64,000 nucleotides of DNA from Azonexus sp. (lineage in GTDB: Bacteria > Pseudomonadota > Gammaproteobacteria > Burkholderiales > Rhodocyclaceae): positions 62,001 through 126,000 of the forward strand of contig NZ_JAKLLH010000001.1 in the NCBI RefSeq assembly GCF_023150235.1, given 5' to 3'. The position numbers were made by a program, and so were the translations under genes. A model generated the notes under the pieces. The model was not told where the DNA came from. It searched no databases and saw only the letters and a program-made list of their open reading frames with translations. This document shows positions 1 through 64,000 of this stretch, in pieces; positions within the stretch are counted from its first letter, which is position 1; each line of letters opens with the position of its first letter.

Positions 1-366
1 GGGCGCAGCAAACTGTGCCGCAAGCAGCGGTCCAGCCGGGCCGTCGAAAACGATCTGCAGACGCAGCCAGTCGGCACTCGGCGACTGGTTTGGCCAGCCC
101 TCCGGCGTGGCGCTGCCGAGCAGCAGGGCCGGCGCGGCGAGCCTTGCCGGCGAGTGGATTTCATCTGCCTTGCCGTTCGGCTCGCAGCCCGCTTCCGCGC
201 TTGGGTCGCCCAGGTCGGTGCTGCCCCGCAGTAGCAGCCATAGCCGCAATTCCGCCGCCGCCGCCGGCCAGACCGCATCAAGGCGCAGCAGCTCGATGCG
301 GGGAAGAGCCCCTTCAAGCAGAGCCGAAAGCCGGTCAAGATGCGGGGGATTTGTACGAATGGACAT
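1..366 (-). CDS. Putative AraC-type regulator, N-terminal part (runs off window edge)
   Basis: An open minus-strand frame starts at an ATG at 366-364 and runs without a stop to base 1, giving 122 residues. The protein begins MSIRTNPPHLDRLSALLEG and has an LLRLDAVWPA / LWLLLRG / LAAPALLLG pattern. This resembles the cupin-type ligand-binding domain (Cupin_6) at the front of some AraC-family regulators. The DNA-binding half would lie outside the window, so the family call is an inference from a short stretch. It is divergent from the redoxin gene at 461, leaving about 94 bp for two promoters, so it may regulate that neighbour. Confidence 0.5.
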   Translation of the reverse strand, partial: MSIRTNPPHLDRLSALLEGALPRIELLRLDAVWPAAAAELRLWLLLRGSTDLGDPSAEAGCEPNGKADEIHSPARLAAPALLLGSATPEGWPNQSPSADWLRLQIVFDGPAGPLLAAQFAAP

Positions 367-460
367 TGTTTTTGCACCTTCGGTAACATCAAGTTCAGGA
401 TACTCGATCCTGTGCCGCAGGTGCAAAACGCCTGTCGATTCCAACTTTCAGGAGAAAACC

Positions 461-1009
461 ATGCATCCACAAGCCTTGTTGCCCCGTCGTCCGGTCCCGG
501 CCCTGCGCATTCCTCTGGTCGGCGGCGGGCATTTTGTACTCGGCGCCGTACCGGGAGAACACTTTGATCTGGTCGTCGTCTATCGCGGCCTGCATTGCCC
601 ACTCTGCGCCAAATACCTGCTCGAACTCTCACGCCTGCAGGATGAATTCGCGCAACGCGGGGTCGCGATCATTGCGCTGAGCAGCGACGATGCCGAACGC
701 GCCGCCGCGATGGCCGAAAAAGCCCCCGGCCTGCGCTTCGGCTACGGCCTCAGCCTGCACAGCGCCCGCCAGTGGGGCCTGTACATCAGCACCGGACGCG
801 GCAAGACCTCGATCAATATCGAAGAACCGGCGCTCTTCGCCGAACCCGGCGTCTTCCTCGTCCGCCCCGACGGCTCGCTCTACTACGGCGCCGTCCAGAC
901 CATGCCCTTCGCCCGACCCAACTTCGCCGACCTGCTGCTTGCCGTCGATTTCGCGATCAGCAAGAACTACCCGGCACGCGGGGAGTTTGCGGGGGAATTG
1001 CCGGGGTAA
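461..1009 (+). CDS. Thioredoxin-like redoxin (AhpC/TSA family)
   Basis: This 182-residue protein has a thioredoxin-fold redoxin domain. A strand LVVVYRGLHCPLC carries a CPLC motif near residues 47-50, where peroxiredoxins and thioredoxins keep the reactive cysteine. It is followed by an AhpC-like 'QRGVAIIALSSDDAERA' segment and 'PGVFLVRPDGSLYY'. The family reduces peroxides or disulfides in the cytoplasm, but the substrate here is unknown. There is no signal peptide. The ATG at 461 is preceded by a GGAG ribosome site at 451-454; longer in-frame starts upstream read into the promoter region. The gene ends at a perfect palindrome (1047-1088) shared with the convergent operon. Confidence 0.8.
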   Translation: MHPQALLPRRPVPALRIPLVGGGHFVLGAVPGEHFDLVVVYRGLHCPLCAKYLLELSRLQDEFAQRGVAIIALSSDDAERAAAMAEKAPGLRFGYGLSLHSARQWGLYISTGRGKTSINIEEPALFAEPGVFLVRPDGSLYYGAVQTMPFARPNFADLLLAVDFAISKNYPARGEFAGELPG

Positions 1010-1046
1010 GCCGGGTTGGGGGAGGGACGGCGATTGGTGGTGCCGG

Positions 1047-1088
1047 TTTTTGCCCTTTTCCACGGTCGACCGTGGAAAAGGGCAAAAA
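1047..1088. repeat. CGGTCGACCG-core palindrome, copy 1; likely bidirectional terminator
   Basis: This is a perfect 42-bp inverted repeat centred at 1067/1068. The core is CACGGTCGACCGTG (1061-1074), flanked by complementary arms (TTTTTGCCCTTTTC on the left) that end in T and A runs. It sits between convergent genes, so each strand gives a GC-rich hairpin followed by a T tract, the form of an intrinsic terminator. The same 14-bp core recurs at six further places in the window, one of them with a single mismatch. Confidence 0.85.
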
Positions 1089-1107
1089 AGGGCAAAAACC
1101 CGCCTGC

Positions 1108-2052
1108 TTACCCTGCGGAACGGCCGAGGTAGGCCTGGGCAATCAAGGGCTTGACGGCATCAAGCTCGGCCGGGGTGCTGAGCGAGCATTCGACATCGCC
1201 GGTTCCAAAGTGCCCTTGCTGGCTGACGTCGCGCGCATTGCCTGGCAGCGGCGCCAGCGCTTGCGGGGCCAGGTGCAGATAGAGCAGCAGCCGGTTTTTT
1301 TGTGCGATGACGGTGGCAAAGTTCTTCAGGCGTTTGAAGGCGACATACAGGCGCAACTCCTTGCGCTGCACATCGTCGCCCAACGACAACACGTAGTCTT
1401 CCAGCGAAGCCAGCAGCTCGGTGAGCTGCGGCGGCAGCAGCGGCAGCCACTCGGCAAACGAGCGGTCGCGGGGCGCCGCCTTGGGCGCTGCAGCTTCGGT
1501 TACTACTGGCTTGCTTGCCTTGCCAGCGCTCGCCTTGCTGGTCGCGTTGTTGGTCGCATTGGCCAGTTCCAGCAATAACAATTCGTCGCCGAAACGGCGA
1601 TAGCGAATCAGCTCGATATTGCGATTGATCTGCTGCACCGCATGCCCGTCGTAGCGGGTGAAATCGGCCGCGATGCACACCAGGCGCGGGGCGCTCCAGT
1701 CGATGGCATCAGCCGCCGCCTTGCCGAGCATATCCATCACCAGCAGCTTGAACTCGGCCTGGTGGTCCATCAACCAGTCGAGATAAAACAAACCCTGGTT
1801 GATCACGTTCTCTCCGACCGAGCGCTTGTACTCCAGAATCACCGGGCAATTGTTCTCGTCCAGCCCCAGCGAATCAATCCGCCCGCCGTGGGTCTTGCCG
1901 GTCGAGTACTCGGTCGCCAGAAAGCGGATGCCGAGCAAGGGCTCAAGATTCGCCTCGATCAGGGTTTGCAGCGGCTTTTCGAGGTCGGAAGCGTTGCCTT
2001 GCAGTTCGCTCGCCTTGCCGGCGGTGAGGCGGAAGAGTTTGATGTCGCTCAT
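1108..2052 (-). CDS. PD-(D/E)XK endonuclease-like protein with C-terminal DUF5655 domain
   Basis: This is a 314-residue protein. Residues about 20-140 resemble a NucS/DUF91-type nuclease fold: GGRIDSLGLDENNCPVILEY supplies an Asp, followed by E-x-K in LEYKR, the usual PD-(D/E)XK triad. An Ala/Lys/Ser-rich linker (KASAGKASKPVVTEA) leads to a C-terminal DUF5655 domain (RDRSFAEWLP to the end). I chose the ATG at 2052 (MSDIKLF); an upstream start at 2082 would overlap the ligase gene, and the paralogous copy at 9696 starts at the same residue. It is the last gene of the long defence operon, 13 bp behind the RNA ligase. The substrate is not deducible. Confidence 0.75.
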   Translation of the reverse strand: MSDIKLFRLTAGKASELQGNASDLEKPLQTLIEANLEPLLGIRFLATEYSTGKTHGGRIDSLGLDENNCPVILEYKRSVGENVINQGLFYLDWLMDHQAEFKLLVMDMLGKAAADAIDWSAPRLVCIAADFTRYDGHAVQQINRNIELIRYRRFGDELLLLELANATNNATSKASAGKASKPVVTEAAAPKAAPRDRSFAEWLPLLPPQLTELLASLEDYVLSLGDDVQRKELRLYVAFKRLKNFATVIAQKNRLLLYLHLAPQALAPLPGNARDVSQQGHFGTGDVECSLSTPAELDAVKPLIAQAYLGRSAG

Positions 2053-2065
2053 GGGGGTAGTCCCT

Positions 2066-2794
2066 TCAGCAACCGGAGACATCGTCGACGTAGCGATGTT
2101 CGGCTACCGGCTGCGCCGGCTTCAGTGCATTCCAGCGCAATGAGCGCGAACGCCAATGGTCGTCAATGCTTTGCACGAAATCAGGTTGGACAATTTTTGC
2201 TCGCGCCAGCAGCCAGTCCTTATCCTCCTGGCGTAGATAAATGCCTTCCAGAGGACCGTCACGATAGGTGCTTGTCGATGTGTGCAAGTGTTGCTCGATG
2301 CTTGCCAGTGGATATTGGCCGTTGCCGAGTTGACGAATGTGCTGCAGTCCCAGCTGGTCAAGTAGGGCATCACGCCGCGCCGTGCTCCAGAATTTCTTTT
2401 CATGCCGGTCGTACACATCGAAAGCAAGAAAATAATCTGGCAGCACGGAATACTCCAGACTATGTACTGCCGCGACCCATTCTCCGAAAAGAATCAGGGA
2501 CTCACCCAAGGCATCAAACAAAGCCTCTTCGTGCCTTGCCAGCCAGTTGTTCAGCCGGGAGAACTGCCCGATAAACGGACGGGGCAGGTACTGGCCGCGA
2601 TTCTGCGCTCGCAGCGTGCCATCATTGCCCACCGAAAACCCGAGATTCGCTCCATCGACCTTTTCTTCCAGAACCACAGGTCTGGCCAGAAAAGCTGCGA
2701 CCTCAGCCCGGCTCAGAACCTTGTCGTCACGCGGCTTGCCCTTGCCGAGCCAGGCGAGATGCGGCGTATGGGGGAAGCGGAAAAAATCGCTCAC
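2066..2794 (-). CDS. RNA ligase family protein (Rnl2-like nucleotidyltransferase)
   Basis: This 242-residue protein carries the ordered motifs of the covalent nucleotidyltransferase superfamily. Motif I is LEEKVDGANLGF with Lys45 as the expected AMP-accepting residue; motif III is ILFGEWVAA, motif IV GPLEGIYLR and motif V ARAKIVQPDF. The small size and motif spacing fit the PF09414 RNA ligases that seal nicked or cleaved RNA, rather than DNA ligases. I chose the GTG at 2794 (VSDFFRFPHTPHLAWLG) because it overlaps the PIN gene stop as GTGA; longer starts would run about 100 bp into that gene. Translational coupling to a PIN nuclease suggests it repairs or modifies the RNA that nuclease cuts. 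That role is inferred. Confidence 0.85.
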   Translation of the reverse strand: MSDFFRFPHTPHLAWLGKGKPRDDKVLSRAEVAAFLARPVVLEEKVDGANLGFSVGNDGTLRAQNRGQYLPRPFIGQFSRLNNWLARHEEALFDALGESLILFGEWVAAVHSLEYSVLPDYFLAFDVYDRHEKKFWSTARRDALLDQLGLQHIRQLGNGQYPLASIEQHLHTSTSTYRDGPLEGIYLRQEDKDWLLARAKIVQPDFVQSIDDHWRSRSLRWNALKPAQPVAEHRYVDDVSGC

Positions 2795-3318
2795 TTCCGG
2801 TTTTTCTCCGCAAATTTGGTTTCGGACCATTCCGGAATGATCGCTTCCAGGCATAGCCCGGCGGTTTGTAGCTCCGACGCCCATCCATGCCAATCGGTAT
2901 CGCCAGCGAAGGCGATAGTGGATTCTCCATGAATCGTCAGGGCATCGAGTGCTGCTGCTACCATTTTCCGATCTGCGCGATCATGTATGACTGTCTGAAG
3001 CGGCTCATCCAGGACACCGTTGCCGTTCTGATCATAATCAACGCTGACCAGATCGACCGCACAGGTATCCCATTTGTATTTCACGATTTGGCGGCCGAAG
3101 TCGTTGAATCCGAGTTTCTTTGCGTACTCAGCTTCAATGCCACCCTGCCCATCAAGAACAAGATGACTTTCCGACTGTTGAAAATCTGATAACCAATCCC
3201 AGACTTTTTTCCTCAAAACAGGATCGTCGGGTGTTGCATCACGCGCAATCGGCGACCCAGCATCAATGGCGCTGGCAGCAATCAATACGTTTGTATCAAC
3301 GACGTAACGGGTCTTCAT
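2791..3318 (-). CDS. PIN-like nuclease (ATPase partner, copy 1)
   Basis: This 175-residue protein has PIN-domain acidic positions: YVVDTNVLIAA (Asp8), a central HDRADRKMVAAAL and a late TIAFAGDTDW. PIN proteins are metal-dependent RNases and are commonly toxins. It starts with an ATG overlapping the ATPase stop (ATGA, 3315-3318) and ends overlapping the RNA ligase start (GTGA, 2791-2794), so all three are translationally coupled. It is longer than typical VapC toxins (about 130 aa); an insertion lies between the first and second acidic motifs. Target RNA is unknown. A second ATPase+PIN pair occurs at 9693-11479. Confidence 0.7.
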   Translation of the reverse strand: MKTRYVVDTNVLIAASAIDAGSPIARDATPDDPVLRKKVWDWLSDFQQSESHLVLDGQGGIEAEYAKKLGFNDFGRQIVKYKWDTCAVDLVSVDYDQNGNGVLDEPLQTVIHDRADRKMVAAALDALTIHGESTIAFAGDTDWHGWASELQTAGLCLEAIIPEWSETKFAEKNRK

Positions 3319-4664
3319 TTTGAACTCCCCGCACGCTGCCGTTCAAACATCAGTCGGGCTTGCTCGCGTGTTTCACCCAGTGCATCACCAAAAAACATGG
3401 GGGGCCATTCGGTGAGGCGACCGTAGGGGTCTAATTCCAATGGTTTCAGCTTTGCGTCAGCGCCAGCACGCTCAACAAAATAGAGCAGGCACTGATCCCG
3501 CGTGCTGCTGTCCCGTGCGACCAGAGTTTGCAAGCGGCGGAAAAGATGCTCGGAATGCGTTTCGACGACGAACTGTATTTTCCGCTCGCGACTTACTTCA
3601 ACGAACAGTTCTGCAAGAACAGCCTGCGCCAGCGGATGCAAGTGAATTTCCGGCTCTTCAAGGATTATGGTGCTCCCAATGGGAGCAAAAAAAGCCAAGG
3701 TAATGACAGGAAGCACTTGCGATACGCCAATGCCCACATCTCTCAGATTGGCGGCGATTCCATCCTTGTAAACGACCACTTCATAACGAGTGGAGTGGCC
3801 CAATTGCTTGACTTCAATCTTCTCTGCAACGCCCATTCGTGCAAGCCAGGCAGAGACTTTCTGGATAATCTGCGCAGTGTCATCGTCCTTGTTTTTTGAT
3901 CGAGACAAGGCGCTTGCCAGAAGCGCATTAATGACTTCGGCTCCATCAATTCCCAATTCTCCAGGCCTGCTCTTGTTCCAGGTGTAATCCCGCTCTGGCT
4001 TACGGCGCAGAGGCCCCAGGTAAGCAATCGCTTCAAGTTCGCGACGCAAGGCAAGACTGATGTCCTCGACCATCGGGCCGTCAGTAGCGAGCAATTGAAT
4101 TGCCTCGGCAGGGAGTGCAATTGAACGCTCCGGTGCATACATACGGCTTTTTCCTCGTGCTTGGTCTCCGACCATGATCGAATACGCGCCCTTGTCGCGC
4201 CGGAGAGCTCGATAGACGGCAGTATCGCTGCTCAACGCCAATGCTTGCACAACGGCTGACCCGGCTGAAGTCCTGCCATACGTCGCACTGAACTCGCCGG
4301 ATGGGAGGCGTTGTTTGGCACTCGCCGAATTGGAATCTGGATGCCTGAACTTGAAACCCAATTCGAACTGGCGCGGAGATGCGTTATGGGTCAATACATC
4401 GTCAAAATGCCCGAAGTTGAAGTAATCGTTAGCTTCGTTGCCGCCAAGGTTTAGATGAACGCTGCGATCTGGTGATGCGACAGTCTGCTTTAACAACAGC
4501 AAGGCCTGTAGCAGTGACGATTTGCCTGATGAATTTGTACCCAGAAGCATGGTTACCGGCGCCAACGGGATATTGATTCGGCCGACTTGAGATTGGCCTG
4601 AAGCATCAAGGTATTCTGCATCTCGCCATGCCTTGAAATTCCTTAAGGACAATTGGGTAAACAT
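3315..4664 (-). CDS. AAA15/DUF3696-type ABC-like ATPase (copy 1)
   Basis: This 449-residue protein starts MFTQLSLRNFKAWRD, typical of SMC/OLD-like ATPases. Walker A is LLGTNSSGKSSLLQALLLL, Walker B is IILEEPEIHLHPLAQAV, and an H-loop follows (FVVETHSEHLFRR). The C-terminus (LELDPYGRLTEWPPMFFGD) matches DUF3696. Such ATPases are sensors or regulators in defence modules such as OLD, PARIS AriA and RloC. The start has a GAGGAG ribosome site and lies 16 bp after hsdS. The gene overlaps the PIN gene by 4 bp. It probably senses invasion and controls the PIN effector, but no Toprim or nuclease domain is visible in the protein itself. Confidence 0.85.
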   Translation of the reverse strand: MFTQLSLRNFKAWRDAEYLDASGQSQVGRINIPLAPVTMLLGTNSSGKSSLLQALLLLKQTVASPDRSVHLNLGGNEANDYFNFGHFDDVLTHNASPRQFELGFKFRHPDSNSASAKQRLPSGEFSATYGRTSAGSAVVQALALSSDTAVYRALRRDKGAYSIMVGDQARGKSRMYAPERSIALPAEAIQLLATDGPMVEDISLALRRELEAIAYLGPLRRKPERDYTWNKSRPGELGIDGAEVINALLASALSRSKNKDDDTAQIIQKVSAWLARMGVAEKIEVKQLGHSTRYEVVVYKDGIAANLRDVGIGVSQVLPVITLAFFAPIGSTIILEEPEIHLHPLAQAVLAELFVEVSRERKIQFVVETHSEHLFRRLQTLVARDSSTRDQCLLYFVERAGADAKLKPLELDPYGRLTEWPPMFFGDALGETREQARLMFERQRAGSSK

Positions 4665-4680
4665 GGGGGCTCCTCGATTC

Positions 4681-6093
4681 TCAGCGCTTCGGGTTTTGAC
4701 TAAGGCGTACTTTACTTTCTGTCACGGTCGCGCCTGGTTTATTGATACGTTCCAGCAATACGCTGGCGGATTCATCGTTGGGGTCTTGCGGCACCAACTC
4801 GCCGCGAAAGGCCTTGGCCAGGAGCAGCGGGGAAAGGCGTTGGGCCTGGGTGCGGGCGGCGGCGTGGCGGGCTTCGATGCGGTCGGCCATCAACATGAAG
4901 CGTTGAAGTCGACGAATGATCTCATCTTGCTCTGCTAACGGAGGAATTGGCACTGGCAGAGCCCGACAGACCTCAAGGGTCAAGTTCCACTGGCCTGCTG
5001 TCGCCTTGGATTTTGAGATCGCGTGTTCCACCAAACCCGTACTCAATAAGCAAGAAGCCAGATAGGCAGAGTGCAAGTTTGGCCCTGGTCGAAATCTTGC
5101 GATGGCTTGATTGATGTTCCATTCCGGGTGTGTCTCAGGAACCACCGAAACTTTTCCAAGTGGAGGCCCAACGATGTTCATCAGCACATCACCAGGTAGA
5201 GCAATTGATCGCTTCAATTCTTCTGCGTGTGTCCGCGACTCGACAAACGTTGGATCAATTGTAAAGTCCAGTTTGCCGTTGAATCCGAGGTTGTAAACTT
5301 TGATATATGGCACCTCTCCACTGCCACACCGCATCTTCTCTTTGGAAGGTGTCGTCCCCTTCGTAATAAAGCCGCACTCATTTTCCGCCGTAGCCCATCG
5401 CCAACCAGCAGGTATTGTCCATAGACCGTTGGTCTGGGTTTGTTTCAGGGAGCCATCCTCGTCTCTCCAATCATCTGTCAGTCGACCGGAGACCGCAGCA
5501 CTCAAGACCGCCTGTCGAAACCGCTTGAGCAAGGCGGGAATGGCGTCGAGGCGGTCGTTGCAGGACTGGATGCGGGCAAGCAGTTGGTCGAGTTGGTCAG
5601 CGATGCGGGTTTGCTCGTTCCGTGGCGCCAGCACGAAGGGCGCTGCTTTGGCTGAATCAGTACCCAAACGCGGCATGTTCATGCCGTGGCTCTCTGCCTC
5701 GACGTATTTCAAGAATGCCGGGTGCTTTAGCCAATAAAACAAATACCGGCTATCGAGCTGCGCGCCTGCCTCAATTGGCACAATTTCTGTCGTACAGTAG
5801 CCGGGCTGATCGGCAATCAGCACTTTGTTGAGGTAGGGGCGGAGCTTTCCGTAAAGTATGTCACCGGCCTGAAAACGGTTTTTGGTGCTCTTTGATTGCC
5901 GTTCGGAAAAAGTCATGCGCTGGAGTAGCTTTGAACTGTCTTTCTCGATGTCCTCCAGTTCAAGAACCCAATCTTCGCCAGAAATCTGTGACGGCTCGGC
6001 CTTCTCTGTGCGGCCATAGTTAACGACCGCCCCCAGATTGGTTAATACCCATGTCGATGGAAGCTCATCTGGGTTCAACGGGATATCACTCAT
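4681..6093 (-). CDS. hsdS: Type I restriction-modification specificity subunit HsdS
   Basis: This 470-residue protein has two target-recognition modules. The first starts LPSTWVLTNLGAVVNYG, and the second TIPAGWRWATAENECGFI followed by a GTTPSKEKM segment. Each is followed by a helical spacer (FVLAPRNEQTRIADQLDQLL; IPPLAEQDEIIRRLQRFML). It would direct HsdM to a bipartite DNA site. The ATG at 6093 overlaps the stop of the DUF1016 gene by 8 bp; a GTG two codons upstream is an alternative. With hsdR truncated in this operon, the likely product is an M2S methyltransferase. Confidence 0.93.
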   Translation of the reverse strand: MSDIPLNPDELPSTWVLTNLGAVVNYGRTEKAEPSQISGEDWVLELEDIEKDSSKLLQRMTFSERQSKSTKNRFQAGDILYGKLRPYLNKVLIADQPGYCTTEIVPIEAGAQLDSRYLFYWLKHPAFLKYVEAESHGMNMPRLGTDSAKAAPFVLAPRNEQTRIADQLDQLLARIQSCNDRLDAIPALLKRFRQAVLSAAVSGRLTDDWRDEDGSLKQTQTNGLWTIPAGWRWATAENECGFITKGTTPSKEKMRCGSGEVPYIKVYNLGFNGKLDFTIDPTFVESRTHAEELKRSIALPGDVLMNIVGPPLGKVSVVPETHPEWNINQAIARFRPGPNLHSAYLASCLLSTGLVEHAISKSKATAGQWNLTLEVCRALPVPIPPLAEQDEIIRRLQRFMLMADRIEARHAAARTQAQRLSPLLLAKAFRGELVPQDPNDESASVLLERINKPGATVTESKVRLSQNPKR

Positions 6094-7144
6094 CCTCACC
6101 CCCCGTCAACAACACCCCGCGCCTCGCCAACCGTTCCCTTGCCTCGACCAGCGCCGCATGCAGGCGTTGTTCCAGTTCTGCCTTGGGCGGCAGTTCGGTC
6201 CAGTATTCGGCGACGGTGATGCCGTCCTTGTGCATTTGCAGTAGTTCCACTTGTTCACGGCTGGATTCGGCGCAGAGAATGAGGCCGATGGGGGTTTCTT
6301 CGCCGGGCTGGCGCTCATGCTTGTCCAGCCATTTTAGGTAAAGCTCCATCTGGCCCTTGTGGGCGGCCTTGAAGCGGCCGAGCTTGAGTTCGATGGCGAC
6401 CAGCCGGCGCAGGCGGCGGTGGAAGAAGAGCAGGTCGAGGTGGAAATCCTCGCCGTCGATGATCATGCGCTTCTGCCGTTCGACAAAGGCGAAGCCTCGG
6501 CCGAGTTCGAGGATGAAGGCTTCGAGCTGGCGCAGGATGGCGCTTTCCAGGTCGGCTTCGTCGTGGCCCTGGTGCAGGCCGAGGAAATCGAGGAAGTGGG
6601 GGTCCTTGAAGACGACGGCGGGTGCGTTGGCGTCCGCACTCAGGGCAGCCAGTGCATCGCCTTGGGCGCTGGCAATTTCGCTGCGCTCGTAAGCCTTGCG
6701 TTCGATCTGGCGGTGCAGTTCGCGCACGCTCCAGCGTTCGGCCACGCATCGCCGGGCGTAGAAGTGGCGGGCTGGCTCGCTTTTGAGCGGCAGCAGTTGC
6801 AGGAAGTGGGTCCAGCTCAATTGTCGCATCAGCGATGCGACAATTTCGGCCTCCGGGAAGGCCTGGGCAAACTGCACCATGCGGCGCAGGTTTTTGGCCT
6901 CGAAACCACGGCCGAATTCGCCGGCCAGGCGTTCGCCAAGGCGGTTCATCAACTGGGTGCCGTATTGGGCGCGTTCGCCGCCCAGCACTTCGCGGCTCAG
7001 GCGCTGGCCGATGCGCCAGTAAAGTTGGCTTAATTCGGCGTTGACCGTAGCTGCCAGGCGCTGGCGGCTGTTAGCGATCAGCTCGCGTAGTTCGTCGTGC
7101 AGGGGTTCCAGCGGCAATGCCGGGGGCGAGGCTGGCCCGCTCAT
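6086..7144 (-). CDS. DUF1016/YhcG-family PD-(D/E)XK nuclease
   Basis: This 352-residue protein has a DUF1016 N-terminal winged-helix region (residues about 15-175; LYWRIGQRLSREVLGGERA, FARRCVAERWSV-like segments). It is followed by a YhcG-type nuclease domain (DLLFFHRRLRRLVAIELKLG), whose D...ExK pattern is the expected active site. Members of this family are often inserted in type I R-M loci. The start overlaps hsdM by 4 bp, and the end overlaps hsdS. Because the HsdR motor is broken here, this nuclease is a candidate replacement effector, but nothing in the sequence proves that. Confidence 0.88.
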   Translation of the reverse strand: MSGPASPPALPLEPLHDELRELIANSRQRLAATVNAELSQLYWRIGQRLSREVLGGERAQYGTQLMNRLGERLAGEFGRGFEAKNLRRMVQFAQAFPEAEIVASLMRQLSWTHFLQLLPLKSEPARHFYARRCVAERWSVRELHRQIERKAYERSEIASAQGDALAALSADANAPAVVFKDPHFLDFLGLHQGHDEADLESAILRQLEAFILELGRGFAFVERQKRMIIDGEDFHLDLLFFHRRLRRLVAIELKLGRFKAAHKGQMELYLKWLDKHERQPGEETPIGLILCAESSREQVELLQMHKDGITVAEYWTELPPKAELEQRLHAALVEARERLARRGVLLTGGEDE

Positions 7145-8721
7145 GCCGCAACTCCATCGCCGCTTGCGTCGTCGGGCAGCAGATCGTCGAGTGCCAGATC
7201 GGGGTCTTCGCCGAGTTCTTCAAGCAGCGCATGCAGTTCGGCAACGGCAGCATTGAGTTCGCGCAGTGCAAGCCAGGCGACCAGGGCGGGTTCGTCGCGT
7301 TGGGCTTCGCTGCTTTCGGCGCTGTCGTCCTTGAGCCAGCTGATGTCGAGGTTGTCGCCCCGGGCGGCAAGCTGCTCGCGGGTGAATTTGCGCCAGCGGC
7401 CGTTTTCGCCGCTATCGACGCGGCGGGCGAGGGCAGCGGGTCCGCCTTGCGGGTCGTCGCCAAAGACGTCCTCGAACTTGTCACGCGGCGTCTCGGCGGG
7501 CGCATCGGCCGGGGTGCGGAAGTAATCGCGGCTGAAGGGGGTGCGCTTGCCGAACTGGGGCATGTTGGCGCGCATGTCGTACACCCAGGTTTCTTGAGTG
7601 TTGCCTTTATCGGTTTCGCCCCGGGTGAAGAAGAGCACATTGGTCTTGACGCCCTGGGCGTAAAAGATGCCCGTGGGCAGGCGTAGGATGGTGTGCAGGT
7701 TGCACTTCTCCATCAGGTCGCGGCGGATGTCGGTGCCGATATTGCTTTCAAAAAGTACGTTGTCGGGCAGGACGACGGCGGCACGGCCGCCGGGCTTGAG
7801 GCCGCGATAGATGTGCTGGAGGAAGGCGAACTGCTTGTTGCTGGTGAGGTAGGTGAGGTCGCTGCGGGTGGGCAGGCCGCCACCTTTTTTGGTGCCGAAG
7901 GGCGGGTTGGACAGGATCGGCGAGGCCAGCGGCAGTTCCTTGTATTTGTCGCTCAGGGTGTCGCCGTAGGTGACGCCGCCTTCGATGCCGTGCAGCAGCA
8001 TGTTCATCAGCGCCAGGCGGTGCGTGTCTTGCACCAGTTCCATGCCGTAGAAAGTCAGTTTGCGGTAGCGGCGCTGGCTGGCGTCGTCGAGGCTGTCGAA
8101 ATCGTTGTGGCGACGCAGGTAGTTGTTGGCGGCAATCAGAAAGCCGCAGGTGCCGGCGGCCGGGTCTTGAATCACGTCATCGAGTTGCGGTTTCATCACG
8201 GCGACGATGGCGTCGATCAGGTCGCGCGGGGTGAAGTACTGGCCGGCACCGCTTTTCTTTTCGCCGGCGTTGCGTTCAAGCAGGTCTTCGTAGAGATCGC
8301 CGAGGTCGTCGCGGTCGACGCTGTACCAGTCGAGTGCGTCGATGTCGGTGACCAGTTTGCTCAGCGTGGCCGGCTTGGTGATGAAGGTGTTGGCATTGGC
8401 GTAGACCTCCTGCACCGCGCCGCGTGCGTGCAGGCCGTAGTCAAGCAGCATTTCCTTGTAGGTGTCGAGGCGTTCGGGGGCCGAGGCCTTGAGCAGGTCG
8501 TCCCAGCGGGTGCCTGGCTGCTCAACCGGCGGCTCGTCTTTCTTGGGGCGCTTCCAGACCTTGAGCCGGTCTTCCTGCCCGGTTTCCTTCATCATCTTGA
8601 GGAAGAGCAGATAGGTCAGTTCACTTAGATACTGGTGGTAGGTTACCCCATCGTCGCGCAGCACATGGCAGAGCGACCAGAGTTTGGCGCCGATATCGAT
8701 GGCGGCGGTACGGTTGGTCAT
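7141..8721 (-). CDS. hsdM: Type I restriction-modification DNA adenine methyltransferase HsdM
   Basis: This 526-residue protein has an N-terminal helical HsdM_N region (SLCHVLRDDGVTYHQYLSEL) and an N6-adenine methyltransferase core. The SAM motif I is DPAAGTCGFLIA and the catalytic motif IV is LSNPPFGTKKG. I chose the ATG at 8721 (MTNRTAAIDIG) rather than the in-frame start at 8766, which would overlap the HsdR remnant. It is coupled to DUF1016 by a 4-bp overlap and to HsdS downstream. It is expected to methylate adenines at the HsdS-defined site. Confidence 0.95.
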   Translation of the reverse strand: MTNRTAAIDIGAKLWSLCHVLRDDGVTYHQYLSELTYLLFLKMMKETGQEDRLKVWKRPKKDEPPVEQPGTRWDDLLKASAPERLDTYKEMLLDYGLHARGAVQEVYANANTFITKPATLSKLVTDIDALDWYSVDRDDLGDLYEDLLERNAGEKKSGAGQYFTPRDLIDAIVAVMKPQLDDVIQDPAAGTCGFLIAANNYLRRHNDFDSLDDASQRRYRKLTFYGMELVQDTHRLALMNMLLHGIEGGVTYGDTLSDKYKELPLASPILSNPPFGTKKGGGLPTRSDLTYLTSNKQFAFLQHIYRGLKPGGRAAVVLPDNVLFESNIGTDIRRDLMEKCNLHTILRLPTGIFYAQGVKTNVLFFTRGETDKGNTQETWVYDMRANMPQFGKRTPFSRDYFRTPADAPAETPRDKFEDVFGDDPQGGPAALARRVDSGENGRWRKFTREQLAARGDNLDISWLKDDSAESSEAQRDEPALVAWLALRELNAAVAELHALLEELGEDPDLALDDLLPDDASGDGVAA

Positions 8722-8738
8722 GGTGGTTACGGTGTTTC

Positions 8739-9445
8739 TCAGGCAGATTTGGGTTGGGTGACCCAAAGTGCGTCATTAAATGCGGCGAGTATGGGTTGCA
8801 ACTGGCCGTTGAAAATCTTGTCGAGCCGACTGAAGCCGCCGCCTTCGCGTTTGAAGATCAGGTCGGGGTCGTCGAGCGCCGCGCAGTCTACCAGCACATT
8901 GGCCTTGGTCTGCGCGGCGATGCGTTTGAGCCATTCGCGTTGCGGGGTGGTCCAGGGGGAGCCACCTGGTGGATGGGCGAGAAGCTGCTGCAAGGCATGG
9001 TCGACGCGCTCGCTATAAGGTAATAAGGGGTCGCCGATGGCAGCTTGGCGGATATAGCCGACGATGCGCGCGGCGATGTCCTGATTGGTGAGTTCGCGCC
9101 AGGCAGTGGCCAGCCGGGTTTCGCTGAAGCCGGCGGCATCCAGCGCCAGTGCCAGCTCACGCAGCTGGGCACGGGTCAGGTCGCGGGGGCGGGTGAGTAC
9201 GGTGAGCAGGGCGGGGATTTCGTTGCTGTGGCGCTTGAGGTAGTCGCTGAACTCGCGCAGGTACTCTTCTGGCTTGTGGGCTTGTCCATAGCCGCGCTCA
9301 ATCCGGTCAACGCGGTCCGGGTGGTCGGAAACATAAACCGGGCGGGGCGTGCTGCTGGTTTGCCGGTCGAGTAGTTCGCCCAGGCCGGGACGCTGGCTGA
9401 TCCAGTGGGCGAGATCGGCGAGTGGCAGGGTTTTTAGTTTTCGCG
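8739..9445 (-). pseudogene. hsdR: C-terminal remnant of type I restriction subunit HsdR
   Basis: About 235 residues match the C-terminal region of EcoEI-type HsdR proteins. They run from LKTLPLADLAHWISQRPGL through a helical segment with VDRIERGYGQAHKPEEYL and end near GGFSRLDKIFNGQLQPIL. An intact HsdR is roughly 800-1000 residues with an N-terminal nuclease and a DEAD-box motor; none of that is present. Upstream sequence passes directly into the 3' part of a duplicated DUF5655 gene. An ATG at 9458 lies inside that foreign segment, so a short fusion protein could still be made, but it would lack every catalytic domain. It sits 17 bp upstream of hsdM. Confidence 0.85.
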
Positions 9446-9696
9446 ACGACGGTGGCAAAGTTCTTCAGGCGTTTGAAGGCGACATACAGGCGCAACTCCT
9501 TGCGCTGCACATCGTCGCCCAACGACAACACGCAGTCTTCCAGCGAGGCCAGCAGTTCGGTGAGCTGTGGTGGCTGCAGCGGCAGCCACTCGGCAAACGA
9601 GCGGTCGCGGGGCGCCGCCTTGGGCGCTGTAGCTTCGGTTACTGCTGACTTGCTCGCCTTGCCGGCGGTGAGGCGGAAGAGTTTGATGTCGCTCAT
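9440..9696 (-). pseudogene. Internally deleted and truncated second copy of the DUF5655 endonuclease gene
   Basis: It starts MSDIKLFRLTAGKAS exactly like the intact gene at 1108-2052, then jumps to SAVTEATAPKAAPRDRSF and runs to about FATVVAK before homology ends. Roughly 145 residues, including the whole PD-(D/E)XK part, are missing. The deletion joins two copies of a short CTCGCCTTGCC-like repeat that encodes the KAS repeats in the intact gene. The 3' end is fused to the HsdR remnant. The ATG overlaps the PIN gene stop by 4 bp, so it was once a normal cistron of its own ATPase-PIN cassette. At nucleotide level the two copies are nearly identical, so the duplication is recent. Confidence 0.88.
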
Positions 9697-10151
9697 GGGG
9701 CGGACCGCTCAAATCCCTGCAGATCGCTATCCAGCGTCCAGATTCTGACGCTACTTAACGGATGCCGGGCACAGCAGGTCTCCCATTCCTTGATGATCGA
9801 CAAATCGCCAAAGCCAATCCCTGTAGTGGCTCGATCTGGAAAATCGGACAACCAATTCGATACTTGTGTATTGCTCGGGAAATTCACCGGCTGCCAAGGG
9901 GCTTCTCCTTGTAGGGCCTTACGAATTTCGTCAACAAAGCGTTGGGCTGCGCTCCGGCGTTTAGCCCCCTCCGCGACGTGCGCAATGTGATTTCCTGTTT
10001 CCACAATGGCCGCCATTGGCAGCAGCAGATGGTCGTTCTGTTCAAGATGTTCAGAGAGAGTCTGAAGGACGGCTTTCCGATGCTGATTGCGTCCGTGTAC
10101 ATCAAGCACGTTTAACAGAATCGACGTATCGACAAGAACAATCGCACTCAC
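9693..10151 (-). CDS. PIN-domain nuclease (ATPase partner, copy 2)
   Basis: This 152-residue protein has PIN acidic motifs at IVLVDTSILLNVLD (Asp8), VETGNHIAHV, GIGFGDLSIIKEW and RIWTLDSDLQGF. The GTG start at 10151 overlaps the stop of the ATPase gene (GTGA). Like copy 1 it is expected to be a metal-dependent RNase, but the two PIN proteins share little beyond the fold, so they probably have different targets. Unlike copy 1 it is not followed by an RNA ligase; the deleted DUF5655 gene comes next. Confidence 0.75.
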   Translation of the reverse strand: MSAIVLVDTSILLNVLDVHGRNQHRKAVLQTLSEHLEQNDHLLLPMAAIVETGNHIAHVAEGAKRRSAAQRFVDEIRKALQGEAPWQPVNFPSNTQVSNWLSDFPDRATTGIGFGDLSIIKEWETCCARHPLSSVRIWTLDSDLQGFERSAP

Positions 10152-11479
10152 AGATCACCTCCCTGAAGAATGGAGTTGAGCCAGTCGCGCGCCCGTCGTT
10201 TGCGCTCTTCACTGCCGGGGTGGTTCTTCACGAATCTTTCCAGAGCCCCTGTTGTCATCAAATGCCCGAGACTACCCTGTGCCAATAGTTCTGGAACATC
10301 GGGAATGTTCTCCATGCGGACCAGACAACTTGCTCCTGAGGCTTGATCCCGGTAGCAAAAAACCACATCGGGTACCGCGGCATCAGGTAAAGCGTCCAAC
10401 ATGGCAGGGTTGTGGGTGGATAGCAGCACACGCAAGTGCCTCCGCTCGGCAATCGAGCGTATACAAGACAACAGATGGTGTGCTCGGCTCGGGTGGACTC
10501 CATTGTCGATTTCTTCAATAACCACCAGGCTGCCTTCGGCGGCAGAAAGCATCGCGGCAGCAATCGCCAGAACGCGCAGGGTGCCATCGGAAAGCAGCGA
10601 AGCATCGTAGTCACGTCGTTCGCCACCGAAGGTCTCTTGCAGCTTGACCATTACCTCGCCGCGTGGCCCTTCAAGGAAATCCAGCCCGGCAATATCCTGT
10701 TCTGGCAGGCTTTGAATGAAATCGAGGATCGCTCGACGATTCTCAACATATGACGCAACGCTGGCGTTCGTATCCCGGCCCCATAGCCGGAGCAGAACGC
10801 TGGAAAGATTGGTGCCGTCGCCGAGTAAGCGCTTGTCGGACACAAAGCTGTATTCGCGCATTCGTGCCGGCACGGGGTCGAGAAAAAGAATGTTGGATAG
10901 CAAGCTCTGGTAGCGGCGCGCGACTATGGGAATTGTCTCCTGCGCCTGTTTATGCCCTGCAGCGAATCGTGCTGGCGAATCAAGCTGCGCGAAAATCGCC
11001 ATTTGGTCGCTGCACAACAACGGGTGTAACTTGTTTCGCCCTTTTAAAAAATTGTTATAAGCAACGCCAGCGTCAGTACTCAGCCCCTGTGAGGGCTGGT
11101 CAAGATCGTAAAGCGGCACTTTCTTGCCTGCGTCCTCAACCCGTTCACCCACCACATGCAGTTCGCCATCGCGCAGCCCGACCTGCATTCGCAGCGTTCC
11201 CCATTCGGCATCGTCAAGATCGCAACCCAGTCCAAAAACCGTTTCTCCGCGATAGCACAAATCCTCTACACGTCCGCGTACGATGCGTTCAGCACTATTC
11301 ACGGTGTACTGGATTGTGGAAAGTTTTTGTCCTTGTGCCAGCCAGGAGAGCAAGCGCAGGCCCTCAATGGCATTACTCTTTCCCGCTGCATTGGCACCAA
11401 TGAGGACCGTTAGCGGTCCCAAGGGAAGGCGAGCTTCACGGTAGCTCTTGAAATTCTTCAGGGTAAAGGCAGTCAGCAT
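10148..11479 (-). CDS. AAA_21/AAA15-type ATPase (copy 2)
   Basis: This 443-residue ABC-like ATPase starts MLTAFTLKNFKSYREARL. Walker A is LIGANAAGKSNAIEGLRLL, the signature region SLLSDGTLRVLAIAAAML, Walker B LVVIEEIDNGVHPS, and the H-loop LLSTHNPAMLDAL. The C-terminal stretch reads GHLMTTGALERFVKNHPG. It is the first gene of the 10.4-kb minus-strand operon, so its promoter should lie in 11480-11720. Fused translationally to a PIN nuclease, it is likely the sensor/regulator of that nuclease. It is a different subfamily from copy 1 (no DUF3696 tail). Confidence 0.85.
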   Translation of the reverse strand: MLTAFTLKNFKSYREARLPLGPLTVLIGANAAGKSNAIEGLRLLSWLAQGQKLSTIQYTVNSAERIVRGRVEDLCYRGETVFGLGCDLDDAEWGTLRMQVGLRDGELHVVGERVEDAGKKVPLYDLDQPSQGLSTDAGVAYNNFLKGRNKLHPLLCSDQMAIFAQLDSPARFAAGHKQAQETIPIVARRYQSLLSNILFLDPVPARMREYSFVSDKRLLGDGTNLSSVLLRLWGRDTNASVASYVENRRAILDFIQSLPEQDIAGLDFLEGPRGEVMVKLQETFGGERRDYDASLLSDGTLRVLAIAAAMLSAAEGSLVVIEEIDNGVHPSRAHHLLSCIRSIAERRHLRVLLSTHNPAMLDALPDAAVPDVVFCYRDQASGASCLVRMENIPDVPELLAQGSLGHLMTTGALERFVKNHPGSEERKRRARDWLNSILQGGDL

Positions 11480-11720
11480 GAGGGGTCCTCAAGAATCTGA
11501 GTATCAAACGATATATCTATTTTTAGGCTGGCGCTTGGTGGTCTGTGCTCTGACCAGTTGGCGTAGAAAAAGCGCCTTGCATTCTGTTGTCTGGGATTGT
11601 TGTGCAATCCGACACAACAGAACCAGCAAGGCCGGGATACTACCTTCAATAATCCCTTTTGATATATGCCATCCGCCACGGTCGACCGTAAAAACCACCC
11701 ATTTTCCCCATCCCCAAACA
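11480..11720. other. Intergenic region upstream of the defence operon
   Basis: About 240 bp without a convincing gene. It must contain the promoter for the operon reading toward lower coordinates. The sequence is AT-richer than its right-hand neighbour. It contains one degenerate copy of the CGGTCGACCG palindrome (11677-11690) whose arms are no longer complementary. I could not pick out a confident -35/-10 pair. Confidence 0.4.
11677..11690. repeat. CGGTCGACCG-core palindrome, copy 2 (degenerate)
   Basis: The core reads CACGGTCGACCGTA, one mismatch from the family core. The right side continues as AAAAACCACCC, but the left arm does not pair with it. It lies just beyond the ettA terminator, so it may be a decayed former terminator. 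Confidence 0.6.
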
Positions 11721-11746
11721 AAAATCGCGGCCGGGGCCGCGATTTT
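11721..11746 (-). terminator. Intrinsic terminator of ettA (bidirectional)
   Basis: AAAATCGCGGCC pairs with GGCCGCGATTTT around a two-base centre. This gives a strong GC stem flanked by A and T runs, 24 bp downstream of the ettA stop. Confidence 0.85.
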
Positions 11747-11769
11747 CTGGGGGCTGAACTGCCGATGGT

Positions 11770-13434
<1,665 letters not shown>

Positions 13435-13525
13435 GAAAATTCCTTTGACGACGGGTGAATTGGGAGGATGGCGCCGATGCGTGGTGCGGGCGCGCCAATG
13501 GGCGGGATTCTACCAATCGCCAGGG

Positions 13526-13558
13526 CGATTCCCAATCGATTCCCAATCGATTCCCAAT
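13526..13558. repeat. Three tandem 11-bp repeats upstream of a chemoreceptor
   Basis: The unit CGATTCCCAAT occurs three times in direct tandem and a fourth unit begins and then diverges. The region lies between the divergent ettA and chemoreceptor genes. An 11-bp period is close to one helical turn, so all copies face the same side of the DNA, which would suit a cooperative binding site. Confidence 0.7.
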
Positions 13559-13703
13559 CGATTCGCCGTCGATTCCCCTCGGATCGTCCGTCGATCGTTC
13601 ATTGCACCAGCAGAAAAGTCGCCAGGGGTGGGCCTCGGGTTTTCCCCATTTGTCAGTGTCGGGGTGGGGTGTTGCAATCGCCGCCTGTCATTGGGGGACC
13701 ATC

Positions 13704-15500
13704 ATGAGCGTTTTTGCCGGGTTATACGATTGGGTCGAGCGGACCTTCTGGGATTCGCTGACCAAGAAACTGATGAGTTTCCTGCTCCTTTTTCTCGTCG
13801 ACCTGGTTTATCTCGTCATCTACGGCCATTACCAGACGGCGCTGGTCGACGAATTGCGTCGGGCGGGCGTTGCGGATGAATTGCTGCGGCGCATCGATCA
13901 ACTGCTGGAGCAAGGTCTGTTCGCAATGCTGCTGGTAACGGCGCTTGGCCTGTTGATCAATCTTGGGCAGATTGCCTATCTGCGTTACCTGATTGTTCGC
14001 CCGGTACGGGCCATTGCCCGCATCTTCGACGAAATCGGTCGCGGCGAAGGTGATTTTTCGCGCACCCTGCCGGTCAATACCCACGATGAACTGCGCACCC
14101 TGGCCGAAAGCTACAACCGGTTTGCCGACCGAATGTGCGAAATCATCGGTGAGGTACGCAAGATGAGCGTCAGCATCGCCTGCGAGGCAGTCGCGGTCCG
14201 CAAGACGGTCGCTACCACCTCGCAGCAGGCACTACGCCAGGGCGAGGTTGCCGGGACAGTCTTCGGCGCAAGCAACGAGGCCGTCCGGGCGATCCAGGGC
14301 GTCTCGTCGTCGACCGAAGTGATTGCCCGGTCCACCGATGCCAATCTGCACACAGCCCGGGCTTCGCTCGACGAAATGCGCGATATCGTCGATAAGGTGC
14401 ATCTGGTCAGCGACAAGCTGAGCCAGTTCAACGACACCGTCGAGCGGCTGGCCAGGTATTCCGAAGGTATTCGCCGTATCGCCGGGCTGATCAAGGAAAT
14501 CGCCGACCAGACCAATCTGCTGGCCTTGAATGCCGCTATCGAGGCGGCGCGGGCCGGCGAGATGGGGCGCGGCTTCGCCGTCGTTGCCGACGAGGTGCGC
14601 AAGCTGGCTGAGCGGGTCAATGTCGCGACGCAAGAAATCGGCGACAACATCGGCGGCATGATCGCGCTGGTTCGCGATACGCAAAGCGAGAACGAAGCCA
14701 TCAACCACGACATCGTCGCCACCCGCGAAACCGTCGAGCGTTCTTCGGACGAGTTCCGGCGCATGGTCGGCGATTTCGAGCGTACCGGTCTGCAACTGGC
14801 GCAGATTGCCGCTGCCATGGAGCAATTGAGCGCCACCAACGGTCAGGTGCACCAAGCGGTGGTCCAGGTGCATGACCTGTCGCGCGAGGTTTGCACCTGC
14901 ATGAAGGATTCCGAGCGTTCGAGCCGCAACCTCAGCGAGACCACCGAGAGCATTCAGGAACTGGTTTCACGTTTCAAGATCGGCCGGGGTGCTTTCGATT
15001 ACAACGTCGATCAGGTGCGGCTGTTTCGCGATGCCATCCGGGAAAAGCTGGCAGGCATGCTGGCGCGGGGCATCGACGTTTTCGACCGGGATTACCGGCC
15101 GATTGCCGGCACCGATCCGCAAAAATATTCCGTCAAATACGAACAGGCCTATGTTCAGGAATGCCAGGAATTGCTCGACGATGCCCTGGCGCGGATGAAA
15201 GGGGGCGTCTATGCCGTCGCGGTCGACCTGGCCGGTTATCTGACGGCGCACAACAGCCGCTACTCAAAGCCCTTGACCGGTGATTACCGCCAGGACCTGG
15301 TCGGTAACCGGACTCGCCGCAAATTCGATGCTCCGACCGAGTTGCGGGCGGCACGCAATACGCAGCCGCTGCTGCTGCAGACCTATCAGCGCGATACCGG
15401 CGAAATCCTCTGCGACATCGCCATGCCCATCGTGCTCGACGGACGGCACTGGGGCAATGTCCGCGTCGGTTGCGACAGCGCGGCGCTGCTCGGTTCCTGA
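13704..15500 (+). CDS. Methyl-accepting chemotaxis protein with C-terminal sensor-like domain
   Basis: This is a 598-residue chemoreceptor. A first membrane segment ([19 protein letters not shown]), a short periplasmic loop and a second segment ([16 protein letters not shown]) come first. A HAMP domain ([20 protein letters not shown]) leads to the signalling domain, whose hairpin tip reads [22 protein letters not shown]. Beyond the usual end is about 165 residues (from [10 protein letters not shown] to the end) with a cache/PAS-like pattern ([37 protein letters not shown]). So the sensor may be cytoplasmic and C-terminal, because the periplasmic loop (about 40 residues) is too small. The ATG at 13704 was chosen because it directly precedes the membrane segment. 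Confidence 0.88.
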
Positions 15501-15597
15501 ATGCCGGGGGCGGCATGGCGGGGCGGCGGGCGGCGCAAGCGCCTCCCTCTCGTCCCCACATGGTGCATGTCCGGCCTGGCCTGCGCTTGACCCGGCG

Positions 15598-16488
<891 letters not shown>

Positions 16489-16708
16489 TCAAGCAGTGGC
16501 TGCGGCAGCGTCTGGCGGACCAAAGTCGGCGGCAGGGCGTGATATTGGACGAAAGTCATGGAGTGGGCAAAAAACTGCCCGGAGGCAGCCCCGTTATCAC
16601 CCGCCATTCTTGATTACTATCAGTTCTGACAGGTCATTTCCCTGGTTTTTGTTGTTAACATCGCGCCCCTCGAAGGCGAGTCGGTATTCGGAAGGAATAG
16701 GCGCGAGA

Positions 16709-18079
16709 ATGATGGAAACGGTGGATATTTTTCCGTGGGAAGACAGCTTTTGCACAGGGATCGAGCTGATCGATACCCAGCACCGCAAGCTGGTTGAGCT
16801 GCTCAACCTGTTGGCCAGCCGGATGGCGTTCCGTTCCGACGATATCGAAGTCGGCGAAATTTTCGACGGTCTGCTCGAATACGCCAGCTATCACTTCGCC
16901 AGCGAGGAAGCGATCTGGGCCGAACATCTCGCCGGCGAGGAGATGGAAGCGGCACACCAGGAAACGCATAGCGGTTTCGTCGAGAAAATCGTGGCTCTGC
17001 GCCAGGAACTCAATGGCGGCCAGATCGACCACGTTGCCGAGGAAGCGCTGGGTTTTCTCGCCCGCTGGCTGGCCTCACACATCCTGGAGAACGACCGCTA
17101 CATGGCGGCCGTGGTGTTGGCGCTCGGTGAAGGCAAGAACCTGGCGGCGGCCAAGCAGCAGGCCAGCGAAAAGATGAACGGCGACGGCCGGATCCTGATC
17201 AACATCATCCTCTCGATCTACGGCAGCCTGTCGGCCAATACCCTGCAATTGATGCGCGAAATCGCCGAGCGCAAGAGGCGCGAAATCGAACTGGTCCAGG
17301 CCCGGATGCGCGCCGAATCGGCCAATTTCGCCCGCAGCAAGTTCCTCGACAACATCAGCCATGCTTTCCGGACGCCGCTGAACGCGATCATGGGCATGGG
17401 GCAATTGCTCGACGATCCCGGTTTTTCGCCCGAGGAACGGCAGGGTTTCACCGGGGTGATCATGGATTCCAGCCGCGAATTGCTGGCGCTGGTCGATCAC
17501 CTGATCGGTCTGGCCGAAGCCGATGCCGGCCGGATGTCGCTGGAAACCCGCGCCTTCGAAGCGCATTCCCTGCTGCACACGAGTTATGCCCAGTATGCCG
17601 ACTTGCTGCTGCAGAAGGGGCTGCAGTTCGAGTCGCAGATCGTGTCGAACGCCGGGCGTTACGCCGGCGACAGCCAGAAACTGCTACAGATGCTCGGTAA
17701 CCTGCTCGGCAATGCGATCAAGTTCACCGCGCAGGGCAAGATCGAGATGGCCGTGCGCGAACTGCGCCAGGAATCCGGGCGCGCGCTGCTGGAGTTCTCG
17801 GTCAGCGATACCGGCGTTGGGATCGAAGCCGCCGACCAGGAATGGCTGTTCCAGGCCTTTTCGCCGCATTCGCTGAGCAGCCCGCGCAAGAACGAGCACT
17901 CCGGCATCGGCCTGGCGATCGTGCGCAGCCTGGCCGAACTGATGGGCGGCACGGTTGGTCTCGAAAGTCAGCCGGGCGTCGGCTCACGCTTCTGGTTCAC
18001 CGCCTGGGTCGAGGTCGTCGATCTCCCCCGTTTTCAGCGTTCCGCCAGCTTGACCAGCGCCAGCGCATTGATGCAATAA
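16709..18079 (+). CDS. Bacteriohemerythrin-histidine kinase hybrid sensor
   Basis: This 456-residue protein has no membrane segments. Residues about 5-130 are a hemerythrin domain with iron-ligand motifs (TGIELIDTQHRKLVELLN; YASYHFASEEAIWAE; HQETHSGFVEKI; LASHILENDRYMA). A helical linker leads to HisKA (KFLDNISHAFRTPLNAIMGM) and HATPase_c (LLQMLGNLLGNAIKFTAQG; VSDTGVGIEAAD; GIGLAIVRSLAELMGG). It probably senses O2 or NO through the di-iron site. The residue after the phosphoacceptor His is Ala, where Glu/Asp is usual. No receiver or cognate regulator is adjacent. The end overlaps msrB by 46 bp on the other strand. Confidence 0.88.
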   Translation: MMETVDIFPWEDSFCTGIELIDTQHRKLVELLNLLASRMAFRSDDIEVGEIFDGLLEYASYHFASEEAIWAEHLAGEEMEAAHQETHSGFVEKIVALRQELNGGQIDHVAEEALGFLARWLASHILENDRYMAAVVLALGEGKNLAAAKQQASEKMNGDGRILINIILSIYGSLSANTLQLMREIAERKRREIELVQARMRAESANFARSKFLDNISHAFRTPLNAIMGMGQLLDDPGFSPEERQGFTGVIMDSSRELLALVDHLIGLAEADAGRMSLETRAFEAHSLLHTSYAQYADLLLQKGLQFESQIVSNAGRYAGDSQKLLQMLGNLLGNAIKFTAQGKIEMAVRELRQESGRALLEFSVSDTGVGIEAADQEWLFQAFSPHSLSSPRKNEHSGIGLAIVRSLAELMGGTVGLESQPGVGSRFWFTAWVEVVDLPRFQRSASLTSASALMQ

Positions 18080-18516
18080 CGCAGGCCGTTCGGCGCCGGG
18101 CCGTCGGGAAAGACGTGACCGAGGTGGCCGTCGCAGACGGCGCAGGTGGTTTCGATGCGCTGCATGCCGTGGCTTGCGTCGCCATGGTAGGCGACGGCGT
18201 TGGCTGCGACGGCCTGGGTGAAGCTGGGCCAGCCGCTGCCGCTGTCGAATTTCTCGCTGGCGTCGAACAGTTCGCTGCCGCAGCCGGCGCAGGCGTAGCG
18301 GCCGGGGCTGAAGACCGTGCACATCCCCGAACTGAAGGCGCGCTCGGTGCCTTTCTGGCGCAAGACATGAAACTGCTCCGGGCTTAGCCGTTGCCGCCAT
18401 TCGCTTTCGCTCAATTCCAGTCGCTGTGCTGGTGGTGGATTGCCGTCGCGGGCGCGTTGCAGGATGTCGCGCCAAGTCATCGGGACGGGCGGGGGCGGGC
18501 TGTCAGCGGTGGGCAT
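18034..18516 (-). CDS. msrB: Peptide methionine-(R)-S-oxide reductase MsrB
   Basis: This 160-residue protein repairs oxidised methionine. It shows zinc-binding CAGC and CAVC pairs, the conserved SGSGWPSF and a catalytic Cys in GLRYCINALAL. The N-terminal MTWRDILQ could be an internal start at 18480, giving 148 residues; both starts are plausible. There is no signal peptide, so it acts in the cytoplasm. The gene converges on the hemerythrin-kinase and the two coding regions overlap at their ends. Confidence 0.95.
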   Translation of the reverse strand: MPTADSPPPPVPMTWRDILQRARDGNPPPAQRLELSESEWRQRLSPEQFHVLRQKGTERAFSSGMCTVFSPGRYACAGCGSELFDASEKFDSGSGWPSFTQAVAANAVAYHGDASHGMQRIETTCAVCDGHLGHVFPDGPAPNGLRYCINALALVKLAER

Positions 18517-18562
18517 GCGGGTCTCCGGTGAACGAGGGGATGGGTGCGGGAAAGAAGCTTCT

Positions 18563-20089
18563 TCAGGTGCCGCAGAAGGTGCGGTAAGTGGCGGTGACCG
18601 CTGCCGGTGCCGCTTCGGCGTAGGCGGCGTGGGCCGGGTTTTCGGTAAACGGATCGTGCAGCGCGGCGAGCAGGCGGCGGCAGGGTTCGAGGTCGAAATG
18701 CTCGCTGGCGGCGGTGAGGGCTTCCTCGACCCGGTGGTTGCGGGCGATCAGCCAGGGGTTGGCGCGGCGCATCGCCTCCAGCAGGGCCGGGTCGCGTTGC
18801 GGCTGGCGTGCCTGCCAGCGCTGTTGCCAGGCAGCGAATTCGCCGTCGTCGGCGGTAAATAGTCGGGCCAGCGCGGCCGGCTGGCCGGCAGCGTGGTCGT
18901 AAAGGGCGCGGAAGGCGAGGGTGAAGTCGAGGCGGCGGGCGTGCAGCAATTTGAGGAAGTCCTCGGCCAGCACCCGGTCGAGCGCGGCGGATTTTTGCCC
19001 GTTTTCACGGTCGACCGTGGTTGGGGCGGTTTTTCCAGCGACCGCCAGGCCCAGCTTGGCGCGCATCACCGCCAGCCACTCGTCGGCCAGCTGTTCAGGG
19101 AAGGCGCGGATGACTTCGGTGGCCAGTTCGACCGCCCGCGCTTGCTCCGGGTCGATCAGCGGCAGCAGGGTCTCGGCCAGGCGCGCGAGGTTCCATTGCG
19201 CGATCTCGCCCTGGTTGCCGTAGGCGTAGCGGCCGTGGCTGTCGATTGAACTGAAGACGGTATCGGGGTCGTAGGCTTCGAGGAAGGCGCAGGGGCCGTA
19301 GTCGATGGTCTCGCCGGAGAGGGTCATGTTGTCGGTGTTCATCACCCCATGGATGAAGCCGACCCCGAGCCAGCGCGCGACCAGCGCCGCCTGGCGGGCG
19401 CAGACCGCCTGCAGCAGCGCCAGGTAGGGCTGTGGGTGTTCGGCCAGCATCGGGTCGTGGCGGAGCAGGGTGTAGTTGGCGAGTTGCTCGACCGCCTGCG
19501 GCCCCTGGTGCGCCGCAAAATATTCAAAGGTGCCGACACGCAGGTGGCTGGCAGCGACGCGGGTCAGTACCGCCCCCGGCAGCGCCCGTTCGCGGCGCAC
19601 CATGTCGCCGCTGGCGACCACCGCCAGCGCCCGCGTGCTCGGGATGCCGAGCGCGTGCATCGCCTCGCCGATCAGGTATTCGCGCAGCGCCGGGCCGAGT
19701 GCGCATTTGCCGTCGCCGTTGCGCGAAAACGGCGTCCGCCCCGAGCCCTTGAGGGCAATGTCGCGGCGCCGGCCGTGGCGGTCGATCACCTCGCCGAGCA
19801 GTAGCGCCCGGCCGTCGCCCAGGCGCGGCGAAAAACCGCCGAACTGGTGCCCGGCGTAGGCCTGGGCCAGCGGTGCCGCACCTGCCGGCTCGGCGTTGCC
19901 GGCGAGCGCGGCCAGGCCTTCGGCGCTGCGCAGGCGGGCAGGATCGACGCCGAGTTCCTCGGCCAGCGCGTCATTGACCAGCGCCCAGACCGGCTTGCTC
20001 GCCGGCTCGGCCGGCCAGCGGACGTAAAAACCCTTGAGGTCGCGGGCGTAGGTGTTGTCGAAGGCGAACAGCGGCGGGAGTGAGGACAT
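18563..20089 (-). CDS. selO: Protein adenylyltransferase SelO (YdiU), with palindrome-encoded insert
   Basis: This 508-residue pseudokinase transfers AMP to Ser/Thr/Tyr residues of proteins in redox homeostasis. Family hallmarks are present: HQFGGFSPRLGDGRALLLGE, KGSGRTPFSRNGDGK, HLRVGTFEYFAA, GVMNTDNMTLSGETIDYGP, and a C-terminal TYRTFCGT. The ATG at 20089 (MSSLPPLFAFDNTYA) is the family start. Around residues 350-365 it carries TTVDRENGQKSAA, encoded by an in-frame copy of the CACGGTCGACCGTG palindrome in a loop of variable length. Otherwise the protein appears complete. Confidence 0.94.
   Translation of the reverse strand: MSSLPPLFAFDNTYARDLKGFYVRWPAEPASKPVWALVNDALAEELGVDPARLRSAEGLAALAGNAEPAGAAPLAQAYAGHQFGGFSPRLGDGRALLLGEVIDRHGRRRDIALKGSGRTPFSRNGDGKCALGPALREYLIGEAMHALGIPSTRALAVVASGDMVRRERALPGAVLTRVAASHLRVGTFEYFAAHQGPQAVEQLANYTLLRHDPMLAEHPQPYLALLQAVCARQAALVARWLGVGFIHGVMNTDNMTLSGETIDYGPCAFLEAYDPDTVFSSIDSHGRYAYGNQGEIAQWNLARLAETLLPLIDPEQARAVELATEVIRAFPEQLADEWLAVMRAKLGLAVAGKTAPTTVDRENGQKSAALDRVLAEDFLKLLHARRLDFTLAFRALYDHAAGQPAALARLFTADDGEFAAWQQRWQARQPQRDPALLEAMRRANPWLIARNHRVEEALTAASEHFDLEPCRRLLAALHDPFTENPAHAAYAEAAPAAVTATYRTFCGT
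19006..19019. repeat. CGGTCGACCG-core palindrome, copy 3, inside selO
   Basis: The exact 14-bp core CACGGTCGACCGTG lies within the selO coding sequence. The left side keeps the family arm (TTTTTGCCCGTTTT). The right arm (GTTGGGGCGGTTTTT) no longer pairs with it. The reading frame stays open through the element, giving the peptide TVDREN on the coding strand. Confidence 0.85.
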
Positions 20090-20109
20090 GGCGGTTTTTT
20101 CGTGATCTG

Positions 20110-20123
20110 GACAGTCGACCGTG
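20110..20123. repeat. Degenerate CGGTCGACCG-core element upstream of selO
   Basis: The sequence GACAGTCGACCGTG matches 12 of 14 core positions but has no complementary arms. It lies in the 5' region of selO, about 20 bp before the start codon. It could be a decayed copy or chance similarity. Confidence 0.35.
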
Positions 20124-20316
20124 GCAGGCCGGCGCGGTTCGACCGGAATCAAGCGGTGAGGTTCCGGCACGGCCGGCGGTGTCAAGTCCCGCCTGGTTAT
20201 AAACGCGTTTTTTGAACAGTTCAGGTTTTTTCCTCTGCCATTCCTTCAGTGCCTGAACGGGAGAACGATGGTCGAGTGCGCGCTGCGGAATCTGCTGTTT
20301 GTAGGTATCGCCCCCG

Positions 20317-21531
20317 CTAATACCCCCGCAAATCCGCTGCCGCTTCAGCTTCGTCGAGTACCGAATCCAGCCCGGTATAGAGTGCGTTGAGTACTTCGTG
20401 GGATTGAAAGACCCGGTTTCTTTTGTATTCGTTGTTGGTCCGCAGGATGTCCAGGGCGACCAGGTCTTCGATGGCGTCGTTGGCGGCAGGGAAGGTGACG
20501 GCGAGGCGTTTGGCGGCTTCGCTGGCGGTAATCACCGGTTGGCCGATCAGCAGGTCAGCGACTTTCCAGACGGTGGCGTGTTTTCTGCGCTTTTCGGCTG
20601 TCAGCCGCTGGTGCCAGCTGTTGCGGATTGCGGTTAGTTGGCTGAAGAGCTGGACGGTGTGGCGTGCCGAAGCGATGGTGCATTCGAGAAACAGCTTGAT
20701 CCACGGCTCCCAGTTGAGTTGCATTTGCACGCTGAGCAGCGCTGCGTAGTAGTCGCGCTGGCGCACCTTGAGGAAGGTGGCCAAGTGCAGCGGCGGTTCG
20801 CCGTCGGCAAGGAGCATCAGGGGGAGCAGGAGCCTGCCGGTTCGTCCATTGCCGTCGAGAAAGGGGTGGATGGCCTCGAACTGGACGTGAGCGATGGGCG
20901 CGCGCATCAGGATGGAGGCGGCTTTGACCTCGTCCGGCTGGTATTGGAGCAGGGTTTCCAGGTCGTCCAGCAAAGCGGGTACGAGGTCCGCCGGCGGCGG
21001 GACATAGTGTGCCGTTTCCAGCCGGGTGCCAATGAAGTTCTGGCGGTCGCGTGGAATCCCCGGTGTGGAGCGCGCTTGCCCATGCAGCAAAATGGCGTGA
21101 ATTTCGTTGATCAACTCCCGGTTAAGGGCGGTTTGCCCGAGCCTTTCCAGTTGCTGCGTGCCGTGCATGAAGGCGCGGACGTAGGACAGGGTTTCTTCGG
21201 CATCCTGGTTTTCTTCCCGGCTGGTGCTGCCGGCTTCGATTTCGTGAATCAGCAGTCCGTCAAAGCCGGTGTGGGTGCCTTCGATCTGGCTGCTGTCGAC
21301 CGCTTCGCGTCGGTTGAGCATGTGAAAAACCAGGCGCGCCATTTCCGGGTGCGCGCTCATCGTGGTCTTCAGGCTTTCCAGCTCCCGGCGCGCCAGAACG
21401 AACAGCGAGGCGCATGCCGGCACCGAGACCGAGGTAGGGACAGGTTCCGGGACGACTGCGAAGCAGCCCGACCGCCCCGGTATTGGGCGGCAGCTTTGTT
21501 GCAGGCGCGGGTGAAGGTCGGTTTTTCTCAT
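20317..21531 (-). CDS. Fic-domain protein adenylyltransferase
   Basis: This 404-residue protein has the Fic active-site motif HPFLDGNGRTGRLLLPLML. It also has an N-terminal inhibitory-helix signature SSQIEGTHTG ((S/T)xxxE(G/N)) upstream of the core, the class II arrangement in which the enzyme restrains itself. A Fic_N-type region precedes it, and a C-terminal winged-helix segment (ITASEAAKRLAVTFPAANDAIEDL) is the usual DNA-binding-like tail of this subfamily. It probably AMPylates a host protein; the target is not visible. It stands alone between selO and a divergent DUF4870 gene. Confidence 0.92.
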   Translation of the reverse strand: MRKTDLHPRLQQSCRPIPGRSGCFAVVPEPVPTSVSVPACASLFVLARRELESLKTTMSAHPEMARLVFHMLNRREAVDSSQIEGTHTGFDGLLIHEIEAGSTSREENQDAEETLSYVRAFMHGTQQLERLGQTALNRELINEIHAILLHGQARSTPGIPRDRQNFIGTRLETAHYVPPPADLVPALLDDLETLLQYQPDEVKAASILMRAPIAHVQFEAIHPFLDGNGRTGRLLLPLMLLADGEPPLHLATFLKVRQRDYYAALLSVQMQLNWEPWIKLFLECTIASARHTVQLFSQLTAIRNSWHQRLTAEKRRKHATVWKVADLLIGQPVITASEAAKRLAVTFPAANDAIEDLVALDILRTNNEYKRNRVFQSHEVLNALYTGLDSVLDEAEAAADLRGY

Positions 21532-21723
21532 GAAAGATTGAATAATCGGATTTTTGTTAAGCGTAACTTAAAAAAGTTTTAATAAGGAGTGCTTTGTTAA
21601 AGCTTTCCCTTGGCCTGCTTGGCTGGCTGGCCGTTGGAGCCCGCCAGGCAGGGCGCTGCAAGCTGGCGGAATGCGGTACCCTGCAGCCGTTACTGAGTCG
21701 TGGCGGTGGTTTTTGGCTTTTGC

Positions 21724-21737
21724 CACGGTCGACCGTG
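21724..21737. repeat. CGGTCGACCG-core palindrome, copy 4
   Basis: An exact CACGGTCGACCGTG core in the 258-bp gap between the divergent fic and DUF4870 genes. Arms are only partly complementary (GGCTTTTGC on the left, GATTTGACG on the right) but still bounded by T runs. Because it lies between divergent genes it cannot be a terminator of either, which argues for an independent repeat element. Confidence 0.8.
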
Positions 21738-21789
21738 GATTTGACGTTTTTTGCTGCCGACTGCGCGGTCGGTGGCGGGAGGAGGGGCG

Positions 21790-22146
21790 ATGGATGGCTT
21801 GAGTGAAGAACAGCGGCTGCAGTCGGCAAAAACCCTGACGGCGGTGCTGTATGCCTTGTACGCGGCTTCCTGCCTGTTCGGGGTGACGGCGGTGGTGGCG
21901 ATCATCGTCAATTACGTGAAGCGCGACGATGTCGCCGGGACCTATCTGGAAAGCCATTTCCGCTGGCAGATTCGCACTTTCTGGTTCGGGTTGCTGTGGA
22001 TGGTGCTGGGCTGGCTGACCTTGATCCTGCTGGTCGGCTGGCTGGTGCTGACGGCCAATGGCGTGTGGTTGATTTACCGCATCGTCAAGGGCTGGCTCCA
22101 TCTCAACGACGGCAAGCCGATGTACCCGCCGGCCGGTGCGCTGTAG
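21790..22146 (+). CDS. DUF4870-family small membrane protein
   Basis: This 118-residue protein has about three hydrophobic segments: ALYAASCLFGVTAVVAIIV, a WFGLLWMVLGWLTLILLVGW block, and LVLTANGVWLIYRIV. A conserved HFRWQIRTFWF element between them is typical of DUF4870/Tic20-like proteins. It ends GKPMYPPAG, also characteristic. The function of the family is not established. The ATG at 21790 follows GGAGGGG. Upstream lies the palindrome at 21724, and no operon partner follows in the same direction. Confidence 0.85.
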   Translation: MDGLSEEQRLQSAKTLTAVLYALYAASCLFGVTAVVAIIVNYVKRDDVAGTYLESHFRWQIRTFWFGLLWMVLGWLTLILLVGWLVLTANGVWLIYRIVKGWLHLNDGKPMYPPAGAL

Positions 22147-22264
22147 GTGGGCGAACCAGGCCGGCGCTGCCAGTGGGTGGAATGAACCGGTGAGCCCGGC
22201 GGGCAAGACCGGCGGCTGACTCTGGTGGCGCTGCCGTTGGCCGGCCGGCGCAGCGGGCCGGGGT

Positions 22265-22954
22265 TTATTCCCAGCGCTGCGCGTAGCTGAAGGTGGGCAG
22301 CTGCCAGGCGCGGTGCAGCGCCAGCATGCGGAAGGCGAAACCAGCGGCCAGGCAGAGCAGGACGTTGCCGTTGCGTTCCAGGCCAAGCGCCTGCAGCCCG
22401 AGGAAGAGCAGGCAGACGGCGAGCGAGACGCTGGCGTAGAGTTCGCGGCGGAAGACCACCGGCACCTGGTTGCAGAGTACGTCGCGGATGACGCCGCCGC
22501 TGATGCCGGTGAGCATGCCGGCCATGACCGCGATCAGTGGCGAATAGCCGAGTTTTTGTGCGACGCTGCAGCCGATCAGCGAAAAGGCGACCAAGCCGAG
22601 CGCATCGAGGCTGAGGAAGAGGTGCTTGAGGTGATGCAGGTGGCGGGCGACCAGCGGCGTCAGCAGGCCGGCACCTAGCACCAGCGCGACGTATTCCGGG
22701 TGCTGCGTCCAGCCGACCGGGAAATTGCCGAGAATCACGTCGCGCAGCGTGCCGCCACCGAGGGCGGTGACGAAGGCGATCACCGCCACGCCGAAAATGT
22801 CCATTCGTTGGCGACCGGCAGCCAGCGCGCCGGACATCGCCTCGGCGGCAATCGCGATCAGGTAGATGCCGGGCAGTGGGTCAAAGGCGGCGAGGGCGGT
22901 GGCGAGGCTGCCGGAAGGCAAGCAGGACGAAGCAAGGGGCAGGAGGGCAGACAT
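22265..22954 (-). CDS. TRIC/UPF0126 family membrane protein, candidate glycine transporter or channel
   Basis: This 229-residue protein has about seven hydrophobic segments arranged as two repeated halves. Each half carries the family glycine-rich motif: FVTALGGGTLRDVILGNFPV and GMLTGISGGVIRDVLCNQVP. Prokaryotic TRIC homologues form trimeric channels. The ATG at 22954 was chosen because an upstream in-frame start would lie in the riboswitch expression platform. The leader (23018-23198) is a tandem glycine riboswitch, so expression should respond to glycine, suggesting glycine export or uptake. The transported substrate is inferred from the riboswitch only. Confidence 0.9.
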   Translation of the reverse strand: MSALLPLASSCLPSGSLATALAAFDPLPGIYLIAIAAEAMSGALAAGRQRMDIFGVAVIAFVTALGGGTLRDVILGNFPVGWTQHPEYVALVLGAGLLTPLVARHLHHLKHLFLSLDALGLVAFSLIGCSVAQKLGYSPLIAVMAGMLTGISGGVIRDVLCNQVPVVFRRELYASVSLAVCLLFLGLQALGLERNGNVLLCLAAGFAFRMLALHRAWQLPTFSYAQRWE

Positions 22955-23017
22955 GGTAGCGGCTCGCAGGTTGTGGCCGGGGCCGCAAAGCGGCGCCGGC
23001 AGCAAGGTGGATGCTTC

Positions 23018-23198
23018 TCCCCCTGTCCTTTTACCTGAGAGTTTCGGCACGGCGTGCCTGCCCCTTCGGTGAGTCCCGCGCCGCGTGGGCGGCCGGCTTC
23101 TCTCCAGTTAGCGTAAGGTTCCTGCGGTTCCGGTGCCTGAGCGATTATGGGAGCTTGCGCCTTCGGCGGGGCTGTCGCGTGCAGCCCACTCTCCCGCA
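23018..23198 (-). promoter_or_regulatory. Tandem glycine riboswitch (two aptamers)
   Basis: Read on the minus strand, aptamer 1 (about 23198-23121) shows GCGGGAGAG, then GCCGAAGGCGCAAGCTCC and a GCTCAGGCACCGGAACCGC end. Aptamer 2 (about 23107-23018) shows CTGGAGAGAAGCC, the hallmark CACCGAAGGGGCAGGC, and GAAACTCTCAGGTAAAAGG followed by ACAGGGGGA. About 13 bases separate the two. These are the conserved cores of glycine-binding RNAs in the tandem architecture. About 60 bp of expression platform lies before the start of the TRIC-family gene. No T-rich terminator is obvious there, so control may be translational. Confidence 0.93.
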
Positions 23199-23291
23199 GA
23201 GCGCGCGATTATCGGCAAGGCGGCCGGGTGGCGTCAAGCGAGTGCAGCGGGAACGAGGTGTCGGCAAAGACCCCGGCGCTCGAAAAATAAC

Positions 23292-23337
23292 GAAAAATGC
23301 CCGTTGTCACGGTCGACCGTGACAACGGGCATTTTTC
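23292..23337. repeat. CGGTCGACCG-core palindrome, copy 5; terminator-like
   Basis: A perfect 46-bp inverted repeat centred at 23314/23315. The core is CACGGTCGACCGTG, with arms reading ATGCCCGTTGT on the left and the exact complement on the right, and A5/T5 runs outside. It lies 26 bp past the stop of the VCBS gene and upstream of the riboswitch, so it would terminate minus-strand transcription. The arm sequence differs from copies 1 and 7 while pairing is retained. Confidence 0.88.
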
Positions 23338-23362
23338 CGCGGTGGCGTGCCTCGCCGGCACC

Positions 23363-24970
23363 TCACCCCGGTGTACTGGAAACGCCGAGCAGCATCAGGG
23401 TGTTGTAGTCGTAGGCGGCGTCGATGGCGCTGGTCGGGTATTCGACGCTGTTGTCGCCGCGCAGGATGAAACCCAGATCGGCCGGCAGGGTATCGCTGGT
23501 GCTGCCGTTGCTGTCGTGGCTGCCGTAGGCGAAGTAGCTGGTGATCTGCAGACCGCCCTTGATCACGGCGCCGATCAGCGGCGAACTGGCGGTGACGTTG
23601 CTGTCGACCACGCGCAAGGCGGCAAGCACATTGGCCAGCGAGGCGTCGAGATCGTCGTTGAACGATCCGGGAACGTCGATCTTGACCGTGTAATAGCCAT
23701 CGCCCGAGGGAGCGGGTTTGACGTCGCCCTGGGTCTGGTCAAAAACCAGCGTGAAGTGCGAGATATCCTGCCTCCAGAGCGGGAAGAAATTGTTGCCGGT
23801 GGGCGGAGGAGGCGGTGGGGGCTGTACCTCGCCCACGCCATCGACGCAGAAACTGACGGTGGCCGTGTCGCTGGCGCCGTGGTTGTCGGTCATCGTGTAT
23901 TGGAAGCTCAACTCGACCTGTTCGCCGGCATTCAGGTCGTCATAGGCGCCTTGGGCGTCGTAGGTCCAGCTGCCGTCGGTGTTCATCTGCAACTGCCCGA
24001 GGCCGCTGAAGGAGTTTTCAACCAGGGCCCAGCTGTGGGTGTCGAGGCGGTCGACATCGCTGTCGTTGGCGGTGACGCTGCCGTTCAGGGTCTGGTCCTC
24101 GTCGACACAACCGCCCTGGTCGTCATTGGCTACCAGGCCATCGTTGGTGCCGAGGACGCGGACGGTGAAGCTGGCGCTGTCGCTGCTCCATGAGGTGGCT
24201 TCGTCCTGGTTGCGGCCGCTGTAGTGGTAGGTGTAAACGATCTCCTCGCCGGCCGAGAGGCGGTCGGCCGGCCCGGCATCGAGCAGGTAAGCGCCATCGT
24301 TGTTCAGCGTCAGGCTGCCGAGCAGGTCGCCGCCGCTGGTCAATTGCAGCGGGCTGCCAAAGTCACCGCCGCTCCAGCCGGTCAGCACGGTGCTGCCGGG
24401 TAATTGGATGCCGGCCAGCAGGTTGCCGCTGCTGCTGTGGTTTTCAACAACGAGGGCGTCGCGATCCTGCAGGTCGAGGGCGAGCGAGGTGGTTTCCAGC
24501 AGTTTCGACGAATCGCCACGGGCACCGCCCAGGGTGCCGACCGAGGTCAGGCGCACGCCAAAATCGACCCGGGAAAAATCGGCCAGGCTCAAGGCCCGGG
24601 CGCTGCTGCCCAGGGTGAAGCTGTAGCTTTGAATGTCGTCCTTGCCGATCCCGGAACTGCCGATCTCGATCCCGACGTCGTAGCCCTTGTCGCTGCCGAG
24701 CAGGCCGTTCATGTTGGCGCCGTCGCCCAGATCCTTGATCGTGTCGTTGCCGCTGCGGATGTCGGACGATGCGGCGTTGACGATCAGGCTGCCGAGCAGG
24801 CTTTCGTCGGCCAGGTCAAAAAAGACGCCGCGCAGGTCGCCGACGATGCCGCCCGTCTGGGTCAGGTTGAAGCTGAGGGTACCGTTGGAATTCTCGGCGA
24901 TCGTGACCCAGACGGCCGGGTTGCCGCTGCTGGCGCTGGCGTCGTTGATCTGGAAGCTCATGCTGGCCAT
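23363..24970 (-). CDS. VCBS-domain surface or secreted protein
   Basis: This 535-residue acidic protein has an Asn/Ser/Gly-rich N-terminal domain (SFQINDASASSGNPAVWVTI). Two VCBS-type modules follow (ENHSSSGNLLAGIQLPGST; DEDQTLNGSVTANDSDVDRL with LNAGEQVELSFQYTMTDNHG). A proline run (PPPPPPPTG) leads to a C-terminal domain of unknown type (FPLWRQDISHFTLVFDQTQG). There is no N-terminal signal peptide, so if exported it would use a type I or similar route, but no RTX repeats are visible. Adhesion is the usual role of VCBS proteins. The alternative start at 24961 differs by three residues. Confidence 0.8.
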   Translation of the reverse strand: MASMSFQINDASASSGNPAVWVTIAENSNGTLSFNLTQTGGIVGDLRGVFFDLADESLLGSLIVNAASSDIRSGNDTIKDLGDGANMNGLLGSDKGYDVGIEIGSSGIGKDDIQSYSFTLGSSARALSLADFSRVDFGVRLTSVGTLGGARGDSSKLLETTSLALDLQDRDALVVENHSSSGNLLAGIQLPGSTVLTGWSGGDFGSPLQLTSGGDLLGSLTLNNDGAYLLDAGPADRLSAGEEIVYTYHYSGRNQDEATSWSSDSASFTVRVLGTNDGLVANDDQGGCVDEDQTLNGSVTANDSDVDRLDTHSWALVENSFSGLGQLQMNTDGSWTYDAQGAYDDLNAGEQVELSFQYTMTDNHGASDTATVSFCVDGVGEVQPPPPPPPTGNNFFPLWRQDISHFTLVFDQTQGDVKPAPSGDGYYTVKIDVPGSFNDDLDASLANVLAALRVVDSNVTASSPLIGAVIKGGLQITSYFAYGSHDSNGSTSDTLPADLGFILRGDNSVEYPTSAIDAAYDYNTLMLLGVSSTPG

Positions 24971-25176
24971 GGTGGTTTCTCTCTGTCGATAGGGGCCTCG
25001 GGGAAGGCCGGGGGATGTCTTTTTGCGGACATCTTTTCGGTCGCCTTTTTTTGGGGCCTGGACCTTGAAGAAACTATAGGAGACGGGGAGGGAAGGCGCG
25101 TCGCCGTGCCGTCAATTACTTGTCGGATCGGCCCAAACGATCGTTTGCCGCGCTTCTGCCGCCGGCTGCCGTTTTT

Positions 25177-25932
25177 TTACGATTTGGCCGTGGCGCCTTG
25201 CCCGGAGCGAGGCTTCTTCTTGCTGTCGCTGCTCGCCGCCCGGCTGACCGGGGCGCGGGTCGGGTCGACCTGTTCCAGCCAGATCAGCGTATCGATGTAG
25301 GACATGAAGCCTTGCAGGTAGTCCGGGGCGAGGTCGCGCATCGCTTGCAGGCTGCGCAGCACCAGGTGCTGCGAATTCATCGGGCCGGCATTTTCCGGGG
25401 CTTGGGCCAGGGTTTGCGTCAGCTGTTGCTCGGTGCTGAGGCGCGACCAGGCATCGCGGAAGTAGGCGACGGCCTTCAGTTCCGGGGCTCCGGCATGGCT
25501 GCCGATGGGCGGGCGAGCCGGTTTTGGCGGATTTTCACGGTCGACCGTGGATAAACCGTTTTCTTGGGGCATCGGTAGCGCGCTGACAGTCGAAGCTTGC
25601 TGGCCGATGTAGGCGAGCAGTTCGGCGAGCGGGTCGGGGGTGGCCGGGGCTTGCACGCTTGGCATTGGGGCGGCGGCCGCGAGTCTGGCTTGCAGTTCTT
25701 CGCCCAGCCGTTGCAGCCGCTCGTCGAGCCGGCGGCGAATCGCCGCCGGCTGCGCCTCGGCGAGGCGGGTGAGGGCGGCGAGCCGCGCCTGGCGGACTGG
25801 TTCGCGTTCGGCGCCGCCGCTACCGTCAGCCCGTGCCGTGAGCTGGGATAAGGGCACAGACAAGGGCGCAGACAAGGGCGTGGGCGACGGCGACAAGGCC
25901 GGCTGTTCGCTGCTAATGACCGGATCAGTCAC
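25177..25932 (-). CDS. DUF2894 family protein, last gene of a motor-like operon
   Basis: This 251-residue protein is rich in Ala, Arg and Gln. A predicted helical region (RQARLAALTRLAEAQPAAIR, RRLDERLQRLGEELQARL) leads to a conserved C-terminal block (AVAYFRDAWSRLSTEQQLTQ; LVLRSLQAMRDLAPDYLQGF). The GTG at 25932 overlaps the stop of the OmpA-type gene by 8 bp; a longer ATG start would lie wholly inside that gene. Around residue 128 it carries the peptide STVDREN, encoded by an in-frame CACGGTCGACCGTG palindrome. The function of the family is unknown; it always travels with the three genes upstream. Confidence 0.8.
   Translation of the reverse strand: MTDPVISSEQPALSPSPTPLSAPLSVPLSQLTARADGSGGAEREPVRQARLAALTRLAEAQPAAIRRRLDERLQRLGEELQARLAAAAPMPSVQAPATPDPLAELLAYIGQQASTVSALPMPQENGLSTVDRENPPKPARPPIGSHAGAPELKAVAYFRDAWSRLSTEQQLTQTLAQAPENAGPMNSQHLVLRSLQAMRDLAPDYLQGFMSYIDTLIWLEQVDPTRAPVSRAASSDSKKKPRSGQGATAKS
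25536..25549. repeat. CGGTCGACCG-core palindrome, copy 6, inside the DUF2894 gene
   Basis: An exact CACGGTCGACCGTG core within coding sequence, preceded by GGTTTTGGCGGATTTT and followed by GATAAACCG. It is read in the same frame and orientation as the copy in selO, again giving TVDREN, and lies in a Pro/Ser-rich linker of the protein. Confidence 0.85.
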
Positions 25933-26581
25933 GCTCGGCCTTCGTCGCCGGGCTCGACTTGGGCACCGGCGCCATTTCGACGCGGCGGTTTTTGGCCCGG
26001 CCCTCGGCATCGTCGTTGGCAGCGACCGGCTGCTGCGCGCCGAAGGCGGCGGCAAAGATCGCGTCGGCCGGCACGCCTTCCTCGATCAGCGTGCGGGTCA
26101 CGGTCAAGGCGCGCTGGGCCGAGAGCTCCCAGTTGTCGGCAAATTTGCTGTTGCTGCCGCGCACCGGCATGTCGTCGGTAAAGCCGCTGACCATCAGCAT
26201 CTGGCCACTGGCGCCCAGGTAGGCGGTAATCGGCTCGGCCAGGCCTTTCAGCACCTGCCGGCCTTCCGGTTGCAGGTGGTCGGAGTTGAGCGCGAAGAGC
26301 ACGTTGCCGCTGATCCCGATCTTGCCGTTGGCGAGGGTCACCCGGCCCGAGGCCAGCGGCCCGGCCAGCGCCTTTTCCAGCGCCAGCCGGCGTTGCTCTT
26401 CCTGCTGGCGCTTGGCGATTTCGGCTTCGAGGCTGCTCACCAGCTCCAGCTGCACGCCGAGCACGCCGACCAGGATCAGCACGAAGGCGCCGAGCAGGCC
26501 GGCCATCAGGTCGCCGAAAACCGCCCAGACCGGCGTTGCTTCCGGGCTGTCGTGGGCTTTGCCGTGGTCGATGCCATCCAT
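25925..26581 (-). CDS. OmpA/MotB-like stator protein (ZorB-like)
   Basis: This 218-residue protein has a single N-terminal membrane helix, WAVFGDLMAGLLGAFVLILV. Its Asp (residue 24) sits where MotB and ZorB keep their proton-binding aspartate. A short coiled coil (SSLEAEIAKRQQEEQRRLAL) leads to an OmpA-type peptidoglycan-binding domain (GNVLFALNSDHLQPEGRQVL; VSGFTDDMPVRG; WELSAQRALTVTRTLIEEG; GRAKNRRVEM). It starts 2 bp after the stop of the MotA-like gene and overlaps the DUF2894 gene. It should pair with that MotA-like protein as a proton-driven cell-wall-anchored stator. Confidence 0.88.
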   Translation of the reverse strand: MDGIDHGKAHDSPEATPVWAVFGDLMAGLLGAFVLILVGVLGVQLELVSSLEAEIAKRQQEEQRRLALEKALAGPLASGRVTLANGKIGISGNVLFALNSDHLQPEGRQVLKGLAEPITAYLGASGQMLMVSGFTDDMPVRGSNSKFADNWELSAQRALTVTRTLIEEGVPADAIFAAAFGAQQPVAANDDAEGRAKNRRVEMAPVPKSSPATKAERD

Positions 26582-26583
26582 CT

Positions 26584-29262
26584 TCAGGCCTCGGCGGCGA
26601 GTGCGGCGTTGCTGCCGGCGGCGGCGACGCGCTGCAGGTCATCGACCATCTTCTTTTGCGAGAGGATGCTGAGGTCGATGATTTCGCGGGCCTGCGCGAC
26701 GTAGTAGGCGAGTTGCTCGTCGCTGCGGGTCAGCGACTTGGCCAGCGCGCCTTCGATTCGCTGCAGGGTGCCCATCATCTTGTCGTTCGATTCGGCAAAG
26801 CGGTTCACCGCGCTATCGAAGGCGGCGCCCAGGCTGGCGACTTCGAGCGCGCCGCCGGCGATGCCGGCACCGATCTCGACCAGCTTGCCGGCCTCGTTGC
26901 CGACCTGTGCGGCGAATTGCTGGCCGCTGCGTTCGAGCAGCCCGGCGGCGCTGCCGACCAGCGCGTCGATTGCGGTGCGTTGCTCGGTCGAGGCGTGGTT
27001 GATCGCGTCGAGCAGGCCGCTCAGGGTTTCCATGATCCGCGTCCGCTCGGCGAGCAGGCTGTTGTCGCGGGCGATACTGGCCGACAGCTCCTGGCGCAGC
27101 TGGCCAATCACCTCGGCGGCGGCCTTGGGCGCTTCGGCGGCGGTCTGCATCAGGCGAGTGACTTCGCCGATGGTGCTTTCGCTCTGCGCCCGGGTGGCGG
27201 CGATCAGTTGCTGCGTGGTTTCGCCCAGGGTGTGCGTCAGTTGCTGCTGCTGCGCGCGGGCAGCCTCGGCGTGCTCTTGCCATTGTCCGGCGAGTTGCTC
27301 GGCGAGTTGGCCGACGGCGGCGGTCAGCTGCTGCTGGCGGCTGGCTTCGCCGGTGGCCCAGTCCTGCTGCCAGGCGGCCTGGGTCGCGCGCAGTTCGCCG
27401 AGCAGGCTGGCGCTGCGTTCGGCAAAGCTGGCGGCGAGCCCGTGCTGGGTCTGGTCGAGGGCGCTGCAGAGGCGTTCGCTGGCCTCGACGTGCTTGCCCA
27501 GGGCGCTGTTCCAGGTGTTGCTCACCTGTTCGGCGGTGGCGGCAAAGTGCTCGCCGATGCCGGCCAGCTGGCGGGCGATGTGCTCGCCGAGCGCCAGTTG
27601 CTGGGCCTGGCCGTGCTCGATCAGTGCGCCGTGGCGGGCGGCCAGTTCGTCCTTGAGCGAACGCTGGCCGCTGGCAACGGCGGCGAGCAGGGCTTCCGCC
27701 TGTTCGCCAAAGCGGCTGCTGAAGGCCAGCAGCGTCGTCGCCAGTTGTTCGCGGTTGCGCGTGTGGTCTTCGCTTTGCGCGGCCTGCGCCGTCTGCCAGT
27801 GGGCGGCCAGCTGGCTGACGGTGGCGTCGAGGTGGCTGCTCAGTGCGCGCAAGTGCTGGTCGAGGCTGGCGGCGAGTTGCTGCTGGCGCTCGGCCGTCGT
27901 GCTGTCGAGCGCGGCGTGGGCGCTGCCGACCGAGTCGAGCAGTGCGGCACTGCGCCCGGCAAAGGTCGCGGCGATCTGTTCGACGCTCTGTTCCAGGCGC
28001 TGGCTCAGGGTGGCGAACTGGTTGCCGAGGCGCTCGGCCAGTTGTTGCTGCTGGGCGCGGGTGTCGGCCAGGAGTTCGGCCTGCGCCTGGGCGGCGGCGC
28101 TCTGCAGTTGCCCTTGCTGTTCGGCCAGCGTGCTCAGCAAGCTGCCGGCGTGTTGTTCGAGGTGCCGGGCGTAGGCATCGAGGCTGGCCTGCTGGGCGGC
28201 TTGCTGGCTGGCGGCCAGTTGCCGCTGCTCGGCCAGCGCGACTTGCCACTGGCTGCCGAGTTCGCCGGCGGTGTGCGCGAAGTGGCCGGCGGCTTCGCTC
28301 AACTGGCCGTGCACGCTGCCGAACAGGCGGTCGTGCAGGCGCTGGTTTTCGTCGGCGATGCGGCCCATGGTCGCGGTGACCACCGGCTGGATGGTCTCGG
28401 CGGCGACGCTGGCACTATCGCGCAGGCTGGCTTTGAGCGACTGGTCGACCGATTGTGCAAGGTCGGTGTACAGCGTCTTTGCTTCGGCGTGGAAGCGTTC
28501 CTGGCCGCTCAGCAGGCGTTCGCCCAGCTGGCGCTGCTGTTCGCTCATCTGCACCAGCAGGGTGTCGAGCTTGCCGACCAGTTCCGGCAGCGATTGCGAC
28601 TGGGCCTGCAGCGCCTTGAAGGTTTCCTGGCGCTGGTGGGTCAGCGAAAAGTCGCGCAGCACGCCGGCGATGCGGCTGTCGAGCAATTGCCCGACCTTTT
28701 GCCGCTCGCGCCGGCACAGCGCCGAGACCAGGCCAAGCATGGCCGAGGTGGCGACCCCGGCGACCGAGGTGCCGAAGGCGACGCCGAGGCCCTTGACCGG
28801 CGCTGCCAGCGCGGCGCGGATGGTGTGCAGGTCGGTGGTACTTTCCAGCGCCAGCACCGCGCCGTTCAGCGTCACCACCATGCCGAGAAAGGTGCCGAGC
28901 ATGCCGAGCAGGACCAGCAGGCCGACCAGGTAGGGCGCCAGTTGCGGGCCGGGCAGCGCCACCCGCTCGCCTTCGATGCGCAGGCGGACCGGGTTGCGCA
29001 GCGCCGCCGGCACCTGCTGCAGCCACTCGCCAAGGTGGCCGAGATCGTCCGGGATCTGCGCCAGCGCTGCCGCCAGGGCTTCGGTGTGGCGCTGGAAACG
29101 GCGCATTTCGAGGGCGCCGAACAGGTAGACGACGAGGATCACCAGCGTCACCGCCAGCGCCAGCAGGCTGCCGCCCAGGTAACCGTAGGCCACCCAGAGC
29201 GCGGCCAGCAGGCCGAGAAGGAAAGCGGAGAGAGCGTAGATGCGGGCGTGGTGACGGTTCAT
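26584..29262 (-). CDS. DUF802 protein with MotA/ExbB-like channel and long coiled-coil tail (ZorA-like)
   Basis: This is an 892-residue protein. Two membrane helices come first (IYALSAFLLGLLAALWVAYG; LLALAVTLVILVVYLFGALE). A MotA/TolQ/ExbB-type module follows at about residues 120-210 (YLVGLLVLLGMLGTFLGMVV; KGLGVAFGTSVAGVATSAML). The remaining roughly 650 residues are low-complexity Ala/Gln/Leu/Glu helix with repeated AEQQxQL-like units, the DUF802 tail. The layout matches ZorA of Zorya defence, which has a MotA core and a long cytoplasmic tail. The ATG at 29262 overlaps the DUF3348 stop by 4 bp. The tail has no nuclease domain. Confidence 0.85.
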   Translation of the reverse strand: MNRHHARIYALSAFLLGLLAALWVAYGYLGGSLLALAVTLVILVVYLFGALEMRRFQRHTEALAAALAQIPDDLGHLGEWLQQVPAALRNPVRLRIEGERVALPGPQLAPYLVGLLVLLGMLGTFLGMVVTLNGAVLALESTTDLHTIRAALAAPVKGLGVAFGTSVAGVATSAMLGLVSALCRRERQKVGQLLDSRIAGVLRDFSLTHQRQETFKALQAQSQSLPELVGKLDTLLVQMSEQQRQLGERLLSGQERFHAEAKTLYTDLAQSVDQSLKASLRDSASVAAETIQPVVTATMGRIADENQRLHDRLFGSVHGQLSEAAGHFAHTAGELGSQWQVALAEQRQLAASQQAAQQASLDAYARHLEQHAGSLLSTLAEQQGQLQSAAAQAQAELLADTRAQQQQLAERLGNQFATLSQRLEQSVEQIAATFAGRSAALLDSVGSAHAALDSTTAERQQQLAASLDQHLRALSSHLDATVSQLAAHWQTAQAAQSEDHTRNREQLATTLLAFSSRFGEQAEALLAAVASGQRSLKDELAARHGALIEHGQAQQLALGEHIARQLAGIGEHFAATAEQVSNTWNSALGKHVEASERLCSALDQTQHGLAASFAERSASLLGELRATQAAWQQDWATGEASRQQQLTAAVGQLAEQLAGQWQEHAEAARAQQQQLTHTLGETTQQLIAATRAQSESTIGEVTRLMQTAAEAPKAAAEVIGQLRQELSASIARDNSLLAERTRIMETLSGLLDAINHASTEQRTAIDALVGSAAGLLERSGQQFAAQVGNEAGKLVEIGAGIAGGALEVASLGAAFDSAVNRFAESNDKMMGTLQRIEGALAKSLTRSDEQLAYYVAQAREIIDLSILSQKKMVDDLQRVAAAGSNAALAAEA

Positions 29263-30023
29263 GGTGCGGGATTCGGGTTGGGCGCGCCGGGACCGAGCGC
29301 GGCGATCAGGCCGGCCACGGGTTTGAGGCGCAGGTCGAGTTCGGCAAACAGCACCGCCTGGGTGTCCTGACAGAAGGCGTGCAGCCAACTACCGGGCGCA
29401 GTCCACGTGGCCGGGTCGTCGGCGTGGGTACCGAGGCTGGCGCTGTGCTCCCGGTAACGTTGGGCAAAGCGCTGGGCGAGCAGGATCGGGATATTGGCCA
29501 GCAGTTTGCGCTCGCGGGTTTGCAGCGATTTTTCAAAAGCCGCATCGAGCGCCGCCAGTTGCCGCTGGCCGGGGCTGCCGTCGGCCAGCGCCTTCCGCGC
29601 CTGGGCGCGCAAGGCGCCGATAATGGCGGCCTGGTCGCGCTGCTGCGCCAGGTAGTAGCGGTGGTAGGGCGAAAAATCGGCGGCACTCTCGGCGTCGACG
29701 TCGGGCAGCGGGGTCGGAAAGCGCAGGCAGACGCTTTCGGCGGTGAACACGCCGTCGTTGGCAATCGCCTTACCCAGGGTCCGGCGGACGCGCGCCAGTT
29801 GCGCCTGCAATTCGGGCGCGGCCGGGTGCGCCGGTGCGTCCGCCGTCGCCGCCGATTCGCCATTCAGCACCGCGGAGAGGGCGAGAGCGTCGGCAAAATC
29901 CAGCCATTGCCCGAGTCGTTCGCCGAAATCGTATTTGAAATCAATGGGATTGCTTACGGTTTCAGAAAGGATGCGAACGAGGTCGGCGCGATTGAAGGTA
30001 GCGCGTTGCAATCCACCTGCCAT
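29259..30023 (-). CDS. DUF3348 family protein, first gene of the motor-like operon
   Basis: This 254-residue soluble protein starts MAGGLQRATFNRADLVRILS. It has a helical composition with conserved blocks DFKYDFGERLGQWLDFADAL, FSPYHRYYLAQQRDQAAIIG and LQTRERKLLANIPILLAQRF. It has no recognisable catalytic motif and no signal or membrane segment. It overlaps the DUF802 gene by 4 bp (ATGA), so it should be made in step with the MotA-like protein. Family function is unknown; conserved co-occurrence suggests a cytoplasmic partner of the motor. Confidence 0.8.
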   Translation of the reverse strand: MAGGLQRATFNRADLVRILSETVSNPIDFKYDFGERLGQWLDFADALALSAVLNGESAATADAPAHPAAPELQAQLARVRRTLGKAIANDGVFTAESVCLRFPTPLPDVDAESAADFSPYHRYYLAQQRDQAAIIGALRAQARKALADGSPGQRQLAALDAAFEKSLQTRERKLLANIPILLAQRFAQRYREHSASLGTHADDPATWTAPGSWLHAFCQDTQAVLFAELDLRLKPVAGLIAALGPGAPNPNPAP

Positions 30024-30103
30024 GTGTTGGAACAGTCTCGAAACTCATGAAAGGCGGCAAGGCTACTACAGGCGCTCCCTCCGAGAAACCCGGAATGAAA
30101 TGT

Positions 30104-30715
30104 TCAGCGTCCGCCTTGTTGTCGCTGCATCAATTCCTTGAGACGGGGATCGTTCATCATTTCCTGCAGATTGCCGCCGCTCCCCATGCCGGGAACGACG
30201 ACATCGCCGGGTTTTTGCCCCGGCTGGCAGGGGCCGAGCCAGCGGGCTTCCTGCTGCATGCGCATTTCGCGCATTCCCTGTTGCGGTGGGTCGTAGCGCA
30301 GGTGCATTTCGTTGCGGTACTGGCGTTCGAGGTCGCCGCTGAGGGTCGAATCGCTGGTGACGGTCATGCCGTCGTGGCGGCAGATGGCGTGAATCAGGAT
30401 TTTTCCGCCGCTGCGGCTGACTTCGAGCGTCGGGCAGTTGTTCTGGCGACGGCTGCGTTCCTGCAGCAGGTTGTCGCTGGCCTGATCGATGCACATCCGG
30501 ATCGGCATCGCTCCCGGCATGCCGGCGGGCATGCCCTGCATCTGGGTGGTGATTTCCCAGAGGCCGGATTTGCGCTTGGGCAGTTCGCCGGCCTGGGCGG
30601 AGTGGGCCGTGGCGAGCAGGGCGCCGGCCGTGGCGAGCGGCCACAGCCACTGCCGGACGCTGTGGCGGGAAGGGGAGAAAGTGGCGAGCGAGGAACGGGT
30701 GACAGGCGCTTGCAT
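30104..30715 (-). CDS. DUF3617 family periplasmic protein
   Basis: This 203-residue protein has a signal peptide (hydrophobic WPLATAGALLATAHSAQA, cleavage after AQA). It is followed by the DUF3617 hallmark KRKSGLWEITTQMQGMP and a Met/Gln/Gly-rich remainder with MCIDQASD and CRHDGMTVTSDSTLSGD. The family is exported and of unknown function. The ATG at 30715 (MQAPVTR) is preferred because longer starts put polar sequence before the signal peptide. It is divergent from yaeQ with 72 bp between. Confidence 0.88.
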   Translation of the reverse strand: MQAPVTRSSLATFSPSRHSVRQWLWPLATAGALLATAHSAQAGELPKRKSGLWEITTQMQGMPAGMPGAMPIRMCIDQASDNLLQERSRRQNNCPTLEVSRSGGKILIHAICRHDGMTVTSDSTLSGDLERQYRNEMHLRYDPPQQGMREMRMQQEARWLGPCQPGQKPGDVVVPGMGSGGNLQEMMNDPRLKELMQRQQGGR

Positions 30716-30787
30716 GGCATTGCTCCGGTGAGAGGGGATTGGACGATTGTAGTGGGATAATCGCGGCTTTTTTACGGAACCCTGTGC

Positions 30788-31330
30788 ATGGCGCTCAAAT
30801 CCACTGTTTTCAAGGCCGATCTGCAGCTTGCCGATCTGGATCGCGGGCATTTTGCCGACTACGCCCTGACGCTTGCCCGGCATCCCTCGGAAACCGATCT
30901 GCGCATGATGGTGCGCCTGCTGGCTTTTGCCCTGCACGCCGGCGAGGATCTGCGCTTCGGCAAGGGACTGTCGAACGAGGAAGAGCCGGCTCTGTGGGAG
31001 ATCCATCCCTCCGGGGTCGTCAACTGCTGGATCGATGTCGGTCAACCGGATGAGGATCGGGTACGCAAGGCGGCGGCAAGAGCCGGGCGGGTCGTGGTCA
31101 TTGCTTATGGCGACAAGGCGGTCGATGTCTGGTGGCAGCAGAATCGCGACAAATTTGCCCGTTTCGGCAAGTTGACCGTGTTACGCATCAGCAACGAGGA
31201 GGGCGAGGCGCTTGCCGCCCTGGCGGAGCGGACGATGAAACTGGCCTGCACCATCCAGGAGGGAACGGTCTATCTCGATGGCTGCGAGTTGCGCCCCCAG
31301 TGCCTGCAGGCGCCGGCGACATCCGGCTGA
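30788..31330 (+). CDS. yaeQ: YaeQ family protein
   Basis: This 180-residue protein matches the YaeQ family from MALKSTVFKADLQLADLDRG through LHAGEDLRFGKGLSNEEEPA and VNCWIDVGQPDEDRVRKAAA to VVVIAYGDKAVDVWW. YaeQ proteins have a compact PD-(D/E)XK-like fold. No enzymatic activity is firmly established, although an anti-silencing role in Rho-dependent contexts has been proposed for relatives. It is monocistronic and convergent with the small gene at 31349. Confidence 0.93.
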   Translation: MALKSTVFKADLQLADLDRGHFADYALTLARHPSETDLRMMVRLLAFALHAGEDLRFGKGLSNEEEPALWEIHPSGVVNCWIDVGQPDEDRVRKAAARAGRVVVIAYGDKAVDVWWQQNRDKFARFGKLTVLRISNEEGEALAALAERTMKLACTIQEGTVYLDGCELRPQCLQAPATSG

Positions 31331-31348
31331 ACGCCTTCGCCTGATTTG

Positions 31349-31612
31349 TTATGCGGGATGGTCGTCTTCGTCGCTGGGCGCACCCAGGGTCCAGGCGTAC
31401 ATCAGCGACGATTCGCTGAATTCGGCAAGCGTTTCGACATCCCGCCACCAGACGGCGCCGCGTGCATCGCAGCCGAGGTGGCGCCAGCGCCGGATTTCGC
31501 CGCTGCACAGGGTAACGAGATAGCTACGGCCGGCGACGGGGGGCTGCTCCCGGTTTTTCTCCGGCGCTTTTTCCCCGCACTTCCCCTCGTCCGACGGACG
31601 GTCGCTCTTCAT
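31349..31612 (-). CDS. Small Trp-rich hypothetical protein coupled to a PAS protein
   Basis: This 87-residue protein has a charged N-terminus (DRPSDEGKCGEKAPEKNREQ) and a compact C-terminal domain (SYLVTLCSGEIRRWRHLGCD, VWWRDVETLAEFSESSLMYA). I do not recognise the family. The ATG overlaps the stop of the PAS gene by 4 bp (ATGA at 31609-31612), indicating coupled translation and probably a shared task. Confidence 0.6.
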   Translation of the reverse strand: MKSDRPSDEGKCGEKAPEKNREQPPVAGRSYLVTLCSGEIRRWRHLGCDARGAVWWRDVETLAEFSESSLMYAWTLGAPSDEDDHPA

Positions 31613-32040
31613 GTGCCGGAAGCGCTGTCGCGGCGGCTCGCCTTGGCCTGCAAGACGCGCTCCGTCGCGTCGCGCGCCAGGGCTACCGAGCCGATGGCTT
31701 GCCCGTGCTCGTCGCAGACCAGGGCGAAGCTCATGTCCATGTAGCGGGTTTCGCCGTTGCGATGTAGCGCCCGCGTGGTCGTCGGTCGGCCGTTCAGCCG
31801 AGTGCGGCCGTTTTGCATGGCTGCCTCGAAGCCACGCCAGTGGGCGGCGCGCAAGCGTTCCGGGATGATCAGATCCAGGCTTTGCCCGATTGCTTCGGCG
31901 GCGCTGTGGCCGAACATCGCTTCGGCAGCCGGGTTCCAGATTTCGATGATGCCCTGGCGGTTGCTGTAGATCACGGCTTCGGCCATTTGCAGCAATATCG
32001 ACTCGGCCAGACCGGCCGGGAGGAGGGGCTGGGGGATCAT
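31609..32040 (-). CDS. Single PAS-domain sensor protein
   Basis: This 143-residue protein consists of one PAS domain with PAC segment: LLQMAEAVIYSNRQGIIEIW, NPAAEAMFGHSAAEAIGQSL and LIIPERLRAAHWRGFEAAMQ, ending SFALVCDEHGQAIGSVALAR. PAS domains of this type bind small ligands or haem/flavin and relay to partners, but no output domain is attached. The start at 32040 (MIPQPLLPAGL) is chosen because longer forms read into the divergent promoter. Its likely partner is the overlapping 87-residue protein. It is divergent from fpr. Confidence 0.82.
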   Translation of the reverse strand: MIPQPLLPAGLAESILLQMAEAVIYSNRQGIIEIWNPAAEAMFGHSAAEAIGQSLDLIIPERLRAAHWRGFEAAMQNGRTRLNGRPTTTRALHRNGETRYMDMSFALVCDEHGQAIGSVALARDATERVLQAKASRRDSASGT

Positions 32041-32177
32041 GGCTTTCCTTTCTGCTCGCGTGGAAGCGGTATTGTGCGCCAGATGCGAACAAAGCGCCTC
32101 GCTCCCGGTCCAACTGGACCGCGCTCGGGAGCGATTCTGGGCCACTTGAACCCGGACCTGGATAGTAGAAAGAAATC

Positions 32178-32996
32178 ATGCGTACCGTTTCCCGATTCCA
32201 ACGCCGCCCGCCACCCGATCCACTGGAAAAGGCAAGCGCCGAGCGCATCATCGACATCCGGCGCTGGAGCGACAAATTATTCTCGGTGAAGGTGACGCGT
32301 CATGCCGCCTTCCGCTTCACGCCGGGCCAGTGGGTACGTCTGGGGATTGCCAGTGGCAGCGGCCTGCCGGGCGCTGTCGTCTGGCGCCCGTATTCGCTGG
32401 TCAGCGCCGACTACGACGACTATCTCGAATTTTTTTCGATACTCGTTCCCGGCGGTGCCTTCAGTTCGCGCCTGGCGGCCACCGGTGTCGGCGATACCTT
32501 GTACGTCGAGCGGCAGGCCTACGGTTTTCTCACCGCGGCCCGTTTCAGCGGTGGCCGCCATCTCTGGCTGCTGGCCAGCGGCACGGGCGTGGCGCCTTAT
32601 CTTTCCATTCTGCGCGACCCGGATGTCTGGCAGCGCTACGACGAGCGGGTGCTGGCGTACAGCGTTGGTGAAGCGCGGGATCTGGCCTATCGGGAAGAGC
32701 TGGCCGGGCTGGCGACGGACGAATTGCTCGGCGCCGGTCGCCCGCCCCTGCGTTTTGTACCCATCGTCACCCGCGAACCCTTCCCCGGCGCCTTGCACGC
32801 TCGCCTGCCAGCATTGATCCGCGATGGGCAACTCGAGCGGGCGGCCGGGCTGACGTTTTCCCCGGACGATAGCCGCATCCTGATCTGCGGCAACCCGCAG
32901 ATGCTCGACGACGTACGCGATGCCCTGGCGGAAAGGGGCTTGCGCCCGGATCGCAGCGCCACGCCCGGACATTTCGCCAGCGAAAATTACTGGTAG
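32178..32996 (+). CDS. fpr: Ferredoxin-NADP+ reductase
   Basis: This 272-residue FAD/NADPH oxidoreductase has the FAD motif WRPYSLVSADYDD, the NADP motif LLASGTGVAPYLSILRDP, a CGNPQMLDDVRDAL segment, and a C-terminal FASENYW, which stacks on the flavin in bacterial Fprs. It transfers electrons between NADPH and ferredoxin or flavodoxin in the cytoplasm. Length matches family. It is divergent from the PAS gene and followed by purL after 134 bp. Confidence 0.94.
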   Translation: MRTVSRFQRRPPPDPLEKASAERIIDIRRWSDKLFSVKVTRHAAFRFTPGQWVRLGIASGSGLPGAVVWRPYSLVSADYDDYLEFFSILVPGGAFSSRLAATGVGDTLYVERQAYGFLTAARFSGGRHLWLLASGTGVAPYLSILRDPDVWQRYDERVLAYSVGEARDLAYREELAGLATDELLGAGRPPLRFVPIVTREPFPGALHARLPALIRDGQLERAAGLTFSPDDSRILICGNPQMLDDVRDALAERGLRPDRSATPGHFASENYW

Positions 32997-33130
32997 CCGT
33001 TGCTTGCTTCGGAGGGCGGCGGCCGTCGTACCGACCGCGCTTTTTTCTCCGCCTTGTGGCGCGCCGGGGCAGGCGTGTCGGAGGGCTCAGGTATAATTCC
33101 GCACTTCGCGCAACCCCCTGATTTCTCCTC

Positions 33131-37126
<3,996 letters not shown>

Positions 37127-37150
37127 GGCGGGAGGCTGGTTGGTGGTAAT

Positions 37151-37180
37151 AAAAAACGGCGCTTTCGGGCGCTGTTTTTT
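37151..37180 (+). terminator. Intrinsic terminator of purL
   Basis: A6-CGGCGC pairs with GCGCTG-T6 (one G.U pair) around a TTTCGG loop. This gives a stem with a strong T tract 24 bp past the purL stop. Confidence 0.9.
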
Positions 37181-37557
37181 GTTGGGGGCGGTGGTTGGAC
37201 GTTGTTGTCGTTTACCGGCTTTTTGTGTCTGTCAGCTATGAGCTACTTACCTGCTGTTCAGTCGCTTGGCGACGATGAAAACGATAGCTACTCGATTCGA
37301 TTTTGCGGTGCAGCTGACGTGGTTGTGCGAGTTCCTGGATCGCCTGCTTGACCCGGGATTTGGGTTGGAGATGCTACTGATCTCTAGTCGTTGGTACATC
37401 GGTGGTAGTTGGATCGTTGTTGTCTCGAATCGTTTTAGAATAGAAAAATGATGATCAGCTCATTCACCTTTGGAAAAATTTGGCTCGCTAAAATCGGGCT
37501 TTTTGTCATCGTATCTCCGACTTGCTCGATCAATAAACGAACAGTTGGTGTACGTAT
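37181..37557. other. Gene-free, AT-richer region before the HEPN/KGGVGR module
   Basis: This 377-bp stretch has no convincing gene; one 61-codon frame at 37266 lacks a ribosome site and recognisable features. Composition falls sharply compared with purL, which marks the left edge of an accessory insertion. The promoter of the two-gene module must lie in the right half, where AT-rich stretches (TTGATAAA-like) occur near 37500-37545, but I cannot assign it confidently. Confidence 0.45.
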
Positions 37558-37995
37558 ATGAGCGCCATTCCCTTTACGGATCGTGAATTGACACGTGCCT
37601 GGCGAGAGCTGTTAGTGGTGGCTCAACCACCGGCACCAGGTGACCGCAAGAACCCCCACCGCCTGCTCTTGTTTTACGCGGTGGAATGTGGGCTAAAGGC
37701 AGTCTGGCTCAAGCGACAGCGCCGCACTCTTTTTGAAGGAGCCGACATTCACCAAACAGGGCATGACTTGCAACAACTGCTCAAGAATTTAAAAGTCGGC
37801 TCTGCATTGTCGCTACCAGAGTCATTTCAGTTGCCTGACACCAGCCAAGGTGCCGACTCTCTGCAGCGCAAGGGAAAGTTTGGTGATTTGCACCTGGTTT
37901 GGCGCTACGGGGGCAAATGCCAAGCCCCTACCGACAAAGATTGTGAGCAGCAGCTGCTGAAAGTGCTGGCCTGGATTCAAGGAGAACTCAAATGA
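37558..37995 (+). CDS. HEPN-like helical protein
   Basis: This 145-residue protein has a helical segment RKNPHRLLLFYAVECGLKAV followed by HQTGHDLQQLLKNLKVG. The 'YAVE.GLKA' plus 'HDLxxLL' pattern is characteristic of HEPN/DUF4145-like folds, which act as RNases or scaffold subunits. The canonical RxxxxH catalytic motif is not obvious, so nuclease activity is uncertain. The stop overlaps the start of the ATPase gene (ATGA at 37992-37995), so the two are coupled. Codon use is less GC-rich than the flanks, in line with horizontal transfer. Confidence 0.6.
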   Translation: MSAIPFTDRELTRAWRELLVVAQPPAPGDRKNPHRLLLFYAVECGLKAVWLKRQRRTLFEGADIHQTGHDLQQLLKNLKVGSALSLPESFQLPDTSQGADSLQRKGKFGDLHLVWRYGGKCQAPTDKDCEQQLLKVLAWIQGELK

Positions 37996-40769
37996 ATGTG
38001 CAAAACGGCGATGCCGGGCATTTGCTGACCTGGCTGGATGTGGAGCGTTTGCTCAAGCAGCGCACGGCGCTTTGGACTCGGCTTCCCGCTGGCGTGCTGG
38101 GCGTGGATTGCTTTTCCAGCGGCATGGAGATTCGTCATGCAGCTGGGGCGGATGTCGCTGTTGCAACTTGGTTGAGCCAGATGTTTGGCCGTGCCTATCT
38201 GCCGGAGCAATTTGCCATTCAGTTGCGAATCGGCCAGGCGACTTACTCTATCGAACTCGTTCAGGACCAGGTGTCTGCAGCCCCTTCTGTGGGGCAGAAC
38301 TATCCGTTGTGGCGCGATGTGACTTATTTGCCTGTTGTGCAATACGATGGTGATGAGGCTGGGGGGCTGACCAACGGTGAGGTGTTGCCATCGGGTGCCT
38401 GCATGGTGCGTATGCCCCAGCGCTTTATCGACGGGCCGGATTTGGTGTCTTTTCATTCGTTCAAGGGCGGCGTGGGGCGTACCACCACGCTTATGACTTA
38501 TGTCGCCGCGTGTATGCGGGAGGCCAGTCCAGGTACCAAAAAGATACTGGTTGTAGATGCCGATCTAGAAGCACCTGGTGTAAGTTTTTGGCTGGATGAC
38601 ACCAACCGGCCCACGGTGTCCTTTGTTCAGTTGCTCGAAGCCTTGCACTATCCCCCTGCAAGCTTGGAAGCGAGCTTGGACTATTTTGCTGAAGAGTTGC
38701 GCAAGACCTCATTGAGTGTGGGTGGGTTGCAGCGAGAACTGTTCGTGCTGCCTGCTGCGCTGGAGTTGGCCGAAATTCAAGACATGCCTGTAACTCCAGA
38801 GCATTTAGCGCGAAACCCCGATAACCCCTGGCAGCTTAGTGATCATTTGCATGCATTGGGGAAACGCCTAGGTGTGGACGCCGTGTTCATCGACCTGCGC
38901 GCAGGCCTCAGCGAGTTGGCTAGTCCGATTCTGTTTGATCCTCGCATCGATCACTTCTTTGTTAGCACCGTAGCCCCGCAATCCGTGCTGGGCATGGCGG
39001 AAGTATTGCGACGCTTGTACGCCAGCAATCACCAGCTTCCCCCGGATTGGCAAGACGCAGCGCGCCCCACAGTGGTGTTGAGCCTGCTAACCAAAGAGCT
39101 GCGTGAGGCTGGACACTATGAGTCTGCACTCAAGACACTGGGTGAGGCTTACCCCGCTGCAGATTCCTTAACGCCGTCGGTACAATGGATCGAAGCTGAG
39201 TTCCTAAGCGCCTTGATGTCGATCGGCAGCCTGCGCGAGGCCTTGGGTAGCCTGCCACAATCCCCAGGGCTCTACGCAAGTGCCTTAGAGTGGGCGCAGT
39301 CGCTGTATGCGCAACAGGTCGATTCGCCTAGTCAAGCGAATACTGCTGCGGCACAAACAGGTGCAACCTCACGGCAACAAACCGCAATCAAGTTGCGGGA
39401 TGTATGCCAGGCCGCTGAATTTGCTGAAGGTAGCTCAGCGGCCGCCATTTTGGCCACGGAACCTTTGCTCAATCTTGGCAAGCACTTTGCACATGAGTTA
39501 CCAAACGTGCTGATGGTTGGCGCCAAGGGTGCTGGCAAGACATTTACCTTCCGACAGGTGGTGCAGTCGGGCTCTTGGTCGAGCTTCTTGGTGAAGCTGG
39601 GATTTGATCAGGCAAACATCACAGATGCTGCTATCTTTCCCGTTCTGTGGTCCGAAAACATTGAGGACAAGCCTGATGGTGAGATCAAGAGGGCGCAAGG
39701 GGCCGCACTGGGTTTGATCAGTGGGGATAAGACCAAGCTGTACACCCGCAACGATTTGAATAAGCGGATTGCTTCCACACTCCAGAACCCTCCGGATCAT
39801 TGGGATGAGTTCTGGGATGCACTCATCGCTAGCCAGTTCGGGATCGAGCAGGGTGGACTGCAAGCCCTAAATCAGGTGCTGGCGAATCAATCAGCTCGTG
39901 TCATCCTGACTATTGACGGCATCGAGGACGCTTTTGGTGATGCCAATGACAATAATGCGCGCAAAGCCATTGAGGCACTGCTCAAATTAACCAATCGCAT
40001 CAGCGAACTGGCCACACCGCACCTCGGCGCCCTTGTTTTTGTGCGACTAGACTATGCACAGTCTGCGATTCGTCAGAACCTGGGACAATGGTTGCAGCGC
40101 TTCAATCCATTCCGTTTGCACTGGAACACTGAAAGTTTCCTGCGGTTGGCCTACATGCTGAGCAGTCAGGCAAGGGTTTATTCAACCTCGAAAAGAGCTG
40201 AAGACCTTCACGTCGAAGAACTGAAAATCGAGCTGGAGCAGCTTTGGGGCAAGAAGATGGGTGGAGAAAAGTCCAAGGAGGCGCACTCCGCACGGTGGGT
40301 GTACGCAGCCTTGTGCGACCTAAGGGGTAATGTGCAAGCGCGCGACCTTGTACGATTCCTGAAGATTGCCGCTGAAGAGGAGTCCAAACGCACAGGACAA
40401 ATTTCGTCCGACCGTGTGTTGGCGCCGGAGTCAATGCGCAAGGCAGTTCCGCTTTGCAGCATGGAAAAGGTCACCGAGGCAAAAGCAGAAATCGCATCAC
40501 TGCGAAACTGGGTCGAGACGATGACACAGCAGCATATTCGCAACCTGAAAGTGCCATTCAGTGCAGCACAAGCTGGGTTGAGTTCTGAATTGCTTGCCGC
40601 ACTGCAAGAGCTAGGTGTGGTTTACGAGGACTTGGATGGAAAGCTGGGAGAGGAACGCTTGTTCTTACCTGAGATTTACCGATCTGGTTTGGGATTCGAT
40701 ACCTCCGCTGCAGGTCGGCCACGTATGCAAGCACTGCTGAAAAAAAACATCGGGACCATTCCACTGTGA
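37992..40769 (+). CDS. KGGVGR-type ParA/MinD-like ATPase with second P-loop domain
   Basis: This is a 925-residue protein. About 150 residues of unknown fold come first. Then a deviant Walker A, VSFHSFKGGVGRTTTLMTYV (near residue 155), with KILVVDADLEAPGVSFWLDD and VDAVFIDLRAGLSELASP, forms a ParA/SIMIBI domain. A second P-loop VLMVGAKGAGKTFTFRQVV (near 510) with LTIDGIEDAFGD (near 640) is STAND/AAA-like. A helical C-terminal region follows, with LVRFLKIAAEEESKR and a winged-helix-like tail. The architecture resembles signal-transducing NTPases rather than a partition protein. It is coupled to a HEPN-like gene and sits in a small low-GC island, so a defence or toxin role is likely but unproven. 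Confidence 0.78.
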   Translation: MNVQNGDAGHLLTWLDVERLLKQRTALWTRLPAGVLGVDCFSSGMEIRHAAGADVAVATWLSQMFGRAYLPEQFAIQLRIGQATYSIELVQDQVSAAPSVGQNYPLWRDVTYLPVVQYDGDEAGGLTNGEVLPSGACMVRMPQRFIDGPDLVSFHSFKGGVGRTTTLMTYVAACMREASPGTKKILVVDADLEAPGVSFWLDDTNRPTVSFVQLLEALHYPPASLEASLDYFAEELRKTSLSVGGLQRELFVLPAALELAEIQDMPVTPEHLARNPDNPWQLSDHLHALGKRLGVDAVFIDLRAGLSELASPILFDPRIDHFFVSTVAPQSVLGMAEVLRRLYASNHQLPPDWQDAARPTVVLSLLTKELREAGHYESALKTLGEAYPAADSLTPSVQWIEAEFLSALMSIGSLREALGSLPQSPGLYASALEWAQSLYAQQVDSPSQANTAAAQTGATSRQQTAIKLRDVCQAAEFAEGSSAAAILATEPLLNLGKHFAHELPNVLMVGAKGAGKTFTFRQVVQSGSWSSFLVKLGFDQANITDAAIFPVLWSENIEDKPDGEIKRAQGAALGLISGDKTKLYTRNDLNKRIASTLQNPPDHWDEFWDALIASQFGIEQGGLQALNQVLANQSARVILTIDGIEDAFGDANDNNARKAIEALLKLTNRISELATPHLGALVFVRLDYAQSAIRQNLGQWLQRFNPFRLHWNTESFLRLAYMLSSQARVYSTSKRAEDLHVEELKIELEQLWGKKMGGEKSKEAHSARWVYAALCDLRGNVQARDLVRFLKIAAEEESKRTGQISSDRVLAPESMRKAVPLCSMEKVTEAKAEIASLRNWVETMTQQHIRNLKVPFSAAQAGLSSELLAALQELGVVYEDLDGKLGEERLFLPEIYRSGLGFDTSAAGRPRMQALLKKNIGTIPL

Positions 40770-40878
40770 GCACTGGGCGGTGTTCGGCAGTATTTGCTCA
40801 ATCCCGATGGTGGTATGACGGATTGCGGCTTGGTTGATGTTTGTCTGTCAATAATCGGAGTGGCTGGTTAGCCGCCCC
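40770..40878. other. Short spacer closing the HEPN/KGGVGR island
   Basis: About 110 bp with no gene. Composition returns to high GC at about 40870, where homology to the thioredoxin gene begins, so the right boundary of the island lies here. No direct repeat with the left edge, tRNA or integrase was seen. Confidence 0.4.
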
Positions 40879-41187
40879 TCACTCCCCCAGCACCCGCCGC
40901 AACCCCCCGGCCTCCGTCTCCCCCGCCAGCCGGGCCTTTTCTTCCTTGCCCTGGAAGCTGATCACGGTCGACTGGCTGCGCACGGACATTTGCCGGCGCA
41001 GGTCGCGGGCTTTGTTGTAGTCGACGACGAGCAGGGTACCGGGGACCTTGGGGTCGCCTTGTCAGCCGTTGAAGACTTTTTGCCGGGCGCGGCAGGTCCA
41101 GCACATCTCGGCGTTGAGGTACTGGCTGATACAAGTATTTTCCTGCGGCAAGCAGGGCCAACCTTCGGGGCGGTGGGTTGTGCGCAT
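40879..41187 (-). pseudogene. Decayed copy of the thioredoxin-like gene at 43861
   Basis: The minus strand reads RPEGWPCLPQENTCISQYL, then CWTCRARQKVFNG, a TGA stop where the intact copy has TGG (Trp), then QGDPKVPGTLLVVDY and a strongly conserved SVRSQSTVISFQGKEEKARL to the end. The redox CxxC survives (CWTC, versus CPTC in the intact copy), but the signal peptide is gone and the frame is interrupted. The intact paralogue lies 2.7 kb downstream in the same orientation, so this is the remnant of a local duplication. Confidence 0.85.
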
Positions 41188-41213
41188 AAGCCCCAACCTC
41201 CATCCCCCGTTGG

Positions 41214-42488
41214 TTAATGCCCCATCCCGTAACGGCGCGCTGCGTCGACGGCGAGGCCGGCGCCGATGCTGCCGAAGAGGTCGCCTTCGACGGCGCGCGC
41301 TTGCGGCAAGAGCGAGGCTATGCGCTGGCGGAGCAGGGGGATGCCGCTTGAGCCGCCGGTGAAAAAGATGGTGTCGATGCCGGCGGCGGTGAGGCCGGCT
41401 TCGGGGAGCAGGCGGGCGACGGTGCCTTCGATTTTTTCGACGAGCACCTGCGCGGAGAGATCAAATTGGCAGCGGGTGAGCAGTTGCTGCTGGCCCGGCG
41501 CAAAGCGCTCCAGCGAAAGCGTGGCCGTTTCGTGGTGGGAGAGGGCAATTTTGACCTGTTCAACCTGGTGGGCCAGCCAATGGCCGGCCCGATCGCTGAT
41601 CAGGGCCAGCAGGCGCTCCAGCATTTCCGGGGTGCTGGCGTCGAGATGTAGCCGTTGCTGCTCGGTCCAGACCTGGCGGGTGTAGGCAAAGTTGATGGTG
41701 TGCCAGGTCGCCAGGTTGAAGTAGACGCTGGCCGGTATTTCCCGGCCGCTTTTCAACTGGCTGCGATAGCCAAGCAGGGGCATGACCTCGGCCAGGCTCA
41801 GTTGCTTGTCGAAGTCGGTGCCGCCGATGTGGATGCCGTCGTTGGCCAGGACATCGCTCCAGCGGTCAACCGCGCGTGCCCGTTCCGGGGAGAGGCGGAC
41901 AATCGAGAAATCGGAGGTGCCGCCGCCAATGTCGGCGACCAGGACCACTTCTTCGCGGCTGAGGCTGGTTTCGTAATAGAAGGCGGCGGCAATCGGTTCG
42001 TACTGGAAACTGAGTTCCTTGAACCCGACCGCACGCGCAATCTCGCCCAGGGTGGCTTCGGCCAGCCGGTCGGCGGCGCTGTCGTCATCGACAAAGTGCA
42101 CCGGTCGCCCGAAAACAGCTTGCTCGAAAGCGCGTTGGCCCTCGGTTTCCGCCCGTTCCTTGAGGGTGGCGATGAACTGGGTCAGCAGATCGCGAAAACG
42201 CAGCGGGCGCCCCTGGACTTCGGTGATGCCGTCAATCAGGCTGCTGCCCAGGAGGCTCTTGAGGGAGCGCATCAGCCGTCCCTCATGGCCGTCGAGGTAG
42301 TCCTGCAGGCCGGCGCGACCGAAGCGGACCGTATCGTCCTCGGCGTTGAAGAAGACGACGGACGGCAGGGTCGGCTTGCCGTTTTCGAGGGGGAGCAGGG
42401 TGGCCTGCTGCGGCCTGAGCCAGCCGACGGTGGAATTGGAAGTGCCGAAGTCGATGCCGCAGGCGTGGGCGGAAGTAGGAGAAACCAT
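41214..42488 (-). CDS. Hsp70-family chaperone homologue (YegD-like)
   Basis: This 424-residue actin-fold ATPase begins ACGIDFGTSNSTVGWLRPQQ (phosphate 1). It continues with VVLVADIGGGTSDFSIVRLS (phosphate 2) and IDTIFFTGGSSGIPLLRQRI (adenosine), and ends MGH. It lacks the long substrate-binding domain of DnaK, as in YegD. The substrate is unknown. The ATG at 42488 (MVSPTSAHACG) is used; longer frames add a non-conserved Arg-rich extension. It is followed closely by the dead thioredoxin copy, with VF530 upstream. Confidence 0.88.
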   Translation of the reverse strand: MVSPTSAHACGIDFGTSNSTVGWLRPQQATLLPLENGKPTLPSVVFFNAEDDTVRFGRAGLQDYLDGHEGRLMRSLKSLLGSSLIDGITEVQGRPLRFRDLLTQFIATLKERAETEGQRAFEQAVFGRPVHFVDDDSAADRLAEATLGEIARAVGFKELSFQYEPIAAAFYYETSLSREEVVLVADIGGGTSDFSIVRLSPERARAVDRWSDVLANDGIHIGGTDFDKQLSLAEVMPLLGYRSQLKSGREIPASVYFNLATWHTINFAYTRQVWTEQQRLHLDASTPEMLERLLALISDRAGHWLAHQVEQVKIALSHHETATLSLERFAPGQQQLLTRCQFDLSAQVLVEKIEGTVARLLPEAGLTAAGIDTIFFTGGSSGIPLLRQRIASLLPQARAVEGDLFGSIGAGLAVDAARRYGMGH

Positions 42489-42734
42489 GGGGGCGTTTTT
42501 GGGGAGGGGCGGCGATGCTACTGCGCCGCTTCTTGCCTGTCCAGAAGATCGAGCCCGAAGAGATGCCCGGGCATGTTCCGGCTCGGCCCCGGCGCGGCGA
42601 CGAGCGAGGCATTGAATGGTCGGGGCATGAACAAACCGGCTGGCATCGGAGGCCGCACCGGTTTGGGTATCCGTCTTGACGGGCAATGGCCGGCGCCGAT
42701 GCGACCGCCTCGGGGGAGGCGGCTCAGGTCCGGC

Positions 42735-43247
42735 TTATTTCCGCCACTTGGCCCAGGGGTCGGAGTCGTCGGCGGCCGGGGGGCTGGCGCGCGGGGTGGT
42801 GCGCGGTCCCGAGTGTTGCCCGGCGGCCGGGTTCGACGGGCCGCGGCGATCACCCTTGCGGCCGCCGTCGCGGTCGTGCGCTGCGGCCTTGCGGGCACGT
42901 TTTTCGCGCAGGCGTTCGGCGTCTTCCAGGCTCAGTTCGGCCGGCGGCCCCGGCTGTTGCTCGGGCGGGACGATGCGGTCGCGCGGCGGCAGCTCGAACT
43001 GCTCGGCCGAGGCGCGGGGCAGGCTCTTGAACTGGTAGAGATAGAAGGCCTCGACTTTTTCCCGCGCCCAATCGGTTTTCTTCAGGAACTTGATGCTCGC
43101 GTCGATGCTCGGGTTGTCCTTGAAGCAATTGATGTTCAGGTAGGCGTAGAGGATTTCGTAACCGTAGTGGTTGACGATTTCGCTCAGGAGTTGCTTCAGG
43201 CTGATGCCGTGCAGCGGGTTGTTCTGGTAGTCGGAATCGGTAGTCAT
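42735..43247 (-). CDS. VF530 (DUF2132) family DNA-binding protein
   Basis: This 170-residue protein carries the VF530 domain at residues about 8-75: [40 protein letters not shown], then [22 protein letters not shown]530 is a small helical fold with sequence-independent double-stranded DNA binding reported for family members. The C-terminal 80 residues are an Arg/Lys/Pro/Asp-rich tail ([20 protein letters not shown]) without structure predictions visible, probably disordered. The tail is longer than usual for the family. Confidence 0.88.
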
Positions 43248-43283
43248 CGGGCCGGAGTGCTGAAAAGTAGGGGGAGGGCGGGT

Positions 43284-43703
43284 TCAGTGGAAGCGGGCCT
43301 GGTTCTGCGCCAGGATTTGCCGGGCCAGTTCGCGATAGGCTTCGAGGATCAGGCGTGCCGCCCGTTCGACGTCGGCCGTGGCGCTGATGCCCTTGGAGAC
43401 GCAATAGCTGGTGACCGCGACTAGATCGAAGGGATTGGCCGCGCCATCGCCGCCGAGCGCCGCGACCACGGCCTGGCCGAGCGCGCTTTCCTGCGACAGG
43501 CGCTGGAACTCGGCGAAGCGGGTTGCCTGCACGACGACCTCGCTGGCGGCGAGATGCAGGGCGACATCCTTCGACAGATGCAAACTGACCAGCCCGTTCG
43601 AGCGGGCGTCGGGCGCAACCAGCCCGACCACGGGCAGGGGAAAACCGGGAATATGGGGGATCAGGGCGATCTGCCAGTTGTTGTAATCGTTGCTTACCTG
43701 CAT
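43284..43703 (-). CDS. Hypothetical protein, unrecognised
   Basis: This 139-residue protein starts MQVSNDYNNWQIALIPHIPG and has a Val/Leu-rich centre (VVGLVAPDARSNGLVSLHLS). The C-terminal helices are ATADVERAARLILEAYRELA. It has no signal peptide, membrane segment or catalytic motif I can name. It lies 36 bp upstream of the VF530 gene in the same direction, so the two may be cotranscribed. Confidence 0.55.
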   Translation of the reverse strand: MQVSNDYNNWQIALIPHIPGFPLPVVGLVAPDARSNGLVSLHLSKDVALHLAASEVVVQATRFAEFQRLSQESALGQAVVAALGGDGAANPFDLVAVTSYCVSKGISATADVERAARLILEAYRELARQILAQNQARFH

Positions 43704-43860
43704 TCTGAATCGGCTGTACGGAAAAAAAGTGAGGATAGGGAGGAGACCGGTGGCTTCTCCGGAGCGCCCCGGATGCGGGCGTTCCGGGGGCTGGCGCAGG
43801 CCGGGCGAACGGCTGGCGCGGTCTCGCGGCGAGCTATTCTGGGGGGCGCCCGCGGGCGCG

Positions 43861-44238
43861 TCAATTCCCCGCGGCCAACACCCGCCGCAATGCCCCGGGC
43901 TCGGTTTCCCCCGCCAGCCGGGCTTTTTCCTGCTGGCCCTTGAAGCTGATCACGGTCGACTGGCTGCGAACGGACATTTGCCGGCGCAGGTCGCGGGCGT
44001 TGTCGTAGTCCACGATGAGCAGGGTGCCGGGGACGCTGGCGTCGCCTTTCCAGCCATTGAAGACCTTTTGCTGCGCGCGGCAGGTGGGGCACCAGTCGGC
44101 ATGAAAGTGCAAGCTGACGCCGGCGTTTTCCTGTTGCAGGCGGGCGAAACGCTCGGGGCTGTAGGTTTCAATCTCGAGTGCCTGGCCGAGCGAGCTGAGG
44201 GCGAGCAGGGCGAGGGCGATGGAGAGGTGGCGGGTCAT
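43861..44238 (-). CDS. Periplasmic thioredoxin-like protein
   Basis: This 125-residue protein has a signal peptide (LSIALALLALSSLGQA, cleaved after GQA) and a thioredoxin fold with active site HADWCPTCRAQQKVF. The C-terminal part reads SVRSQSTVISFKGQQEKARL. I chose the ATG at 44238 because an AGGAG lies seven bases upstream; the ATG two codons earlier would be too close to it. It lies 24 bp after a CcdA-like membrane protein, which would pass electrons to it. A dead paralogue lies at 40879-41187. Confidence 0.9.
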   Translation of the reverse strand: MTRHLSIALALLALSSLGQALEIETYSPERFARLQQENAGVSLHFHADWCPTCRAQQKVFNGWKGDASVPGTLLIVDYDNARDLRRQMSVRSQSTVISFKGQQEKARLAGETEPGALRRVLAAGN

Positions 44239-44261
44239 GATCATGCTCCTGAAGGAAGGGG

Positions 44262-44996
44262 TTAATAACGTACGCTGAGATTGACCCAGGCGTCCGGAAG
44301 GAGGGCGAGGATGCGGGCTTCCAGCCATTTGTCGGCACCGCTGAGAATGGCGAGCCCGACTAGCAGGATGAGCAGGCCAAAACCGGTCTTGAGCATGCCG
44401 ATATGGCCGAGAACCCAGCCACGGGCACGGTTGAAACCGCTGCGCGAGGCGTAGGCGACGGCGACCAGCGGGATTGCGGCACCGGTGCCGAAGAGGCCGA
44501 GGATCAGTCCGCCGTGCAAGACGCCGCCTTCGCTGGCGACCAGGGTCAGGGCGGAAGCCAGCAGCGGGCCGGAGCAGGGACTCCAGATCAAACCGAGCAG
44601 GGCGCCGAGCAGCAATGCGCCACCCAGTGAGCCTTGGTCGAGCTTGCTGCCGGCGGCGTTGGCCTGGCTGGCGAGCGGTAGCAGCCAGGTGTTGAAGCGT
44701 TCGTTCAGTACCGGGATCAGCATCACCAGGCCAAAGGCGAGAAGCAGCCAGCCGCCGGTCTGGCGGATGTGTTCCGGGTCGATGCCGAGCGCCGGGCCGA
44801 GGGCGCCGACCAGCATGCCGATGCCGGCAAAGGAGAGCGCCATTCCCAGCCCCATCGCCAGCGGTGCCAGCCGGTTGCCCTGAACCGCGCCGCCGAGGAC
44901 CAGCGGCAAGAGCGGAAATACGCAGGGAGAAAGGGTGGTCAGACTACCGGCCAGCAGACTGAGGGCCAGCGAGGAAAAGGCGATGGGGTCGGACAT
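44262..44996 (-). CDS. CcdA/DsbD-type transmembrane reductant transporter
   Basis: This 244-residue membrane protein has about six helices. SLTTLSPCVFPLLPLVLGG contains the first conserved Cys in the SPCVxPLLP motif. GLIWSPCSGPLLASALTLVA carries the second SPC. These two cysteines move electrons from cytoplasmic thioredoxin across the membrane. The ATG at 44996 (MSDPIAFSSL) is used. The downstream periplasmic thioredoxin (43861) is its probable acceptor, making a small disulfide-reducing unit. It could also serve cytochrome c maturation. Confidence 0.9.
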   Translation of the reverse strand: MSDPIAFSSLALSLLAGSLTTLSPCVFPLLPLVLGGAVQGNRLAPLAMGLGMALSFAGIGMLVGALGPALGIDPEHIRQTGGWLLLAFGLVMLIPVLNERFNTWLLPLASQANAAGSKLDQGSLGGALLLGALLGLIWSPCSGPLLASALTLVASEGGVLHGGLILGLFGTGAAIPLVAVAYASRSGFNRARGWVLGHIGMLKTGFGLLILLVGLAILSGADKWLEARILALLPDAWVNLSVRY

Positions 44997-45121
44997 GGGA
45001 GGCATCCCGAAGAGGTGATGGGAATTGGTCGTTCCTGCCCCGCTTTTTCTTACAGTCTTGAGCAAATTGCCTCATTTTGCCGGTTGACCGTGAAAATTAT
45101 CCTCGTGGACCGCATTTCCCC

Positions 45122-47818
45122 TTAGCGAGCAAGCAAGCGCAACACCAGTTTGCGTATTTCCTCGAAGAGCAGCGTGGTCGAGGCCACCGCGATGCTCAGT
45201 GCCCATTCGGCGGCGTCGAGGTCCACGGTGTCGAAGATGGCTTGTGCCGGGCCCCAATGCACGGCGACGACTTGCAGTGCGACGACCGCGAACAGCGCCA
45301 GCCACAGCTTGCCGTTGCTGAAGAACTGGCGGTTGAAGGCGCTGCCGTGTTCGGCGCGGGCGTTGAAGATGTTGAAAAACTGGAAGAGCACGAAGGTGGT
45401 GAAGGCCAGCGTGGTCGCCTTGGCAGCATCGGCGTGCTGCAGGCCCCAGGCGTAGATGCCGAGGGTGCCGACGGCCATGGTCAGCCCGTACATGGCGACC
45501 CGCGCCAGGCGGCGGCTGCTGAGGATGGCGCTGCCGCCGGCGCGCGGGGCTTCGTGCATGATCCCCGGGCGCGCTGGCTCGACGCCGAGGGTCATTGCCG
45601 GCGGGCCGTCCATGATGATGTTCACCCACAAAATCTGGATCGCGGTGAAGGGCGTGGCCAGGCCGAAGAAGGGCGCGCCGAGCACGGTGAGGATGGCGCC
45701 GATGTTGGTCGAGAGCTGGAAGCGGACGAACTTGACGATGTTTTCGTAGATGGTGCGGCCTTCTTCGACGGCGCGGACGATGGACGCGAAATTGTCATCG
45801 GTCAGCACCAGGGTGGCGGCTTCCTTGGTCACCTCGGTGCCGGTAATTCCCATTGCCACGCCGATGTCGGCGGTTTTCAGCGCCGGCGCGTCGTTGACCC
45901 CGTCGCCGGTCATCGCCACGACTTGCCCCTGCGCTTGCAGGGCTTCGACGATGCGCATCTTGTGTTCCGGTGCAACGCGGGCAAAGACCGCGCTGCGCTC
46001 GACTAGCGCCGCGACCTCGGCTTGGCTCAGGCCGTCGAGTTCGCGGCCGGCATGGGTTTCGCCGACCAGGCCGAGTTCGCGGGCAATCGCCGCTGCCGTC
46101 ACCGGATGGTCGCCGGTAATCATCTTGACCTGAACGCCGGCCGCGTTGCAGACGGCGATGGCATCGCGAGCCTCGCTGCGCGGCGGGTCGATGATCCCGA
46201 CCAGCGCGGTCAGGGTCAGCCCCTCGGTCCAGCACAGCAGCGCCTCGGCCGGCGCCGCCGGGTTGAACTCGGCCGCCGGGAGGCTGCGCCCGGCCAGCGC
46301 CAGCACGCGCATCGCCGCCGCGCCCAGGTCGTCGTTTTCGGCGCGCAGCACTGCCGCCGTGGCCGGGTCGAGCGGCGCAGCGCCGTTCGCGGTCTGCACC
46401 GCGCTGCAGCGGGCGAGGACTACGTCGGGCGCGCCCTTGAGCCAGACCTGGACCCGGTCGCCATCGTGGTGGAAGGTGGCCATGAATTTTTGCGCCGAAT
46501 CGAAGGGAATTTCGGCGATCCGGGGCGTCGCTTCGTTCAATGTCAGCGGCTCTAGGCCTGCCTTGGCCGCCAGCGCGAGCAGGGCGCCTTCGGTCGGGTC
46601 GCCGATCAGCTCGCCGTCGCGAATCCGCGCATCGGCGCACAGCGCCGCCGGCAGCAGGGCCTGTGCCAGTTGGGCGGCGGGCAGGGCGCTGCCTTCGCTG
46701 ACACTGATCTCGCCCTTGCCGGTGTAGCCGTCGCCGCTGATCCGGTAGCGCTGGCCGGCGCAGTAGAGTGCCTTGGCAGTCATCTGGTTGAGGGTCAGGG
46801 TGCCGGTCTTGTCGGAGCAGATCACCGTGGTGCAACCCAGGGTTTCGACGGCGGCCAGCTTTTTGACAATCGCGTTGCGCTTCGCCATCCGGTGCATGCC
46901 CAGCGCCAGGGTGACCGTCACCACCGCCGGCAGGCCTTCGGGAATCGCTGCGACGGCGAGGGCAATCGCGGTCATCGCGGTGCGCACCAGATCATCACCG
47001 CGCCACAGGCCGGCGACGAACATCAGGCCGACGACGCCGCTGGCGATCAGCGCCAGCTTCTTGCCCAGCGCGTCGAGCTGTTGCTGCAGCGGGGTGGCCG
47101 ATTCAGCGGTTTCGGCCAGCAGGCCGGCCAGGCGCCCCATTTCGGTCTGCATCCCGGTTGCCACCACCACCGCCTCCAGGCGGCCACGGGTGACCACGGT
47201 ATTCATGAACAGCAGGTTGCTGCGCTCGGCCAGCGCCGCGTCGGCGGCGACCTCGGCCGGGGTTTTGGCGACGGCGTGAGATTCGCCGGTCAGCGCTGCT
47301 TCGGCGACTTCGGCGGCATGCGCGCCGAGGACCCGGGCGTCGGCAGGAATCCGGTCACCGGCTTCGAGCAGCAGGATGTCGCCGGGCACCAGTTGCGCCG
47401 CCTCGACCTGCACCACCTCGCCGCCACGGCGCACTCGCGCCACCGGCGCCAGCATGTTGCGCAAGGCGGCCAGCGCATTTTCTGCCCGGTGTTCCTGGAA
47501 GAAGCCGAGCGCAGCGTTGAGCAGCACCACCAGTACGATCACCACCGCATCCTTGACCTCGCCGACCGCGCCGGCGAGCAGCCCGGCGCCGAGCAGGATC
47601 AGCACCAGCAGGCTGCGGAACTGGTCGAGGAATTTCAGCCAGGCCGGACGCGGCGGCCGCTCGGCGAGGCGGTTTTCGCCATGCTGTGCCAGCCGTTGCG
47701 CAAGCTCGGCCGAGTTCAGGCCGGACTCGGGGCGCACCGCCAGTTGCGCCAGCACGCTGGCACTGTCCTGCGCGTGCCAGACGGGTGGGGAAGAAGAGGG
47801 AGGCGTCGGGAGAGACAT
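45122..47818 (-). CDS. P-type cation ATPase, Ca2+-type (P2A)
   Basis: This 898-residue pump has the actuator TGES (AALTGESHAVAKTP), the phosphorylation site CSDKTGTLTLNQMTA, the nucleotide site FHHDGDRVQVWLKGAPDVVL and the hinge AMTGDGVNDAPALKTADIGV. M4 reads AIPEGLPAVVTVTLALGMHR and M6 ILWVNIIMDGPPAMTLG, where PEGLP and N..MDG are the ion-site residues of SERCA-like pumps. It is expected to export Ca2+ (or Mn2+). The ATG at 47818 lies 4 bp after the stop of a CaCA exchanger gene, so the two form a calcium-homeostasis pair. Confidence 0.92.
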   Translation of the reverse strand: MSLPTPPSSSPPVWHAQDSASVLAQLAVRPESGLNSAELAQRLAQHGENRLAERPPRPAWLKFLDQFRSLLVLILLGAGLLAGAVGEVKDAVVIVLVVLLNAALGFFQEHRAENALAALRNMLAPVARVRRGGEVVQVEAAQLVPGDILLLEAGDRIPADARVLGAHAAEVAEAALTGESHAVAKTPAEVAADAALAERSNLLFMNTVVTRGRLEAVVVATGMQTEMGRLAGLLAETAESATPLQQQLDALGKKLALIASGVVGLMFVAGLWRGDDLVRTAMTAIALAVAAIPEGLPAVVTVTLALGMHRMAKRNAIVKKLAAVETLGCTTVICSDKTGTLTLNQMTAKALYCAGQRYRISGDGYTGKGEISVSEGSALPAAQLAQALLPAALCADARIRDGELIGDPTEGALLALAAKAGLEPLTLNEATPRIAEIPFDSAQKFMATFHHDGDRVQVWLKGAPDVVLARCSAVQTANGAAPLDPATAAVLRAENDDLGAAAMRVLALAGRSLPAAEFNPAAPAEALLCWTEGLTLTALVGIIDPPRSEARDAIAVCNAAGVQVKMITGDHPVTAAAIARELGLVGETHAGRELDGLSQAEVAALVERSAVFARVAPEHKMRIVEALQAQGQVVAMTGDGVNDAPALKTADIGVAMGITGTEVTKEAATLVLTDDNFASIVRAVEEGRTIYENIVKFVRFQLSTNIGAILTVLGAPFFGLATPFTAIQILWVNIIMDGPPAMTLGVEPARPGIMHEAPRAGGSAILSSRRLARVAMYGLTMAVGTLGIYAWGLQHADAAKATTLAFTTFVLFQFFNIFNARAEHGSAFNRQFFSNGKLWLALFAVVALQVVAVHWGPAQAIFDTVDLDAAEWALSIAVASTTLLFEEIRKLVLRLLAR

Positions 47819-47822
47819 GGCT

Positions 47823-48764
47823 TTATCCGGCAAGGGTGAACACAATGAAGAGGAGATAGAGCGCCAGCAGCGGCAGCGCCCGCCAGCGTTGCAGCCAGCC
47901 GTTGGCGGCAGGCCACAGCAGCGCCACCGAGAGTGCGCCGAGCAACAGGGCCGGCAGCACGCTGCTGGCGTCAATCGTGATCGGGTGCAGGCCGGCGGCG
48001 ACGCCGACGATGCACAAACCATTGAACAGGTTGCTGCCGAGCAGGGTGCCGACGCCGATTTCGTCGTGGCCGCGCCAGCGGGCGAGCAGCACGGTGGCCA
48101 GTTCGGGTAGCGAGGTGCCGAAGGCGACAATCAGCGCCCCGATGATGTAGCTGTCGACGCCCCAAGTGGCGGCCAGGCTGCTGGCACCGCTGACGAAGAG
48201 GTGGCCGGCGGCAATCAGCAAGGCCAGGCCGCCCAAGCCGTACCAGTACCAGCCGGCCGGTGGCGCTTCTGCCTCACCGCTACCGGCGTCCTCGCCGCTG
48301 CAACGCTGGCGCTGGGCCTGGCGCAGCTTGGCCAAGACCCAGCCGGCAAACAGGGTGATCAGGATCAGCGCGTCGCCGCGCCCCAGTTGGCCGTCGAGCA
48401 GCAGGAACCAGGTCAGCGCCGGGGCCGCCAGGGCCAGCGCAAAATCGCCGGCAAACGCCCGGCGCTCGGCCTGGATCGGGCCAAAAAGCAGGGCCAGCGC
48501 AAAAATTAGCGCCAGATTGACCACATTGCTGCCCAGCGCATCGCCCAGCCCGATTTGCGGCGCACCTTCAAGCGCCGCAATGCTGGAAACGGTCAGTTCC
48601 GGGCTGGAGGTGGCAAAGGCGGCCAGCGTGCTTGCCGCAATCGCCGCCGGAATCCGCCAGGCGCTCGCCGCACCGACGATGGCGCGGACAAAGGCCTCGC
48701 CGCCGAATGCCGCGCAGGCAATCGCCGCACACAGGGTCAACAGGTCAAAAAGCGGAAAATTCAT
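47823..48764 (-). CDS. Ca2+/cation antiporter (CaCA family)
   Basis: This 313-residue membrane protein has two inverted halves with the CaCA alpha motifs: FATSSPELTVSSIAALEG with LGDALGSNVVNLALI, and VAFGTSLPELATVLLARW with VGTLLGSNLFNGLCIVG. These carry the ion-binding Glu and Asn residues. A charged loop (QAQRQRCSGEDAGSGEAEAP) divides the halves. The ATG at 48764 (MNFPLFDLL) begins the first helix. It is coupled to the downstream P-type ATPase. Confidence 0.92.
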   Translation of the reverse strand: MNFPLFDLLTLCAAIACAAFGGEAFVRAIVGAASAWRIPAAIAASTLAAFATSSPELTVSSIAALEGAPQIGLGDALGSNVVNLALIFALALLFGPIQAERRAFAGDFALALAAPALTWFLLLDGQLGRGDALILITLFAGWVLAKLRQAQRQRCSGEDAGSGEAEAPPAGWYWYGLGGLALLIAAGHLFVSGASSLAATWGVDSYIIGALIVAFGTSLPELATVLLARWRGHDEIGVGTLLGSNLFNGLCIVGVAAGLHPITIDASSVLPALLLGALSVALLWPAANGWLQRWRALPLLALYLLFIVFTLAG

Positions 48765-48987
48765 CGTCAGGCAGCTCAGGGGGGGGGCCGGCGCAGCCGG
48801 TTTCATGCGCCGAGTATAACTTTGGTCGAACCGGCTTTTTTCGCAGGCAAGCTTCGGGGAAACCGAAGCGTGGCGAGCTCCGGCGTGGGGTGAGGAGTTC
48901 GGTTAAGATAGCGCCCCGCTGCCGCCGGCGTGCCGCGTTGTCCGAGCAAGCGCCACAGCGCTGACCTGTTTGCCGCCCTCCCGATAG

Positions 48988-50018
<1,031 letters not shown>

Positions 50019-50765
50019 AGCGCCACGCCCTGCGGGCCGTAGCTTTGCTCGTGCAGTTGCACGGCGCCGTCGGCGCGTTGCCAGACCACGGTCGACGCGC
50101 GCGTACCGTAATTTTCCGAACGCACGAAAATCGCCGACAGGCGGCGCTCCCACTCCAGCGACACCCCGGTCTGCGGCAGTTCGTGGTCGGGAACGATCTC
50201 GTCGTCGGCCAGCAGCGACACGAAGACCTGCTCATCCGGCAACTGCGGCAGCGCGGCGGCAAACCGTTCGCGGGCCTTGAGCAGCTTCGGCCAGGGGCTG
50301 TCGAGCAGGCGGTTGGATAAACCATAGATGCCGGGTGGCAGGCAACGCGGCGGGCCGCCCCGGTTGGACAAATAGGCGAGTTGCTCGCCGTCACCGACCA
50401 GCAGGTTGAAACCGGCGTAATCCGCGCCGGCCAGTTGTTGCAGATAGGGCAGGGCCGCCTGTTCGCCGCACAGGAAATCGCGGGTCAATTGCCCCCGGCT
50501 GTAGCGGCCCGGCGGCTGGCCGGGTTCGCGGACGTTGGTGACGGCGGCGAAGCGGCCGCTGTCGGTGATCCCCAGCCAGGTGCCGCCAGCCTCAAGGTCG
50601 CGCCCGGCGATCACTTGTGGCGCCTGCGGCCAGCGGGCAGCCAGCGCCGTCGGCCGGGCGTAAAACTCGTCGCGGTTGGCGGCGACGACCAGCGGATAAG
50701 CGGAAGCCACCCGCCAGCCGACGACGATCAGGCACATCGTGCGCTACCTGTGCGCTGCGCCGGGC

Positions 50766-51779
50766 TCAGGGATTGACCGCTGCGGTTTGCAGCAGCGGGC
50801 CATCCAGGGCTCCGAGGCGGACGTTATCGGCATGGCTGGATTGAATCACCGCCAACCCGGAAAAACCGCCTTGCGGCGCGGCGGCAGCGCTCATGATCAA
50901 GCCCACCGACTGGTCCGGGTTGCCCGGCGAGTGGAGCACGTCACCGGCCTTCAGCTCGGCCGCGCAGCTGACCCGGAACAGGTGGCGCTTGACCTTGCCC
51001 AGGTACTGGGTACGGGCGACGATTTCCTGGCCCGGGTAGCAGCCCTTGTGGAAGCTGACGCCACCGATTTTCTCGAAATCGGCCATTTGCGGCACGAATT
51101 CCTCCTTGGTCGCCAGCGTCACCAGCGGGAACGCGGCAGCCACGTCGAGCCAGCGCCACACTGGCACGCCGGCCGGCCGCGCCGTGACGCTCAGCTTCTG
51201 CCACAGGTCGGGGAGGGCGCTGACCGGGGTCACGATCAGGTAGCGGCCGGCTTCGAGGCGAACCACTTCCTGCTCACCGGCCAGCGCCAGTGCCAGGTCT
51301 TCGTCCGGGCAGGGCAGGCCGGCAGCGGCTAGCACTTCGGCGGCTTGCGGACCGGCCAGGCCGAGCACGACGCGCTCTGCGCACGCCGCCAGCTTAACCT
51401 TGGCGCGCAGGATGAACATCGGCAAGCGCTTGAGGGTGAATTCGACCAGGTCGGCGGCGAGCAGCAGGCGGTAGGCGCCGGCGTTCTGCCAGACCAGGAA
51501 GCTGGCCTGCATCCGCCCCTTGGCCGAACACCAGCCGGCATGCTGGGCACGCTCGGCGGGCAGGTGGTTGATGTCGCTGGTGAACTGGTTGTGCAGGAAA
51601 CTCTGGGCGTCGTCGCCGTGGGCTTCGAGTTGCGCCAGGTGGGTCAACGGGACCAAGACGGTCTGGCCGGCAGCGGCCTGCAGTTCGCCGGCGAGGTCGC
51701 CAAAGCCGCTCAGTTCGGCTCCATCGGCAGAAAACACGCCGGCGGCGGATTCGAGAAAACTGCGCCAGTTCGGATTCAT
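50766..51779 (-). CDS. ygfZ: Folate-binding protein YgfZ (Fe-S cluster assembly/repair)
   Basis: This 337-residue GcvT-like protein has the YgfZ signature GVSFHKGCYPGQEIVARTQY with the conserved Cys, plus LTHLAQLEAHGDDAQSFLHN and QFTSDINHL at the folate-binding end. It assists repair of certain Fe-S enzymes with tetrahydrofolate. The ATG at 51779 is used. It is divergent from mltG, about 205 bp away. Confidence 0.95.
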   Translation of the reverse strand: MNPNWRSFLESAAGVFSADGAELSGFGDLAGELQAAAGQTVLVPLTHLAQLEAHGDDAQSFLHNQFTSDINHLPAERAQHAGWCSAKGRMQASFLVWQNAGAYRLLLAADLVEFTLKRLPMFILRAKVKLAACAERVVLGLAGPQAAEVLAAAGLPCPDEDLALALAGEQEVVRLEAGRYLIVTPVSALPDLWQKLSVTARPAGVPVWRWLDVAAAFPLVTLATKEEFVPQMADFEKIGGVSFHKGCYPGQEIVARTQYLGKVKRHLFRVSCAAELKAGDVLHSPGNPDQSVGLIMSAAAAPQGGFSGLAVIQSSHADNVRLGALDGPLLQTAAVNP

Positions 51780-51986
51780 GAAAACTCCTGTCAGGAAGGG
51801 TTGACCGTGGAAGGACGCCGCAGCGGCGGAAATCCGCTACTGCGTGCAGCCGGCCGGGACCACGGGCGGGTTCATCGCTTATTATATCGTCCCTTGGGGA
51901 TGCCCTCCGGGCTGACCCCGCTGATCCGTTCCCGGCGCTGCCGCCCTCTGGGCAGAGGCAGACCGGTCCGCCCGTCGCGAGTTCCC

Positions 51987-52997
51987 GTGTCTTCTGTGTT
52001 TCGTTTCTTCGTTCGCCTGTTTCTGTTCCTGCTGCTGCTCGCCACGCTCGCCGGCGGTGCGGCCTGGTGGTGGCTGCAAGCACCGCTGCCATTGCGCCAA
52101 AGTCCAGTCGATTTCCGTATTCCGCCGGGCAGTAGCCTGCGCGGTGCGATCGTCCAGATGCAGGAGGCCGGCGTCGATACACCCGCTTGGCCGCTCTTGC
52201 TGCTGGCCCGGTTGCAGGGTGCTGAAACCGGAATCAAGGCCGGTAGCTATTCATTGAGCACCGGCACCACGCCACTGCAATTGCTCGACAAGCTGGTGCG
52301 CGGCAAGGTCACCCAGGGCGAACTGGTGTTGATCGAAGGCTGGACCTTCCGCCAGTGGCGGCAGCGGCTCGATGCTCACCCCGACCTGCGCCACGACAGC
52401 GCCGGCCTGCCCGAGGCCGAGCTGGCCCGCCGCCTCGGCTTGTCGGGCGAACGGCTCGATGGCTGGCTGTTCCCCGATACCTATTTGTTCGACAAGCAAT
52501 CCTCCGACCTCGAATTGCTCGCCCGCGCCCGGCGCGCACAGCAGCAGCGGCTAGACGCCGAGTGGGCGGGGCGGGCGGCCAAGCTGCCTTACCGCTCGCC
52601 ACAGGAGGCGCTGATCATGGCCTCGATCGTCGAAAAGGAAACCGGGCGCGAGGCTGATCGGGGGCTGGTCGCCGCCGTTTTCGTCAATCGCCTGCGCCTG
52701 GGGATGCGGCTGCAGACCGACCCGACCGTGATCTACGGCCTGGGCGAGCGTTTCGACGGCAACCTGCGCAAGGACGATCTGCTCGCCGACACGCCTTACA
52801 ACACCTATACCCGCAGCGGCTTGCCACCGACGCCGATTGCGATGCCGGGGCTGGCCTCGCTGCGTGCAGCGCTGCACCCGGCGAGTAGCGAGGCGCTGTA
52901 TTTCGTCGCCCGCGGCGACGGCAGCAGCGAATTCTCGCGCACGCTGGAAGAACACAATCGCGCGGTCAACCGCTACCAGAGAGGAAAACGCCCATGA
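51987..52997 (+). CDS. mltG: Endolytic murein transglycosylase MltG
   Basis: This 336-residue protein has an N-terminal membrane anchor ([20 protein letters not shown]) and a LysM-like region ([20 protein letters not shown]). The YceG catalytic domain follows, with [20 protein letters not shown] (catalytic Glu) and [17 protein letters not shown]. It cuts nascent glycan strands and so sets their length. The GTG at 51987 directly precedes the anchor; an ATG at 51900 would add an Arg-rich extension. It overlaps tmk by 4 bp, a common arrangement. Confidence 0.94.
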
Positions 52998-53632
52998 AAT
53001 TCCCTGACGCCCCGCAAGAAAAGCTGCCCGGCAAATTCATCACTTTCGAGGGGATCGACGGGGCCGGCAAGAGCAGTCACGTCGACTGGCTGGCCGAGTG
53101 GCTGCGCAGCCGCGGGCTGAGCGTGCGCGTTACCCGCGAACCCGGCGGCACCGAACTCGGCGAAAAGCTGCGCGCCTTGCTGCTCAACGAAGAGATGCAC
53201 CTGGAGACCGAAACCCTGCTGATGTTCGCCGCCCGCCGCGAGCACCTGGCGCGGCTGATCGAACCGGCGCTGGCCGCCGGCGAATGGGTGATCTGCGACC
53301 GCTTTAGCGACGCCACCTACGCCTACCAGGGCGGCGGGCGCGGGCTCGACCGGCACAAGCTGCAGGTACTGGAGCAATGGGTGCATGGCCATCGCCAACC
53401 GGACCTGACGTTGGTTTTCGACCTGCCGCTGGAAGTCGCTCGCGAACGCATCGCGCTGGCCAATCGCCATCTCGACCGTTTCGAGCAGGAGCGGGCCGAG
53501 TTCCATCAGCGGGTCCGCCTGGCCTATCTCGAACGCGCCCGGCAGCACCCCGAGCGGATGCGCGTGATCGATTCGGACCGGGCCATCGAAATTATTCGCA
53601 AAGAACTTGAACAAATTGTTTCAAGTGTCTGA
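52994..53632 (+). CDS. tmk: Thymidylate kinase
   Basis: This 212-residue enzyme phosphorylates dTMP to dTDP. P-loop [38 protein letters not shown] and the [18 protein letters not shown] lid/DR(Y/F)xxS motif are present. It starts with an ATG inside mltG (ATGA overlap) and is followed 2 bp later by holB, an order conserved in proteobacteria. Confidence 0.97.
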
Positions 53633-53634
53633 AA

Positions 53635-54666
53635 ATGAATGAAATAGAGCTGCATCAAAAAGTCTGGAAAAGCCTCCAGGCGCGGCGCGAGAAGTTGCCG
53701 CACGCGCTGCTGCTGGTCGGCCAGCGCGGCATCGGCAAGTTCGCTCTGGCCCGTCAGTTCGCCGCCAGCCTGCTCTGCGAGGCGCCGCAAACCGACGGCT
53801 GCGCCTGCGGCCGCTGCCTGGCCTGCAATTGGTACGCTCAGGGCAATCACCCGGATTTCCGCCTGCTGCAGCCGGAAGCCCTGGCCGACGAAAGCGAGGC
53901 CGACGAGGGTAAGGACAGCAAGAAGAAGCCGAGCCAGCAGATCACCATCGAGCAGATTCGCGGTCTCGACGACTTTCTCAACGTCGGTACCCATCGCGGC
54001 GGTTTGCGCGTGGTGCTGGTTTATCCGACCGAGGCGATGAATCGCAATTCGGTGAATGCACTTCTCAAAACACTTGAAGAACCTGCGCCAAATACATTGT
54101 TTTTAATGGTGTCAAGTGAGCCTAACCGGCTCCTGCCGACGATCCGTAGCCGTTGTCAGGCGATGCCGGTGCCACTGCCGCCCGCGGCACTTGCCGAGCG
54201 CGTCCTCAGCGATGCCGGGCTGGCCGACGCCGGGCGCTGGCTGGCGCTGGCCGGCGGTGCGCCCATGCTGGCCGCCGAACTGGCCGCCTCGGGGCAGGGC
54301 GCCTGGCTCGATCTGCTCTGCCGCCGCCTCGCGGCCGGTCGCGACCTCGATCCGCTGGCGACCGCCGGCGAATTCGACAAGGCGATCAAGGACGCCAAGG
54401 GCAAGCTGCTACTCAAGCAGGTTGTCGAAGCCTTGCAGAAGTGGTGCATCGACCTGACGCTAGCTGCCAATGGCCTGCCGGTGCGCTATTTTCTGCCGCA
54501 ACAGGCGGCAATCGGCGGGCTCGCTGCTATGATTCCCGATGTGCGGCTGATCCAGGCCTACCGGGCGCTCAACAGCCGCCGCCAGGAGGCCGAGCAACCC
54601 CTGAATTCGCGGCTGTTCCTGGAAAGTCTGCTGCTTGAATATCGTGCACTGTTCGTCCCGCGTTAG
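53635..54666 (+). CDS. holB: DNA polymerase III delta' subunit
   Basis: This 343-residue clamp-loader subunit has an AAA+ module with a modified P-loop (LLVGQRGIGKFALARQF). A zinc-binding Cys set lies in TDGCACGRCLACNWYAQ. A central TIEQIRGLDDFLNVGTHRGG, LLKTLEEPAPNTLFLM and SNEP-like SSEPNRLLPTIRSRCQ follow. No obvious damage. It is part of the mltG-tmk-holB-pilZ run. Confidence 0.95.
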   Translation: MNEIELHQKVWKSLQARREKLPHALLLVGQRGIGKFALARQFAASLLCEAPQTDGCACGRCLACNWYAQGNHPDFRLLQPEALADESEADEGKDSKKKPSQQITIEQIRGLDDFLNVGTHRGGLRVVLVYPTEAMNRNSVNALLKTLEEPAPNTLFLMVSSEPNRLLPTIRSRCQAMPVPLPPAALAERVLSDAGLADAGRWLALAGGAPMLAAELAASGQGAWLDLLCRRLAAGRDLDPLATAGEFDKAIKDAKGKLLLKQVVEALQKWCIDLTLAANGLPVRYFLPQQAAIGGLAAMIPDVRLIQAYRALNSRRQEAEQPLNSRLFLESLLLEYRALFVPR

Positions 54667-54685
54667 CTGAGTACCGTCGATTGCC

Positions 54686-55045
54686 ATGAGCGAAACCAAA
54701 CCCGCCGCCCGCCCCAGTGTGCTGTCGCTGAACATCAATTCGCGTTCGGCGCTCTACGCGGCCTTCATGCCGCATCTCAAGCATGGCGGGATCTTCATCC
54801 CGACCACCCGGTCCTACAAACTAGGCGACGAGGTGTTCATGCTGCTGTCGCTGATGGATGACCCGACCAAGCTGCCGATTGCCGGCACCGTCGTCTGGAT
54901 GACCCCCGGCGGGGCGCAGAACGGCCGCGCACAGGGCGTCGGGATTCACTTCAACAAGGACGAAAGCGGCCAGGATGCGCGGCGCAAGATCGAGGGCCTG
55001 CTCGGCGGCGTACTCGGTTCGTCGCGCCCGACGCATACGCTATGA
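54686..55045 (+). CDS. pilZ: PilZ-domain protein (type IV pilus/c-di-GMP related)
   Basis: This 119-residue protein has a PilZ fold: LSLNINSRSALYAAFMPHLK, HGGIFIPTTRSYKLGDEVFM, AGTVVWMTPGG and GVGIHFNKDES. Like canonical PilZ it lacks an obvious RxxxR c-di-GMP motif at the N-terminus. In this genomic position (after holB, before tatD) it is usually the pilus-biogenesis PilZ, which acts with PilB. The 3' side has a 42-bp palindrome that would end the operon before tatD. Confidence 0.92.
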   Translation: MSETKPAARPSVLSLNINSRSALYAAFMPHLKHGGIFIPTTRSYKLGDEVFMLLSLMDDPTKLPIAGTVVWMTPGGAQNGRAQGVGIHFNKDESGQDARRKIEGLLGGVLGSSRPTHTL

Positions 55046-55083
55046 AGGTGGTGCGAAGTCCGTTGGCCGCTTTTGGACGTCCT

Positions 55084-55125
55084 TTTTTGATGATTTTCAC
55101 GGTCGACCGTGAAAATCATCAAAAA
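55084..55125. repeat. CGGTCGACCG-core palindrome, copy 7; terminator-like
   Basis: A perfect 42-bp inverted repeat centred at 55104/55105. The CACGGTCGACCGTG core is flanked by TTTTTGATGATTTT and its exact complement. It lies 39 bp past the pilZ stop, so it likely terminates the mltG-tmk-holB-pilZ transcript. The arm GATGA differs from copies 1 (GCCC) and 5 (ATGCCCG). Confidence 0.88.
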
Positions 55126-55266
55126 CAAATGGTTGTAACATATTCCTCACCTGAAGCATTAAATAAAGAGCGACCTCTCCCAAAGGGAACTCGGCCCCTG
55201 CGTCCGCCGGATTTCGCTCCCCACGCCTTATTCAGCCCGGTATCCCAACCGGGCACGGATTGAAAG

Positions 55267-56046
55267 ATGATTGTCGATTCACACTGCCACCTCGATTTTC
55301 CCGACCTTGCCCAGCGCCTGCCGGAGGTCCTGCAGCGAATGCAGGACAACGACGTCGGCGTCGCTGTCTGCATCGGCGTCAACCTCGAAGACTTCCCCCG
55401 GGTGTTGGCGCTGGCCGAACAGGATCAGCGCCTGTATGCCACGGTCGGCGTCCATCCCGAATACACCGAGGTCGAGGAGCCCGACGTCGCCCGCCTGCTG
55501 GCACTGGCCGCGCATCCCAAGGTGATTGCAATCGGCGAAACCGGCCTCGACTACTACTGGCAGAAGGACCGCCCGGAATGGCAGCGCGAGCGTTTTCGCA
55601 CCCACATCCGCGCCGCCCGTGCCTGCGGCAAGCCGCTGGTGGTGCATACCCGCGAGTCGGCCGAGGATACGCTGCGGGTGCTGCGCGAGGAGGGGGCCGA
55701 GACGGTCGGCGGGGTGATGCACTGTTTTACCGAAGACTGGGAGATTGCCCGCGCGGCGCTCGACCTCGGCTTTTACCTGTCGTTTTCCGGGATCGTCACC
55801 TTCAAGAACGCGACCGTGGTCAAGGACGTCGCCAGTCGCTGCCCGCTCGACCGCCTGCTGGTCGAGACCGATGCGCCCTACCTGGCGCCGGCGCCGTATC
55901 GCGGCAAACCCAACGAACCGGCCTACGTCCGCTACGTCGCCGAGGAAATCGCCCGCCTGCGCGGTCTGCCGGCAGACGAGGTGATCGCCGCCAGCACCGA
56001 CAATTTCTTCACCCTTTTTTCCCACGCCCGCCGCCCTGAAAAATGA
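55267..56046 (+). CDS. tatD: TatD-family 3'-5' deoxyribonuclease
   Basis: This 259-residue metal-dependent TIM-barrel nuclease starts MIVDSHCHLDFPDLAQRLPE (HxH metal ligands). It includes VGVHPEYTEVEEPDV, IGETGLDYYWQKDRPEW, GVMHCFTEDWEIARAAL and LLVETDAPYLAPAPYRGKPN. It is followed by an ankyrin gene overlapping 4 bp. Upstream, 141 bp separate it from the palindrome, leaving room for its own promoter. Confidence 0.96.
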   Translation: MIVDSHCHLDFPDLAQRLPEVLQRMQDNDVGVAVCIGVNLEDFPRVLALAEQDQRLYATVGVHPEYTEVEEPDVARLLALAAHPKVIAIGETGLDYYWQKDRPEWQRERFRTHIRAARACGKPLVVHTRESAEDTLRVLREEGAETVGGVMHCFTEDWEIARAALDLGFYLSFSGIVTFKNATVVKDVASRCPLDRLLVETDAPYLAPAPYRGKPNEPAYVRYVAEEIARLRGLPADEVIAASTDNFFTLFSHARRPEK

Positions 56047-56705
56047 GTCCAAAACGCCTGTTGACCGTAGTTGTCGCGCTGAGCCTGCCGGTTCTCGTCC
56101 ATGCCGCGACTTACGATGACCTGATTACCGCCGCCAAGATGGGCGATGCCCAGGAGATCGCCAGCCTGACCGCGCGCGGCGCCTCGGTCGATACCACCGA
56201 TATCGACGGCAACACGCTGCTGATGCTGGCCGCCCGCGACGGCCATGCCGGCGTGGTCGAGGTGCTGATCAAGCAGCGCGCCAAGCTCAACGCGCGCAAT
56301 TCCGACGGCGACAGCGCCTTGCGCCTGGCCGCTTTCCGGGGCCACCAGAAGGTCGTCGAACTGCTCCTCGCCGCCGGCGCGACGCCGAACAATCCGGGCT
56401 GGACGCCGCTGGCCTACGCCGCCTTCGCCGGCCACCTGGAGATCGCCCGGCTGCTGCTCAAGGCCGGCGCCAATATCAACGCTGCCGCCGAAAACGGCAT
56501 GACGCCGCTGATCGTCGCCGCCCGCAACGGGCATCTGGAGATGGTCAAGCTGCTGCTGGCCAACGCCGCCGATACCGGCGCCAGGAACGAAACCGGCGAA
56601 ACTGCCATCGACCTCGCCCTGCGCGCGGGCCATGGCGATATCGCCGATCTCATCCGCCAGGCCGGCGGCCGCTCCAGCCGCTCGGTCACCATCGAAGTTC
56701 GTTGA
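56043..56705 (+). CDS. Exported ankyrin-repeat protein
   Basis: This 220-residue protein has a signal peptide (LLTVVVALSLPVLVHAA) and five to six ankyrin repeats: DDLITAAKMGDAQEIASLTA, GNTLLMLAARDGHAGVVEVL, SALRLAAFRGHQKVVELLLA, TPLAYAAFAGHLEIARLLLK, TPLIVAARNGHLEMVKLLLA and TAIDLALRAGHGDIADLI. Such proteins mediate protein contacts in the periplasm; some protect catalase or bind envelope enzymes. It is coupled to tatD by ATGA overlap. Confidence 0.94.
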   Translation: MSPKRLLTVVVALSLPVLVHAATYDDLITAAKMGDAQEIASLTARGASVDTTDIDGNTLLMLAARDGHAGVVEVLIKQRAKLNARNSDGDSALRLAAFRGHQKVVELLLAAGATPNNPGWTPLAYAAFAGHLEIARLLLKAGANINAAAENGMTPLIVAARNGHLEMVKLLLANAADTGARNETGETAIDLALRAGHGDIADLIRQAGGRSSRSVTIEVR

Positions 56706-56913
56706 GTCGCAAGGGCCGCTCGCCTCTTGCCGCCATCGATGCAGGAGCGTGGCTCACCCTCCCGCGCAGCCGAAGCCCGATCAATTGAGCCTGCCCAAGG
56801 TGTCCGGGCGTGCACGATCAAGGCGCAGCCATAACTCCGGCCATGGCGAGCCTTTGCAAGGCCGAGCGGGCTCGTCCAGGCGCGGTGGGGGGGGACAAAT
56901 ATTTCACAGGCTC
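56706..56913. other. Gap between ankyrin gene and jetD
   Basis: About 208 bp with no gene. It contains GC-rich, low-structure sequence with a G8 run near 56888 and no recognisable palindrome of the CGGTCGACCG family. It marks the end of the tatD/ank unit and the downstream end of the defence remnant. Confidence 0.4.
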
Positions 56914-58089
56914 TCAGGACAGACGGGCGAGCGCGGCGTCGAGTTCGGCGAGCGGGATGCGTTCCTGCTCGAGGCGTAAGGCCGGGGCCAGTTCATCGTG
57001 ACGCAGGAGGTCGTAGACGGCTTGTTCAGCGGTATCGAGCAGGTTCAGAGCGCGGTGCGTCGGGCTGCTTTCCCGGCCCCAGGCCTCGCGATGGGTGAGC
57101 AGGGTCGCGCGGTCCATCAACAGCGAGCGGACTTGCGGCAAATGGCCGCGCAACTCGTCGAGAATGGCGAAGCCGTGAGTATCGAGGTCGCCCCAGTAAT
57201 AGATCGGTAGCGATTGCAGCCAGCCGGCTTGGGCGAGTGCCGCCAGGCCGTAGCCGGCGCCGAAAATGAGAAAGCCACGGTCGACGGGCGGAAAAGCCAG
57301 AAAATTGACTTCGTTTTCGCAGATGAAGACCCGCTCGACCGCCGGTGCCAGCGCTGCGAAGCTGGCGCTGTCGAGGGTCAGGTCGGCGCCCGCCAGGGCC
57401 GGTAACGGGGCGCAGGTCGGGTCAAGAAAGCGGCAGCGGATGCGCTCCGGCTTGTCGCGGAAGCCGTAGCGGCGGTTGAAACCGGCATTGCCGCTGGCGC
57501 TGGTGTCGATTGCCTCGGGGGGCAAGGCCAGATCGAGGAGTTCTGCGAGCAGGCCACGCCGGGTTTCGACAAATTTGCTGTCGATGCCGGGCAGGTCGAT
57601 TTGCCGCAGATAGCAGCCGGGGCGCGGTCGCGCCTGCAACCAGCCGATCAGCGCCAGCAGCTGCGGCCAGTCGGCTGCATGGTCCAGGGCGCGCAAGGGG
57701 TATTTCTGCAACCAGGGACGCAGGCCGGGTTGTTGTGCCACGGTCGACGCAAGCAAAGCGGTAAAAACCCCGGCTTCGCGCGTTTTGCCAAGCAGGCGGC
57801 AGGCCTCTGCCGGCGTCTCGACCCAGGCAGCGCTGGGCAGGCGGTTGTCGCCGAACAGGCGATGGCGAAAGCTGCGGTATTCCAGGCGCAGGCCCGGCCT
57901 GGGCTGTAGCGCCTGAGCCCAGGCGCGAACCGCAGCAAAATCAGCGCCGATCTCGCTGGCCGTAGGCGATTTCAGTGTCAGGCGATAGGGGAAGCAACTG
58001 GCCGCGCCCGCTTGTTCGGCGAGAATGGCGCCCTTGTCCCACAGCCGCTGAACCTGGCCGTGCAGTTGTTCGGGCGTGGTCCAGTTCAT
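56914..58089 (-). CDS. jetD: Wadjet subunit JetD-like Toprim endonuclease (DUF3322/DUF2220)
   Basis: This 391-residue protein has the DUF3322 N-terminal region (MNWTTPEQLHGQVQRLWDKG; RSFRHRLFGDNRLPSAAWVE). The DUF2220 C-terminal Toprim-like domain follows: VFICENEVNFLAFP, FGAGYGLAALAQAGW, IYYWGDLDTHGFAILDEL with the acidic DLD pair, and LLMDRATLLTHREAW. JetD is the nuclease of Wadjet (JetABCD) plasmid defence. Its GTCGACCG stretch encodes PPVDRG within a conserved part and may be coincidental. Only the tail of the upstream partner remains (58086-58260), so the complex is incomplete. Confidence 0.88.
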   Translation of the reverse strand: MNWTTPEQLHGQVQRLWDKGAILAEQAGAASCFPYRLTLKSPTASEIGADFAAVRAWAQALQPRPGLRLEYRSFRHRLFGDNRLPSAAWVETPAEACRLLGKTREAGVFTALLASTVAQQPGLRPWLQKYPLRALDHAADWPQLLALIGWLQARPRPGCYLRQIDLPGIDSKFVETRRGLLAELLDLALPPEAIDTSASGNAGFNRRYGFRDKPERIRCRFLDPTCAPLPALAGADLTLDSASFAALAPAVERVFICENEVNFLAFPPVDRGFLIFGAGYGLAALAQAGWLQSLPIYYWGDLDTHGFAILDELRGHLPQVRSLLMDRATLLTHREAWGRESSPTHRALNLLDTAEQAVYDLLRHDELAPALRLEQERIPLAELDAALARLS

Positions 58090-58260
58090 GCCGGGAGCGC
58101 GCTGGCGAGTGTGGAGGTTGCGGCAGCCTGGCGCGCTTTTTCTTCTCGGTAAGCCTGAATGCTCAGGTTGCGCAGGCGCGAGTCGCGGCCATTGTCGTTA
58201 TGGACGAAGCCGACGCTGGCGACATAGAGGGTCGGCCGGGAATCATGAAAAATTCCCCGA
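58086..58260 (-). pseudogene. C-terminal tail of the gene upstream of jetD (probable JetC remnant)
   Basis: The minus strand is open from about 58260 and reads GIFHDSRPTLYVASVGFVHN followed by DNGRDSRLRNLSIQAYREEK and a short tail to a TGA at 58088-58086. The stop overlaps the jetD ATG in ATGA, a sign of a genuine translationally coupled gene. In Wadjet operons jetC lies at this position. The fragment keeps only about 57 residues. Homology to JetC is assumed from context, not proven by motif. It stops where the KfrA gene ends. Confidence 0.55.
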
Positions 58261-58267
58261 AAACCGC

Positions 58268-59341
58268 CTACTCTTCTGAATTAAAAAGCGAATTCTGACT
58301 GTCAACATTCTTCTTTGGGTTGACACTTTTCGCCGGCGGCGCCTGCAAAGCCGTGAGCTTTTCAAAAATCTTCTCGTGGCTGACGACAACGGCTTTTGCC
58401 GCCATCAGTTCGGATTCCAGCCGCTGCCCAGTTGCCATAGTCTCCTGCAGTTTGCCGATGTTCGCTTGGTTTTCCTTGTCCAGATCGGTCACCCGCTCAT
58501 TGGTTTGCGCCAATTGCTCTGACAAGTGTTGGTTTTTCACCTCAGCGATGGCCAATTGCTCTTTGGCCGAACGCAGTGATCGTAACTCGCCCTCTTGTCG
58601 ATGAAGTTCGCTACGTGCATGGGTCAGTTCGCTCGATAGCCGGGCATTGTCCTCATGGCTGCGGATGAGTTCCTGCTGCTTGGTATTCACCGTGTCCTTG
58701 GCAGAACGCAATTCGCCCTGCAGGAACTGAATCTGTTGTTCGAACTGCCGCTGATCCTGCTCCCGTTGTTCTTTGGCTGCTGTACGGAAATGCTCCAGCG
58801 CCTCACGAGCATGTTGATGCTTTTCTTCCAGGGAAAGACGATGGGTTTCCTCCTTCGCCAGTTGCCCTTCCATGTCCTGAATGCGCTGAGCCATTTGCGC
58901 TCGGGCAATCCGCTCTTCCAGAAGCGCCGCCACGGTGTTCGCATGAGCGGCTTTTTCATTGGACAGATCGAGGGCTTGACGTTCGACCTGTCCTCGGAAC
59001 GATTCGACCTCGTTACGCAAGGCAGTCATGACGCCGTTCAGAGACGCGATTTCCGCTTTGTGTTTGTCGGTCAGTGCGGTCATGCGCTGATCAGCTTCCA
59101 GATGCAGACGTTCAGCCAGCCTGGCTGACAGATCCTGAATGGCATCGCTGACTGCGACCTGAGTGCCGGTGTTCCCGCCTTCCTCTTCCTCGATTTCCTT
59201 GAGGTAGCGGTGAATCGTGCCTTTCGAGCCGGTGTTGCCCAATTCGCCACGGATGGCGTCGATCGATGGGTAGCGCCCCATCGCCAACAGGTTGTCTCGC
59301 GCTCTTACCACTTCTGACTTGTAGATTCCGGCTCTGGCCAT
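58268..59341 (-). CDS. kfrA: KfrA-type plasmid DNA-binding protein with long coiled coil
   Basis: This 357-residue protein has an N-terminal KfrA DNA-binding domain (MARAGIYKSEVVRARDNLLA; SIDAIRGELGNTGSKGTIHR, a helix-turn-helix). A roughly 270-residue alpha-helical coiled coil follows, with heptads throughout (AERLHLEADQRMTALTDKHK to GKLQETMATGQRLESELMAA) and a short Ser/Asn-rich end. KfrA proteins are plasmid-borne autoregulators involved in stability and partition. The gene lies at the left edge of the AT-richer island, divergent from czcE. An inverted-repeat operator lies just upstream. Confidence 0.88.
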   Translation of the reverse strand: MARAGIYKSEVVRARDNLLAMGRYPSIDAIRGELGNTGSKGTIHRYLKEIEEEEGGNTGTQVAVSDAIQDLSARLAERLHLEADQRMTALTDKHKAEIASLNGVMTALRNEVESFRGQVERQALDLSNEKAAHANTVAALLEERIARAQMAQRIQDMEGQLAKEETHRLSLEEKHQHAREALEHFRTAAKEQREQDQRQFEQQIQFLQGELRSAKDTVNTKQQELIRSHEDNARLSSELTHARSELHRQEGELRSLRSAKEQLAIAEVKNQHLSEQLAQTNERVTDLDKENQANIGKLQETMATGQRLESELMAAKAVVVSHEKIFEKLTALQAPPAKSVNPKKNVDSQNSLFNSEE

Positions 59342-59362
59342 GGCATCCTCGAATTTCGTACC

Positions 59363-59388
59363 GTATTACGTAATATGATATTACATAC
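59363..59388. promoter_or_regulatory. Inverted repeat, candidate KfrA operator
   Basis: GTATTACGTAATAT and GATATTACATAC form an imperfect palindrome just upstream of kfrA. It contains the symmetric TATTACGTAATA. KfrA family members repress their own promoter through such AT-rich repeats. Confidence 0.6.
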
Positions 59389-59651
59389 TAATTTAACGAA
59401 ATTCAAGGCTGATTAGATCGCAATTATAAGACGTGATAATGGTTGTTATTTGTTGTGATAAGCGACCGAGCGGAAAACTCATGTAGGAATGGTACGAAAT
59501 AGCCGGTTCGCTTCCTGACAATTTGCGTACATAAGCTTTCAAAAACGTAACGCGGGGGTCAGCGTCCTGTTGGTATCGGAATCCTAAGATGGCATCACGG
59601 TTGGACGAAATGAGTCCGACACGATTAACCCGATGTCACAAGGAGAGAACC
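59389..59651. other. AT-rich promoter region between kfrA and czcE
   Basis: About 260 bp with no gene. It should contain the czcE promoter; a GGAG ribosome site lies at 59642-59645. An ORF starting at 59589 extends the CzcE frame upstream but has no ribosome site and no signal-peptide logic. Confidence 0.4.
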
Positions 59652-60044
59652 ATGAAAACGAAATTTTCCAAACTTGCCCTGATTGCTGCGATTGGCCTCG
59701 CTGCTGCCGGAACGAGCTACGCTCACGAAGACTATTCCGAAGCCGGCACCTACCATTGGCTGAGCCACGTTTCAGAAAGCAAGAGCGCGCCGACGGCAAA
59801 TCAACTGGCTTCGTTTGGCTACGCCGCCACGAAAAATGCCGACCGCGAAATCACCCTGGCTGGCGGCAGCAAGTATCTGAACGTGACGCGCCTAGAAACC
59901 GTCAAGATCAATGTCGGTGGCAAGAGTGTCGTCTGGACCTTCGATACGCTCGGCACCGCGCCATTTCCGCTCTCCAAGATCGTATCTGGAGCCGACGGCA
60001 TTACCGTCTATGTAACCGAGAACCCTTCCTACCAAGGCGGTTGA
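59652..60044 (+). CDS. CzcE-family periplasmic metal-binding protein
   Basis: This 130-residue protein has a signal peptide (FSKLALIAAIGLAAAGTSYA) and the CzcE domain (TANQLASFGYAATKNADREI; NVTRLETVKINVGGKSVVWT; FDTLGTAPFPLSKI). It keeps the histidine near the mature N-terminus (AHEDYSE). CzcE of Cupriavidus binds Cu2+ in the periplasm. The AGGAGAG ribosome site at 59641-59647 supports the ATG at 59652. It opens the metal-resistance cluster. Confidence 0.85.
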   Translation: MKTKFSKLALIAAIGLAAAGTSYAHEDYSEAGTYHWLSHVSESKSAPTANQLASFGYAATKNADREITLAGGSKYLNVTRLETVKINVGGKSVVWTFDTLGTAPFPLSKIVSGADGITVYVTENPSYQGG

Positions 60045-60150
60045 TCAGCCTGACCGATGAGTGACGAAATTGTCACTCATCGGTTGGCAAATTGTCAGGA
60101 TCAACACCCTACCATTCGTATTGCAGTACAACTTCTTGAGGAGATTTAAA

Positions 60151-60432
60151 ATGTTGAAAAAAATGCTTGCAATCGTGGCCCTGAGCTCACTGGGTGTTTC
60201 CGCCTATGCCGTTGATGCATCTCAAGTTGAGAAATCCATCGAACTGAAAGATGGCTCGACGGTTTATATCTTCAAAGACGGAAAGATGGCCATGGAAGAT
60301 AAAGTTGGCCGCACGGTCCGCATGAAGAAGGATACCGTGATGGAAACCAAAGATGGCCAGAAAATCTTGATGCACGGTGATGAGGTTATGCGCCTCGAGA
60401 ATATTCTCCGCCCAGCGAGTAGTCGCGGTTAA
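60151..60432 (+). CDS. copK: CopK-family periplasmic copper-binding protein
   Basis: This 93-residue protein has a signal peptide (MLKKMLAIVALSSLGVSAYA) and the CopK fold (VEKSIELKDGSTVYIFKDGK; MAMEDKVGRTVRMKKDTVME; DGQKILMHGDEVMRLENILR). It has Met-rich copper ligands. CopK binds Cu(I)/Cu(II) cooperatively in the periplasm. A ribosome site GAGGAG at 60138-60143 precedes the ATG. A terminator hairpin (60451-60470) follows. Confidence 0.92.
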   Translation: MLKKMLAIVALSSLGVSAYAVDASQVEKSIELKDGSTVYIFKDGKMAMEDKVGRTVRMKKDTVMETKDGQKILMHGDEVMRLENILRPASSRG

Positions 60433-60434
60433 GA

Positions 60435-61745
60435 CTATTCTGCCGCAGTCACGGCTCCTTCGGGAGCCGTTATCAATTTGAAGCAACGTTCAAGCATCGC
60501 CTTCAATTCCAGTATCCATTGGGCGTGATCTCTGGACTGGCCTTGCTCGTATAGCATCGGGGCAATCTGTCGGAAGACGACATAGATCGCCGGATCGAAA
60601 TGCTGCCCAACCTCCTGTTCCATGATGCTCAGCGTCTCGTCCAATGACAAAGCCGGTTTGTAGGGACGAACGGAGGTCAGTGCATCGAACACGTCGACCA
60701 GGGCAAAGATTCTTGCGGCAAGCGGGATCGCCTCTCCCGAAAGCCCGTCTGGATAGCCTTTCCCATCAAAGCGTTCGTGATGATGCCGGATGGTCTTCTC
60801 TGCACCGGCCAGCCAGGGATTGCCGGCGACAATCTCGATGCCCAGCACGGCGTGGGTCTGCATGACCTGGAATTCTTCGCTGGTCAGCCGCCCAGGTTTC
60901 AACAAAATCCGATCCGGAATGCCGATTTTTCCAACGTCGTGGAGAAAGGCGCCCAGCACCAGTTCGGCAATCGTTTCCTTGTCAACGCCCACCGCTTCGG
61001 CAAGTGTGATCGCATAGCAGGTAACCCGGTAGTTATGGGCGTCGGTGTCCGCGTCACGCTTGGCGATGGCGTTTCCAAGGGAGCGCAGCAGTGAAAGATT
61101 GGACTCCAGGAGTCGAGACGACAATGCCACCGTTCGGCTCAGCAATCCTGACATCAATGGGTAAAGCAACAAGGCCGCCATGAATACCGATATAGAGGCC
61201 GTCAAGGCAGCCCAGCGAATCTGCTGTTTTCTCTCTTGCAGCGCCGACCGGGACACCAGGCTGACTCCCTCGACATAGCCTGCAAGACGACCGTCATTGG
61301 CGGTTATAGGCAGAATGACCTGGACCAGTTCTTCTCCTGCCACGGGGATTCGCTTGCTATGGCTATTGGGTGGGATTGGCCATGGATGGCGCTGCTGTCG
61401 GGCAACCTCTTTCAATGCTTCGGGTAGTGGTCGCCAGGCATCAAACAGCATCTCGGCATTGGGTGCAAAAACACGAATCCCGACAAACTCGTCGGTCAGC
61501 AACTGCGAAATCGCGGAGTGATCATCACCTTTCTCACCGCTGACAGCCAATTGCATTGCAGGCGACTCGAAATGCCTGACCCCCGCAATGGCTTGCTCAA
61601 GGGTACGCTGCTCGACGCGATACGATTCGACCCAATAGGCAAGACCTCCCGCGAGGCTTCCAACCAGGAGCGCGCCGATGCCAAGGCGTCGCGCCAACAT
61701 GCGGCGCAATTGCCGGGGAGTGTCAGGAAGTTCGAAGGTTCTCAT
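60435..61745 (-). CDS. Membrane HD-GYP phosphodiesterase
   Basis: This 436-residue protein has two membrane segments (GIGALLVGSLAGGLAYWV near the start; LTASISVFMAALLLYPLMSG near 200) enclosing a periplasmic sensor domain. The HD-GYP domain follows, with LGAFLHDVGKIGIPDRIL, TIRHHHERFDGKGYPDGLSG and FALVDVFDALTSVRPYKPAL, all metal and GYP positions intact. It should hydrolyse c-di-GMP. It is coupled to the FlgB-like gene upstream (ATGA overlap at 61742-61745). Convergent with copK, with their ends nearly touching. Confidence 0.9.
   Translation of the reverse strand: MRTFELPDTPRQLRRMLARRLGIGALLVGSLAGGLAYWVESYRVEQRTLEQAIAGVRHFESPAMQLAVSGEKGDDHSAISQLLTDEFVGIRVFAPNAEMLFDAWRPLPEALKEVARQQRHPWPIPPNSHSKRIPVAGEELVQVILPITANDGRLAGYVEGVSLVSRSALQERKQQIRWAALTASISVFMAALLLYPLMSGLLSRTVALSSRLLESNLSLLRSLGNAIAKRDADTDAHNYRVTCYAITLAEAVGVDKETIAELVLGAFLHDVGKIGIPDRILLKPGRLTSEEFQVMQTHAVLGIEIVAGNPWLAGAEKTIRHHHERFDGKGYPDGLSGEAIPLAARIFALVDVFDALTSVRPYKPALSLDETLSIMEQEVGQHFDPAIYVVFRQIAPMLYEQGQSRDHAQWILELKAMLERCFKLITAPEGAVTAAE
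60451..60470. terminator. Hairpin ending copK (inside the tail of the convergent HD-GYP gene)
   Basis: ACGGCTCC pairs exactly with GGAGCCGT around TTCG. The T tract is weak on the plus side (TATCAATTT). It overlaps the final codons of the convergent gene, so it can serve both strands. Confidence 0.7.
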
Positions 61746-62380
61746 CTCAAATTCTGCATCAGTTCCATGAAGTGTTTGAAATGCCCGCTGACGCGATCCA
61801 GAGAAAACTGGTACATCAGCGAATTTTCCGAGAACTTCTGTCGCTCGGCATCCATTTCCACCGTATTGCCATCGGCTGCGGTTTGATACGGCACATGGTA
61901 CTTCAGCGGGAACGGTGGCGCCTGCATGCCCCCTGACAAATGGCCGGTAGCGGTGGTTGCCAATGGCAACGATCCCGATGCACCTTTGACAATTTGGGCG
62001 GCTTCTTCAATGTCTATATCGACGGCCTTGTAGCCAGGCGTATCGGCATTGGCGATGTTCGAGGCCAGAAGCTGCTGCCGATAGGCACGAACCCCCAGCA
62101 TTTTCTGCTGAAAATCATGGCCGGCATGGCCACCTTGTCCGATTGAGAAGTGGTTTGGATGGGCAGATGACGCGCCAGAGGCAGTCCCGGCAACTTGCCC
62201 GCTGTGAGCGCCGTGGCTGCCTTCAGGATTATTGGCCTTTTGAGCAATCGCCTGATTCAATGCCTGGGAAAACCCCCCGTTGTCGGCGTTGGCCGACGCC
62301 CCTCCATGCCCCTCATGACCGCCCTGAACCGAAGATAAAGGTGTGTTGGCAGCCGGTGGAATGGATGGAATTCCTGCCAT
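61742..62380 (-). CDS. FlgB-like flagellar rod protein with His-rich N-terminus
   Basis: This 212-residue protein has an N-terminal 90 residues rich in Gly, His and Ala (GGHEGHGGASANADNGG; GSHGAHSGQ; GQGGHAGHD). It is followed by a FlgB-type rod domain: YRQQLLASNIANADTPGYKA, and DAERQKFSENSLMYQFSLDR near the C-terminus. FlgB normally forms the proximal rod of the flagellar basal body, and genuine flgB is about 130-140 residues without a His-rich head. No flagellar gene is nearby. It probably binds metal through the His-rich part; the FlgB domain may have been repurposed. It lies between a Cys-rich gene and the HD-GYP gene. Confidence 0.75.
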   Translation of the reverse strand: MAGIPSIPPAANTPLSSVQGGHEGHGGASANADNGGFSQALNQAIAQKANNPEGSHGAHSGQVAGTASGASSAHPNHFSIGQGGHAGHDFQQKMLGVRAYRQQLLASNIANADTPGYKAVDIDIEEAAQIVKGASGSLPLATTATGHLSGGMQAPPFPLKYHVPYQTAADGNTVEMDAERQKFSENSLMYQFSLDRVSGHFKHFMELMQNLR

Positions 62381-62388
62381 GATGGCGA

Positions 62389-62631
62389 CTACTCGTTCAT
62401 GATCAGGATGGCCTTCACTGGATCAATCTGGCCGACGTCATGCCATTTTCGATCGCTATCCACCACGACAGGCTCTGCCTGGCACCCATGGTTGCATTCG
62501 ACGATCCAGCGTTTCTGAAGCACCGTCCGACAATAGTTGTAATTCAGCATCTTCGGGTCACAGCCGACCGCCAGCGCCAGTGTGCGACACACACACCGAT
62601 CGCCGTGCTCTGCCGGTTTGCGGATATCCAT
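62389..62631 (-). CDS. Small Cys-rich hypothetical protein
   Basis: This 80-residue protein has six cysteines: GDRCVCRTLALAVGC, NYCRTVLQKRWIVECNHGCQ. No signal peptide. I do not recognise the family; the Cys spacing suggests zinc or other metal coordination. It is the first gene of a three-gene operon, 8 bp ahead of the FlgB-like gene. It may be a metal or redox sensor for the downstream HD-GYP protein, which is a guess. Confidence 0.6.
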   Translation of the reverse strand: MDIRKPAEHGDRCVCRTLALAVGCDPKMLNYNYCRTVLQKRWIVECNHGCQAEPVVVDSDRKWHDVGQIDPVKAILIMNE

Positions 62632-62644
62632 GGCTGAAATAATC

Positions 62645-62664
62645 AGGCCCCGGTTTCGGGGCCT
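62645..62664 (-). terminator. Hairpin downstream of the His-rich peptide gene
   Basis: AGGCCCCG pairs with CGGGGCCT around GTTT. It lies 12 bp after the stop of the gene at 62676 and before the Cys-rich gene, so it can separate the two transcripts. The T tract on the minus side is short (TGATTATT). Confidence 0.7.
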
Positions 62665-62675
62665 TTGCTGGACAG

Positions 62676-62924
62676 TTATTTACCATCTCGCGGATGGTAG
62701 TGCTTGCTCTTGTCCTTAGCTGCGTTTGGTTTATCGGCCTTGGCATCCGGCATGCTTTGCGGCATGCCGGTTTTTTCCTGGACATGGGAATGTGGCTTGT
62801 TCGCAGTCTTGTCCATTTGGGCCTCAGCGGCCTTCGGGGCGGCGGCTTTTTCGTCGGCGAAGACGACGCCGGTCATCGTGGTGCCAGCAAACAGAACGGC
62901 GGCAATGAGGGAGGAAACTTTCAT
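62676..62924 (-). CDS. Exported small Lys/His-rich metal-cluster peptide
   Basis: This 82-residue precursor has a signal peptide (SSLIAAVLFAGTTMTGVVFA) and a mature part of about 59 residues rich in Ala, Lys, Asp and His (NKPHSHVQEKTGMPQSMPDA; KDKSKHYHPRDGK). It also has Met residues useful for copper binding. Similar small exported proteins recur in copper and mercury resistance clusters, but I cannot name a family. AGGAGCC precedes the ATG by about 7 bases. Confidence 0.7.
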   Translation of the reverse strand: MKVSSLIAAVLFAGTTMTGVVFADEKAAAPKAAEAQMDKTANKPHSHVQEKTGMPQSMPDAKADKPNAAKDKSKHYHPRDGK

Positions 62925-63000
62925 GATCTTGGCTCCTGAGTTTTGGGGATTTCAACGGTCCGAATCGAGTGGACAGTTGCAGTCTGTGCTTCCGTCACTG

Positions 63001-63255
63001 TCAACAAGGTGACTTGCCGATTACATTGCTGTCAGGAAACGCGGCCGAATACGGATTCACCAAATGCCTGACTGCCTCTGCAAGCGCATTACGCAATTGC
63101 TGTTCGCAACACCCCATCAGAATTCCGTCCTCCAGCGCATCCTGAGCCATCTGGCGAAGTTCATCCAGGTTCTCGTTCAGCACCTTGATTTTTTCCGTAC
63201 AGGCAATGACCTGGCCGGATGAGTCTTGCCAACGCGCCGGTCTTGACGGTCTCAT
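63001..63255 (-). CDS. Small hypothetical protein with Cys pair
   Basis: This 84-residue protein starts MRPSRPARWQDSSGQVIACT and is mostly helical (IKVLNENLDELRQMAQDALE, GCCEQQLRNALAEAVRHLVN). Shares a Cys-Cys in MGCCEQQ. The ATG lies 5 bp after the stop of the gene at 63261, so both are likely cotranscribed. A longer in-frame start at 63375 would overlap that gene almost completely. The family is unknown to me. Confidence 0.55.
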   Translation of the reverse strand: MRPSRPARWQDSSGQVIACTEKIKVLNENLDELRQMAQDALEDGILMGCCEQQLRNALAEAVRHLVNPYSAAFPDSNVIGKSPC

Positions 63256-63260
63256 CGAGT

Positions 63261-63563
63261 TCAATTTGCCGAATGTTGGGCCAGCGTCTGCAATACTTGA
63301 TGTTGGTAATCCAAACTGTCGAGGGTGTATGCCTTCCAATACTCGATGGATGAAAAGCCGACGGCAGCCCACCATGCCCCTGCTTGCCCAGGCTCACCCA
63401 GAGAAAACGACGGTGTTCGCTCAAGGAGTTCCTTGAGCGGGGAAATCTGCGTGGAAACCATCTTTTCCAAACAGTCGAGATTCACGCCAACCAACCGGGC
63501 AACCAAATCCAAATGGAAGTCGGAAGGTGCATTGAAGATGGCGAACGAATTCTGTGCGGACAT
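63261..63563 (-). CDS. Small phasin-like or helical hypothetical protein
   Basis: This 100-residue protein is helical: HLDLVARLVGVNLDCLEKMV, QISPLKELLERTP, SSIEYWKAYTLDSLDYQHQV. The pattern (an N-terminal 'F..F..P' then long amphipathic helices and Gln-rich end) resembles granule-associated phasins, but the match is weak. No signal peptide or catalytic motif. It is the first gene of a two-gene unit with 63001-63255. Confidence 0.5.
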   Translation of the reverse strand: MSAQNSFAIFNAPSDFHLDLVARLVGVNLDCLEKMVSTQISPLKELLERTPSFSLGEPGQAGAWWAAVGFSSIEYWKAYTLDSLDYQHQVLQTLAQHSAN

Positions 63564-63816
63564 GATTTTCTCCCTGCTGCACGATCAAGGCCCATTGCCT
63601 CGTAGGGAGAGTTTGCCTGTGGCTAGCTGTCACGCCCATAACAGGAGTATTACAACCCGGTCACTGTTTCGTCAGCTTATTGCCGTACGTCGCTGAGACG
63701 TTGTTTTTTGGGGAGGTGAAAAAAAAGGAATAAATCGTACGTCAACTCAATACATCAACCTTGGTTGCCTTGATAGCCCTTTGCCAACCTGCGGTTTGCA
63801 GCATGCCCATGCGCTG

Positions 63817-64000
63817 CTAGAACGTGAGATGCCGTCTTGCCGCTGGCGCAATCGCCTGAGACAAGCTGTCAAGAATGCCGCAGTGGGCAGCATCCCGCGC
63901 CTCGCCACACCGTTCACGCAGGTCTTTTAGTTGCCTCTCCAGTTCCTGGAGTTCCTGCATCCGTTGGGCGACGTGTCCAATGTGTCGGTCAAGCAGTCGA
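63817..64000 (-). CDS. MerR-family metal-responsive regulator, C-terminal end (partial)
   Basis: A minus-strand frame enters from the right edge and stops at a TAG at 63819-63817. It reads LLDRHIGHVAQRMQELQELE, then RQLKDLRERC and HCGILDSLSQ. The 'LLxxHIxHVxxRxxEL..LE.QL..LRxxC...CGIL' pattern matches the dimerisation helix and metal-binding Cys of CadR/PbrR-type MerR regulators. The DNA-binding half lies outside the window. It fits the metal-resistance cluster and probably faces a divergent metal transporter beyond the edge. Confidence 0.75.
   Translation of the reverse strand, partial: RLLDRHIGHVAQRMQELQELERQLKDLRERCGEARDAAHCGILDSLSQAIAPAARRHLTF

Follow-up and report, generated by a model that had tools for sequence, protein, structure and literature searches.

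We analyzed a 64,000-nucleotide stretch of an Azonexus sp. contig (NZ_JAKLLH010000001.1; hereafter the window), in which three overlapping reading frames on the minus strand, spanning 4664–2066, encode an ATPase, a predicted PIN nuclease and an RNA ligase with intact catalytic motifs (Table 1). Consecutive genes are coupled by 4-base overlaps, ATGA at the ATPase/PIN junction and GTGA at the PIN/ligase junction. The first-pass annotation had described this DUF3696 ATPase–PIN–RNA ligase set, and its reading frames, coordinates and ligase motifs were all confirmed. The residues marked in the PIN protein are D8, E64, D113, D116 and D140; the ligase carries nucleotidyltransferase motifs I–V. The downstream DUF5655/NucS-like gene is an accessory outside the core trio; a gene of this kind occupies the equivalent position in Zoogloea (L001). 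A tRNA gene as built-in target was rejected, since ARAGORN finds none in the window.

Table 1 Genes of the trio and of its surroundings in the window
Feature	Position	Strand	Remarks
DUF5655 / NucS-like predicted nuclease (PADLOC PDC-S18)	1108..2052	-	downstream neighbour
ATP-dependent RNA ligase, nucleotidyltransferase domain only	2066..2794	-	242 aa, GTG start; K45 nucleophile
PIN-fold predicted RNase, HEC-03A-like	2791..3318	-	175 aa, ATG start; predicted effector
DUF3696 / OLD-like ABC ATPase, HEC-03B-like	3315..4664	-	449 aa, ATG start; predicted sensor or gate
HsdS, type I specificity subunit	4681..6099	-	context; domain and PADLOC matches
DUF1016/YhcG PD-(D/E)XK protein	6086..7144	-	context
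HsdM, type I methyltransferase	7141..8766	-	context
HsdR C-terminal remnant (EcoEI_R_C)	8739..9458	-	239 aa; context

Pfam searches bear out two of the three domain assignments made at first: the ATPase matches PF12476 (DUF3696, 4.5e-9), AAA_15 and AAA_21, and the ligase matches PF09414 (RNA_ligase, 3.1e-31). The third is less firm, as Pfam PIN models match neither the window protein nor any of the 61 PIN members, and the match to PADLOC model HEC-03A is weak (1.2e-9). The predicted PIN model (pLDDT 95) has its nearest folds among RNase P or VapC-type PINs, the closest being the PIN-type RNase P HARP, weakly (Foldseek best E 8e-3, probability 0.97); Foldseek yields no match at E 0.001 or better, and a sequence search against solved structures no meaningful one. 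Sequence and model thus point weakly to a PIN nuclease.

For the ligase structure, RNA ligases rank first among solved structures (best E 3e-7). Aquifex 3qwu, titled a putative DNA ligase, takes ranks 24 and 26 (5e-6 and 7e-6), other DNA ligases start at 6.5e-4, and a DNA ligase reading was down-weighted because RNA ligases lead the ranking. By sequence, matches to solved structures are weak, the best again being 3qwu (0.0015). Rnl2 ligases carry an extra C-terminal domain and Rnl5 ligases an N-terminal OB domain. The 242-aa window ligase, with motif I already at residue 45 and only ~40 residues beyond motif V, has neither, and is an Rnl-type catalytic domain rather than a full member of Rnl2 (T4) or Rnl5 (Naegleria, Deinococcus).

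Recurrence and conservation of the trio

Relatives were examined in the best 80 of 459 candidate stretches, nearest by ligase. A PIN gene lies directly upstream of the ligase in 78/80 of these (best 80 of 459), the co-occurrence for which the first-pass annotation had proposed a search, and an ATPase gene is present in 65/80 (best 80 of 459); the PIN/ligase junction is a 4-base overlap in 26/71 loci measured. In two evenly drawn genome samples, all 11 ligases at E < 1e-50 adjoin PIN at order level (399 genomes) and 11 of 12 do so at phylum level (398 genomes), the twelfth ligase being truncated; over both samples, 21/22 strong ligases adjoin PIN. The recurrence of this gene order is far beyond chance. 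Far from being absent elsewhere, as the first-pass annotation had considered, the order ATPase–PIN–ligase is found again across phyla, on plasmids of Gammaproteobacteria, Alphaproteobacteria and an actinobacterium, and on a phage-like contig of a viral collection (L118), where it lies beside portal and terminase genes; two further viral-collection contigs carry the trio. Distribution is patchy, with the ligase in 11/399 and 12/398 genomes. Many trios are located among housekeeping genes rather than defence islands; a minority have genes for a DNA methylase or for type I restriction next to them, and the Eco57I methylase family is matched by only 10/42 upstream neighbours scanned. The linkage supports a conserved, co-inherited module.

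Ligase residues K45, D47, G48, R66, E105, F125, D126, E183, G184 and K200 are invariant in 81/81 sequences (80 loci and the window). PIN residue D8 is found in 71/72 (one gap) and E64, D113 and D116 in 72/72, while ATPase residues G42, N44, S45, G47, K48, S49, H370 and H373 are invariant in 62/62 and E336 and E339 occur in 61. The dN/dS ratio is below 0.35 in 25/27 comparisons, the exceptions being one PIN pair with almost no synonymous change (L052/L072, 1.2) and one saturated pair. From these sequences, the trio genes look selected for protein function.

The gene set also occurs in part. PIN–ATPase pairs without ligase were found in G013, G133, G414 and the viral contig L181, and in L004 a ligase of the same family is preceded by MqsR-MqsA-SecB-like genes instead of PIN. 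Six loci of an Aquabacterium-type group, with chromosomal neighbours in common, carry PIN and ligase without ATPase; a search of their genomes for the ATPase family, run with a positive control, found none. Both genes appear constrained there (three pairs; ligase dN/dS 0.025–0.12, PIN 0.12–0.26). Such loci look like RNA housekeeping and weigh against a purely immune role. PIN and ligase might accordingly be an RNA-processing pair for maturation or circularisation, like that proposed for HARP-Rnl3, to which the ATPase was a later defence addition; HARP is the nearest structural counterpart of the PIN protein, although a weak one, and HARP-Rnl3 co-occurrence is published (excerpts of PMC12153264). 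We consider this unlikely, given the frequency of the ATPase in the best 80 of 459 loci, the patchy distribution with plasmid and phage-contig carriage, and the strong divergence of two ATPase–PIN types.

Ligase exchange and the role of the trio

The PIN tree and the ATPase tree each show one split into the same two types with 100% support, the window ATPase belonging to the type 1 lineage. The ligase tree requires 12 type changes (AU p=1e-48), no fewer than 4 of them across starred branches. Distances of ATPase and PIN correlate at r=0.89, which partly reflects the two-type split itself, and those of ligase and PIN at 0.40. Ligases 73–88% identical are paired with PINs only 20–25% identical; between L045, whose ATPase–PIN is of type 1, and L062, which is of type 2, ligase identity is 88% and PIN identity 23%. 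Judged from these trees, ATPase and PIN diverged jointly into two deep types, and the ligase crossed between them repeatedly.

Such swaps between divergent PINs favour a ligase acting on cut RNA over an antitoxin that binds PIN, and support, at the sequence level, a ligase evolving like a substrate-level repair partner. The alternative of a ligase that works as protein antitoxin or scaffold, binding PIN and keeping it inactive, with catalysis secondary, draws on the position of its gene directly after PIN, often with the short overlap typical of toxin–antitoxin pairs, and on its retention in the six ATPase-less loci, which were found through the ligase and hence give no independent count. A mere binder would not need the invariant catalytic residues, the identity contrast is hard to fit to a specific binding interface, and some PIN–ATPase pairs do without ligase. 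A simple toxin–antitoxin reading was down-weighted on account of the exchange and the catalytic residues, and we give the antitoxin only about one chance in seven. What the exchange pattern predicts is recognition of the cut RNA, and not of the nuclease, by the ligase, which might therefore serve to capture the target.

From PIN RNases, 3'-OH/5'-P ends are expected. A probable end-healing kinase with an HD domain adjoins 15/25 divergent sister ligase loci, and no HD-domain kinase was found in the flanks of the main loci (0/80, best 80 of 459), a pattern that fits if the ends left by PIN can be sealed directly. The sister loci, together with the PIN-free ligase behind MqsR-MqsA-SecB-like genes, might suggest that the ligase counters other ribotoxins, or cuts by phage or competitor nucleases, and is merely the travelling neighbour of the PADLOC candidate system HEC-03. 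Its near-obligate, fixed-order linkage to PIN in the best 80 of 459 loci speaks against this, as does the lack of a kinase near them, without which RNA cut by metal-independent ribotoxins would be unsuited to direct joining; the probability is low. Rnl5-type ligases can join an RNA 3'-OH to 5'-P DNA, and this chemistry, the Aquifex 3qwu matches in structure and sequence and the restriction or methylase genes beside a minority of loci could point to an accessory role in restriction, with PIN and ligase processing nicks in DNA or in RNA-DNA hybrids. Such a role is highly improbable since the ligase folds nearest RNA ligases, the nuclease nearest RNase P or VapC-type PINs, and Eco57I methylases are infrequent upstream.

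We consider it marginally better than an even bet that the three genes make up a mobile module of defence type, with ATPase and PIN as the sensor–effector pair and the ligase resealing PIN-cut RNA. On the best reading that the evidence suggests, the ATPase gates a putative RNase effector, and the sealing ligase that goes with it would serve as its brake or reset. At rest, the ATPase would hold PIN inactive or at low activity. By analogy with PARIS, Septu and WonAB, a phage signal would alter the ATPase and free PIN to cut cellular RNA, probably a tRNA or some other RNA of translation, and phage growth would stop. As a metal-dependent enzyme, PIN should, from family chemistry, leave a 3'-OH and a 5'-phosphate. 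Such ends could be joined by the ligase with ATP and without kinase or phosphatase; the absence of a nearby healing kinase is in keeping with this, and ends so joinable would allow the ligase to act as both brake and reset. The co-translated ligase would restrain leaky cutting and reset the system once the signal is gone, growth arrest occurring only if cutting exceeded sealing.

Several bacterial defence systems are known to have immune RNases that cut tRNA, to which phages classically respond with kinase plus ligase. A self-reversing immune module, whose RNA cuts are resealed by the same operon so that arrest is tunable and reversible rather than suicidal, and whose ligase is a portable repair unit for two diverged ATPase–PIN pairs and, at least once, for the unrelated PD-T4-4, remains a tentative proposal, which we hold at somewhat less than even chances. 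If true, RNA-cutting immunity can be built reversible through an operon's own matched RNA ligase, which would explain tolerance of a leaky effector and offer a direct test of resetting abortive infection. The PD-T4-4 case is a single locus (L047; one of 80, best 80 of 459) with the ligase behind PD-T4-4_A/B (5e-203, 2e-93). PD-T4-4 was obtained as a pair in an experimental anti-phage selection. PD-T4-4_B occurs in 4/378 genomes, that of the window included; the stretch around each gene holds no ligase (0/4), nor does one plasmid with PD-T4-4_B have an annotated one, leaving PD-T4-4 plus ligase unsupported as a common arrangement.

Comparison with known systems

The window PIN, flanked by ATPase and ligase with no gene between, departs from the VapBC plan, in which a PIN toxin is paired with the gene of a small DNA-binding antitoxin. 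In the HARP and Rnl3 pair, genes for a PIN nuclease and an ATP-dependent RNA ligase are likewise co-localised; in excerpts of PMC12153264, this pair comes from extremophiles, is mostly divergent in orientation and has no ATPase. The families differ as well, the ligase scoring 23 bits against TIGR01209 (cut-off 137) and the PIN not matching PF08745. HARP/RNase P membership was rejected: none of 61 PIN members matches PF08745 (PIN_5, HARP) at E 0.01, and HARP searches in four triad genomes found none. Pnkp-Rnl-Hen1 and kinase–ligase operons employ a bacterial RNA ligase against ribotoxin damage (PMC4411300, in the portion available). Sister ligases of the trio's family resemble the kinase–ligase repair operons in pairing with HD-kinase proteins; unlike both kinds of operon, the trio has the nuclease inside the operon and no such kinase in the flanks of the 80 loci.

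PrrC combines ATPase-controlled tRNA cutting with a place beside type I restriction genes. The trio shares with PrrC/RloC and T4 Pnk-Rnl1 a (here predicted) ATPase-controlled nuclease, the type I restriction context and an RNA ligase as (here proposed) reverser. In those cases, the ligase is phage-owned and works with a kinase, whereas here it sits in a bacterial operon with no kinase nearby. The fused HEPN–ABC ATPase of PrrC/RloC was not found: in the window, nuclease and ATPase are separate proteins, the nuclease model is PIN-like, and the trio's Pfam matches include no HEPN or anticodon-nuclease domain. PrrC and RloC, which the first-pass annotation had taken as models, fit poorly, because they are HEPN nucleases and T4 needs a kinase besides its ligase to undo PrrC (excerpts of PMC12409363), while PIN is expected to leave 3'-OH/5'-P.

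Among the known systems nearest the trio is HEC-03, a PADLOC candidate defence system whose two models are matched by the adjacent ATPase (best match HEC-03B, E 1.6e-84) and PIN genes. Other PINs match HEC-03A better, at 9e-19 for a type 2 relative (L002) and 7e-76 for a ligase-less pair (L115). The HEC-03 models include no ligase, and no PADLOC model hits the trio's ligase at E 0.01; 10/13 genomes with an HEC-03A match nevertheless carry the ligase next to PIN. That the set is not a named system thus holds for the ligase as unlisted third gene and fails for ATPase and PIN. The one paper found naming HEC-03 merely lists it, in the part available, and the literature searched yielded no phage-protection experiment on it; nor did it yield the three genes described together, although subscription papers lay mostly outside this search and a prior mention is possible. 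PARIS, whose AriB cleaves tRNA leaving 3'-OH (PMC12409363), Septu, which cleaves tRNA-Tyr (PMC13096335), and WonAB, which shuts down translation (PMC12137116), all cited from excerpts, are, like PD-T4-4, two-gene systems of an ABC-ATPase sensor and a nuclease effector. No Toprim (AriB) or HNH (PtuB) domain was found in the trio, whose effector model lies nearest PIN folds. Compared with the Toprim, HNH or PD-(D/E)XK effectors of these four systems, the predicted effector here is a PIN nuclease, and the RNA ligase is an additional component.

The window operon and its three proteins

The ATGA and GTGA overlaps by which the first-pass annotation had coupled the three trio genes were confirmed in the sequence. 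The ligase starts at GTG 2794, a longer TTG-initiated ORF being a mechanical extension.

Trio genes and their neighbors in the window, with best domain or PADLOC matches (HEC-03 is a PADLOC candidate defence system of PIN, HEC-03A, and ATPase, HEC-03B)
Feature	Position	Strand	Remarks
HsdR C-terminal remnant	9458-8739	minus	239 C-terminal residues
HsdM	8766-7141	minus	
DUF1016/YhcG protein	7144-6086	minus	
HsdS	6099-4681	minus	
Trio ATPase	4664-3315	minus	Pfam DUF3696 and AAA_15/AAA_21; best PADLOC match HEC-03B
Trio PIN	3318-2791	minus	PADLOC HEC-03A, 1.2e-9
Trio RNA ligase	2794-2066	minus	PF09414, 3e-31
DUF5655/NucS-like predicted nuclease	2052-1108	minus	PADLOC PDC-S18

Pfam PIN models give no match to the trio PIN. 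Its predicted model (pLDDT 95) has PIN-type RNase P of Halorhodospira and Thermococcus as best solved structures; these matches are weak (E 8e-3), with none at E 0.001, and lower ranks mix VapC, SMG6, exosome and other PIN domains with unrelated folds. The predicted ligase model (pLDDT 90), a nucleotidyltransferase domain with a short tail, best matches the Naegleria nick-sealing RNA ligase, archaeal RNA ligases, the trypanosome editing ligase and T4 Rnl2. Its best RNA ligase match has E 3e-7, and DNA ligases start at 6.5e-4, apart from Aquifex 3qwu, titled putative DNA ligase, at rank 24 (E 5e-6).

Given the HsdR remnant, and since no other full match to the HsdR model PRK11448 was found in the window's genome, the type I system may carry out methylation but no restriction; in the Zoogloea locus L001, the HsdR stretch at the same place is longer. 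The DUF5655/NucS-like gene lies 3' of the ligase in both the window and L001, with a partial match downstream in L011, and its product is a possible fourth partner in the window/L001 lineage. Directly upstream of the hsd genes, a second ATPase and PIN-like pair was identified (9693-11479; PDC-M07A/B, E 7e-197 and 8.5e-61), whose ATPase shares 22% identity with the trio ATPase and whose PIN displays no clear similarity to the trio PIN (best E 0.016). A PD-T4-4 pair lacking a ligase is found elsewhere in the window's own genome (L175, 4746-6814).

Recurrence and genomic setting of the trio

A collection of 84,980 species genomes was scanned with the window ligase, yielding 459 stretches with relatives, the best 80 of which were analyzed. 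The triad singled out in the first-pass annotation is recurrent: among these best 80 of 459, the ligase is immediately preceded by a PIN homologue in 78, and a homologous ATPase is found upstream of PIN in 65. Both exceptions (L004 and L047) carry other genes in place of PIN and ATPase, six of the 80 (L016, L017, L019, L031, L033, and L078) combine PIN and ligase without the ATPase, six contigs end before the ATPase position (L006, L011, L021, L024, L041, and L049), and L058 holds only the end of the PIN gene, the ATPase being absent from ~1 kb of upstream sequence. PIN is split in L005 and the ATPase in L063.

Because these loci are the nearest relatives of the window ligase, two evenly drawn genome samples were added. 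In the order sample (399 genomes), 19 ligase matches at E 1e-10 include 11 strong ones (E below 1e-50, actually below 1e-80), all adjoining PIN and ten also the ATPase (the contig of the eleventh, G096, breaks off); the remaining eight are divergent or fragmentary and have no adjoining PIN. The PIN profile matched 13 genomes of this sample, 11 of which contain the ligase. The overlapping phylum sample (398 genomes; G000 is in both) has ligase matches in 17 genomes, 12 of them at E below 1e-50; 11 of the 12 adjoin PIN and ATPase, the remaining one, in G401, being a ligase remnant of 145 residues. Two strong ligases (G107 and G567) contain one stop codon each within the match. The HEC-03A model detected 13 genomes of the phylum sample, with the ligase adjoining in ten and ATPase and PIN without ligase in G013, G133, and G414; it did not detect the trio member of G478. 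Both samples combined, PIN adjoins the ligase in 21 of 22 different strong-ligase genomes. PIN without both partners was not encountered where sequence sufficed, PIN-gene searches as such covering the two samples. The dN/dS ratio is below 0.35 in 25 of 27 gene comparisons (21 from seven triad pairs, six from three ATPase-less pairs).

Neighboring genes were scanned on the same strand (minimum 90 residues, no more than 350 bases away) by a longest-ORF rule that may include false genes. Upstream neighbors (n = 42) comprise ten of an Eco57I DNA-methylase family, one HsdS, and otherwise transporters and regulators; downstream (n = 43), HNH_2 occurs in seven and GmrSD in two. By clustering, among the best 80 of 459 loci, the methylase family is present in 16 (DrmMI and type IIG models recognize two of its members), the HNH_2 cluster in 15, and HsdM-like genes in three, L001 having the same operon as the window. 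Defence-type context is therefore frequent yet a minority, and many trios lie among housekeeping genes. In six gammaproteobacterial loci (L042, L043, L061, L075, L046, and L041) the trio sits just upstream of ATP synthase genes, a recurrent insertion place, in four of the six behind a Na+/H+ antiporter gene.

The same ATPase-PIN-ligase order was found on plasmids of Aeromonas salmonicida, Azotobacter, Tistrella, and the actinobacterium Rhodococcus, the four checked among 28 matching plasmid records; two divergent records examined (Variovorax, Pseudomonas) carry a kinase instead. In the viral collection, the full trio is encoded by three contigs: L180, L182, and L118, to which L183 also corresponds. 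L181 has ATPase and PIN without ligase, and L117 a ligase at the contig edge. Portal and terminase genes, which we take to be of P2 type, lie within a few kb of the trio in L118, so the trio there is probably temperate-phage cargo.

The six ATPase-less loci belong to Aquabacterium-type Burkholderiales with shared chromosomal neighbors: one neighbor cluster is common to all six and others to three to five, including, as judged by eye, a secretion-type ATPase and a peptidase. Profile search found no trio-family ATPase in their genomes, mostly drafts or MAGs, while the same profile matched five of five control genomes. These loci indicate that a PIN and ligase pair can serve outside defence islands, possibly as a domesticated RNA cut-and-seal pair. 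The exceptions L047 and L004 are one locus each. In L047, the ligase comes after another ATPase and a protein of 190 residues, which match PD-T4-4_A (5e-203) and PD-T4-4_B (2e-93). A C-terminal ligase fragment (9998-10156), possibly a scar of cassette exchange, lies downstream of the intact ligase and before an HNH_2-cluster gene. In L004, MqsR-, MqsA-, and SecB-like genes (2422-3849) stand between hsdS and the ligase, behind hsdM and hsdS.

Two ATPase-PIN types and an exchanged ligase

Evolutionary comparison was restricted to the 61 loci with three complete genes, window included. PIN identity to the window defines two classes, type 1 (24 loci, 34-100%) and type 2 (37 loci, 21-27%), and ATPase identity splits likewise (46-100% versus 29-35%). 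The PIN and ATPase trees each part the classes by one change with 100% support. The ligase tree, built by a quick tree method with the classes named beforehand, mixes them: it requires 12 changes, at least four forced by well-supported branches, and a single type 1 clade is rejected (AU test, p = 1e-48). Type labels are nevertheless more clustered than shuffled ones (12 changes versus a shuffled mean of 19). The window and the type 2 locus L002 share 74% identity in the ligase, compared with 25% in PIN and 32% in the ATPase; for L045 and L062, the values are 88%, 23%, and 35%. Since L002 keeps HsdR-like and DUF1016-like stretches, as around the window trio, an in-place replacement of the ATPase-PIN pair behind the same ligase is suggested. 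Congruent ATPase and PIN trees and a mixed ligase tree indicate that ATPase and PIN are one evolutionary unit and the ligase another. Were the ligase a PIN-binding antitoxin, it would be expected to track its PIN; its tree mixes PIN types instead. An enzyme sealing a common kind of RNA break would not have to co-evolve with PIN.

End chemistry and relation to known systems

PIN enzymes are metal-dependent and their expected products carry 3'-OH and 5'-P, so end healing would be needless. AriB of PARIS was shown to leave a 3'-OH (PMC12409363), and PMC7824862 states that ends left by metal-independent RNases require kinases and phosphoesterases before such ligases act. A P-loop kinase-like (AAA_33) and HD protein, named by Pfam in two cases and by similarity to one of these in 13, lies near 15 of 25 divergent sister ligases (about 25-40% identical in the cases measured); the other ten loci are viral contigs. 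The fragmented locus G328, excluded from this set, has no visible kinase. Such a kinase would suit the healing of 5'-OH ends and of 3' ends that bear phosphate, and none was found within up to 8 kb of the best 80 of 459 loci.

We rank first the reading that the trio would be an RNA-cutting effector gated by the ATPase and paired with a sealing ligase of its own, which would serve as brake and reset. Its cut-and-seal part is argued from family chemistry and the exchange pattern; its immune part from homology to HEC-03 and related pairs, plasmid and phage-contig carriage, and the PD-T4-4 case. PD-T4-4 came, with other systems, out of an E. coli anti-phage selection experiment (PMC9519451), and WonAB, which it resembles, shuts translation down (PMC12137116). 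Within the literature portions covered, the ligase as third component, the two-type exchange, and PD-T4-4 with a ligase were not found described. The analogy to anticodon nucleases drawn in the first-pass annotation is useful for the logic, but the trio is not a member of that group. ATPase and PIN are already known as a PADLOC candidate, to which the ligase adds a conserved third component.
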